Shown here in pieces: positions 1-34,236 of a stretch of 34,236 nt of DNA (its first letter is position 1; each line of letters begins with the position of its first letter). Under the pieces are notes generated by a model. That model had not been told where the DNA came from and did no database searches. It saw only the letters and a list, made by a program, of their open reading frames with translations. The stretch covers positions 1 through 34,236 of the forward strand of contig CAIYZD010000601.1 in the NCBI GenBank assembly GCA_903930585.1, given 5' to 3'. The translations under genes were made by a program, and so were the position numbers. The stretch is from an uncultured Geobacteraceae bacterium. Its GTDB lineage: Bacteria > Desulfobacterota > Desulfuromonadia > Geobacterales > Pseudopelobacteraceae.

Positions 1-63
1 GGCATTAGCCAAAAGTTCTTTTGCCTTGTCGAGCAAATGAAGACCACTTGCTGTGCGTGCCAT
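1..63 (-). CDS. Start of a probable transposase or helix-turn-helix protein (partial)
   Basis: An ATG at 63 on the minus strand opens 21 sense codons (MARTASGLHLLDKAKELLAN...) that run off the window. It is preceded by a purine-rich AAGGGGG ribosome-binding site and a TATAAT hexamer at 97-92. The opening is reminiscent of the N-terminal helix-turn-helix of some IS630-like transposases, but this is recalled similarity over very few residues. The position, immediately downstream of a porin gene that loses its 3' end, supports an insertion sequence. It could also be a small DNA-binding protein. Confidence 0.4.
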   Translation of the reverse strand, partial: MARTASGLHLLDKAKELLANA

Positions 64-92
64 AACCACACCCCCTTGGGAAAGTGAGTGTA

Positions 93-959
93 TTATAGCA
101 TGTTTGATTTAGAAATGGAATTATCCAGTCTGTTGGCGCCGGTGCCGTTCCAGAGTCCCAGGGTGTAGCCGATTAACGGAGTTGTTACACCGGATGCCGG
201 ATCATAACGGTTGATAATGCCGCCGTCATGCTTGATGCCGATATCGCGGCCGATACCATAGTTGGCAACATACTGGGCGGTGCGAATGGTCGGACGCTGG
301 TCTTCCAGTGAGAGGTTTTCCTGTCCGAACGGCAGCAACGTCTGACCAAGTGTCACGCTGCCGATCCATGCAGGCTCAAGAGTTTTTTTTGCCGTATGCA
401 AATCTACCGAAATGTAGGCATCCGCCAGAGCCGGTGTTTGAAGCTGGGTGTTGCTGCTGTTGGCAGTACCTGAGTTTGTTGCTCCAACATCCTTGCCCTG
501 TCCGGCCCAGATCAGGCTGGTCTTGTAGCGAACGTCAAAGTCATCGACCGGGTCTTCACGAAGGTTGCCGCCCAGTCCAAGGGTAACATACTGAATGGCG
601 AAACCGTCTTTAGCTGTGCCGTTGCCGCTGGCGCCGAAGTTACTGCTGGTATAACCGCCGGCAATCGCTCCGGTTACGTTGACAGTCCAGCCGGAATTCC
701 ATTTTTTCTTATCTGCTTCATCGATCAAGTCTTTGAGGGCATCCAGATCCTGTCTGGTTGCATATTCCGGTTTTGAAACGGCATCATTTCCGGAGTCAAC
801 CGCTATGGCCGGAGCAACCTCCTTGTCCGTATACGCGGACGTATCCTGTACCGTGCCGGAATTTTCCGCCGTTGCGACTTCTTCATCCGCCCAGGCCAGA
901 TGGGTTCCTCCGAGCGATGCGACTGCAAGTATAATTGCAACAGTTTTTCGTATTTTCAT
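93..959 (-). pseudogene. Outer-membrane porin, 3'-truncated
   Basis: The 288-codon reading frame starts at an ATG at 959, just after GGGAGGTAGTA, and begins with a clear signal peptide (MKIRKTVAIILAVASLGG, cleavage after HLAWA). A charged linker with a short heptad-like stretch (TRQDLDALKDLIDEADKKK) follows, then beta-barrel sequence of the Geobacter porin type (alternating strands, 'GQTLLPFGQENLS', 'LGLWNGTGANRLDN'). Relatives continue well past the 'NGxGxNxxDxN' motif with several more strands. Here homology stops and eight unrelated residues lead to a stop at 93-95. The probable mobile-element gene at 1-63 begins immediately beyond, so the barrel is almost certainly incomplete. Two leader hairpin/terminator elements in series and a strong promoter lie upstream. 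The intact protein would be an outer-membrane channel; its substrate is unknown, although its leader suggests a sulfur-linked regulon. Confidence 0.75.
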
Positions 960-1070
960 TACTACCTCCCGTTGTACTGCTGTTTTTGTTGTGTAGCTGT
1001 ACATCTCATCTGCTGACAATCCGGTTGCCGGTTCCTCCTTTCTTTTGGGATAGTGTTCCCGGCTCCCGAT

Positions 1071-1127
1071 AAAAAAAGGAGGCCAAGGATGTTGATTCCT
1101 TGACCTCCAGACTTTCTGGTCAGTCAT
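1071..1127 (-). promoter_or_regulatory. Leader element B: UGA/AG hairpin overlapping an intrinsic terminator
   Basis: Second, gene-proximal copy in the porin leader. Read on the minus strand: GAC, then UGA, then a CCAGA/UCUGG stem with a three-base loop, then AG and GUC. Its 3' side merges into a 12-bp terminator stem (1097-1108 with 1078-1089, one G.U pair), which is followed by seven U residues (1077-1071). Forming the small GAC/GUC helix would take bases from the base of the terminator stem, so the two folds compete. Confidence 0.8.
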
Positions 1128-1244
1128 TTGTGCGGTTTTTCCATGGCAGCATGTATGGAAGGCAGCTTTTTCTGCCGGCACAAAAAGTGATGTACAACGT
1201 ACGGAATTGTACAACCAACGGTGTGAGCACCCGGTTACGGGCAT

Positions 1245-1298
1245 AAAAAAAGAGGTCGAGGTAGTTTCCTCGACCTCCAGTTTACTGGTCAGTCAGTT
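1245..1298 (-). promoter_or_regulatory. Leader element A: UGA/AG hairpin overlapping an intrinsic terminator
   Basis: Promoter-proximal copy in the porin leader. Minus-strand order: ACUGAC, UGA, CCAG, loop UAAA, CUGG, AG, GUC. The terminator pairs 1268-1277 with 1252-1261 (10 bp, six-base loop) and ends in seven U residues (1251-1245). It starts about 20 nt after the predicted transcription start, so any transcript toward the porin must pass this terminator and then element B. The structure is seen directly; the regulatory role is inferred. Confidence 0.82.
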
Positions 1299-1322
1299 CT
1301 TATGTCTATAATTTTTGTATAT

Positions 1323-1352
1323 ATTGTAGCCTAGTTGTAGCCTATCTGTCAA
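1323..1352 (-). promoter_or_regulatory. Sigma-70-type promoter for the porin, with an embedded direct repeat
   Basis: A perfect -35 TTGACA (1352-1347), an 18-nt spacer and a near-consensus -10 TACAAT (1328-1323) face the porin. A 10-bp direct repeat TAGGCTACAA (1344-1335 and 1333-1324, 11-bp period) fills the spacer and overlaps the -10. Repeats one helical turn apart could be a regulator site. The predicted start is near 1316, shortly before leader element A. Confidence 0.7.
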
Positions 1353-1367
1353 GAAAAAAATCTATAA

Positions 1368-2216
1368 TCATAATGCCGAACAACCCGCGCCAATAAGGCC
1401 GACCGCATCAGCCCGGCATTGCTGGCAGCCACGGAATTGCGCAATGACCTGCTCATTTGCTGCGCGGACGGATTCGAGATATTCGCTCGTGGGGGGAATA
1501 ATGTGCGACAACTCCGCCTGGGGGATTATCGGCATGATATTCATGACAAATGCCCCGGCCTGGCTGACCTTTTCGGCAATAAGCGGAATCTGCTGCTCAT
1601 TTATTCCGGGTACAAGAACCGTATTTATCTTGATCACCAGGCCCAGTTCAGCGGCTTTGCGGAGCCCTTCAAACTGGTTGTTGATCAGGATGGCGGCCCC
1701 TTCTTCGCCTTGATACGGATTTCCACTGTAGATCACATGCCGGTAAATCCGGGCGCCGACAGCGGGATCAACCGCATTGATCGTCACCGTAAGGCTGTGC
1801 AGATTGACGTCGGCCAGCTCGTTTATCCGGTCCGGCAGGGCGAGCCCGTTGGTACTCATGCAAAAGAGCAGTTCTGGGAACTCGGACTTCACGAGGCGGA
1901 ACGTTTCAAAGGTTGAATCATTTGCCAGCGGGTCGCCAGGGCCGGCAATGCCGACAACCTTGATGATCTTGCCCAGTTGTTCATCGGCCATCACTTCGCG
2001 AACTTTATCAAGTGCCTGGACCGGGGTGAGCAGACGGCTCGTGACGCCGGGGCGTGACTCGTTGGCGCAGTCATGCTTGCGTTCGCAGTAGCCGCACTTG
2101 ATATTGCATTGTGGCGCCACCGCCAGGTGGATACGCCCGTTTTTGTGGCGGTTACCGCCAAAGCAGGGGTGACCGTGAACAACGCGATCTTTTGTACAGG
2201 TTGGATTCATGTCCAT
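1368..2216 (-). CDS. NifB-like radical SAM protein outside a nif cluster
   Basis: 282 residues. The N-terminal half carries the NifB signature: HPC (16-18), a radical SAM CxxxCxxC at Cys37, Cys41 and Cys44 (CNIKCGYC), and then ERKHDCANESRPGV, nearly identical to NifB. The C-terminus has CQQCRADAVGLIG (Cys264, Cys267), the other hallmark that helps bind NifB's accessory clusters. The length matches the NifB SAM core without the NifX-like domain. NifB proper fuses two [4Fe-4S] clusters with a methyl-derived carbide into the nitrogenase cofactor precursor. Here the gene is last in a cysteine-biosynthesis operon and no nif genes are visible. The ATG at 2216 shares its first base with the preceding gene's TAA, implying translational coupling. 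It may be a nifB placed near a sulfur donor, or a paralogue with another Fe-S or sulfur-insertion role. Confidence 0.85.
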   Translation of the reverse strand: MDMNPTCTKDRVVHGHPCFGGNRHKNGRIHLAVAPQCNIKCGYCERKHDCANESRPGVTSRLLTPVQALDKVREVMADEQLGKIIKVVGIAGPGDPLANDSTFETFRLVKSEFPELLFCMSTNGLALPDRINELADVNLHSLTVTINAVDPAVGARIYRHVIYSGNPYQGEEGAAILINNQFEGLRKAAELGLVIKINTVLVPGINEQQIPLIAEKVSQAGAFVMNIMPIIPQAELSHIIPPTSEYLESVRAANEQVIAQFRGCQQCRADAVGLIGAGCSAL

Positions 2217-2398
2217 TATATGCCGCTTCCGTCAATATGTCCCTGCCTGTTCAGGCGGATTTTTTCACTCTTGTCAACCTGGATAACACGGCTATCCTGA
2301 ACAATGAGAGTGACCGTTCCAAACTTGATGGATGTGAGAGCTTCCCGTATTACCTTTTCAAGTTCGCGATTCCATGGGTCAGGATTTGGAGCAGCCAT
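2216..2398 (-). CDS. Small YezD-like protein (DUF2292)
   Basis: 60 residues. The segment from about 13 to 50 (LEKVIREALTSIKFGTVTLI, then VQDSRVIQVDKSEKIRL) matches the YezD/DUF2292 family: a helix followed by a beta-hairpin with 'GTVTLIVQDSRVIQVD'. Members are small soluble proteins of unknown biochemistry that often sit in sulfur-assimilation operons, as here. The start at 2398 lies one base after the cysteine synthase stop codon, and its stop overlaps the next start, so it is the middle of a translationally coupled trio. An upstream in-frame ATG at 2539 lies wholly inside cysteine synthase and is unlikely. Confidence 0.8.
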   Translation of the reverse strand: MAAPNPDPWNRELEKVIREALTSIKFGTVTLIVQDSRVIQVDKSEKIRLNRQGHIDGSGI

Positions 2399-2399
2399 A

Positions 2400-3353
2400 T
2401 TAGATCCCCTCAAACAAGGCGGTTGAAAGATACCGCTCTGCCCCGTCGGGCAGGACAAATACAATAGTTTTGCCGGCGAATTCATCCAGATTGGCCAGGC
2501 GGATTGCGGCGGCTGCAGCTGCGCCGCCGGAAATACCAACCAGTATCCCTTCTTCCTTCGCTAAGCGTTTGGCGAATTCAATCGCTTCTTCACTGGAAAC
2601 CTGCTCAACGCGGTCGATTACCGAAAGATCAAGGGTATCGGGAATAAAACCGGCGCCGATACCTTGAATCTTGTGTGGAGCCGGTTTGATTTCCTGGCCG
2701 GCCCGTTTCTGGGTAATGACCGGGCTTTCCTGCGGCTCAACGGCAACGGAAATAATCTTCTTTCCCTTGGTGTTTTTGATATAGCGTGAAACGCCGGTGA
2801 TGGTTCCGCCGGTGCCGACGCCCGATACAAAAACGTCAATGTTGCCGTCAGTATCATCCCAGATTTCCGGTCCGGTTGTTTTTTCATGAATCTCGGGGTT
2901 TGCCGGGTTTTTAAATTGCTGAGGCAGAAAATATTTATCCGGTTCTGCTGCGGCAATCTGTTCCGCGCGGTTGATGGCGCCTTTCATTCCTTCCGCACCG
3001 GGTGTCAGAATCAGGTGGGCGCCGAGTGCTGCCAGGACACGCCGACGTTCAATACTCATGGTTTCCGGCATGGTCAGTGTCAGTTTATAGCCACGGGCCG
3101 CCGCAACATACGCTAAAGCAATTCCGGTGTTGCCTGATGTCGGTTCGATGATTTCAACGCCCGGCTTGAGTACTCCACGTTTTTCGGCGTCAACAATCAG
3201 GTTGGTTCCAATGCGGTCCTTGACCGAATAGGCCGGATTACGCCCTTCTACCTTGGCCAGGACAGTTGCTTTTGCTCCTGCAGTGACGTGATTCAATTTG
3301 ATCAGCGGGGTGTTGCCGATGGACTGCGAGTTGTCAGAATAAATCTTGCTCAT
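2400..3353 (-). CDS. cysK: Cysteine synthase (O-acetylserine sulfhydrylase)
   Basis: 317 residues, the usual CysK length. It makes L-cysteine from O-acetylserine and sulfide in the cytoplasm, using PLP. The PLP lysine lies in [11 protein letters not shown] near the N-terminus. The substrate/asparagine loop is [12 protein letters not shown], the phosphate-binding glycine loop is [10 protein letters not shown], and the C-terminal signature is [12 protein letters not shown]. The start at 3353 is chosen because AGGAGG (3366-3361) is correctly spaced before it; a start at 3386 would add 11 unlikely residues and lack such a site. It lies 36 bp after the Rrf2 regulator gene and one base before the YezD-like gene, in one operon preceded by leader element C. 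Confidence 0.95.
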
Positions 3354-3389
3354 AATTACATCCTCCTTTTGTGTGGTGTTGCTCAACTC

Positions 3390-3851
3390 CTAAATGCTGT
3401 AATCGATTATTTGCGATTTACGGAAGCTTTCCGTTTCTGCTTTATGAATCATATCTGCAAGCGTTGTTGCTTCAAGAACCGACGTTATGGCATCTTTTAC
3501 ATCGCTCATGATCAGATGGATACCGCAACAGGAAGGGTCGTTCCCTTCTTCACAGCTGTTAAGGCCGTTCTCATTCAGGCAGTGGACCAGCGAAAATCCT
3601 CCTTCAAGGATTTTGATGACACTGGCAATAGTAATTTCAGAAGGTTCATGAGCCAGGCGATATCCCCCCCCCTTACCCGTGCGGCTGAGCAATAAGCCAC
3701 CTTTTCGGAGCGACAGCAATATGAACTCAAGAAATTTCTTGGGTATTTTTTCCGTATGTGCCAAGTCTGCAATGAGAACCGGACGATTGTCCGGTTGCTG
3801 GGCCAGAAAACTTAGTGCCATGAGAGCATATTTGGTTTTTTTTGAAATCAT
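3390..3851 (-). CDS. Rrf2-family transcription regulator (IscR/CymR-like)
   Basis: 153 residues. The N-terminal winged helix (MISKKTKYALMALSFLA, the recognition helix near IPKKFLEFILLSLRKGGLL and the GKGGGYRLA wing) is typical of Rrf2. Four cysteines (91, 100, 108, 109) and His112 occupy the region where IscR binds its [2Fe-2S] cluster, so Fe-S sensing is plausible. CymR-type members instead respond to cysteine status through cysteine synthase. Being first in an operon with cysK fits a cysteine or Fe-S sensor controlling its own operon. The ORF is preceded by leader element C, so both transcription initiation and attenuation may act here. Confidence 0.88.
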   Translation of the reverse strand: MISKKTKYALMALSFLAQQPDNRPVLIADLAHTEKIPKKFLEFILLSLRKGGLLLSRTGKGGGYRLAHEPSEITIASVIKILEGGFSLVHCLNENGLNSCEEGNDPSCCGIHLIMSDVKDAITSVLEATTLADMIHKAETESFRKSQIIDYSI

Positions 3852-3872
3852 GACATTAGTGTCCCTGTCAAT

Positions 3873-3927
3873 ATAAAAGAGGTCAAGAGAAGTATCTCTT
3901 GACCTCCGGTTGTCCAGTCAGTCAGTT
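3873..3927 (-). promoter_or_regulatory. Leader element C: UGA/AG hairpin overlapping a terminator before the cysteine operon
   Basis: Minus-strand order: AACUGAC, UGA, CUGG, loop ACAA, CCGG, AG, GUC. The upper stem is CUGG/CCGG rather than CCAG/CUGG, a compensated change that supports real pairing. The terminator pairs 3895-3906 with 3879-3890 (12 bp, loop UACU) and runs into four U residues, so its U-tract is weaker than in A, B and D. It ends about 25 bp before the Rrf2 start codon. Confidence 0.8.
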
Positions 3928-3958
3928 TATTCTAAAGTATATATAATTTGTAGATAAA

Positions 3959-3988
3959 ATAGTAATACAAACCTGAAGTTGATGTCAA
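3959..3988 (-). promoter_or_regulatory. Promoter for the rrf2-cysK operon
   Basis: TTGACA (3988-3983), an 18-nt spacer and TACTAT (3964-3959) on the minus strand. The start point predicted near 3952 places leader element C about 25 nt into the transcript. The spacing is the same as at the porin and rhodanese promoters. The -35 is perfect and the -10 matches at four of six positions. Confidence 0.6.
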
Positions 3989-4005
3989 GCACTTTTTTTA
4001 AAATA

Positions 4006-4032
4006 AAAAAAGGGTATGAACTATCCTTTTTT
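4006..4032. repeat. Inverted repeat between two divergent promoters
   Basis: AAAAAAGG (4006-4013) and CCTTTTTT (4025-4032) flank a short centre in which GGGTA and TATCC can also pair. It lies in the AT-rich gap between the divergent promoters of the cysteine operon and the rhodanese genes. It could be an operator, a bidirectional terminator-like hairpin, or simply A/T-tract symmetry. Confidence 0.4.
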
Positions 4033-4072
4033 AGATCATATACAAAAATGATAGTTATTATATGAATTGTTC

Positions 4073-4102
4073 TTGACAAGACATATTCGCTTTTGGTATG
4101 GT
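4073..4102 (+). promoter_or_regulatory. Promoter for the rhodanese genes
   Basis: TTGACA (4073-4078), an 18-nt spacer and TATGGT (4097-4102). The predicted start near 4109 puts leader element D at the very 5' end of the transcript. It diverges from the cysteine operon promoter about 85 bp away, so a shared regulator could act on both. Confidence 0.55.
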
Positions 4103-4110
4103 CTCGAAAA

Positions 4111-4188
4111 ACGAGGCTGACCAGAAAAACTGGAGGCCAGGTACGGAACGGGGTAATTGCGCCGCGTCCATACCTGGCCTCTTTTTTT
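4111..4188 (+). promoter_or_regulatory. Leader element D: UGA/AG hairpin overlapping a terminator before the rhodanese genes
   Basis: GGC (4115-4117), UGA (4118-4120), CCAG (4121-4124), loop AAAAA, CUGG (4130-4133), AG (4134-4135), GCC (4136-4138). The lower stem is GGC/GCC instead of GAC/GUC, a compensatory change. The terminator pairs 4134-4143 with 4171-4180 around a long GC-rich loop and ends in seven U residues (4182-4188). As in the other copies, the 3' strand of the small hairpin is the foot of the terminator. Confidence 0.8.
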
Positions 4189-4231
4189 GTGCCCGAAAAC
4201 GTATTCGAACAGACAGGACAATAATCGCGTC

Positions 4232-4261
4232 ACGAGCTGACCAGACAGAATGGAGGCTATT
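4232..4261 (+). promoter_or_regulatory. Leader element E: second UGA/AG hairpin, no terminator seen
   Basis: AGC (4235-4237), UGA, CCA (4241-4243), seven-base loop, UGG (4251-4253), AG, GCU (4256-4258). The lower stem is AGC/GCU, a third compensated version. Unlike A-D, no stem followed by a U-tract comes after it; instead the purine-rich GAAAGAAGGAGGAG follows. A similar purine-rich stretch (AAAGAAAGGAGGAA) follows element B in the porin leader, so the distal leader may contain a further shared part. Confidence 0.6.
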
Positions 4262-4309
4262 AATTCGGACGAAAGAAGGAGGAGTTGCCTGAGTAGTTAC
4301 TGTAAACAG

Positions 4310-4330
4310 CGGGGGTGAGCAGGCACCCCG
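4310..4330 (+). promoter_or_regulatory. Hairpin in the distal rhodanese leader
   Basis: CGGGG and TG pair with CA and CCCCG around a six-base loop (stem 4310-4317 with 4324-4330, one bulged G). No U-tract follows. It lies between leader element E and the AAGGAG ribosome-binding site of the rhodanese gene. It may stabilise the mRNA or be part of the regulatory fold. Confidence 0.4.
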
Positions 4331-4388
4331 ACAGCATCGTAGTTCGCAACATGGTTACTATCCATACAAACACAAAAAGGAGTCTAAC

Positions 4389-5561
4389 ATGAAATTTCGC
4401 ACCCTGATCACAATCCTGGCACTTTCGGCAACGACAACCGGAGCGGCTCTCCTCTCCGGATGCAACAGTTCGTCGGCAACCGCCGCTTCCGCCCCGTCAA
4501 CAACGGCTACATTGAGTGACTACTTTAAATCGACCGACTGGGTGGCTACGCACTCCAGCGACGCCAACTTTGTTATTGTCGATACCCGTTCGGCAGCCAA
4601 CTACAATGCCGGTCATATTCCCAATGCTATCAGTATCCCGAGGGATCAGTTTTATTTCCCACGGAAGGTAATTGATGCAACAACAGGCAAATACAAGCTT
4701 CAGGCAGATAATGTTACGCCGGTTCAGATCGCCTATGATATTCCGACTCCGGCAGAATTAATCGACATCCTTACCAGAAACGGTATTACTCCCGATTCAA
4801 CGGTCGTCTCCTACGACAACGATACCTCTTCCTATGGTGGCCGGTTTACCTGGGTGCTGAAAACATTCGGTCATACCAATGCGTATACCATCGATGGCGG
4901 CATTGACAAATGGAAGGATGTGGATGGCCGGGTACTCAGCACGACCGCTGTAACGCCGACGGCAAGCACGAAACCGTACAAAATTGCCAGCTACAATAAC
5001 CATCGCATCACCAAGGCTGACCTTGCCGCAGTTATCGATACCGCTAACGGCAATGTCACCAAGGCTGGTTACGTGATTTCCGACGTCAGAACGCCGAGTG
5101 AATATACCGGGTTTGTAACAACGGTTACATCGGGCACCCAATCCGGCGGCGTATGGTCACAAAGCACGACGCCTCGTGTAGGAAGCGCAAACGTGGGCGC
5201 CCGTCCGGGGCATATTCCGTATGACAAGTTCAGTGATTATGAATCAGACGCCTTTACGGACTACATCAACCCCACAACCTTACTCCCCGTTGCCAGTACG
5301 CTGCAAGCAGGCAGAAACGTAAAAGTGCTTAAGAGCGCAGCGGACCTTCAGGCACATTTCAACGCTCTTGGCATCACCAAAGACAAAATCGTATACAACT
5401 TCTGCGAAGGCGGTTTCCGCTCCGGCGTTTATACGCTGATCCAGCTCGGTCTCGGCTATACCAGCGTCTATAACTACGATGGTTCATGGAACGAGTGGTC
5501 AATACAGGATGCCACACTGTATCCGGTTGTAACCGGCGACGGTCGTACCAGCGGACAATAG
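4389..5561 (+). CDS. Two-domain rhodanese lipoprotein
   Basis: 390 residues with a lipoprotein signal peptide ending in a lipobox (LLSGC, Cys25), so it is probably anchored in the envelope facing the periplasm. The first rhodanese domain (about 45-190) has the fold motifs (VDTRSAANYNAGHIPNA; YGGRFTWVLK) but no active-site Cys where the loop should be. The second (about 215-385) carries CEGGFR, with Cys339 as the expected persulfide-forming residue, and 'NYDGSWNEWS' at its end. This inactive-plus-active arrangement is that of thiosulfate sulfurtransferases. About 30 extra residues (GTQSGGVWSQSTTPRVGSAN) interrupt the second domain. AAGGAG precedes the ATG. Leader elements D and E precede it. 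The sulfur donor and acceptor are unknown; sulfur, selenium or tellurium oxyanion chemistry are possibilities. Confidence 0.88.
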   Translation: MKFRTLITILALSATTTGAALLSGCNSSSATAASAPSTTATLSDYFKSTDWVATHSSDANFVIVDTRSAANYNAGHIPNAISIPRDQFYFPRKVIDATTGKYKLQADNVTPVQIAYDIPTPAELIDILTRNGITPDSTVVSYDNDTSSYGGRFTWVLKTFGHTNAYTIDGGIDKWKDVDGRVLSTTAVTPTASTKPYKIASYNNHRITKADLAAVIDTANGNVTKAGYVISDVRTPSEYTGFVTTVTSGTQSGGVWSQSTTPRVGSANVGARPGHIPYDKFSDYESDAFTDYINPTTLLPVASTLQAGRNVKVLKSAADLQAHFNALGITKDKIVYNFCEGGFRSGVYTLIQLGLGYTSVYNYDGSWNEWSIQDATLYPVVTGDGRTSGQ

Positions 5562-5596
5562 CCGGATCCGGTTGACTATCACGTAACAGACAATAA

Positions 5597-5641
5597 CTGC
5601 TGCGGGAGGTACCGGGACGATATTCCACTCTCCCGCGGCAG
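5597..5641 (+). terminator. Strong hairpin after the first rhodanese gene
   Basis: A 12-bp stem (5597-5608 with 5630-5641, one G.U pair, 21-nt loop) lies 36 bp after the stop codon. There is no U-tract, so it may be a 3'-end stabilising or processing hairpin rather than a classical intrinsic terminator. Confidence 0.45.
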
Positions 5642-5729
5642 TATAGTCGGAAGTCCCCTGTATCAGCTTGTAACAACGCAACGATCTTTGAAAACTTAGT
5701 CGCTCGTGCCACTTCATTATGACTGTTAT

Positions 5730-5744
5730 ATCGTAATTAACGAT
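5730..5744. promoter_or_regulatory. Palindromic operator-like site
   Basis: ATCGT-N5-ACGAT is a perfect dyad, with A/T-rich symmetry extending outward. It lies about 30 bp upstream of the candidate promoter of the four-domain rhodanese gene. Binding by a dimeric regulator is possible; nothing identifies the protein. Confidence 0.35.
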
Positions 5745-5775
5745 CATATCCATAGGTTGTATCGAATATACCAAT

Positions 5776-5805
5776 TTGACTTTTCAGCCTGTTTTCATTT
5801 AGTAG
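5776..5805 (+). promoter_or_regulatory. Candidate promoter for the four-domain rhodanese gene
   Basis: TTGACT (5776-5781), an 18-nt spacer and TAGTAG (5800-5805). The -10 is poor (three of six). A small TAGTA/TACTA inverted repeat overlaps the region just downstream. The other three promoters nearby also have 18-nt spacers. No UGA/AG leader hairpin is found here. Confidence 0.3.
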
Positions 5806-5845
5806 TAACATTACTAATATACCAGATGAAAAGGAGAATTACAGA

Positions 5846-7645
5846 ATGGGATGGCATGAGTTAAAAAAGGTTGCAACCGTAATACTGGTCGCAACGGTCA
5901 TGGCGGGATGCGGCAGCAGCGCGTCAGAAAAAAAACAGGCTCCGGCAGCAAAATCGTACAGTGATCCAACCATGATTACTGACGCGGCAACCCTGAAAGC
6001 ATCACTTGGCACGGCAGGTACCGTTGTTATCGATGCCAGGTCAGCGTCGGAATATAACGCCGGTCACATACCCGGTGCTATAAATTGCATCTGGCAGTCG
6101 TTTGCCACCGTGACAACGGGAAACCCGGGTGATGCGAACTGGGGAGTATTGAAGAGTCCTGCCGAAATCGGAACCGCCCTTGGCAACCTTGGAATTAATG
6201 CCTCCTCTCAGGTTATTGTATATGCGGACGCACCAAATGGGTGGGGCGAGGATGGGCGTATTGTCTGGATGCTTCGGATGGCTGGCGTGGCTCATTCGAA
6301 AATGCTGAACGGTGGCCGTCAGGGATGGCAGAAGGCCGGTTATGGACTTACCACGACGGCATCTGCTGCGCCGGTTCCGGTTACGTTTTCCGTCACTTCG
6401 CTCGACAACGTGTATACCGTCGACCGGACCTGGATTCTGGCCAATATGTCCCGATCGGACGTGAAGATTATTGACGCCCGTGATCCGGAAGAGTATGCCG
6501 GAGCCATTAAGTACGGGGAAGTCCGGGGCGGACATGTGAAAGGGGCTATCTCTCTTCCTTTCAACACGTCGCTTTATACCAATGATCCGGCAAATCCGGG
6601 AATTATCAAGAGTCAGGATGCGTTGGAGACGCTCTTCACCGCAGCGGGAATCAGCAAAACCGATACCATTGTCTGCTATTGCACCAAGGGGATCCGTTCC
6701 GGTCTGATGACCATGATTCTGCGCATGGCCGGGTACAATAAGGCGGTAAACTATGACGCTTCTTTTTACGATTGGGCGGGAGATGCAACGGCTCCCGTTA
6801 CCGCCTATAGCGATCCCGGTATTGTTACATATGCAGGAGTCCTGAACGGCACACTGTCATCCACCGTTGTGCTGGATGCCCGTTCCGCCGCTGATTATGC
6901 CGCAGGCCACATTCCTGGCGCAATCAACGTCATGTGGCAGACCTTTGCAACCGTCTCAACGGGAAGTCCCGGCGACCCTGGCTGGGGTGTGCTGAAAACG
7001 GCGGCGGAAATCGCTTCCCTGCTTGGAGGGCTGGGGATCGACAGCAGCAAGAATGTGGCGGTGTATGCGGGCGCTCCGGTCGGTTGGGGTGAAGATGGCC
7101 GCATTCTCTGGATGTTGAGGATGGCCGGAATAAACAAAGCGCGGATTTTGAACGGAGGGTATCAGGCATGGGTCAACGGTGGATACGCTGTTGACGCCAA
7201 CAGCGTCACACCGGTGTCAACGGCCTTTTCACTGGCTGCGCTTGATGCCACCTATACGGTTGATAAAGCATGGATTATAGCGAATAAATCGAACAGCAAC
7301 GTGAAGATTCTCGACGTCCGCGCCGCAGACGAGTACGCTGGTGCGGTAAAATACGGTGAAAAACGGGGCGGTCATATTCCGGGTGCTATTTCGCTGCCAT
7401 TTGATCAGGCACTTTTTGTCAACAACGGCACTACCCCGGGCTTTTTCAAAACAGCCGAACAGCTTGAAGCAACCTTCAGCGCCATTGGCCTGAAAAAGAG
7501 CGACACCATCGTCAGCTACTGCACCAAAGGAATCCGCTCGGCAGAAATGACCATGGCTCTTCGCATGGCCGGCTATTCAAAAGCGATCAATTACGACGCG
7601 TCATATTATGAATGGGCCGGTGATGCAACTCTTCCGGTTCAGTAG
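5846..7645 (+). CDS. Four-domain rhodanese lipoprotein from internal duplication
   Basis: 599 residues; AAGGAG lies nine bases before the ATG. The signal peptide ends in a lipobox (VMAGC, Cys22). Four rhodanese domains follow as two near-copies of a two-domain unit. Domains 1 and 3 have GWGEDGR in place of the catalytic loop and lack the Cys. Domains 2 and 4 carry CTKGIRS, with Cys279 and Cys559 as expected persulfide residues. Each unit opens with a 'YSDP' segment, then a 'DARSA..Y.AGHIPGAIN' stretch, and ends in 'NYDAS.Y(D/E)WAGDAT'. The two catalytic cysteines are 280 residues apart, equal to one unit. This is roughly twice the size of a usual two-domain sulfurtransferase. It probably transfers sulfane sulfur, or a selenium analogue, in the envelope; the partner is unknown. 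It may be cotranscribed with the outer-membrane protein that follows. Confidence 0.9.
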   Translation: MGWHELKKVATVILVATVMAGCGSSASEKKQAPAAKSYSDPTMITDAATLKASLGTAGTVVIDARSASEYNAGHIPGAINCIWQSFATVTTGNPGDANWGVLKSPAEIGTALGNLGINASSQVIVYADAPNGWGEDGRIVWMLRMAGVAHSKMLNGGRQGWQKAGYGLTTTASAAPVPVTFSVTSLDNVYTVDRTWILANMSRSDVKIIDARDPEEYAGAIKYGEVRGGHVKGAISLPFNTSLYTNDPANPGIIKSQDALETLFTAAGISKTDTIVCYCTKGIRSGLMTMILRMAGYNKAVNYDASFYDWAGDATAPVTAYSDPGIVTYAGVLNGTLSSTVVLDARSAADYAAGHIPGAINVMWQTFATVSTGSPGDPGWGVLKTAAEIASLLGGLGIDSSKNVAVYAGAPVGWGEDGRILWMLRMAGINKARILNGGYQAWVNGGYAVDANSVTPVSTAFSLAALDATYTVDKAWIIANKSNSNVKILDVRAADEYAGAVKYGEKRGGHIPGAISLPFDQALFVNNGTTPGFFKTAEQLEATFSAIGLKKSDTIVSYCTKGIRSAEMTMALRMAGYSKAINYDASYYEWAGDATLPVQ

Positions 7646-7674
7646 TTATATCAACTAATATTTGTCTTGCTTGA

Positions 7675-7704
7675 GAGGGGGCGTCAGTGGTTGACGCCCT
7701 CTTT
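7675..7704 (+). terminator. Weak terminator or attenuator between rhodanese and barrel genes
   Basis: GGGCGTCA (7679-7686) pairs with TGACGCCC (7692-7699), extended by GAG/CTC beyond a two-G bulge. TCTTTACTTC follows, a poor U-tract. It may reduce, but probably does not abolish, readthrough into the genes downstream. Confidence 0.45.
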
Positions 7705-7727
7705 ACTTCACTTTGAGAGGATTTATT

Positions 7728-8567
7728 ATGAAACAACTTGTTCAATCGTCCCTTATTGCCGCACTTTTACTCGTGACATCAACCAGTTCTGTTTTTGCCG
7801 GAGCCTGGACCGCCAAGCAGGGCGCGTTTTATGAAAAGCTGGCCTACAACTACTATTATTCGCACGAAACCTTCAACACTTCCGGAAATCGTACCGGAAC
7901 GCCCAACAACGGCAAATTCACCGATAACAACATCAGCAACTATTTCGAGTATGGAGTTTTTGACAACCTCACCCTTATCAACTCGCTGGCTTACAAATGG
8001 CTGGTGAACGACGATAATTCCCTGCACTCAAAAGGGTACGGTCTGGGTGACGTGGATCTGGGGGTTCGTTACAAACTGCTGGACAGCGACAGGATTGGTA
8101 TCGTTTCCACACAACTGCTGGTAAAGATCCCTGGACCATACGGTTCTTCGGACCCGCTGCCGCTTGGCAACGCCCAGTATGACACGGAACTGCGCCTGCT
8201 GTATGGCCGTTCACTCTACCCGCTGATTCCGGGGTATGGTAACGTGGAGCTCGGTTATCGCTGGAGGGCACAGGACCCATCCGATGAGATTCGCTATCTG
8301 ATTGAATTCGGTGTGGATATTACCAAAAAGGTTTACACACGTGCCAAACTTGACGGTATCATCAGTGTTGATAACGGCAAAAAACTGGATGTCAGCGGCA
8401 ATCCGACCACCACCAACAACTTTGACCTGGGTAAACTTGATCTGACGGTCGGTTACAAAGTAGCGCCTAACTGGGGAGTGGAAGCATCATATGTTCCTGC
8501 TCTCTACGGGCAGAACACCGCCGCCGGATCTACGTATTCCCTGGCGCTGTATTTCAAGACACCATAA
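7728..8567 (+). CDS. Outer-membrane beta-barrel protein
   Basis: 279 residues. GAGAGGA precedes the ATG at 7728; an in-frame ATG at 7713 would overlap that site. The signal peptide is MKQLVQSSLIAALLLVTSTS with cleavage near VFAGA. The mature protein has alternating amphipathic strands and many aromatic residues (YEKLAYNYYYSHE; YFEYGVFDNLTLINSLAYKW; GLGDVDLGVRYKLL; VELGYRWRAQD; LDLTVGYKVAPNWGVEASYV) and ends in the strand YSLALYFKTP. It looks like a 12- or 14-stranded barrel, similar to small Geobacter porin-like 'transporter' proteins. From memory, Geobacter ext clusters also pair rhodanese-like lipoproteins with a barrel, but those include multihaem cytochromes, which are absent here. Likely role: passage of a substrate or product of the rhodaneses. 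Confidence 0.75.
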   Translation: MKQLVQSSLIAALLLVTSTSSVFAGAWTAKQGAFYEKLAYNYYYSHETFNTSGNRTGTPNNGKFTDNNISNYFEYGVFDNLTLINSLAYKWLVNDDNSLHSKGYGLGDVDLGVRYKLLDSDRIGIVSTQLLVKIPGPYGSSDPLPLGNAQYDTELRLLYGRSLYPLIPGYGNVELGYRWRAQDPSDEIRYLIEFGVDITKKVYTRAKLDGIISVDNGKKLDVSGNPTTTNNFDLGKLDLTVGYKVAPNWGVEASYVPALYGQNTAAGSTYSLALYFKTP

Positions 8568-8592
8568 TTGCAGATTTCAGGACATTACCCTT

Positions 8593-10422
8593 ATGAACAG
8601 TACTATTGAAAACAAGTTTCGTCCCGCTCTTCAAGCCCAACTTACGGCTATTCATACCGGCTGTACCAATTGCGGCGAATGCGTGCGGGGGTGCGCCTTT
8701 TTAAAAAAATATGGCACACCAAAGGCCGTTGCCGGAAGTTTTGACGATAATAATCCCGCTTCCCTGGCGCGTGCCTTCGAATGCAGCCTCTGTGGGCTTT
8801 GCTCATTAACCTGCCCGGAGCGGCTTGATCTGGACGGACTGTTCCTGGAGATGCGCCGTGAGGCGGTAGACCGCGGTTTTGGGGATTACAAGGAGCATGC
8901 GCCGCTTGTTACCTACGAACGGTTGGGCACATCCCGTCGCTTCAGCCTGTATCAGCTGCCGCAGGGTTGTACGACGATTTTCTTCCCCGGCTGTTCTTTG
9001 TCCGGTACCCGGCCGGATGGCGTCAACAAGGTATTTGCCGCGCTGAACAAGGTAGATCCGAACGTCGGCATCGTTTTTGACTGTTGTCTGAAGCCGTCTC
9101 ACAGTCTGGGGCGGGAACAGTATGTGAACGCCATGTTCGCCGAAATGAACGATTGGCTCGTGAAGCAGGGGGTAACTGACGTTCTGGTGGCCTGCCCGAA
9201 CTGCCAGGTGATGTTCGATACGTTTGGCCACGGGTTAACGGTGCGGACCGTGTGGGAAGCGCTGGCCGAGTCCGGGTTGCAGCCGGAAAAGATTACCGGT
9301 ACGGTGACAGTCCATGACCCGTGTGTGATCCGTAACTCACTGCCGGTACATGCGGCTGTTCGCGGACTGCTGGTTCGTCAGGGGGTAACCGTTGAAGAGA
9401 TGCCCCATTCCGGGAGAAGCACCGTCTGTTGCGGCAAAGGGGGAGCGGTTGACATGCTTAATCCGGAACTCGCCGCTTCCTGGGGTGAATTGCGCAGGAA
9501 AGAGGCGGACGGCAGGAGAATCATCACCTACTGCGCCGGGTGTGTTCAGGCGTTAGGAGGGCATACGCCGACCAATCATCTGGTCGATCTGCTGTTCTCA
9601 CCCGAGCAGACGCTGGCCGGAAAGAAAAAGGGGGCAGGCGCTCCCCTTACCTATCTGAACCGGCTGCTGCTAAAAAGAGCGTATAAACGCAAGAAAGGAT
9701 ATGCCGTGTCACGAGAACGAACATTTATTCCGGAACAGGGTGCGCAGAAGAAGCGCTCCTGGGTACCGCTGGTTTTTTTAGCACTTCTGGTAGCAGCCGT
9801 TGCCGGGGTACATCTGTCGGGAGCGGCGCAGTATCTTCAGCAGGAGAAGTTGCAGGAGCTGATCGGATCGTATGGCGTACTTGCGCCGGCTATCTATATT
9901 CTGATCTACTCCCTTGCGCCGGTCCTGTTTTTGCCCGGTCTGCCGATCACCATTGTGGGGGGAATCGTTTTTGGACCGTTGTGGGGGGTGGTGTATACCA
10001 TCACCGGTGCAACGATCGGTGCATCCCTGGCCTTTCTGGTAGCACGGTACGGCGCCCGCGACTGGGTGGCGTCAAAGCTGACCGGCCCGAAATGGGAGAA
10101 ACTGGATAGCGAGGTGGCTCAGCACGGCTGGAAAGTGGTGGCCTTTACCCGTCTGATTCCGGCTTTCCCGTTCAATCTGCTCAATTATGCGTTCGGCCTG
10201 ACCAGGATATCGTTTATCCAGTATGCGGTTACTTCATTTCTCTGCATGCTGCCGGCCTGCGTGGCATTCATCGTGTTTTCCAGCTCATTGCTGGGTCTGA
10301 TCACCGGCAAAGTGTCGCCGACCGCTCTGCTTGGCATTGCTCTGGTGCTGCTGGTGTCGCTGATTCCGGTGATATACCGGCGTTTCAAGGGACGGCAACC
10401 GATTGAGACAGCGACTAAGTGA
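8593..10422 (+). CDS. Fe-S/CCG-domain oxidoreductase fused to a TVP38/DedA-type membrane domain
   Basis: 609 residues from the ATG at 8593. Residues 24-34 (CTNCGECVRGC) and 64-74 (CSLCGLCSLTC) are two [4Fe-4S] ferredoxin motifs. Two HdrB/GlpC-type cysteine-rich segments follow: PGCSLSG, FDCCLKPSH and CPNC in the first, and DPCVIR, CCGKGG and CAGC in the second. The first has CCL where CCG is expected. From about 388 to 600 a TVP38/TMEM64 (SNARE-associated/DedA) domain has several membrane helices and the motifs GPLWGVVYTITGATIGASLA and FTRLIPAFPFNLLNYAFGLT. The N-terminal part resembles heterodisulfide reductase or lactate/glycerol-3-phosphate dehydrogenase subunits, which pass electrons to disulfides or quinones. 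TVP38 proteins are often found with ArsS-like radical SAM genes. The fusion suggests a membrane-tethered redox enzyme. The GTG of the next gene overlaps its stop. Confidence 0.88.
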   Translation: MNSTIENKFRPALQAQLTAIHTGCTNCGECVRGCAFLKKYGTPKAVAGSFDDNNPASLARAFECSLCGLCSLTCPERLDLDGLFLEMRREAVDRGFGDYKEHAPLVTYERLGTSRRFSLYQLPQGCTTIFFPGCSLSGTRPDGVNKVFAALNKVDPNVGIVFDCCLKPSHSLGREQYVNAMFAEMNDWLVKQGVTDVLVACPNCQVMFDTFGHGLTVRTVWEALAESGLQPEKITGTVTVHDPCVIRNSLPVHAAVRGLLVRQGVTVEEMPHSGRSTVCCGKGGAVDMLNPELAASWGELRRKEADGRRIITYCAGCVQALGGHTPTNHLVDLLFSPEQTLAGKKKGAGAPLTYLNRLLLKRAYKRKKGYAVSRERTFIPEQGAQKKRSWVPLVFLALLVAAVAGVHLSGAAQYLQQEKLQELIGSYGVLAPAIYILIYSLAPVLFLPGLPITIVGGIVFGPLWGVVYTITGATIGASLAFLVARYGARDWVASKLTGPKWEKLDSEVAQHGWKVVAFTRLIPAFPFNLLNYAFGLTRISFIQYAVTSFLCMLPACVAFIVFSSSLLGLITGKVSPTALLGIALVLLVSLIPVIYRRFKGRQPIETATK

Positions 10423-11189
10423 GTATTTCCACTCCCGACATAGCCCTGATCATTCCTGCAAGAAACGAAGAACTCTCCCTGCCGGGAGTGCTCAGTAAGG
10501 TGCCGTGCCAGATTTCACGGGTCGTGGTGGTTGACAACGGATCTACCGATGGGACGGCCCGGGTTGCTGCCGTGTATGGCGCAACGGTGGTTTCCGAACC
10601 GGTGGCCGGTTACGGCAGAGCATGCCTGGCCGGGTTGGCGGCATTGCGGAATAATCCACCGGATATTGTCGCTTTTGTCGATGCTGACGGGAGTGATGAG
10701 TTGGCATGTCTGCCGGTACTGATCGCCCCGGTAGTTGCCGGAGAGCAGGATTTTGTGCTGGGAGAGAGGATTCCTTCTTCAAGAAAAGCACTCAGTTTTC
10801 AGCAACGCTTTGGGCATCTGCTGGCAACCGGGTTGATCAGGCTGTTCTGGAAACATCGCTACCGTGACCTGGGCCCGATGAGGGTTGTCAGATGGGATGC
10901 TTTGGAGCGCCTGGCTATGACTGACCAGGACTTTGGCTGGACCGTGGAAATGCAGGTACGGGCGATCAGGCAGCGCCTGAAAATTCAGGAAATACCGGTT
11001 CCGTATTATCTCCGGAGTGCGGGTAAATCCAAAATAAGCCGGACAGTATCCGGAACGTTCAAGGCTGGAAGCACAATTCTGTGGGTTATTGGCCGGGAAC
11101 TGGCGTACGAGTTGCGCCGGAACAAACATAAAACAGCAGCGTCCGACAGCGATATCGCCGCCGGAGCAGTGTCATACCAGGAGAAATAA
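10419..11189 (+). CDS. GT2 glycosyltransferase (dolichol-phosphate-mannosyltransferase-like)
   Basis: 256 residues, starting with a GTG that overlaps the preceding TGA (GTGA), so translation is coupled. The GT-A motifs are ALIIPARNEELSLPGVL, VVVDNGSTDGT and the metal-binding VAFVDADGSDEL. Further on are LGERIPSSR, 'DLGPMRVVRWDALERL', DFGWTVEMQVRA and 'IPVPYYLRSAGKSKIS', as in the DPM1-like GT2 branch that transfers sugars from nucleotide sugars to lipid phosphates. No C-terminal membrane segment is convincing. It probably acts at the cytoplasmic face in the same pathway as the other glycosyltransferase and the DUF2064 protein of this series. Confidence 0.88.
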   Translation: MSISTPDIALIIPARNEELSLPGVLSKVPCQISRVVVVDNGSTDGTARVAAVYGATVVSEPVAGYGRACLAGLAALRNNPPDIVAFVDADGSDELACLPVLIAPVVAGEQDFVLGERIPSSRKALSFQQRFGHLLATGLIRLFWKHRYRDLGPMRVVRWDALERLAMTDQDFGWTVEMQVRAIRQRLKIQEIPVPYYLRSAGKSKISRTVSGTFKAGSTILWVIGRELAYELRRNKHKTAASDSDIAAGAVSYQEK

Positions 11190-11191
11190 TC

Positions 11192-12067
11192 ATGCAACAA
11201 ACATTGAAACAATTAATACAGGGGAGAACGGGTGTATCGCGGTTGTTTGCCGCACTGCTTGTGAGTGTGTTACTCTCTTCCGTCAGTATGGCGGCAGACC
11301 TTGGCTTGATCGATGCTGCCTCGTTGAAGGGTAACACGGCAAAATACGTCATTCTTGACGGTCGCTCCAGGGCAGACTGGGAAGCGGGGCATATTCCGGG
11401 AGCTATTCAGTTTTTCTGGGACAGCTATACCCGCACCGATGCCAACGGGGTGAAGTACAGTTCCTTTCCCCCCCAGGAACTGGCCATAGCATTGGCGGCG
11501 CTGGGGATTGATGAAAAGACGCCGCTGGTGGTGTACGGTGACGCCGATAAAAGCTGGGGAAGCGAGGGATATGACGTCTGGCTGTTCTCCTGGCTCGGCC
11601 ACAAAGGGCCGATTCGCTTGCTGAACGGCGGCATTCAGGCCTGGCGCAACCAGAATCTGCCACTGAACAAGGGGGCGGAAAAACCTGCCGCTAAAAAAGC
11701 GCGCTATCAGGTTGATCTCAAATCCAATTTCATTGTCTCAACGGAAGACGTGCAACGTTCGAACGGGGCATACACACTCGTTGACGTTCGCTCGACCTTC
11801 GAGTGGATCAAGGGGAAAATTCCCGGCGCCATCCATATTCCGTGGGAAGATTTCTACACCGGCAAAGACCGCCACCCACTTTCTGCGACAGAACTGAAAA
11901 AACTGTTTGCCAAACATGGCGTGGATACCGGCAAACCGGTGGTCTACTATTGCCTCGGTGGAGTCCGTTCGGCCTACGCCTGGACCGTCCATCAGCTGGC
12001 AGGGTTGCCTGATGCGCGTAACTATAAAGGGAGCTGGGCTGCGTGGGAAAAACGGGCAGGGCAGTGA
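11192..12067 (+). CDS. Exported two-domain rhodanese
   Basis: 291 residues, two bases after the preceding stop, with AGGAG before the ATG. A signal peptide (hydrophobic LFAALLVSVLLSSVSMAA) has no lipobox Cys, so the protein should be soluble in the periplasm. Domain 1 (about 40-165) has LDGRSRADWEAGHIPGAIQF and a loop with KSWGSEGYD instead of the catalytic Cys. Domain 2 (about 175-290) has CLGGVRS, with Cys254 as the expected active Cys, and ends 'NYKGSWAAWEK'. It has the same inactive/active layout as the two lipoproteins at 4389 and 5846, making a third periplasmic sulfurtransferase. Its place inside the glycosyltransferase/radical SAM series ties sulfane sulfur chemistry to that pathway. 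Confidence 0.9.
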   Translation: MQQTLKQLIQGRTGVSRLFAALLVSVLLSSVSMAADLGLIDAASLKGNTAKYVILDGRSRADWEAGHIPGAIQFFWDSYTRTDANGVKYSSFPPQELAIALAALGIDEKTPLVVYGDADKSWGSEGYDVWLFSWLGHKGPIRLLNGGIQAWRNQNLPLNKGAEKPAAKKARYQVDLKSNFIVSTEDVQRSNGAYTLVDVRSTFEWIKGKIPGAIHIPWEDFYTGKDRHPLSATELKKLFAKHGVDTGKPVVYYCLGGVRSAYAWTVHQLAGLPDARNYKGSWAAWEKRAGQ

Positions 12068-12080
12068 GGCGATTTTGAGT

Positions 12081-12114
12081 TGAGGGATGAGGGATGAGGG
12101 ATGAGGGATGAGGG
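12081..12114 (+). repeat. Heptanucleotide tandem repeat (TGAGGGA, five copies)
   Basis: Four perfect copies and one partial copy of TGAGGGA, followed directly by seven T residues. Each unit contains an ATG at the unit junction, so loss or gain of a copy would move these ATGs to other frames. It lies between a rhodanese stop codon and the start of the next gene. Simple repeats of this sort can vary by slippage. It may equally be a neutral repeat in a short intergenic gap. Confidence 0.8.
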
Positions 12115-12134
12115 TTTTTTTGGAATTATCCTGC

Positions 12135-12617
12135 ATGAAAAACAGTACATTGCTGCATATTCTGCTGTCTTCAGCCATGGTGCTTATCACGCTTTCCGTG
12201 GTCTGTCATGCGGCAACCGGCAAAAAGAAACTGCTGCTGTTCGCGAAGGATCCTGTCTCCTGGGCAATTGTCAAGAACGGCGGCAGCGGAAAACTGGTAT
12301 TTTCTGAAGCGTCCGGAGCTTTCACTCTGACGGCGGGCGGGCTGTATCCACGCTCGTCCTATGCTCTGGTCAGGTACGCGGATGTCCCCCCTCACGGAGA
12401 AATCCTGGTCAGGGGAACGAGTGATGCGCGAGGCAGGCTGGAACTGAATGGCGTCTGGCGCAACTGGACCCGGAAATTCTGGCTGGTGGCGGGCGAAGAC
12501 GTGGCGGGAAATGCAGGGGAGGCCGGCTCGTTGCGTGTGTGGCGGCCGGACAGATATCTCTTTGAGGAAAAACCGCTCGGTATTCCCTGTAATTGCCCCG
12601 AGCCGGAGGAACCATAG
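12135..12617 (+). CDS. Small exported protein of unknown function
   Basis: 160 residues from the ATG at 12135; an in-frame ATG at 12108 arises from the heptamer repeat and is less likely. A signal peptide (LLHILLSSAMVLITLSVV, cleavage near CHAA) is followed by a compact mostly-beta domain: KDPVSWAIVKNGGSGKLVFS, 'ALVRYADVPPHGEILVRGTS', 'GRLELNGVWRNWTRKFWLV'. It ends in a CNCPEPEEP tail. The core is like small exported proteins that give a polar or beta-sandwich module in front of metal sites, but I do not recognise a family. It lies two to five bases before the ArsS-like gene, so the two are likely coupled. Partner or substrate is unknown. Confidence 0.7.
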   Translation: MKNSTLLHILLSSAMVLITLSVVCHAATGKKKLLLFAKDPVSWAIVKNGGSGKLVFSEASGAFTLTAGGLYPRSSYALVRYADVPPHGEILVRGTSDARGRLELNGVWRNWTRKFWLVAGEDVAGNAGEAGSLRVWRPDRYLFEEKPLGIPCNCPEPEEP

Positions 12618-12619
12618 TG

Positions 12620-13642
12620 ATGACCGGATTGTTCAGAAACAGGGTAGCAGAAGTGGATGGCCGCTTTACAACATTCAATCGTCTGGAGACGCTCCAGGTA
12701 AATCTGGGGGATCTCTGCAACCTGAGCTGTGCCCACTGTCATCACCATGCGTCGCCGCGCGGCGCCCGGATCATGGGGCGTCCGGTTATGGACCGGATTG
12801 TCGCATTTTTGGTACGTTATCCGGGTCTGACACTTGATATAACCGGTGGCTGTCCGGAGATGAATCCGGATTTCCGGTACTTCATCGAGGGCACCAAGGG
12901 GCGTGCCGCACGTCGTATTGTGCGGAGTAATCTGGCGATTGCCCTTGAACCGGGAATGGAATGGTTGCCCGGTTTTTACCGGGAACAGGGGCTGGTGGTG
13001 ATGGCGTCGCTTCCCTGCTATGAACCGGAAAATGTGGAAAAGCAGCGGGGTGACGGTGTCTTTAGCCGGAGTATCGAAGCGTTGCGTCGCCTCAATAAAC
13101 AGGGGTACGGACGGAATCTGGAACTGCACCTGGTCCATAATCCGGGCAACGGCTCCGTATCCGGTTCACGCGACATGCTGGAACAATACTATCGTAAAGA
13201 GCTGCTCCGGAATTTCGGGATCAGTTTCAGCACACTGCACTGCATGAATAACACTCCTCTTGGGCGTTTTCGGGAGCAACTTGAGCGCAGGGGAACCTAT
13301 CGGCGCTATGTCGAACATCTGATGGAAAAATTCAACCCCGAAGCAACCGGTCAGATCATGTGCCGGACACTGGTCAGTATTGGCTGGGACGGTGGGGTGT
13401 ACAACTGTGACTTCAATCTGGCAGCGGGTTTGCCGCTGATGCGGGGGGATGGCTCACGTGTGGCTATTGACCATATTGACGAGGTGATTGTTGCCGGCAG
13501 CGCCATTTTGATGGCGGAACATTGCTTCAGTTGCACCGCCGGGCAGGGGTCCGGTTGCGGCGGTACCGTAGAATCGGGCGCCACGGCTTCCGTATCGGTG
13601 CAGTGCCATGATCAGGGTGTGGGTACATGCTCCCGGCATTGA
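12620..13642 (+). CDS. ArsS-like radical SAM/Cys-rich domain protein (DUF3641 type)
   Basis: 340 residues. GGAGG at 12605-12609 serves the ATG at 12620 (or a GTG at 12617). The radical SAM cluster is CNLSCAHC (Cys33, Cys37, Cys40), followed by HHHASP. The family signature TLDITGG-xPEMNPDFRYFIE is present. The C-terminal Cys-rich domain contains LHCMNNTPLGRF, IMCRTLVSIGWDGGVYNCDFN and HCFSCTAGQGSGCGG. This matches the arsenosugar-biosynthesis ArsS family (rSAM_SeCys), whose members may be selenoproteins. Here the reading frame has cysteines and no internal TGA. ArsS is thought to make a 5'-deoxyadenosyl-arsenic intermediate after ArsM methylation. No arsM-like gene is seen, so the substrate may differ. 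About 24 residues follow the usual GCGG end, overlapping the next gene by 16 bp. Confidence 0.85.
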   Translation: MTGLFRNRVAEVDGRFTTFNRLETLQVNLGDLCNLSCAHCHHHASPRGARIMGRPVMDRIVAFLVRYPGLTLDITGGCPEMNPDFRYFIEGTKGRAARRIVRSNLAIALEPGMEWLPGFYREQGLVVMASLPCYEPENVEKQRGDGVFSRSIEALRRLNKQGYGRNLELHLVHNPGNGSVSGSRDMLEQYYRKELLRNFGISFSTLHCMNNTPLGRFREQLERRGTYRRYVEHLMEKFNPEATGQIMCRTLVSIGWDGGVYNCDFNLAAGLPLMRGDGSRVAIDHIDEVIVAGSAILMAEHCFSCTAGQGSGCGGTVESGATASVSVQCHDQGVGTCSRH

Positions 13643-15102
13643 TACCGTTTTTAACGGCTCTCCATTTTGCTGCGCTTTTGAGTCTCTGTCTGTATGGAAT
13701 ACACCGGCTCTGGTTACTTCGCTGTCTGTACATGCCCAAGGGGAGCGATACACCACGTCCTGCCACGTTCGCCGAGCCGGAAGAGTTTCCTTTGGTTACG
13801 GTACAGCTGCCGCTCTACAACGAACGCTTTGTGGCGCAACGTCTGCTCGACGCTGCCGCCCGCCTTGACTGGCCCCGTGAACGTCTCGAAATCCAGGTGC
13901 TGGATGATTCAACCGATGATACGTGCAGTCTGGTAGACGCGCGTGTTGCCTGGTGGCAGCAGCTGGGAGTGGTCATTACCGTGGTACGGCGGTCGCATCG
14001 CAGTGGCTACAAGGCAGGTGCACTCGCTAACGGATTGGCAACGGCGCGTGGAGAGTTCATTGCCGTATTTGACGCTGACTTTATTCCGCCGCCTGATTTT
14101 CTACATGGTACCATGCCATGGCTGAGAGATGCGGAAGTCGGCATGATTCAGACCCGCTGGAGTTTTTGCAATGCCGCTCATTCATGGTTTACCGGTATTC
14201 AGTCGCTCCTGCTCGGGCCGCATTTCAGCATTGAACACCGCGTACGCTACCAGCAGGGGTGGTTCTTTAACTTTAACGGCACCGCCGGTGTCTGGCGCAG
14301 ATACGCCATTGAATCGGCGGGAGGGTGGCAGGCCGATACGGTTACCGAAGATCTCGATCTGAGCTACCGTGCTCAGTTGGCCGGGTGGCGCTTTGTCTAT
14401 CGTGAAGAGTGCCAGGTGCCGTCCGAGCTGCCGGTAACCCTGGCGGCACTGCGGAGTCAGCAGCAGCGCTGGGCAAAAGGGTCTATTCAGACCGCCCGCA
14501 AGATCCTTCCCCGTCTGCTCGCGGCTCGTCTCCCCCTGGCGGTGAAAATCGAGGCGGTCGCCCACCTGATGGCAAATCTCTACTGGCTGCTGGGGATGAT
14601 TGTCATGCTGACCCTCTATCCCGCAGTCACCTGGCGGGTCGGCATCGGCCTGCACCAGATGTTGCGCATCGATGTACCGCTGTTTCTCGCTACCAGCGGG
14701 GCGATCATGTGCTATTTTCTACTCTATTCCATCAGGAGCGGTTCACCGAAATTCTTCCATGTTCTCCTGCTGCCGGCGTTAACCATCGGTATGGCTCCCA
14801 GCATCTCTCTGTCGGTACTGAAAGGGTTGTTTCGTTCCGGCGGTGAATTCGAACGGACACCCAAATTCGGTGTGCAGGGGCGCGAACGGATTCCGGGGCT
14901 GGCTTTTCTGTATCATCAGAAAAACCTTCCGTATATATTCATGAACGGCCTGCTGTTCCTCTACTGCCTGCTGCCGCTTCTCTTTGCCTGGCAGCGGGAA
15001 ACGTGGTTTGCCGTGCCGCTGTTTCTGCTCTTCCCGTTCGGCTTCGCTCTGGTACTGGTCAAAGACGTCAGGGAATCATTATTTGCCGCGCATCCGAGTT
15101 GA
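13627..15102 (+). CDS. Processive GT2 glycosyltransferase with membrane helices (cellulose/mannan synthase-like)
   Basis: 491 residues. One N-terminal helix (about 5-30), a cytoplasmic GT-A domain and at least four C-terminal helices (about 315-480) are seen. The D,D,D,QxxRW signature is complete: VTVQLPLYNER, LDDSTDDT, FDADFIPPPDF, TEDLDLSYR and QQQRWAKGS. This is the layout of inverting processive beta-glycosyltransferases such as glucomannan or cellulose synthases. It therefore probably polymerises or transfers hexose across the inner membrane. The ATG lies inside the 3' end of the ArsS-like gene (16-bp overlap), so translation is coupled. Product sugar and acceptor cannot be told. Confidence 0.9.
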   Translation: MLPALIPFLTALHFAALLSLCLYGIHRLWLLRCLYMPKGSDTPRPATFAEPEEFPLVTVQLPLYNERFVAQRLLDAAARLDWPRERLEIQVLDDSTDDTCSLVDARVAWWQQLGVVITVVRRSHRSGYKAGALANGLATARGEFIAVFDADFIPPPDFLHGTMPWLRDAEVGMIQTRWSFCNAAHSWFTGIQSLLLGPHFSIEHRVRYQQGWFFNFNGTAGVWRRYAIESAGGWQADTVTEDLDLSYRAQLAGWRFVYREECQVPSELPVTLAALRSQQQRWAKGSIQTARKILPRLLAARLPLAVKIEAVAHLMANLYWLLGMIVMLTLYPAVTWRVGIGLHQMLRIDVPLFLATSGAIMCYFLLYSIRSGSPKFFHVLLLPALTIGMAPSISLSVLKGLFRSGGEFERTPKFGVQGRERIPGLAFLYHQKNLPYIFMNGLLFLYCLLPLLFAWQRETWFAVPLFLLFPFGFALVLVKDVRESLFAAHPS

Positions 15103-15107
15103 CAGAT

Positions 15108-15785
15108 ATGGAAATTTCCCCTCAAAGCGCTGCTGTTGCTCTCTTTGTCAGGCACCCGGTTCCCGGACGGGTTAAGACCCGTCTGGCCCGTGATCTGGGG
15201 AACGAGAACGCCTGTGGTCTCTACCAGATGATGGTGAAAGATATTCTGGCCGGCATAGCTGTGTGTAATCTGCCGCTGTACCTGTTTCATGACGGCAGCG
15301 ACTCCGGTGGACTTCCGGAAGAATGGACCGCGGCGGCGTGCGGTGTGATTGCGCAGCAGGGGGATTCGCTTGGCGCTCGGATGGCAGCCTCGTTTGAGCA
15401 GCTTTTTTCAAACGGCATCGACACTGTCGCTCTGCTTGGCAGCGATATTCCCGGTCTGGATGCGGAGTTGCTGGCAACTGCGTTTCAAACGCTTGCGACA
15501 GACGACAGCGTCATCGTACCTGCGGTTGATGGCGGCTACTGCCTTATTGCCCTGCGCAGAAATACGTATGATCAGCGGGTTTTTCAGAATATCGCATGGA
15601 GCACCACCGGAGTGCTGAAGAGTACCCTGGAAAAAATGGAGCGGTATGGTCTGCGGGTTTCACTGCTCGCATCCAGACAGGATATCGACACCTGTGCCGA
15701 TCTTGAAACGTACTGCCGAAATCCATCGAAAACGGCGCATGCAACCAATCAATGGCTCTCAAACGCCGGCTATACTCTCTGCTGA
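15108..15785 (+). CDS. DUF2064 / TIGR04282-type glycosyltransferase-like protein
   Basis: 225 residues. The ATG at 15108 is chosen because the family motif starts 14 residues later; upstream in-frame starts would overlap the preceding gene deeply. The nucleotidyl-sugar-like fold is marked by ALFVRHPVPGRVKTRLA (compare LFxKxPxPGxVKTRL), LLGSDIPGLDAELLATA and VPAVDGGYCLIAL. TIGR04282 proteins are regular companions of ArsS-like radical SAM genes and are named as arsenosugar-biosynthesis glycosyltransferases on that basis; the chemistry is not proven. It follows the processive glycosyltransferase by five bases. Confidence 0.85.
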   Translation: MEISPQSAAVALFVRHPVPGRVKTRLARDLGNENACGLYQMMVKDILAGIAVCNLPLYLFHDGSDSGGLPEEWTAAACGVIAQQGDSLGARMAASFEQLFSNGIDTVALLGSDIPGLDAELLATAFQTLATDDSVIVPAVDGGYCLIALRRNTYDQRVFQNIAWSTTGVLKSTLEKMERYGLRVSLLASRQDIDTCADLETYCRNPSKTAHATNQWLSNAGYTLC

Positions 15786-15840
15786 TCAAAAAGACACTCT
15801 CCAATCGATGCATTGAAAGCGGTGCATGCAAGGTAGATTA

Positions 15841-17259
15841 ATGCGCGTTCTCCTCACTCGTCCGCAGAAAACATTGTTGAATTACCGCGTCCCCGACCTT
15901 GGTCTTGGGTATATTGCCACCGGTTTACGTATGGCTTCGCATGATCCGGTTATCCTGGTGCCCGATGCCCGTGGGTGGAAGCCGGAGCAGGTATTGGCGA
16001 AAATCAGAACCGGCTCGGTTGATATTGTCGGCATGAAAGTTATGACTGCCGACCTTGGCGCTTGCCGCGACCTGCATCGTACGGTTATTTCGGAGTTCCC
16101 GGAGAAACCGGTCGTCATTGGCGGGCCCCACGTGTGCGGTGCAAAGGAAACTGTCTTCGACCAGTTCCCCGGCCTTGACTATGCATTTTGTGGCGAAGCG
16201 GACCGGAGTTTTCCTCAGTTTGTCTCCCTGCTGCACCATCATGCCGGTAAACCGCCGGTCGAGGCGCTCCGAAGCATTCCCGGTCTCATGTGGCGTGATA
16301 AGGGAGAAATACGGAGTAACCCGCCGGACAGTATTGAAAATCTGGATGCTCTCGGATGGCCCGCCTGGGATCTGCTTGATCCGGAATCAATGCATATACC
16401 CTTTAACCTCTTCTATTCCAAACGTCATCCGATAGTCGGGATTTCAACAGCTCGCGGGTGTACGTCGTACTGTACCTTCTGTGCCATTCACCTGATTGAG
16501 GGGCGTCGCCACCGAGCCCGCACCGCCGAACATGTTCTCGATGAAATGGAACTGCTGGTACGCACGCATGGTGTGCGGGAGATTCAGCTACTGGACAGCA
16601 ACTGTGTTCAGGATAAAGCCCGTATGATTCGTATCTGTAAGGGAATAATCGAACGTAAACTGAATATTGCCTGGAGTTGCCCGAATGGCATCAAGGCCGG
16701 GAGTGTCGATGCAGAACTCGCTGAATGGATGGGGAAGAGCGGGTGTCACTTCGTGTTTTTAGGTGTCGAATCCGGAAGTCCCCGGATTCAAAAGCTGATT
16801 CGCAAAGGGCTTAACCTGGCGCAGCTGCCCGAGAAGATTGCAATTCTGAAACGTAACGGTATTAATGTCGGCGGATTCTTCATGATCGGCTTTCCGGGAG
16901 AAACCCGGGAGGATATTGCTCGGACAGAGCACCTGGCCCTGTCGCTGGACATCGATGTGGCGGCATTCTCCGTGCTGGTCCCCTTGCCCGGTTCGAATAT
17001 CTTTGCCGGATTGCAGCCCGATGTTGCGGGCCGGTTTACGGACTGCGTTTTCCAGAATGCCGTGAACCACCTTGCAGAAGTTCCGCCACAGGAACTGCAC
17101 GCCATTGCCGCCAGGACCTTTATGCGCCTGAGTCTCAAGCCGTCCCGCGCCCTGTTTTTCCTGAAAAATCTGAACTCCCTGTACAAATGGGCACATCTTG
17201 GCGCTTCGTGTGGCCGGCATCTGCGCAATTTGTTCAGGGCACACAAAAATCCGACGTGA
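15841..17259 (+). CDS. B12-binding radical SAM protein (first of pair)
   Basis: 472 residues from the ATG at 15841. The N-terminal half (about 1-160) is a cobalamin-binding-type Rossmann domain: PDLGLGYIATGLR, VDIVGMKVMTADLG, VIGGPH and 'DYAFCGEADRSFPQF'. It lacks a clear DxHxxG, as in many class B radical SAM enzymes that bind B12 without that motif. The radical SAM domain has STARGCTSYCTFC (CxxxCxxC), then LLDSNCVQDKARM, FLGVESGSP and MIGFPGETRED. Such enzymes methylate unreactive carbons or do other radical chemistry. A 55-bp gap separates it from the DUF2064 gene. It overlaps the next gene by GTGA. The substrate is unknown. Confidence 0.88.
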   Translation: MRVLLTRPQKTLLNYRVPDLGLGYIATGLRMASHDPVILVPDARGWKPEQVLAKIRTGSVDIVGMKVMTADLGACRDLHRTVISEFPEKPVVIGGPHVCGAKETVFDQFPGLDYAFCGEADRSFPQFVSLLHHHAGKPPVEALRSIPGLMWRDKGEIRSNPPDSIENLDALGWPAWDLLDPESMHIPFNLFYSKRHPIVGISTARGCTSYCTFCAIHLIEGRRHRARTAEHVLDEMELLVRTHGVREIQLLDSNCVQDKARMIRICKGIIERKLNIAWSCPNGIKAGSVDAELAEWMGKSGCHFVFLGVESGSPRIQKLIRKGLNLAQLPEKIAILKRNGINVGGFFMIGFPGETREDIARTEHLALSLDIDVAAFSVLVPLPGSNIFAGLQPDVAGRFTDCVFQNAVNHLAEVPPQELHAIAARTFMRLSLKPSRALFFLKNLNSLYKWAHLGASCGRHLRNLFRAHKNPT

Positions 17260-18683
17260 AACTCCTCTTCCTTTCCTTTGACTATCTCACTCAACCGCTG
17301 GGGATTGCAACTCTTGCAGCGGAACTCCAGTTGGCCGGACATCAGGCGGAAGTGGCTGCTCTTGACGATCATGCACGTCAGGAAAAGCTGTTGCGCGACT
17401 TCGAACCGGCTATTCTCTGCCTCTCGCTGATCACCGGCCAACATCCCCTGTTTCTCGAACGGGCACGTCAGATCAAGGCTGTGCATCCGCATCTGCTGGT
17501 GCTGGCCGGAGGGCCGCATCCGACCTTTTATCCGGAATGTATTGACGACCCCTGTATCGATGCCATCTGCCGCGGGGAAGGGGACATTGCCTTACCCACG
17601 TTGGTTGATGTGGTGGAACGGAGCGGCAGTCTGCCACCGGCCCTTGCCAACTGGTGGATCAAACAGCCGGATGGAACGGTTTCACGCAGTGAGGTGGCTC
17701 CGCTGGTTGCGGAACTTGACCGGCTCCCCTTTCCGGATCGCAGCATTTTTGATCGGGCGCGGACAGGCGAGCGACCGGTTACGGTGTTTGTCATGACATC
17801 GCGCGGGTGTCCCTTTGATTGCAGTTACTGTTTTAACCATGCGTATCGGGAACTGTACCAGGGGGAGGGAAGGGTGTGCCGCAGACGGAGTGTTGAGCAT
17901 GTGGTCGCAGAAATTTCCCGCTTACGAACAGAGTACCCGTTGCAGATGGTGGTGTTTCAGGATGATACGTTCAACCTTGACAAACAGTGGCTCCAGTCGT
18001 TTTCCGAAATGTACGCAAAGGAAGTCCGCCTGCCGTTTCACTGCCATCTGCGGGCCGATCTGCTGGACGAACCTGCTGTGCATCTGCTGCGTAAGGCCGG
18101 GTGCATCTCGGTCAAGCTCGGTCTTGAGGCGGGCCGTGAACAGGTTCGGAATGGCATTTTGAAACGGGGCATGACCCTGGAGCAATTCGAAACGGCGTGT
18201 GCCTTACTGCACCGGAACGGAATCCGTTTCGCCACGGAAAATATTCTCGGCGTGCCCGGTACATCGCTCGACGACGATCTCTGTACCTATGAGGTCAATC
18301 GGCGTGTCAGGCCGCAGCATACCTTTGCTTCCCTTATGCAGGTCTATCCGGGAACGGGGATAGCCGACTACGTTCTTCAGCGTGGTTTCGCGACGAAACC
18401 GGTGACCGATTTTCCAGCCACATTTTATGAGGATTCGGCTGTCATCATCTCAGATAAGGAAAAAAGGGGGAGGCTGCGGGCTGTTTTTGCCTTTGGAGTG
18501 AGCCTTTATCTGCCTGTTGCGGTAATCCGTCTGCTGCTGATGCTGCCGCTCAGAAAAATGTACGAGTTCAGTGACCGGCTCTGGAAAGGATACTGCCTGA
18601 GATTCCGGATTTACCCCTACAGGCAGAGTCCGGCCAGTTTTATTACCGATGTGCGGACATACCTTGCCGGGAAGTATTACTGA
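17256..18683 (+). CDS. B12-binding radical SAM protein (second of pair)
   Basis: 475 residues from a GTG at 17256 that overlaps the preceding TGA; a start at 17187 would lie far inside the previous gene. The N-terminal domain (FDYLTQPLGIATLAAELQLAG, VLAGGPHPTFYPE, ICRGEGDIALP) is B12-binding-like. The radical SAM cluster lies in MTSRGCPFDCSYCFNHAYRE, followed by VFQDDTFNLDKQWL, LGLEAGREQVRNGILKRG and ILGVPGTSLDDDL. This is a diverged sister of the gene before it, with the same two-domain order. The C-terminal extension (VSLYLPVAVIRLLLMLPL) is hydrophobic and may touch the membrane. It closes the series, and its stop is five bases from the stop of the convergent gene at 18689. Confidence 0.88.
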   Translation: MKLLFLSFDYLTQPLGIATLAAELQLAGHQAEVAALDDHARQEKLLRDFEPAILCLSLITGQHPLFLERARQIKAVHPHLLVLAGGPHPTFYPECIDDPCIDAICRGEGDIALPTLVDVVERSGSLPPALANWWIKQPDGTVSRSEVAPLVAELDRLPFPDRSIFDRARTGERPVTVFVMTSRGCPFDCSYCFNHAYRELYQGEGRVCRRRSVEHVVAEISRLRTEYPLQMVVFQDDTFNLDKQWLQSFSEMYAKEVRLPFHCHLRADLLDEPAVHLLRKAGCISVKLGLEAGREQVRNGILKRGMTLEQFETACALLHRNGIRFATENILGVPGTSLDDDLCTYEVNRRVRPQHTFASLMQVYPGTGIADYVLQRGFATKPVTDFPATFYEDSAVIISDKEKRGRLRAVFAFGVSLYLPVAVIRLLLMLPLRKMYEFSDRLWKGYCLRFRIYPYRQSPASFITDVRTYLAGKYY

Positions 18684-18688
18684 GTGAT

Positions 18689-20737
18689 TTATCGTTTTCC
18701 GCAGAGCAGGGAGCGTAGCTCCTTTCGCTCCTCATCAGTCACAATGGTGTTCCGCTCAAGGTAGTCGCAGGCGCGTGCACCGGTCCCGTCGGCTGCATTC
18801 ACTGCCGCGCCATACTCGATGAGCAGCCGCTGCAATTGCGCACGCGCCCCAGATGCGGCATACATGAGGGCCGTTCTTCCGGCGATGGCGCCTTCTTCCT
18901 GGTCTGGCCCTCCCGCACCCGGTGCGTACCAGTTTACCGTTTTACGCTGAACGTCGGCGCCTGCCTTGAGCAAAAGCTCGGCTCCGGCGAGTTGATTGGT
19001 TTGCGCTGCCGTCATCAAGGCCGTTTTGTGCCACTCATTTTCGCCGTTGACAGCAGCGCCTGCAGCAAGCAACTGATTCAAGGTTTCCGGAGTTCGTACG
19101 GCAGCCATCAGCGGGGTGTCGCCCGCCGGACCCTGCCAACGGGCTGACGCGGGGAGGGTGGTTTCGAACGTGATGTAATCACTTATCACCCCTGGCGGCG
19201 CGCGATTCAGTGTTGCGCTGTGCAGGCTGGTAAAATTCCTTCCTTTTTCAAGATCACCCGGGGCAGGTGCGACGGTAAAACGCGGGGTGTAGGGTCCGGA
19301 TGCGCGCGCGGCATCGGCGAATGGCGCATCATCTCCAAGATTCTCGGCGGCAGCATCCACAAGTGCCATCAGCAATAAGTCGGCAGCAGCCGTTGCCTGG
19401 TCCTGTTTCAGCCCCTGTGTCGTTTGAAAGGAACGCGTCAGTTCGATATGTGCCGGCGCAATCATGGGGAACAGGCGGCGATACAGAAGTTTGCTTGGCA
19501 GGTTGCGCTCCGACCAGGCAAAGATGGCGTTCAGGGCTGCGTCATGCCGGCGCCTCAGCGCTGGGGTGACGCCGCTCTGCTCGACCTCATCAAGCGCAGT
19601 GAGTGGCATGTTGAAAAGAGTCCAGATCAATTCGCGTTCCAGTACTGTCTGGTCCAGCCTGTCGTTGGCCGTTAACCCTGGAGGCACCTTGCCCGACATG
19701 GCATGCAGGCTTTCCTGTAATCCCTTGAGGGTGGGCAAGCGGTCGAATATCTTCGCGGTCGGAGGCGTCAGATACGTCCGGTACAGACAGAGTGGCCGGA
19801 GTTCCTGCCCTTGAACCAACTCGTATACCCCTGCATGCGGTGACTCGCCACGTGCCGCCGCCGCATAATAGCCCCAGGTTTCATTCACCAGCACGAATTC
19901 CCGCCCTTGCGTGGCGAAAACGTCGATCGCGGCGTAATCCATTGTTTGCGAGGAACTGTTGGAAAAACTGCCGCCGGAGTTGGGTAGCTGGGCGATCCAA
20001 TCCGGGAGGGTGTCTTCCCTGATCAGGGTTTGGCCGTTGCTTGTCAGCCTCTTGGCGCGTAGTTGGTAGCTTGCATACGGGCCTGCGTCGTAGAGATTCA
20101 CCTCGATCGTGCGCCCATCGCGTACAAAGGATGCAGCCCCGTGGGAACCGGCCAACTCCGAGAAACCGGCGCCGGCGGTTGGATCTATCTCCCCCCCCGC
20201 AGCGATCATGTCGTTGAATTGTTTTCCCATGGTGCCGCATAACGCGGGTTCTCGATCATCCACCGGCTTGAATTCGACGTATGTGGAAAGGGGATGCGAG
20301 CCCTTGCGTTGCCGGACCTGAGGCCGTTGCCGCGCCGCCAGCTCTGTTATACGTTTCCGGTACATACCTTTCAGGCAGGCTGCGGAAGTGCCGGCCAACG
20401 ATGGGGAAGGGGAGTCGGGCTGTCGGCATTGTGTCTCCCGGCGCACGAGCCAGCGGCGCTGCTCGGCCATGAGTTGTGCGCGGCCGAGAAGTTCGACAGT
20501 TCGCACCTTGCTGCGAAACTCGCGGGCCATGGAGCGGTCCAATGCGGCTAATTCCTCATCCCTGCAGACAAAATCCTGTAGCGCGGATTCGGGGCTGTTG
20601 CAGTCAAAACTCGCCTCATAACGAGCCGGTACCACGGCAGGTAAAGATTCCGGAACAGGGGGGGCGGTGGCGCATGAAGCCAGGAGCAGGCTTGATACAT
20701 ATCCGGCTGCAAACGCCAGGTGTGATCGGAATTTCAT
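18689..20737 (-). CDS. Lipoprotein with LprI-like N-terminus and C-terminal ankyrin repeats
   Basis: 682 residues. The signal peptide ends in the lipobox LLASC, so it is probably an envelope lipoprotein. Residues about 45-120 resemble the LprI/DUF1311 family: SFDCNSPESALQDFVCRDEELAALDR, WLVRRETQCR, with paired cysteines. A long middle region of unknown type follows. At the C-terminus, about 540-670, are three ankyrin repeats: TPLMAAVRTPETLNQLLAAG, 'KTALMTAAQTNQLAGAELLL', 'RTALMYAASGARAQLQRLLI'. Its ATG overlaps the TonB-like gene by 4 bp (ATGA). It is the last gene of an operon with the SPFH and TonB-like genes. Protein-protein scaffolding at the envelope is a reasonable guess only. Confidence 0.75.
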   Translation of the reverse strand: MKFRSHLAFAAGYVSSLLLASCATAPPVPESLPAVVPARYEASFDCNSPESALQDFVCRDEELAALDRSMAREFRSKVRTVELLGRAQLMAEQRRWLVRRETQCRQPDSPSPSLAGTSAACLKGMYRKRITELAARQRPQVRQRKGSHPLSTYVEFKPVDDREPALCGTMGKQFNDMIAAGGEIDPTAGAGFSELAGSHGAASFVRDGRTIEVNLYDAGPYASYQLRAKRLTSNGQTLIREDTLPDWIAQLPNSGGSFSNSSSQTMDYAAIDVFATQGREFVLVNETWGYYAAAARGESPHAGVYELVQGQELRPLCLYRTYLTPPTAKIFDRLPTLKGLQESLHAMSGKVPPGLTANDRLDQTVLERELIWTLFNMPLTALDEVEQSGVTPALRRRHDAALNAIFAWSERNLPSKLLYRRLFPMIAPAHIELTRSFQTTQGLKQDQATAAADLLLMALVDAAAENLGDDAPFADAARASGPYTPRFTVAPAPGDLEKGRNFTSLHSATLNRAPPGVISDYITFETTLPASARWQGPAGDTPLMAAVRTPETLNQLLAAGAAVNGENEWHKTALMTAAQTNQLAGAELLLKAGADVQRKTVNWYAPGAGGPDQEEGAIAGRTALMYAASGARAQLQRLLIEYGAAVNAADGTGARACDYLERNTIVTDEERKELRSLLCGKR

Positions 20738-21555
20738 TGATTGCCTCCCGAAACTGAGATGCCTTTGCTGCTGAAGTTGACGCGGAAGTTGGCACTGCCG
20801 TAGATTACGTACTGTTCTGCTCCCATGTCAGGGGGAGGGGGAAAGGGACCGGCTTTGAGGAGCGCAGCTTCAGCCGCGGCATCCAGAAGGTTGTCATCGC
20901 ATGGCTCAATGCTGTGCGAGATCATGCGGCCGTTTCGGTCTATGACGATTTCATAGGGAATGGTGCATTGCCGTATCAACACCCTGCGGTCGCCCCTGAA
21001 ACCGCGGGGCGCCTCGATTACGGCATCCGGCGGGTAGTACATGTTTCCGGTAATGCTGGCTTTAACCTTGTCCGCATAATCGATTGACACCCGTCGTGCC
21101 CCGTTTCCCGATCCTTCGATCTGCGAGGGGATAACCCAGTCGTCATCATTGCCGGTTAATGCGTGTGTCGGCAGAACAGGCTGGGGGGGCGTGGTGATTT
21201 GGGGCACTTCCGGCGGCGCCACGCGGGGCTGGTTGATGCGGGACATCTCCGGCGCCTTGTCCGGGACGGCATGACGTGGTATCGGTATCTGCGGTTTGGC
21301 CGGATGTCGACGGCTGGGCGGCGGCTTTGGCGGGGCCGTTGGAGCCTGAGGACGAGGCTGCTGCATCAGGTCGATCATGACAGGTTTCAAATCATCCGGG
21401 GCCGGCGTGTTTGCCAATATGGTGGAAAGCAAAAAGGTCAGAAGCGCATGGGCGGCGAGCGACAGGGCAAAAGCCACTCTGCACCAGTGAGTTACGTTCT
21501 GCCGGTTGACGCAGAGTTTGACCAGCGGCTCAGCGCCGCTCAGTTCGATGTTCAT
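20734..21555 (-). CDS. TonB-like protein
   Basis: 273 residues. One N-terminal membrane helix (AFALSLAAHALLTFLLSTIL, about 29-48) is followed by a long proline-rich spacer (about 60-135) and a C-terminal domain. The last part has YYPPDAVIEAP, 'VLIRQCTIPYEIVIDRNGRM' and AALLKAGPFPPPPDMG. This layout, membrane anchor, proline-rich periplasmic arm and C-terminal domain with a YP-type motif, is that of energy-transducing TonB proteins. No ExbB or ExbD gene is near. GTGGGG lies before the ATG. It sits between the SPFH gene (23 bp upstream) and the ankyrin lipoprotein gene. It may link that complex to an outer-membrane partner rather than to a siderophore receptor. Confidence 0.75.
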   Translation of the reverse strand: MNIELSGAEPLVKLCVNRQNVTHWCRVAFALSLAAHALLTFLLSTILANTPAPDDLKPVMIDLMQQPRPQAPTAPPKPPPSRRHPAKPQIPIPRHAVPDKAPEMSRINQPRVAPPEVPQITTPPQPVLPTHALTGNDDDWVIPSQIEGSGNGARRVSIDYADKVKASITGNMYYPPDAVIEAPRGFRGDRRVLIRQCTIPYEIVIDRNGRMISHSIEPCDDNLLDAAAEAALLKAGPFPPPPDMGAEQYVIYGSANFRVNFSSKGISVSGGNQ

Positions 21556-21578
21556 GGCGACCCCACAGCTTCACAGGT

Positions 21579-24089
21579 TTATAGTTTCTCCGCCTGAGTC
21601 CCTGATTTCCGCAGCAACCCGTTCAGATCGACCCCCGGCAGAAGCCTCGACAACTGCCCCATCAATCCATCCCCTGCGCTTCCGCCGCCGGTCACCAGCA
21701 CATCAGGAACGATCCTGATATTACCGTTCTGAATGGCCGCTGCAATCAGCTCCACGATCTTGATCTGCTTGATCGCCTCTTCACCGATGGCCTCCTGTTG
21801 CTTGTTGTAGGCCTGGGCGGTCGCTTCCCCTATTGCCGCGATCTTGGAAGCTTCGCCGTCACCGATGGCTTTGAGACGCTTCCCCTCTCCGATCCCCTCC
21901 AGCGCTTTCGATTCGGCGTTGCCTTCGGCCAGGGTAATCATCTCGGTCTTCTTCTGGGTCGCTACTTTAACGGCAATCTCCGAGGCCACCAGCGTCGGCT
22001 GCTGGTCGGCGGTGGCGCGCATCTTCTCCATCTCGGTCCGTTCGGCCTGGGATTTCTGTTCCATCTTGTACATCTCCTGCTGCTGCTCGGCGATGATCCT
22101 TTTTGTCTGGGTCTGCATCAACTCCTCCGGGAGCTTGATCTGACAAATGAGGACCGACACGCACTCGACGTGATATTTTTCCAGATCAACACGGGCGCGG
22201 TTTTCGGCCTTGGTCTGCTCTTCCGAACGGCTCTGGAGGAAATTCATGGCCGATGCGGTGGATGCCTGATTGCGGAAGGAGGAGTCAATCATCGGGTGAA
22301 TCACGTGCTGGATCAGGTTGTCGATGGAACCGACCTTGGCGACCATGTAGGGGGCCTGATCCGGGCGGACGCGGATAACAACCTTGACGGCAACCTGGAT
22401 CGGGAAACCGTCCTTGGATATAACCGTCAGTTGGTCGAAACGGGTGTCTGCCTGATCATCCCAATCGATGGTAATGTTGGTGGTGTCGATAATATACGCC
22501 ATGAATGCCCGGCGGTTCAGATAATAGCGACCCGGACCGGCCACCTCCTCCTGGATGCCGCGGAACCCTTTCGGGACGACGTACTTCTCTTTCCCTTCCT
22601 CTTCCGAGGCTCCATTCTGCGACGAGCCAAGGCGCTTCTTCATCTCATCCGTCGGGTCTTCGCCGACGTTGGAGACAATAACCCCGACCTGACCTCGTTC
22701 GATAACCGCCACATCATCAACCGCCACGCTGAACATGAACGGGTTGATATAATAGGTACCCGGACGGAGCACATCCAGCTGAGGACCGCGCTGCCCCTGT
22801 CTGGTAAGGAAGGCGGAGCCGTCCTGATAATCGTTGTGGCCGGTGATGGGGGAGGCCACGTATTCACGTTCCGGCAGCGGAACGCCGTCCAGCGCGGTGA
22901 CCAGGCCGATTTTGTTGGCTTCGATGATTACGGCCGGGGCAACCTGCACCTGGAACAGGTTCAGGTTGATACGGTAGGTGCCGGGGAGCAGCACGTCAAT
23001 CTGAGGTCCTTTCTGCCCCCCGTTTTTCAGGAATGACTCGCCGCTCTCGTAATTGGAATGTCCCGGTACGCTCTGGGCCAGCAGGCGTCCCATGGGAATC
23101 GGCGCGCCGTCCTGGGCGGTAACCATGCCGACTTCGCCTTTGGCGATAATTACGGCAGCCGCCTTGGTGATTTTGAACAGGTTCGGATGGATACGGTAGA
23201 CACCCGGCGGCAGGATCTCGGTCTGCGGCCCTTTCTGGCCGCCGTTGGTGATGAAGTCCTGGCCGGACTGGAAGGCGTTGTGCCCCGGCACCACGGTGGC
23301 AAAGATGCGCCCCGCCGGGATCGCCGCGCCGTCGGCGGATTCGACCAGCCCGATTTCACCTTCGTTGATCTTGGTGGCGCCCCCTTTGGTGACTTTGAAC
23401 AGGTACGGGTTGATACGATAGCTTCCCGGCGGGATGATCTCGATCTGCGGCCCTTTCTGGCCGCCGTTGGTGATGAACGCTTCGCCGTTCTGGAAAGAGG
23501 AATGTCCCTTAACCGCCTGGGCAAAGATCTTTCCCTCCGCGATGGCGACGCCGTCAACCGACTCGACAATGCCGATCTCAAAATCCTTGATCTCGGTGAC
23601 AGTACCCTTGGTCAGCTTGAACAGATACGGGTTGATTCGGTATTTACCCGGAGGGAGCACATCAATCTGCGGCCCTTTCTGGCCGCCGTTCCTGATGAAC
23701 GCCTCGCCGTCCTGAAAGGAGTTGTGACCAGCCACCACGGCGGCAAAGATCCGCCCGGAGGGGATGGACGAACCATCTACCGATTCGATCAGGCCGATTT
23801 CGTTTTCCATGATTTCGGTAAAAACACTTTTGGTGGCCTTGTAGATGAACGGGATGAGGAAGTGCAGACCCGGTCCGAGGGTGCGCGCCTGGATACCGAC
23901 CTCGTTCCCAAGCGCCACAACGCGCCCCTGCGGCATTTTGTTGCCGAACCAGCGCCTCTCGATCAGGGCGATTTCGTTGCCATCGACCACGACCACCGAG
24001 TTCCAGATCAGGATTACGAGGACGGCGAAAGCGATGAGGTAGTAATAATGGTTTCCAACCCAGATAAACAGAGCTACGGGATCGTTCAT
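21579..24089 (-). CDS. SPFH/band-7 (flotillin-like) protein with five 74-residue repeats
   Basis: 836 residues. AGGAGG precedes the ATG. One membrane helix (about 15-35) anchors it. From residue 97 to 466 are five repeats of exactly 74 residues, starting at 97, 171, 245, 319 and 393, with conserved EIGL, ESxDG, GHxxFQxG, NGGQKGPQ and 'PPGxYRINPxLF'. A diverged copy begins at 467, and 39-96 is another, shorter relative. The SPFH domain proper follows (about 530-660: WDDQADTRFDQLTVISKDGF, NLIQHVIHPMIDSSFRNQAS). Then comes an Ala/Glu-rich coiled coil (about 660-800) with the flotillin-like AEGNAESKALEGIGEG. It ends in a Gly-rich tail. Flotillin-type proteins form oligomeric cages or rafts on membranes. 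It is first in a minus-strand operon with a TonB-like protein and an ankyrin lipoprotein. Confidence 0.9.
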   Translation of the reverse strand: MNDPVALFIWVGNHYYYLIAFAVLVILIWNSVVVVDGNEIALIERRWFGNKMPQGRVVALGNEVGIQARTLGPGLHFLIPFIYKATKSVFTEIMENEIGLIESVDGSSIPSGRIFAAVVAGHNSFQDGEAFIRNGGQKGPQIDVLPPGKYRINPYLFKLTKGTVTEIKDFEIGIVESVDGVAIAEGKIFAQAVKGHSSFQNGEAFITNGGQKGPQIEIIPPGSYRINPYLFKVTKGGATKINEGEIGLVESADGAAIPAGRIFATVVPGHNAFQSGQDFITNGGQKGPQTEILPPGVYRIHPNLFKITKAAAVIIAKGEVGMVTAQDGAPIPMGRLLAQSVPGHSNYESGESFLKNGGQKGPQIDVLLPGTYRINLNLFQVQVAPAVIIEANKIGLVTALDGVPLPEREYVASPITGHNDYQDGSAFLTRQGQRGPQLDVLRPGTYYINPFMFSVAVDDVAVIERGQVGVIVSNVGEDPTDEMKKRLGSSQNGASEEEGKEKYVVPKGFRGIQEEVAGPGRYYLNRRAFMAYIIDTTNITIDWDDQADTRFDQLTVISKDGFPIQVAVKVVIRVRPDQAPYMVAKVGSIDNLIQHVIHPMIDSSFRNQASTASAMNFLQSRSEEQTKAENRARVDLEKYHVECVSVLICQIKLPEELMQTQTKRIIAEQQQEMYKMEQKSQAERTEMEKMRATADQQPTLVASEIAVKVATQKKTEMITLAEGNAESKALEGIGEGKRLKAIGDGEASKIAAIGEATAQAYNKQQEAIGEEAIKQIKIVELIAAAIQNGNIRIVPDVLVTGGGSAGDGLMGQLSRLLPGVDLNGLLRKSGTQAEKL
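22692..23801 (-). repeat. Five in-frame 222-bp repeats inside the SPFH gene
   Basis: The five 74-residue units of the SPFH protein are encoded by five 222-bp units in head-to-tail order. They share runs such as GGCCCTTTCTGGCCGCC on the plus strand. Equal length without indels suggests recent or selectively held duplication and gives targets for recombination that would change copy number. Confidence 0.85.
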
Positions 24090-24141
24090 GTGTTCCTCCT
24101 TTCGGGATAAAGAGTGTGATTAAAAGAGCGGGGCAGGTTGG

Positions 24142-24564
24142 CTAGGGGGATGGGGCGGTGAATAGAGAACTGTTTTCGAATATCGACATAATAAAGTTCA
24201 TGATCTCTTCAGGTAATTGGCGGCATTCTGCAATAAAATGTTTGTAGATTCTGTCAGCATCAAAGGCTCCCTGTCCGGTGAGCACGGGTGATGATTTGTG
24301 TCTTCCCGGTCTGCCCTCGCCGTCATCCACAACCATATGGGCAAAGCCTGATGGTGACCAGCGAAGCGCTTTTTCCTGCCTCTTCTTGTCATAGCAAAGC
24401 TCAAAACCGGCCGGCTTGTCGTCAGTGTCAATCCAGACAATCAAATCCAGGTCAGGTGATGAAAACCATCTGCGTCTCCGTTCGCCCGGTATTTGACGAA
24501 CGTTCTGTAATTCCAGCAGCATGTGCAGCTCCGTTATCGTGTTCCTGTACCATTTTTCAGTCAT
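24142..24564 (-). CDS. Hypothetical protein, 140 residues
   Basis: No signal peptide or membrane segment. The sequence RRRRWFSSPDLDLIVWIDTD followed by FELCYDKKRQEKALRW looks like a compact mixed alpha/beta domain. The 'RRWFSxxxxDLxVW' type of motif is one I associate with uncharacterised proteobacterial proteins, without a known function. It lies between the SPFH gene and a second hypothetical gene, both on this strand. Cytoplasmic; function unknown. Confidence 0.65.
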   Translation of the reverse strand: MTEKWYRNTITELHMLLELQNVRQIPGERRRRWFSSPDLDLIVWIDTDDKPAGFELCYDKKRQEKALRWSPSGFAHMVVDDGEGRPGRHKSSPVLTGQGAFDADRIYKHFIAECRQLPEEIMNFIMSIFENSSLFTAPSP

Positions 24565-24584
24565 TGTCCAGAATGAGAACAGGC

Positions 24585-25046
24585 TTAGCGGTGTGGATCC
24601 TTTGAGTTGTCGTACACACGTGCATGGTACAGTCGCTGGTCCCCGATCTGGGTGGTCAGGTCATGCCGTTCCACTTTGTTGTTGACGACGAGATCTTCAT
24701 AGCCGACATACCCGGACTGCGCGAGTGCGGCGACTACTTTGACGAACTGTTCTTTATCTGTAGGTGACAAGGCATGAAATGCATCGAACCGACCGGACGT
24801 GCCGAGATTGAAGAAGTTGTCTACTGCGGAAAATACATCATGAGACACGGAAAAATCAACCGAAACCGCATTGTCTGCGCCGGATTGTGAACCCTGTACT
24901 GACGAATTGACCGCTGTTCGGGACAGCGTTACCGGATCGATGGTGCCCTGGTTCGAAACACGTTTATTAATCCGAAGGAACGACTGTGCTGCCGTTTCTC
25001 CTGTCGACGATACATTCTCGCGCTGAGTTGTAAGAGGTGAAATCAT
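24585..25046 (-). CDS. Hypothetical protein, 153 residues
   Basis: The start at 25046 has GGAAGG just upstream on the minus strand. The first 70 residues are Ser/Thr/Gln-rich and low in hydrophobics, without a signal peptide, and suggest a disordered region. The second half (SGRFDAFHALSPTDKEQFVK, then VVAALAQSGYVGYEDLVVNN) is a small, mainly helical domain. The gene ends 20 bp before the next hypothetical gene. It is divergent from the Spy-like gene. No family is recognised. Confidence 0.6.
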   Translation of the reverse strand: MISPLTTQRENVSSTGETAAQSFLRINKRVSNQGTIDPVTLSRTAVNSSVQGSQSGADNAVSVDFSVSHDVFSAVDNFFNLGTSGRFDAFHALSPTDKEQFVKVVAALAQSGYVGYEDLVVNNKVERHDLTTQIGDQRLYHARVYDNSKDPHR

Positions 25047-25212
25047 GGGTAACCTTCCTTTCCCTTTAGTTTATATCGGAACCGGCAGCCAAATCTGTAA
25101 TAAATCAGTCATGACACGGCTTCATCATTGCCTCTCTTACCCATACCAATATCGATATAATCATGATATATTTCCCGGCAGTGAAAAAAAGGGTGATTCC
25201 GGAGGGAGTACA

Positions 25213-25641
25213 ATGAATAAAATATCTATAGCGGCGATAAGTTTGAGTCTGGCTGTTGTCCTGTGCGGTGGCGCCACAGCCAGTAATGGTATGGGTGGGG
25301 GATGTGCCAATTGCGCGCAGGAGGGGGCGCCTTCAGAACCGTTCCGGAAGTTTCAGAACGATACCATTGATTTGCGCCAGGAAATGATGCTCAAACGGTT
25401 TAGCATGCAGCGTGAAAATTTGAAGGGCATCCCGGACATGGAAAAAATTGCGGCGTTGAAGGGTGATATTGCACTACTTCAGGAAAAGATCCGGAATATC
25501 TTCAGCAAGAGCGGCCTGCCGACCGACAAGTTCGACGGCGAATGTGGTCTGCAGACGGGTGGCTTCGGCAAAATGGGGATGGGTGGTTGCGGTAAAGGCC
25601 CAGGCGGCTGTAATGGAGCCCCCTGTGGTGGACAAAAGTAA
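25213..25641 (+). CDS. Spy/ZraP-like periplasmic protein with Gly/Cys/Met-rich tail
   Basis: 142 residues from the ATG at 25213, after GGAGGGAG. A signal peptide (MNKISIAAISLSLAVVLCGG, cleavage near ATAS) is followed by CANC and a helical core (DTIDLRQEMMLKRFSMQREN, 'IAALKGDIALLQEKIRNI') like the Spy/CpxP/ZraP helical hairpin. The tail (about 115-142) is nearly all Gly, Cys, Met and Lys (CGLQTGGFGKMGMGGCGKGP then GGCNGAPCGG), which would suit binding of soft metals such as copper or zinc. In ZraP-type proteins this region takes part in metal sensing or chaperoning. It seems monocistronic. Confidence 0.72.
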   Translation: MNKISIAAISLSLAVVLCGGATASNGMGGGCANCAQEGAPSEPFRKFQNDTIDLRQEMMLKRFSMQRENLKGIPDMEKIAALKGDIALLQEKIRNIFSKSGLPTDKFDGECGLQTGGFGKMGMGGCGKGPGGCNGAPCGGQK

Positions 25642-25717
25642 TCCGTCAGTGACTGGTAGCGTTTTTTTCGTTTGTCCTGTCTGGTAGAGAAGATACCCCT
25701 TGATCCGGTAGTACCGG

Positions 25718-25746
25718 TTGACATTGTTGCCTGAGTGCAGTACTGT
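25718..25746 (+). promoter_or_regulatory. Promoter for the thiamine genes
   Basis: TTGACA (25718-25723), a 17-nt spacer and TACTGT (25741-25746). The start predicted near 25753 lies just before the TPP aptamer, as expected for a riboswitch-controlled transcript. Confidence 0.6.
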
Positions 25747-25757
25747 ACCAGCCCAAT

Positions 25758-25865
25758 AAGGCCCTGGGGGAGTTCATCCGAACTGAGATTCGTCTGTTGC
25801 TGAATGTGGCACAGCGGGAACCCTTTGCACCTGAACCGGGTAATTCCGGCGTAGGAAAGCGGCTT
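25758..25865 (+). promoter_or_regulatory. TPP riboswitch aptamer (THI element)
   Basis: The conserved core is present in order: GGGGGAGTTCATCCGAACTGAGA-type 5' arm (25765-25788, with CTGAGA), a variable arm, then ACCCTTTGCACCTG (25820-25833) and CCGGGTAATTCCGGCGTAGG (25836-25855). The arms AAGGCC and GGCTT can close P1. It lies directly upstream of a thiE-thiD fusion and thiC. Thiamine pyrophosphate binding would switch the genes off. Confidence 0.93.
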
Positions 25866-25919
25866 GCGGGATGCATAACTATCCAGCCGCCTGATGTTGT
25901 ATGTCAGTGCGGTTTTTTT
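25859..25919 (+). terminator. TPP riboswitch expression platform: antiterminator and terminator
   Basis: GCGGCT (25859-25864), which also belongs to the 3' side of P1, pairs perfectly with AGCCGC (25885-25890) as antiterminator. Those bases in turn form the foot of the terminator: CCGC and CTGA (25887-25894) with TCAG and TGCGG (25904-25912), followed by seven T. Ligand-stabilised P1 frees the terminator, so TPP should cause premature termination. Confidence 0.85.
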
Positions 25920-25962
25920 GTATGGTACGTCAGAGATTATTTTTTGTGGGGTCGGGGGCAAT

Positions 25963-27429
25963 GTGAGTGATACCAGACCATTTCGTCTCGTTGTAAATAA
26001 GAGTTCCGGCAAACCGGATGTTGCGGGCGTTTATCTGATTACCGATCAGAATGACGACCTCGTGGAGAGGGTTTTCCAGGCGCTTCGTGGCGGTATTTCG
26101 GTATTACAATATCGTGCAAAGGGGCGAACGTATGACGAGCGCCTGGCGGAGGGAACGGAGCTGAAGCGGCTCTGTGCCGGCTTCGGCACGACATTTGTTG
26201 TCAACGATGACCTGCGTCTGGCCAAAGAACTGGATGCCCATGGTGTGCACCTGGGACAGGATGATGGCGATATTGCCGATGCCCGGGCGCTGCTCGGCCC
26301 TGACAAGATAATTGGTAAATCGACGCATAATCTGGAAGAAGCGCTCCGCGCAGAGCGGGAAGGTGCCGATTATATTGGTTTTGGCGCGATGTTTCCGACC
26401 GTGAGCAAGGTTGTCTCGCACCTCCCCGGAGTTGAGGGTATCACGGCGATCCGGAGTTCAATAAAGGTACCGATAGTGGCTATTGGCGGAATTACTCCCG
26501 GAAACGCCTGCCGGGTGATCGACGCCGGCGCGGATGCCCTTGCGGTGATTTCGTCGGTGCTTTCGAGTCCGCGCCCCGCCATTGTGGCATCGGAGCTGTC
26601 ACTGCTCTTCAATCGCGTCCGCCCGTTTCCGCGTGGAGCGGTGCTGAGCGTTGCCGGAAGCGACTCAAGCGGAGGGGCCGGTATTCAGGCTGATATCAAG
26701 ACGATAACGCTGCTTGGCAGTTACGCCGCCAGCGTCCTGACGGCTCTGACGGCCCAGAATACCCGCGCTGTTTCATCGATCTACGGACTGCCACCCAGCT
26801 TCATGTGCGATCAACTTGATGCCGTGTTATCCGATATTCCGATAGACGTCATTAAAACCGGCATGCTGCATACCCCGGCGATGATTTCGGCCTTGTCGGA
26901 ACGTATCCTGGAACGGAAGGTCCTCATACCGCTGGTGATTGATCCGGTGATGATTGCCAAAGGGGGAACCGCGCTGCTGGAGTGTGAGGCGGTTCAGGTT
27001 TTCTGCGATCAGCTGTTGCCGTTAGCCTATCTCCTGACGCCCAATATTCCAGAAGCGGAGCGACTTCTGGGGAGATCGATAAAGAACGAGTCGGAGATGG
27101 AACAGGCTGCCCGCGAGTTGCACTCCCTCGGAGCGGCTAACGTCCTCATCAAGGGGGGGCATTTAACCAGCCACCTCTCCACCGATATTCTCTTTGACGG
27201 AAACCGGTGTCACTATTTCAGTTCAGAGCGGATCTTCACCAGTAATACTCACGGTACCGGTTGCAGCTATGCGTCGGCCATCAGTACTCTGCTTGCCCAG
27301 GGTGAGCCGCTGCTGACCGCCGTTGAACGGGCCAAACAATTTATTACCTCGGCTATCCGTCTTGCCCGGTCTCTGGGGAAAGGGCATAGCCCGGTAAATC
27401 ACTTCATGGCGGCACGCGAGTTGCTGTAA
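25963..27429 (+). CDS. thiED: Fused thiamine phosphate synthase / HMP-phosphate kinase (ThiE-ThiD)
   Basis: 488 residues from a GTG at 25963 after a GGGG-rich site; an in-frame ATG at 25894 lies inside the terminator. The first half (about 15-220) is ThiE: GVYLITD, LQYRAKGRTYDERL, VVNDDLRLAKELDAHGVHLG, 'IGKSTHNLEEA', DYIGFGAMFPTVSK, VAIGGITPGN. The second half (about 225-488) is ThiD: SVAGSDSSGGAGIQADIKTI, 'VIDPVMIAKGG', LTPNIPEAERLLG and NTHGTGCSYASAI (anion hole and catalytic region). ThiD phosphorylates HMP-P to HMP-PP, and ThiE couples HMP-PP with thiazole phosphate. The fusion lets one chain perform both steps. Under TPP riboswitch control, 35 bp before thiC. Confidence 0.95.
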   Translation: MSDTRPFRLVVNKSSGKPDVAGVYLITDQNDDLVERVFQALRGGISVLQYRAKGRTYDERLAEGTELKRLCAGFGTTFVVNDDLRLAKELDAHGVHLGQDDGDIADARALLGPDKIIGKSTHNLEEALRAEREGADYIGFGAMFPTVSKVVSHLPGVEGITAIRSSIKVPIVAIGGITPGNACRVIDAGADALAVISSVLSSPRPAIVASELSLLFNRVRPFPRGAVLSVAGSDSSGGAGIQADIKTITLLGSYAASVLTALTAQNTRAVSSIYGLPPSFMCDQLDAVLSDIPIDVIKTGMLHTPAMISALSERILERKVLIPLVIDPVMIAKGGTALLECEAVQVFCDQLLPLAYLLTPNIPEAERLLGRSIKNESEMEQAARELHSLGAANVLIKGGHLTSHLSTDILFDGNRCHYFSSERIFTSNTHGTGCSYASAISTLLAQGEPLLTAVERAKQFITSAIRLARSLGKGHSPVNHFMAARELL

Positions 27430-27464
27430 AACGACAGATTTGACTATTACGTAAAGGATTTCAC

Positions 27465-28751
27465 ATGACTCAGCTTGAATATGCCCGCAGAGGGCTCGTT
27501 ACCGAAAAAATGCAGATTGCCGCGGCAGCAGAAGGTGTCCCCCCCGAATTTATCCGTGATGGCATTGCCGCCGGAAACATCGTCATTTGCCACAATATCA
27601 AGCACACCAACGGTACTCCGTTAGCGGTCGGCGCCGGGTTGCGCACGAAAGTCAATGCCAACATCGGCTCTTCGTCGGACGATACCGATATGCAAAAGGA
27701 ACTGGAAAAAGCCCGCGTTGCGGTAAAATACGGTGCCGATGCCATCATGGATCTTTCCACCGGCGGTCCGGTGGACGCAATCAGGAAGGCGATCATTGCC
27801 GAGACGAACGCCTGCATCGGCAGTGTGCCGCTGTATCAGGCTGCTCTGGATGCGGTTCGGGTCAAGAACAAAGCCATCGTCGATATGACGGTTGACGATA
27901 TTTTTGCCGGGATCATCAAGCATGCCGAGGATGGGGTCGATTTCATCACGGTCCATTGCGGCGTGACCCGCGGCACCGTCGAGCGGATGAAAAACGAAGG
28001 GCGCCTGATGGATGTGGTGTCGCGCGGCGGAGCCTTCACCATCGAATGGATGAGCTACAACAACAAGGAAAATCCGTTGTTTGAGCATTTTGACAAGCTG
28101 CTGGAGATCACCAAAGAGTATGACATGACTCTCTCTTTGGGGGATGGATTTCGTCCAGGCTGTCTGGCTGATGCGACCGACCGGGCCCAGATCCATGAAC
28201 TGATTCTGCTGGGCGAGCTGACCCAGCGCGCCCAGGCCGCTGGAGTACAGGTCATGATCGAGGGACCGGGGCATGTGCCGCTTAACCAGATCCAGACCAA
28301 CATCCAGTTGCAGAAACGTCTCTGTCATGGTGCCCCGTTCTATGTCCTCGGACCGCTGGTGACCGATATTGCGCCCGGATATGATCACATTACCTGTGCG
28401 ATAGGTGGCGCCATCGCGGCTGCTGCCGGGGCCGACTTCCTCTGCTACGTGACTCCCTCCGAGCATCTCTGTCTGCCGAATGTTCAGGACGTCCGGGATG
28501 GCGTCATTGCGACACGTATCGCCGCCCATGCCGCCGATATTGCCAAAGGGGTCAAGGGGGCTATGGCAAAAGATATCGCCATGGCAAAATGCCGGAAAAA
28601 ACTGGATTGGGAAGGGCAGTTTGCCCTGGCCATGGATCCGGACAAGGCGCGCGAGTACCGGGCCAATTCGCCGGTTTCGGATCATGGCGCCTGCACGATG
28701 TGCGGAGAATTCTGTGCATATAAGCTGATGGATGATGCGATGAAGAGATAA
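27465..28751 (+). CDS. thiC: Phosphomethylpyrimidine synthase
   Basis: 428 residues, typical of the shorter bacterial ThiC that lacks the long N-terminal extension. It converts aminoimidazole ribotide to HMP-phosphate with a radical SAM mechanism. The characteristic C-terminal cluster motif CTMCGEFC (CxxCxxxxC) is present, together with VNANIGSSSDD, DLSTGGPVDAIR, SLGDGFRPGCLADA, EGPGHVPLNQI, 'VLGPLVTDIAPGYDHI', 'FLCYVTPSEHLCLPN'. AAAGGA precedes the ATG. It is second in the thiamine operon. A bidirectional terminator follows at 28776. Confidence 0.97.
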   Translation: MTQLEYARRGLVTEKMQIAAAAEGVPPEFIRDGIAAGNIVICHNIKHTNGTPLAVGAGLRTKVNANIGSSSDDTDMQKELEKARVAVKYGADAIMDLSTGGPVDAIRKAIIAETNACIGSVPLYQAALDAVRVKNKAIVDMTVDDIFAGIIKHAEDGVDFITVHCGVTRGTVERMKNEGRLMDVVSRGGAFTIEWMSYNNKENPLFEHFDKLLEITKEYDMTLSLGDGFRPGCLADATDRAQIHELILLGELTQRAQAAGVQVMIEGPGHVPLNQIQTNIQLQKRLCHGAPFYVLGPLVTDIAPGYDHITCAIGGAIAAAAGADFLCYVTPSEHLCLPNVQDVRDGVIATRIAAHAADIAKGVKGAMAKDIAMAKCRKKLDWEGQFALAMDPDKAREYRANSPVSDHGACTMCGEFCAYKLMDDAMKR

Positions 28752-28775
28752 CGTTGCAACTGTCATGATGAATAC

Positions 28776-28813
28776 AAAAGACCTCCCGGCGTTCAAATGC
28801 CGGGAGGTCTTTT
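28776..28813. terminator. Bidirectional terminator between thiC and the DUF1015 gene
   Basis: A perfect 15-bp stem (28776-28790 with 28799-28813, loop of eight) has A4 on the left and T4 on the right. It can end thiC transcription from the left and DUF1015 transcription from the right. Confidence 0.9.
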
Positions 28814-28841
28814 GGTTGGAAAATAGTTGCCGAACCCTGAA

Positions 28842-30083
28842 TCAGGAAAGCTGATGTACGAACAGTCCGCTCCGCAGCTTCGGTTCAAACCAGGTCGATT
28901 TGGGGGGCATGATCTGGTCCTGGTCGGCCAGTTCGATCAACTCTGCAATGGATGTCGGGTGGAGGGCGAAGGCCACGGCGTATTCGCCAGAGTCAACCAG
29001 CTTCACCAGTTCATCGGTGCCACGTATCCCGCCGACGAAATGTATTCTCTGGTCGGTGCGCGGGTTAATAATGCCGAGCAGCGGGGCAAGAAGCGAATTC
29101 TGCAGGATTGACACATCCAGTCTGCCGACGGTATCGTTTTCGTTGACGATTGCCGGACGGGCATGCAGTTGGTACCAGCGCCCGTCAAGATACATGCCGA
29201 ACTGATGTCGTTCTGCCGGAATGACCGGAGCAGGGGAGGGGAGTACTTCGAAGCTGTTCTCCATCCGGGTGATAAACTCGGCGGCACTCTGACCGTTGAG
29301 ATCCTTGACAGCCCGGTTATAGGGCATGATGTTGAGCTGATTTTCAGGGAATACGACCGTCAGGAACGAGTTGTACTCCTCGAAACCGGTGTGAGCGGGG
29401 TTTTTGTCACGCCGCAGTTCACGTACCCTCCCGGCAGCGGCGCTCCGATGATGGCCGTCGGCCACGTACAGTTTCGGGATGGCGGCAAACAGGACGATCA
29501 AACGGTCGATCAGGGTTTGATCGGCAATGATCCAGGCGGTGTGAGCGACGCCGTCGCCCGCGACGAAATCATATTCCGGCGGGCCGTTGGTAACCCCTTC
29601 GATGATTCCTTCCGCCTCTGCACAGGAGCGGGAGAGGTAGAACACCGGTTCATCGTTGGCATCCAGATAGTCGATATGCTTGACCCGGTCTTCTTCCTTG
29701 TCGGCCCTCGTATGTTCGTGCTTCTTGATGACACCTGACTGATAGTCGTCTACACTTGCACAGACCACCAGGCCGGTCTGGCTGATGCTGCCCATCCGCT
29801 GGCGATAGACGTAGAAACAGTCGTGATCGTCCTTGGCTACTATACCGTTTCGGATAAATTCTCCCAGATTCACCTTTCCCTGTAGATATACGGACTCATC
29901 ATGCGGATCGATCTCCGGTGACAGATCTATTTCAGGACGGGAAATATGCAGAAAACTGTTCGGGTTGCCTGCGGCCATGGCGCATGCCTCTTCGACATTC
30001 ATCACGTCGTACGGGAGGGCGGAAACCTTTTCAACCAGATCTTTTGGCGGGCGGAGTGCCCGGAATGGTTTAATAATTGCCAT
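28842..30083 (-). CDS. DUF1015 family protein
   Basis: 413 residues. Motifs of the family are clear: IIKPFRALRP at the N-terminus, SALPYDVMNVEEA, NSFLHISRPE, KKHEHTRADKEEDRVKHIDY, PVFYLSR, LYVADGHHRSAAA and, near the end, NPRTDQRIHFVGG. These polar, conserved residues (His, Arg, Asp) look catalytic, but the biochemical role of the family is not settled to my knowledge. AGGAGA lies 12 bases before the ATG. The gene lies 53 bp after the NlpC/P60 gene on the same strand. No membrane or export signal, so cytoplasmic. Confidence 0.88.
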   Translation of the reverse strand: MAIIKPFRALRPPKDLVEKVSALPYDVMNVEEACAMAAGNPNSFLHISRPEIDLSPEIDPHDESVYLQGKVNLGEFIRNGIVAKDDHDCFYVYRQRMGSISQTGLVVCASVDDYQSGVIKKHEHTRADKEEDRVKHIDYLDANDEPVFYLSRSCAEAEGIIEGVTNGPPEYDFVAGDGVAHTAWIIADQTLIDRLIVLFAAIPKLYVADGHHRSAAAGRVRELRRDKNPAHTGFEEYNSFLTVVFPENQLNIMPYNRAVKDLNGQSAAEFITRMENSFEVLPSPAPVIPAERHQFGMYLDGRWYQLHARPAIVNENDTVGRLDVSILQNSLLAPLLGIINPRTDQRIHFVGGIRGTDELVKLVDSGEYAVAFALHPTSIAELIELADQDQIMPPKSTWFEPKLRSGLFVHQLS

Positions 30084-30111
30084 AGCAACATTATCTCCTT
30101 ATATACATTTC

Positions 30112-30126
30112 CCCTTTGGCAAAGGG
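30112..30126. repeat. Short palindrome between the NlpC/P60 and DUF1015 genes
   Basis: CCCTTT and AAAGGG flank GGC. On the minus strand it comes just after the NlpC/P60 stop codon and before the DUF1015 ribosome-binding site. There is no U-tract, so it is a weak terminator at most. Confidence 0.35.
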
Positions 30127-30136
30127 AAAAACAAAC

Positions 30137-30964
30137 CTAGAAATACCGTCGTGCACCCACAAACCGTTTTTCAAAATAACTGTCACTGACCGCCGTTACC
30201 CGGATATCTTCACCCCGGCGTGGTGCGTGAACAAACCTCCCCTCCCCGACATAAATACCGACGTGGCTGATTTTGTCCGCGGATGCTCCGAAAAAAACCA
30301 GATCTCCATCTTTCAGTTCATCTTTAACGATCAGATCACCCGCCTTGAACTGGTCACGTGAGGTTCGCGGAATGCTGAGTCCACACAGGTTGTAGACCGC
30401 CCGGACAAAACCGCTGCAATCCATGCCTTCCACCACATTATCTCCCCCCCACCGGTAGGGGATACCGACAAATCGTTCGGCGGTACGGGCGGCAATGGCT
30501 CCCATATCCCTGGTGTCCTTTATCGGTTTGGGCAGAGGTTTTTCAGCAGCCTCTTTCGGGATAACCGGTTGCAGCGACGGCGACGGTTTTCTGAATTCGT
30601 CCGGTGGCGGTTTTTGCCATCCCGGACCTTTCGGCTGACTGAAAACAACTTCGTTGGGGGGAGCGATATAATAGCTGTCGATCAAACGCTCTGCGACAAG
30701 CTTTTTAGCCGCAGCACGCGCTTTCTCTTTGCTGGGGAAATCACCGAAACGGACGGCATAGACGCCATTATCCTTGCGGAAATAGAACGCTTCAATCCCC
30801 TTGGTCTGAAGTTTTGTGGTAAAACGCTCGGCGTTGTTGACGTCGGCAAACGCGCCCATCTGAATGGCATAGCCAAGCCGCGTAATTCCGGTCGATTTTG
30901 CGGCATGAGCCGTCAGAGTACAGATACAGAGCAGGAGAACTATACATTGCGTTCGAAAAATCAT
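30137..30964 (-). CDS. Exported SPOR-NlpC/P60 peptidoglycan hydrolase
   Basis: 275 residues. Signal peptide with core IVLLLCICTLTAHAA. The SPOR domain (about 30-105: YAIQMGAFADVNNAERFTTK, 'VYAVRFGDFPSKEKARAAAK') binds denuded glycan strands, often at division sites. A proline-rich linker follows. The NlpC/P60 domain (about 155-275) has the catalytic Cys in GMDCSGFVRAVY, the His in ISHVGIYVG and a second His in FVHAPRRG, so the triad seems complete. Preceded by YRWGGD as usual. It should cut cell-wall peptides in the periplasm. No good ribosome-binding site is seen before the ATG at 30964, so the start is less sure. Confidence 0.9.
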   Translation of the reverse strand: MIFRTQCIVLLLCICTLTAHAAKSTGITRLGYAIQMGAFADVNNAERFTTKLQTKGIEAFYFRKDNGVYAVRFGDFPSKEKARAAAKKLVAERLIDSYYIAPPNEVVFSQPKGPGWQKPPPDEFRKPSPSLQPVIPKEAAEKPLPKPIKDTRDMGAIAARTAERFVGIPYRWGGDNVVEGMDCSGFVRAVYNLCGLSIPRTSRDQFKAGDLIVKDELKDGDLVFFGASADKISHVGIYVGEGRFVHAPRRGEDIRVTAVSDSYFEKRFVGARRYF

Positions 30965-31213
30965 GGGGCGCCATTGAGTACGCGAGAAGAAATAACCGCC
31001 TTTTCAGGCAGAAATTACGTCGTTAACGCACATATCCTGTTTATCAGGGTTGGGAGTGAATGAAAATATAACTGGACTTTGATAGTAGACGTAATTGGAG
31101 CGGTGGTAAAGCAGAAATTTACATGTCAGGTCCCTTATGGCATTGACAACAGCCTCACTTTTGAGGTAGTTTCAGATCTCTGAATGGCGCCGAAGTGCCG
31201 AAAAATTGACAGT

Positions 31214-31289
31214 GCCATTTTAGCTCAGTTGGTAGAGCACATCACTCGTAATGATGAGGTCGTCGGTTCGATTCCGACAAATGGCTCCA
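31214..31289 (+). tRNA. tRNA-Thr (anticodon CGT)
   Basis: A full cloverleaf with acceptor stem GCCATTT/AAATGGC, D arm AGCTCAGTTGGTAGAGC, anticodon stem ATCA/TGAT around CTCGTAA (anticodon CGT, 31247-31249), T arm GTCGG-TTCGATT-CCGAC and encoded CCA. It reads ACG codons. It stands alone, with a terminator just after it, at the border of an AT-rich region. Confidence 0.96.
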
Positions 31290-31297
31290 AAAAAAAT

Positions 31298-31335
31298 AAG
31301 CACTTACAGTTTATGCTGTAGGTGCTTTATTTTTA
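31298..31335 (+). terminator. Terminator after tRNA-Thr
   Basis: AAGCAC and TACAG pair with CTGTA and GTGCTT (31298-31309 with 31316-31327, one T.G pair, six-base loop), followed by TATTTTT. It lies nine bases after the tRNA CCA end. Confidence 0.85.
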
Positions 31336-31361
31336 ACTTTATATAGCTTTGAGGAATTGCC

Positions 31362-32195
31362 ATGGAAAAAATATCTTCAAAACAATTTGATGATTTGATC
31401 AATGATTATAAAAGGGCTAAGGAAAATAAACGAGCTGAAGATCTTGATGCTGAATATACCTGTTTAAAAATATTATATGCCATACTTGAGACAAATGATT
31501 TCAAGTTTGTAGATTTTGAAACGGTTTCATTTTCAAATAATTTTGAAATTCAGGAACTTGAAATAATATGCGGCAAATACAAGTCACACAAGATAGTAAA
31601 AGGCAGTGATTTCGTCACTAAATTCAAAATCAGCCCCTATACTTTTGCAGAATTTTTAGAAGTTAACGGAGCTTGTAATGAAAGGAAACGAGACAACAGG
31701 AAACGCCCGGTGGGCCATTATATTGAAAAAGATAAACAGGTAAAAGTTCCCAATGTAGGGGATTATATTGTGTGTGCTACAACCGGTTTCTGGAGGCAGG
31801 CAACTAAAGCCGACGTTGAGGATTTTGAAATAAAACGTAAGGAATCTCTGTATTTGAGTTTTAATGACGATACGGAACAAGTTATAAATGATACAGTACA
31901 TGGAACTGCTATAGCCAGCTCTCATAATGCTGAACCATCTCTTACTAACGACACGCGTCATTCTCATTATGTACGTGGAAGTGCATCAGAACTGGCCGCT
32001 TCTATTGTCCTAAATGATGAGAATACCGGGTTGTTACCATCCTCTGCATCTATTAAAAAAAATGACAGTGAAGTTACGAGAGATATTGATGAAATTAAGT
32101 ATCGGTTGGAAAGAATAGTCGAGATGAAAAACATCGGATTGCTTTCTGAAGAGGACTTCAAAAATAAGAAGGAGGAGCTTCTCAGCAGGATTTGA
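31362..32195 (+). CDS. Hypothetical protein with C-terminal SHOCT-like segment
   Basis: 277 residues; GAGGAA precedes the ATG. The first 165 residues are charged and rich in Lys, Glu and Asp, with no signal peptide (SSKQFDDLINDYKRAKENKR, then PNVGDYIVCATTGFWRQATK). The middle is Ser/Asn-rich and probably flexible. The last 35 residues (IKYRLERIVEMKNIGLLSEE, then DFKNKKEELLSRI) fit the SHOCT motif, a short C-terminal oligomerisation helix pair. The base composition is clearly more AT-rich than the genes to the left, as expected for acquired DNA beside a tRNA. Function unknown. Confidence 0.65.
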   Translation: MEKISSKQFDDLINDYKRAKENKRAEDLDAEYTCLKILYAILETNDFKFVDFETVSFSNNFEIQELEIICGKYKSHKIVKGSDFVTKFKISPYTFAEFLEVNGACNERKRDNRKRPVGHYIEKDKQVKVPNVGDYIVCATTGFWRQATKADVEDFEIKRKESLYLSFNDDTEQVINDTVHGTAIASSHNAEPSLTNDTRHSHYVRGSASELAASIVLNDENTGLLPSSASIKKNDSEVTRDIDEIKYRLERIVEMKNIGLLSEEDFKNKKEELLSRI

Positions 32196-32274
32196 TGAAT
32201 TCAATTGCAGGCAATTAATCTGTTTTACTTGTATATATCCCGTTATACGTTACTTTTGAGGGAGGGGGGATGGC

Positions 32275-33444
32275 ATGAATGGTATCAACAATCAGGATGT
32301 TGACTATCTTAAGTCAGCTACCGTTTTATATGTTGAAGATGAAGGTTGTACAAGAGAGCTCTTTAGTTTGTTTCTTACCCAATCAGTTGGCACCCTTATA
32401 ACTGCTGTCGACGGTGTCGAAGGTCTTGAAGCCTTCAAAAACCATCTCCCGGATATTGTCATTACAGACGTAATAATGCCTGTTATGGATGGCATCGCTA
32501 TGTCCGCAGCTATTAGAAAAATTTCCCCTTTTGTACCGATAATAGTTCTTACCGCTTTTGAGCAGACTGACTTACTCAAGAAAGCGATTGCGGCAAATGT
32601 CACTAAATACGTTACTAAACCGGTAAAAAATCAAGAACTATTAGATTGCCTTATTGATTGTGTGCATATTTTACGTGCTGAACAGCAGCTCAGACAACAG
32701 CATCAACGTGAAGTCCAGGAAATATGGGCAAAGCAGAATAAAGACCTTGCTATCATAACGAGTGGGATAGCGGAAGATTACAGCGATTTGATGCAAAAGG
32801 TACTTAGTGCTGCAACAAGCGCAAAAATGCAGCTTACGCAAGAAGACAATAAAGCATCAGGCTATTTCGATGAGATCATACAATACACCAATAATGCCTA
32901 TTTACTTGGTAACCTTTTGAATATACTAGGCAATGACTATAAAGCCAAAACGGTGAGTGCTCATATCATGCCCTACATAAGTGACGTTGTGAAAAATGCA
33001 CTTACCGGTACGGATATAGTTTTCAAAATGGAATATGCTGATGATCTGCCACAGGTATATTATATTGAGGAACAGTTGCAGCTTGTCTTTAAAAGTCTGA
33101 CGATAAACGCAGTAGATGCCATGGCTTCAAATGGAATGTTGACTCTGTCAGCGAAATGCGTTGAAATCTTGGAGCAGGATCCTGTGCCGATTATTCCCGG
33201 ACCCTACTTGTTGATTTCACTGACTGATAATGGAGAAGGTATCTCTCCTGAAGTTTTGCCAAATATTTTTACCCCCTATTTCAGCACAAAGCCCCACTCA
33301 ACTCAAAGAGGTGGCTTAAGCTTATCTCTCTGCCGCATAATAATTGTAAAGCATGGTGGTATAATTACCGCTGGTTCAACACTCGGGAAGGGCACTATAA
33401 TCCGTATTTGGCTGCCAATTGGAAGTTATGCAAATATGGATTGA
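32275..33444 (+). CDS. Response regulator receiver / histidine-kinase-like protein lacking the phosphoacceptor His
   Basis: 389 residues; a GGGAGGGGGG site precedes the ATG. The receiver domain (about 15-130) is complete: acidic pair in LYVEDEG, phosphoacceptor Asp in [12 protein letters not shown], switch Thr in VLTAF and Lys in VTKPVK. A short coiled region follows. Where a dimerisation domain would carry 'GIAHDFNN', this protein has GIAEDYSDL, Glu in place of the expected His. The ATPase domain has an N box ([13 protein letters not shown]), a G1 box (DNGEGIS), an F box ([10 protein letters not shown]) and a degenerate G2 region (RGGLSLSLC rather than GTGLGL). It may bind ATP but not autophosphorylate, acting as a phospho-sink or pseudokinase. 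No output domain is seen. AT-rich. Overlaps the following gene by 17 bp. Confidence 0.82.
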
Positions 33445-33934
33445 TGCAGACGCCTGTCCTCGTGTAATCAAGGAAATCTTGTTTAAAGCTTCTGAACGGT
33501 TGAAGATACCTGTGTGCCTCGTTGCCAATAAATCCCTTGCCAGGCACAACAGTCATCTTGTCGAATCGATCGTTGTTGATGACGGACCGGATGTCGCTGA
33601 CGACTACATTGTGTCACATGCGGTACCCGAGGATTTAGTAGTTACTGCTGACATACCACTGGCTGCCAGAATCGTTGCCAACGGCGGGATCGCAATTGAC
33701 CCGAGGGGAGAACTTTACACGGAAGAGAACGTGGGCGAGATACTTGCCATGCGGAATTTAATGATGGAACTTCGTGAAGGTGGTCTTGTTCAAGGAGGCC
33801 CGGCAGCATTCAGCACGACCGATAAGCAGCGATTTGCCTCATCACTTGATCGTATAGTAACCATAATGGTACGTGGCAATCGGCCTAAATCTGATGGCTC
33901 CTGGACTATTATTCAAACTTGCAGAGGAAAATGA
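33428..33934 (+). CDS. YaiI/YqxD family protein (DUF188) with abnormal C-terminus
   Basis: 168 residues. The ATG at 33428 is preceded by GGAAG and opens the family signature [18 protein letters not shown]; a TTG three codons earlier is less likely. Further family motifs are [60 protein letters not shown], '[11 protein letters not shown]' and RFASSLDRI. Relatives (about 150 residues) end a few residues after 'LDR'. Here about 25 unrelated residues are read instead from what seems to be the start of a broken EAL domain, MVRGNRP. The acidic N-terminal residues suggest a PIN-like metal-binding nuclease fold; the function is not established. It starts inside the end of the kinase-like gene. Confidence 0.85.
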
Positions 33935-34236
33935 TCTACTGTTCTTCCTTGATAGAGTTTGCAGAGAAAACGCATTAAAAACCGCTGCGGTTAAAAAAAT
34001 AACGGCAGATATTTTCATCAACTTTATACCTACACCTGCACCGGATATTGGACTTTTATCGTGAAAAAGGATTTCGCACCGCTCTGGATGATATTGGTAG
34101 CGACCACACAAACCTGGCTACTCTGGCAATATTAGGTGCAGATGTAATTAAGATTGACATGGAAATTATTCGAGGGATTGACCGTGATTCAGTCAAACAG
34201 TCAATATTTGGAGCACTGGTTGCAATTGCTCACGAA
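33860..34236 (+). pseudogene. EAL-domain (c-di-GMP phosphodiesterase) remnant, frameshifted
   Basis: Three reading frames carry successive pieces of one EAL domain. The YaiI frame ends with [10 protein letters not shown] second frame (33873-34064) encodes [20 protein letters not shown], then IFINFIPTP. A third (from about 34045 to the window end) encodes ILDFYREKGFRTALDDIGSD and VIKIDMEIIRGIDRDSVKQS. An intact domain would have about 30 more residues between FINFIPT and the ILDFYR-like motif, including its ExxE metal site, and a catalytic EAL before the RG motif, where TIMVRG is read here. So there are at least two frame changes and one deletion. It cannot make an active phosphodiesterase unless the continuation beyond the window changes this. 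Confidence 0.75.

Follow-up and report, generated by a model that had tools for sequence, protein, structure and literature searches.

A recurrent hairpin overlapping the terminators of sulfur gene leaders, and the small protein YezD (DUF2292) as its probable partner

The window analysed here is a 34,236-nucleotide stretch of DNA from an uncultured Geobacteraceae bacterium. Near one end lies an ORF called porin (93..959, minus strand), preceded on the same strand by two tandem copies of a small hairpin. These are copy 2 (core 1102..1125), overlapped by a terminator (1078..1108), and copy 1 (core 1272..1294; GAC-UGA-CCAG-UAAA-CUGG-AG-GUC), whose 3' strand is shared with a second terminator (1251..1278). 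Upstream of copy 1 is a promoter-like site, TTGACA-18-TACAAT (1323..1352, minus strand), which is a consensus match only (11/12). An operon on the minus strand encodes an Rrf2-family regulator (3390..3851; PF02082), a cysK-like PALP enzyme (2400..3353; PF00291), the 60-residue DUF2292/OscA-like protein YezD (2216..2398; PF10055), which we propose as the hairpin-binding partner, and a radical SAM protein (1368..2216; PF04055) that the preliminary description had labelled NifB-like. This operon carries its own copy in the leader, copy 3 (core 3901..3923, minus strand), with the compensatory upper stem CUGG/CCGG, an overlapping terminator (3878..3907) and a promoter-like site, TTGACA-18-TACTAT (3959..3988; consensus match, 10/12). 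On the plus strand, the promoter-like site TTGACA-18-TATGGT (4073..4102; consensus match, 10/12) is followed by copy 4 in the rhodanese leader (core 4115..4138; GGC-UGA-CCAG-AAAAA-CUGG-AG-GCC), by a terminator with a U tract that overlaps it (4132..4188), and by the tandem copy 5 (core 4235..4258). A rhodanese-domain protein (4389..5561; PF00581) and a multi-domain rhodanese protein (5846..7645; PF00581 in four stretches) lie downstream. The earlier gene assignments thus stood by Pfam for Rrf2, PALP (CysK-like), DUF2292, Radical_SAM and rhodanese, whereas the porin had no Pfam match of its own and clusters with a Porin_O_P-matching protein.

All five copies were found where the preliminary description had placed them (1298-1245, 1127-1071 and 3927-3873 on the minus strand; 4111-4188 and 4232-4261 on the plus strand). 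Copy 3 was detected by the model R1, and the other four by pattern and by R1. Built from the five window copies and four more copies, R1 recovers exactly five in the window at E<=0.05. Of the pattern CTGACCAGN{3,9}TGGAGG, the 5.9 Mb genome contains 8 instances, and of its reversed form none; the five copies are therefore not due to chance. The hairpin consists of a lower stem of 2-3 bp, a 3x2 UGA/AG internal loop, a 4-bp upper stem and an A-rich terminal loop of 4-5 nt.

The hairpin recurs across the Geobacter order with strong covariation. In an alignment of 129 copies (127 distinct) from the window's genome and its relatives, 94.6% of the cells were base-paired, a value biased towards the structure since the alignment was fitted to the model. 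Double changes were seen at all seven pairs, none of 500 shuffles reached any of five measures, and slid registers were 5.7-46.2% paired. The internal loop, which had been called invariant, is nearly so, with few exceptions: U, G and A of the UGA strand are conserved in 122, 126 and 128 of the 129 copies, and A and G of the AG strand in 129 and 128. The lower stem has just 2 bp in about one third of the copies (outermost pair open in 43 of 126 scored), and the terminal loop is of 5 nt in 73, 4 nt in 55 and 7 nt in one. A second set of 50 sequences, selected with the model R2 and including 36 from yezD loci outside Desulfuromonadia, was 99.5% paired in the upper helix. Covariation is thus present both among relatives and beyond Desulfuromonadia, which bears out the earlier claim that the pairing is under selection.

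The preliminary description had also stated that four copies overlap a strong terminator and that the copy at 4232 does not. Folding agreed on both points, and the terminators of the four copies (-19.9 to -35.3 kcal/mol) were far stronger than the hairpins (-6.5 to -10.5 kcal/mol). In 123 of the 129 copies, a terminator has its foot in the 3' strand of the hairpin; among control positions the figure is about 2% (53 of 2580 chosen at random, 24 of 1263 in the neighbourhood). An earlier and looser test without control had given 125. As these bases are common to both structures, hairpin and terminator are mutually exclusive, as had been supposed. The overlap was seen in 30 of 43 matches outside Desulfuromonadia (5 of 860 random positions) and in 54 of 64 Bacillales hairpins adjoining yezD. 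The other 13 matches and 10 hairpins failed the terminator test, so that antitermination may not hold everywhere.

The element can still be regarded as unassigned. At gathering score, Rfam matched only a tRNA and TPP in the whole window, both away from the hairpins, and nothing other than four tRNAs in 19 distant loci. Of five sub-threshold matches within 900-4700, four were located over copy 3 and the terminator that overlaps it; the fifth was at another place. Among the matches listed in the open-licence literature there was no prior account of the hairpin or of YezD as an RNA binder; one may exist elsewhere. The hairpin matches sit before genes, and the suspected link of the downstream genes to sulfur was supported: the hairpins form leaders of sulfur genes.

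Occurrence of the hairpin follows that of yezD. Among 141 Geobacterales genomes, all 64 with yezD were among the 89 with a motif match at E<=0.1, and there was therefore no yezD in the other 52. At E<=1e-3, yezD was present in 60 of 67 motif genomes. The profile of DUF2292 found nothing in the remaining seven (G024, G108, G139, G146, G195, G203 and G205), and a relaxed profile gave only chance-level matches in two of them (E 0.76 and 1.46); four yezD genomes had weak motif matches only (E 0.0017 to 0.048). In a Bacillales order (159 genomes, E<=1e-3), both were present in 61 genomes, the motif only in 0, yezD only in 8 and neither in 90. Eight Bacillales genomes without yezD had a motif match at E 0.0015-0.02; one of them, G707, has a plausible hairpin before cysH. 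As a control, 52 genomes with cysH and without yezD showed the motif in 0 cases at E<=1e-3 and in 7 at E<=0.02. Unlike yezD, cysH by itself does not predict the motif.

We also examined 79 loci chosen by the YezD protein alone, from the best 80 of 348 relatives. By record title, 59 of them lie outside Desulfuromonadia; the phyla are named here as in the records, many of which are MAGs. Since the model R3 was made after the cross-phylum sequences had been viewed, this test rests on R2, which was built without the 59 loci. R2 gave 43 matches at E<=0.05 in 36 of these loci and no match in 23. Nineteen matches lay 3' of yezD, at -5..250 nt from its stop, an interval that holds 1.8% of the bases; 41 of the 43 were on the yezD strand. 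The lower bound of -5 nt meant that a number of Bacillus hairpins reaching into the stop codon of yezD were not counted; in the Bacillus loci L198, L209 and L210 the UGA of the hairpin loop serves as this codon. Two Novosphingobium plasmid loci carry a DUF2292 gene, and no hairpin was found in them. Starting from the YezD protein alone, the hairpin was encountered immediately 3' of yezD in a number of phyla. In the known case of licT, too, the gene of the protein may precede its own switch. Judged from the R2 matches, the element extends far beyond Desulfuromonadia.

In Bacillales, the class of YezD matched the class of the adjoining hairpin. The first pair of the upper stem was C-G in 45 of 46 cases for YezD without T-Q and U-A in 15 of 18 for YezD with T-Q (45/1 vs 3/15; p 8e-11, although the species are related and p-values overstate their independence). 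Four cases depart from this: three T-Q genes adjoin a C-G hairpin, and a degenerate protein scored in the other class adjoins a U-A hairpin. Both matched pairs occur together in each of four single genomes. The hairpin finder was made after the cross-phylum sequences were known, and the classes were named after viewing its output. The table excludes a duplicate (L315, the same gene as L286) and the 19 of 83 Bacillales yezD genes near which no hairpin was found.

The preliminary description had not recognised YezD, which is encoded in the same window, as the likely trans-acting partner. The window protein scored 60.6 bits against DUF2292 (PF10055; curated cut-off 22). Among NCBI families it comes closest to OscA, sulfur starvation response protein (NF033785), for which three YezD proteins scored 31.6 (window), 40.7 and 24.2 bits, below the cut-off of 85. 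YezD proteins are of 34-78 residues as delimited. The AlphaFold2 model, a helix and a beta-hairpin, is of modest confidence (pLDDT 78, pTM 0.48), and a structure search with it gave no significant match. In Pseudomonas corrugata, inactivation of oscA is reported to lead to chromate susceptibility, and the gene was tied to sulfur starvation (PMC2996968; also PMC3596284). In Bacillus subtilis 168, a deletion of yezD has been constructed (PMC6385201). OscA resembles YezD as a small protein encoded next to sulfur genes, but the window protein falls under the family cut-off. The parts of the OscA papers considered here name neither an RNA target of the protein nor a mechanism.

On these grounds we consider it quite probable that the element works as a transcription antiterminator under protein control, in which YezD binds the hairpin and blocks termination when sulfur is short. 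We infer from the sequence comparisons that the binding is direct and that it turns the genes ON, and we likewise infer the signal. The small hairpin would be the first structure to form once polymerase has moved off the promoter, or past the end of yezD. Its 3' strand, GGAGG, doubles as the 5' foot of the much stronger terminator, into which the unaided nascent RNA would refold, stopping transcription. Under sulfur shortage, YezD would bind by way of the UGA/AG loop and the stem next to it; the bound hairpin would withhold its 3' strand from the terminator, and polymerase would continue into the sulfur genes. Tandem copies may act as successive gates, the signal may be the amount of YezD or a ligand, and copies without a terminator may work otherwise, for example on translation. 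It is also likely, though we hold it a little less firmly, that YezD/OscA (DUF2292) is the founding member of a new family of antiterminators that bind RNA, recognise a single conserved 23-nt hairpin and control the sulfur-starvation regulons of several phyla, duplicated YezDs in some Bacillales reading two distinct hairpin codes per cell.

There are other possible interpretations. yezD could be a member of the regulon instead of its regulator. In that case the hairpin might be a very small riboswitch, which binds a metabolite of sulfur status and in its bound form blocks the terminator. The nearly invariant internal loop, the A-rich terminal loop, the sulfur regulon and the seven Geobacterales genomes in which YezD was not found are in keeping with such a switch. 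We nevertheless regard it as unlikely: the motif is tracked by yezD and not by cysH, a metabolite would not account for the match between YezD class and hairpin class, and an aptamer of 23-24 nt would be very short.

It is similarly improbable that YezD binds the hairpin but promotes termination, or affects RNA decay or translation. Co-occurrence and class data fit this equally, and it could accommodate the absence of a terminator at copy 5 and in some distant matches, as well as the stop codons within Bacillus hairpin loops. However, binding should favour readthrough because hairpin and terminator share bases in nearly all of the 129 copies, and the oscA phenotype, as reported in the part of the source considered here, is a loss of function (PMC2996968).

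The proposed antitermination by YezD resembles known systems in part. The RAT hairpins of BglG, LicT and SacY are likewise small, have an asymmetric internal loop and share bases with an intrinsic terminator. The RAT consensus, however, has loop sequences of its own, whereas one near-invariant UGA/AG loop is found here, and YezD differs from these proteins as a small protein modelled as a helix and a beta-hairpin. Membership in the BglG/SacY type, to which the element had been likened earlier, was not supported, since no CAT_RBD protein (PF03123) was found in any of the 12 motif-bearing Geobacterales genomes searched; it was present in two of three other genomes, both Bacillota.

ANTAR targets are paired hairpins with hexanucleotide loops, whereas here a single hairpin is the unit, and its loop is 4-5 nt long in all but one of the 129 copies. 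ANTAR antiterminators such as EutV and NasT are, like the proposed system, RNA-binding proteins that act through mutually exclusive antiterminator and terminator structures, according to the parts of the sources considered (PMC3369931, PMC3369936). That another universal factor, for example an ANTAR protein, reads the hairpin is very unlikely: each of the 12 Geobacterales genomes has a single ANTAR match (14 of 15 genomes searched have such a protein), but none was found in the Bacillales genome G606, which carries the hairpin in three copies (E<=0.02), and both loop size and the lack of CAT_RBD in the 12 Geobacterales speak against it. One unnamed attenuator of bacilli, described as lying upstream of a sulfonate ABC operon and an unknown gene, could be the same element; the section in question proposes no protein partner (Naville and Gautheret 2010, PMC2965389).

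DUF2292/OscA is widespread and has a reported link to sulfur starvation, with no known mode of action in the parts of the literature considered; the hairpin offers a candidate target and mechanism. The two YezD-hairpin classes may also provide orthogonal small RNA-protein parts. In many uncultured bacteria, the predicted sulfur regulon would include sulfonate-type uptake, nitrogenase-like operons, encapsulin operons and perhaps tRNA-Cys. A tRNA-Cys was observed in 11 of 23 loci.

The five hairpins that the preliminary description had placed in the window were all confirmed at their positions, 1272-1294, 1102-1125 and 3901-3923 on the minus strand (copies 1, 2 and 3) and 4115-4138 and 4235-4258 on the plus strand (copies 4 and 5). 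The core sequence is GAC-UGA-CCAG-UAAA-CUGG-AG-GUC with variants, including a compensated CUGG/CCGG in the copy at 3901-3923. Copies 1, 3 and 4 each have a promoter-like site immediately upstream, so that these hairpins are probably located at the transcript start. In the window's genome the hairpin pattern had 8 occurrences and the reversed pattern 0. This assembly (G000), a 5.9 Mb draft, consists of 854 contigs and is 5.3% contaminated; copy numbers for the whole genome are approximate. In 146 genomes of the class, a stricter pattern gave 117 matches against a reversed-pattern total of 4; the 12 of the 117 outside the order mostly had different loops. Of the 141 genomes of the order, 89 were matched at E<=0.1, and 67 of these at E<=1e-3, by a model (R1) made from nine copies in the window's genome; one contig often carried several clustered copies.

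In an alignment of 129 copies from 45 stretches, fitted to the model, 94.6% of the cells were paired and all seven pairs showed double changes, and on each measure 0 of 500 shuffles reached the real alignment. The upper helix was paired in 99.2%, and the loop was 4 or 5 nt long in 128 of the 129 copies. A terminator began inside the 3' strand of the hairpin in 123 of the 129 copies, compared with 53/2580 random and 24/1263 nearby positions. A promoter-like site (>=9/12 within 40 nt upstream) accompanied 25 of the 129 (31/2580 at random positions). The element is a real attenuator with a broad distribution.

The fold energies in the window were -6.5 to -10.5 kcal/mol for the hairpins and -19.9 to -35.3 kcal/mol for the four terminators. 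Since the hairpin and the stronger terminator share bases, termination would occur by default, and a factor holding the hairpin would permit readthrough. Such a system would resemble BglG/RAT and ANTAR systems in its working, but is a member of neither. Antitermination does not explain the copies without a terminator, for which another explanation is needed. Of the tandem copies before the rhodanese gene, the second has no terminator in either genome (window 4235-4258; locus L092, 10220-10252), which suggests another role or decay.

YezD is a strong candidate for the protein partner of the attenuator, as judged from sequence comparison. The YezD of the window is a 60-aa DUF2292 protein (2216-2398, minus strand). 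Its nearest NCBIfam model is OscA, a "sulfur starvation response protein", with a score below the cut-off of that model. The predicted fold is a helix plus a beta-hairpin, in a model of modest confidence (pLDDT 78, pTM 0.48), and invariant E, K and R lie near the end of the protein; the search for relatives with solved structures found none. In the order, DUF2292 was found in 64 of 141 genomes, all among the 89 with a motif match (0 of the 52 others). At E<=1e-3 it was present in 60/67 motif genomes vs. 4/74 others, and those four had weaker motif matches. DUF2292 was not found, even with a relaxed profile, in seven Geobacterales genomes with strong motifs. Eight genomes of the phylum outside the order had a motif match at E<=3.1e-4; the fetched 3-kb locus contained a DUF2292 gene in six (L111, L113, L114, L115, L117, L118) and none in two (L112, L116).

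The pairing was also approached from YezD alone. By DUF2292 alignment only, 79 loci in named genomes, the best of 348 relatives, were chosen, and were searched with model R2, built beforehand from Geobacterales. Loci in which the hairpin was found shortly 3' of yezD carry the labels Thermodesulfobacteriota, Armatimonadetes, Actinomycetota, Nitrospiria, Brocadia and several Bacillota. In the 59 loci assigned by title outside Desulfuromonadia, R2 gave 43 matches in 36 loci at E<=0.05, and no match in the other 23. Of these matches, 19 lay -5 to 250 nt from the yezD stop, in 1.8% of the bases (p 3e-22), 41 were on the yezD strand, and 30 passed the terminator test while 13 failed (random positions, 5/860). 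In the cross-phylum alignment 97.4% of cells were paired, with 53 double-change cells, and <=1/500 shuffles were as high. On a Cytobacillus spongiae plasmid, annotated YezD, hairpin, terminator and phosphoadenylyl-sulfate reductase follow in this order. The hairpin is missing from two Novosphingobium plasmid loci with DUF2292, which counts against the pairing.

The yezD stop codon falls within the hairpin at some loci. In L198 (4127-4149), L209 and L210 it is the internal-loop UGA, and in L212 a UAG of the upper stem; translation of yezD could therefore interfere with hairpin folding there. A tRNA-Cys gene was close by in 11 of 23 scanned loci, mostly Lachnospiraceae (anticodon GCA in 10, ACA in one), within a few hundred bases past yezD (L148, L149, L152, L154, L164, L179, L183, L187, L205, L207, L215). 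L205, labelled Alistipes, has the same arrangement as the others. Some of these loci have the hairpin between the two genes, so a tRNA-Cys may be under its control.

For a second order, Bacillales (the order to which a Neobacillus genome belongs), 159 genomes were scored with R3, a model made after the cross-phylum sequences had been seen. At E<=1e-3, 61 genomes had both hairpin and yezD, 0 the hairpin only, 8 yezD only and 90 neither; at E<=0.02 the numbers were 65, 8, 4 and 82. One yezD match, in G644, seems to be spurious, at 22 bits within a frame of 711 aa. The gene cysH was present in 119 genomes, and in the 52 with cysH and without yezD the hairpin was found in 0 at E<=1e-3 and in 7 at E<=0.02, one of which (G707) has a plausible hairpin before cysH.

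The best evidence that YezD would read the hairpin RNA is the matching of classes of the two sequences. In G638, G713 and G728, three Bacillales genomes that have yezD but gave no model match, the hairpin is a variant whose first pair is U-A, and in the YezD next to it T-Q replaces V-Q or I-Q. With the stretches around the remaining Bacillales yezD genes added (83 genes found), 64 genes had a same-strand hairpin nearby (controls: opposite strand 6, reversed 2, complemented 7), and 54 of the 64 passed the terminator test. YezD without T-Q was accompanied by 45 C-G and 1 U-A hairpins, and YezD with T-Q by 15 U-A and 3 C-G (p 8e-11, a value inflated by relatedness and obtained with classes defined after looking). 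Five genomes contain two kinds of pair; both are matched in G606, G661, G684 and G700, but not in G699. Loci with the T-Q class and its own hairpin variant include L314, L286/L315 and L316, and similar hairpins of the U-A type were found before TauE and solute-binding proteins too.

The genes following the hairpin in Geobacterales include those for rhodaneses, Rrf2-CysK, radical SAM, NifH-like and nitrogenase component 1-like proteins, a FeMo-cofactor domain protein, NMT1-type ABC transporters, a Cys/Met PLP enzyme, SAM synthetase, and corrinoid, URO-D and RACo proteins. This regulon is one of sulfur acquisition, and perhaps of sulfur storage as well. Aminotransferase class V is the class of cysteine desulfurases. 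An operon behind the hairpin, at L079:4239-6522 and at further loci of cluster family 24, encodes DsrE, TusA, a type 2A encapsulin (SrpI-like) that has a cyclic-nucleotide domain, a protein of aminotransferase class V and serine acetyltransferase, perhaps for a sulfur-storage compartment. Across phyla, the genes directly behind a hairpin included cysH and cysK and those for ATP sulfurylase, the Cys/Met PLP enzyme, nitrite/sulfite reductase, NMT1 proteins, NifH, TauE, Porin_O_P and a JAB protein. Because the downstream genes form a sulfur set, we infer sulfur starvation as the signal.

Among the matches listed, the literature search gave nothing on this hairpin and nothing on RNA binding by YezD. 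In one report, B. subtilis with yezD deleted did not lose viability in deep starvation (PMC6385201). The attenuator that Naville and Gautheret mention ahead of a sulfonate ABC operon in bacilli (PMC2965389) may be the same element. The general principle of protein-dependent antitermination is known; the RNA element and a candidate RNA-binding family are judged to be new. The window also contains a TPP riboswitch at gathering score (25756-25874, plus strand) and a tRNA gene (31214-31286).
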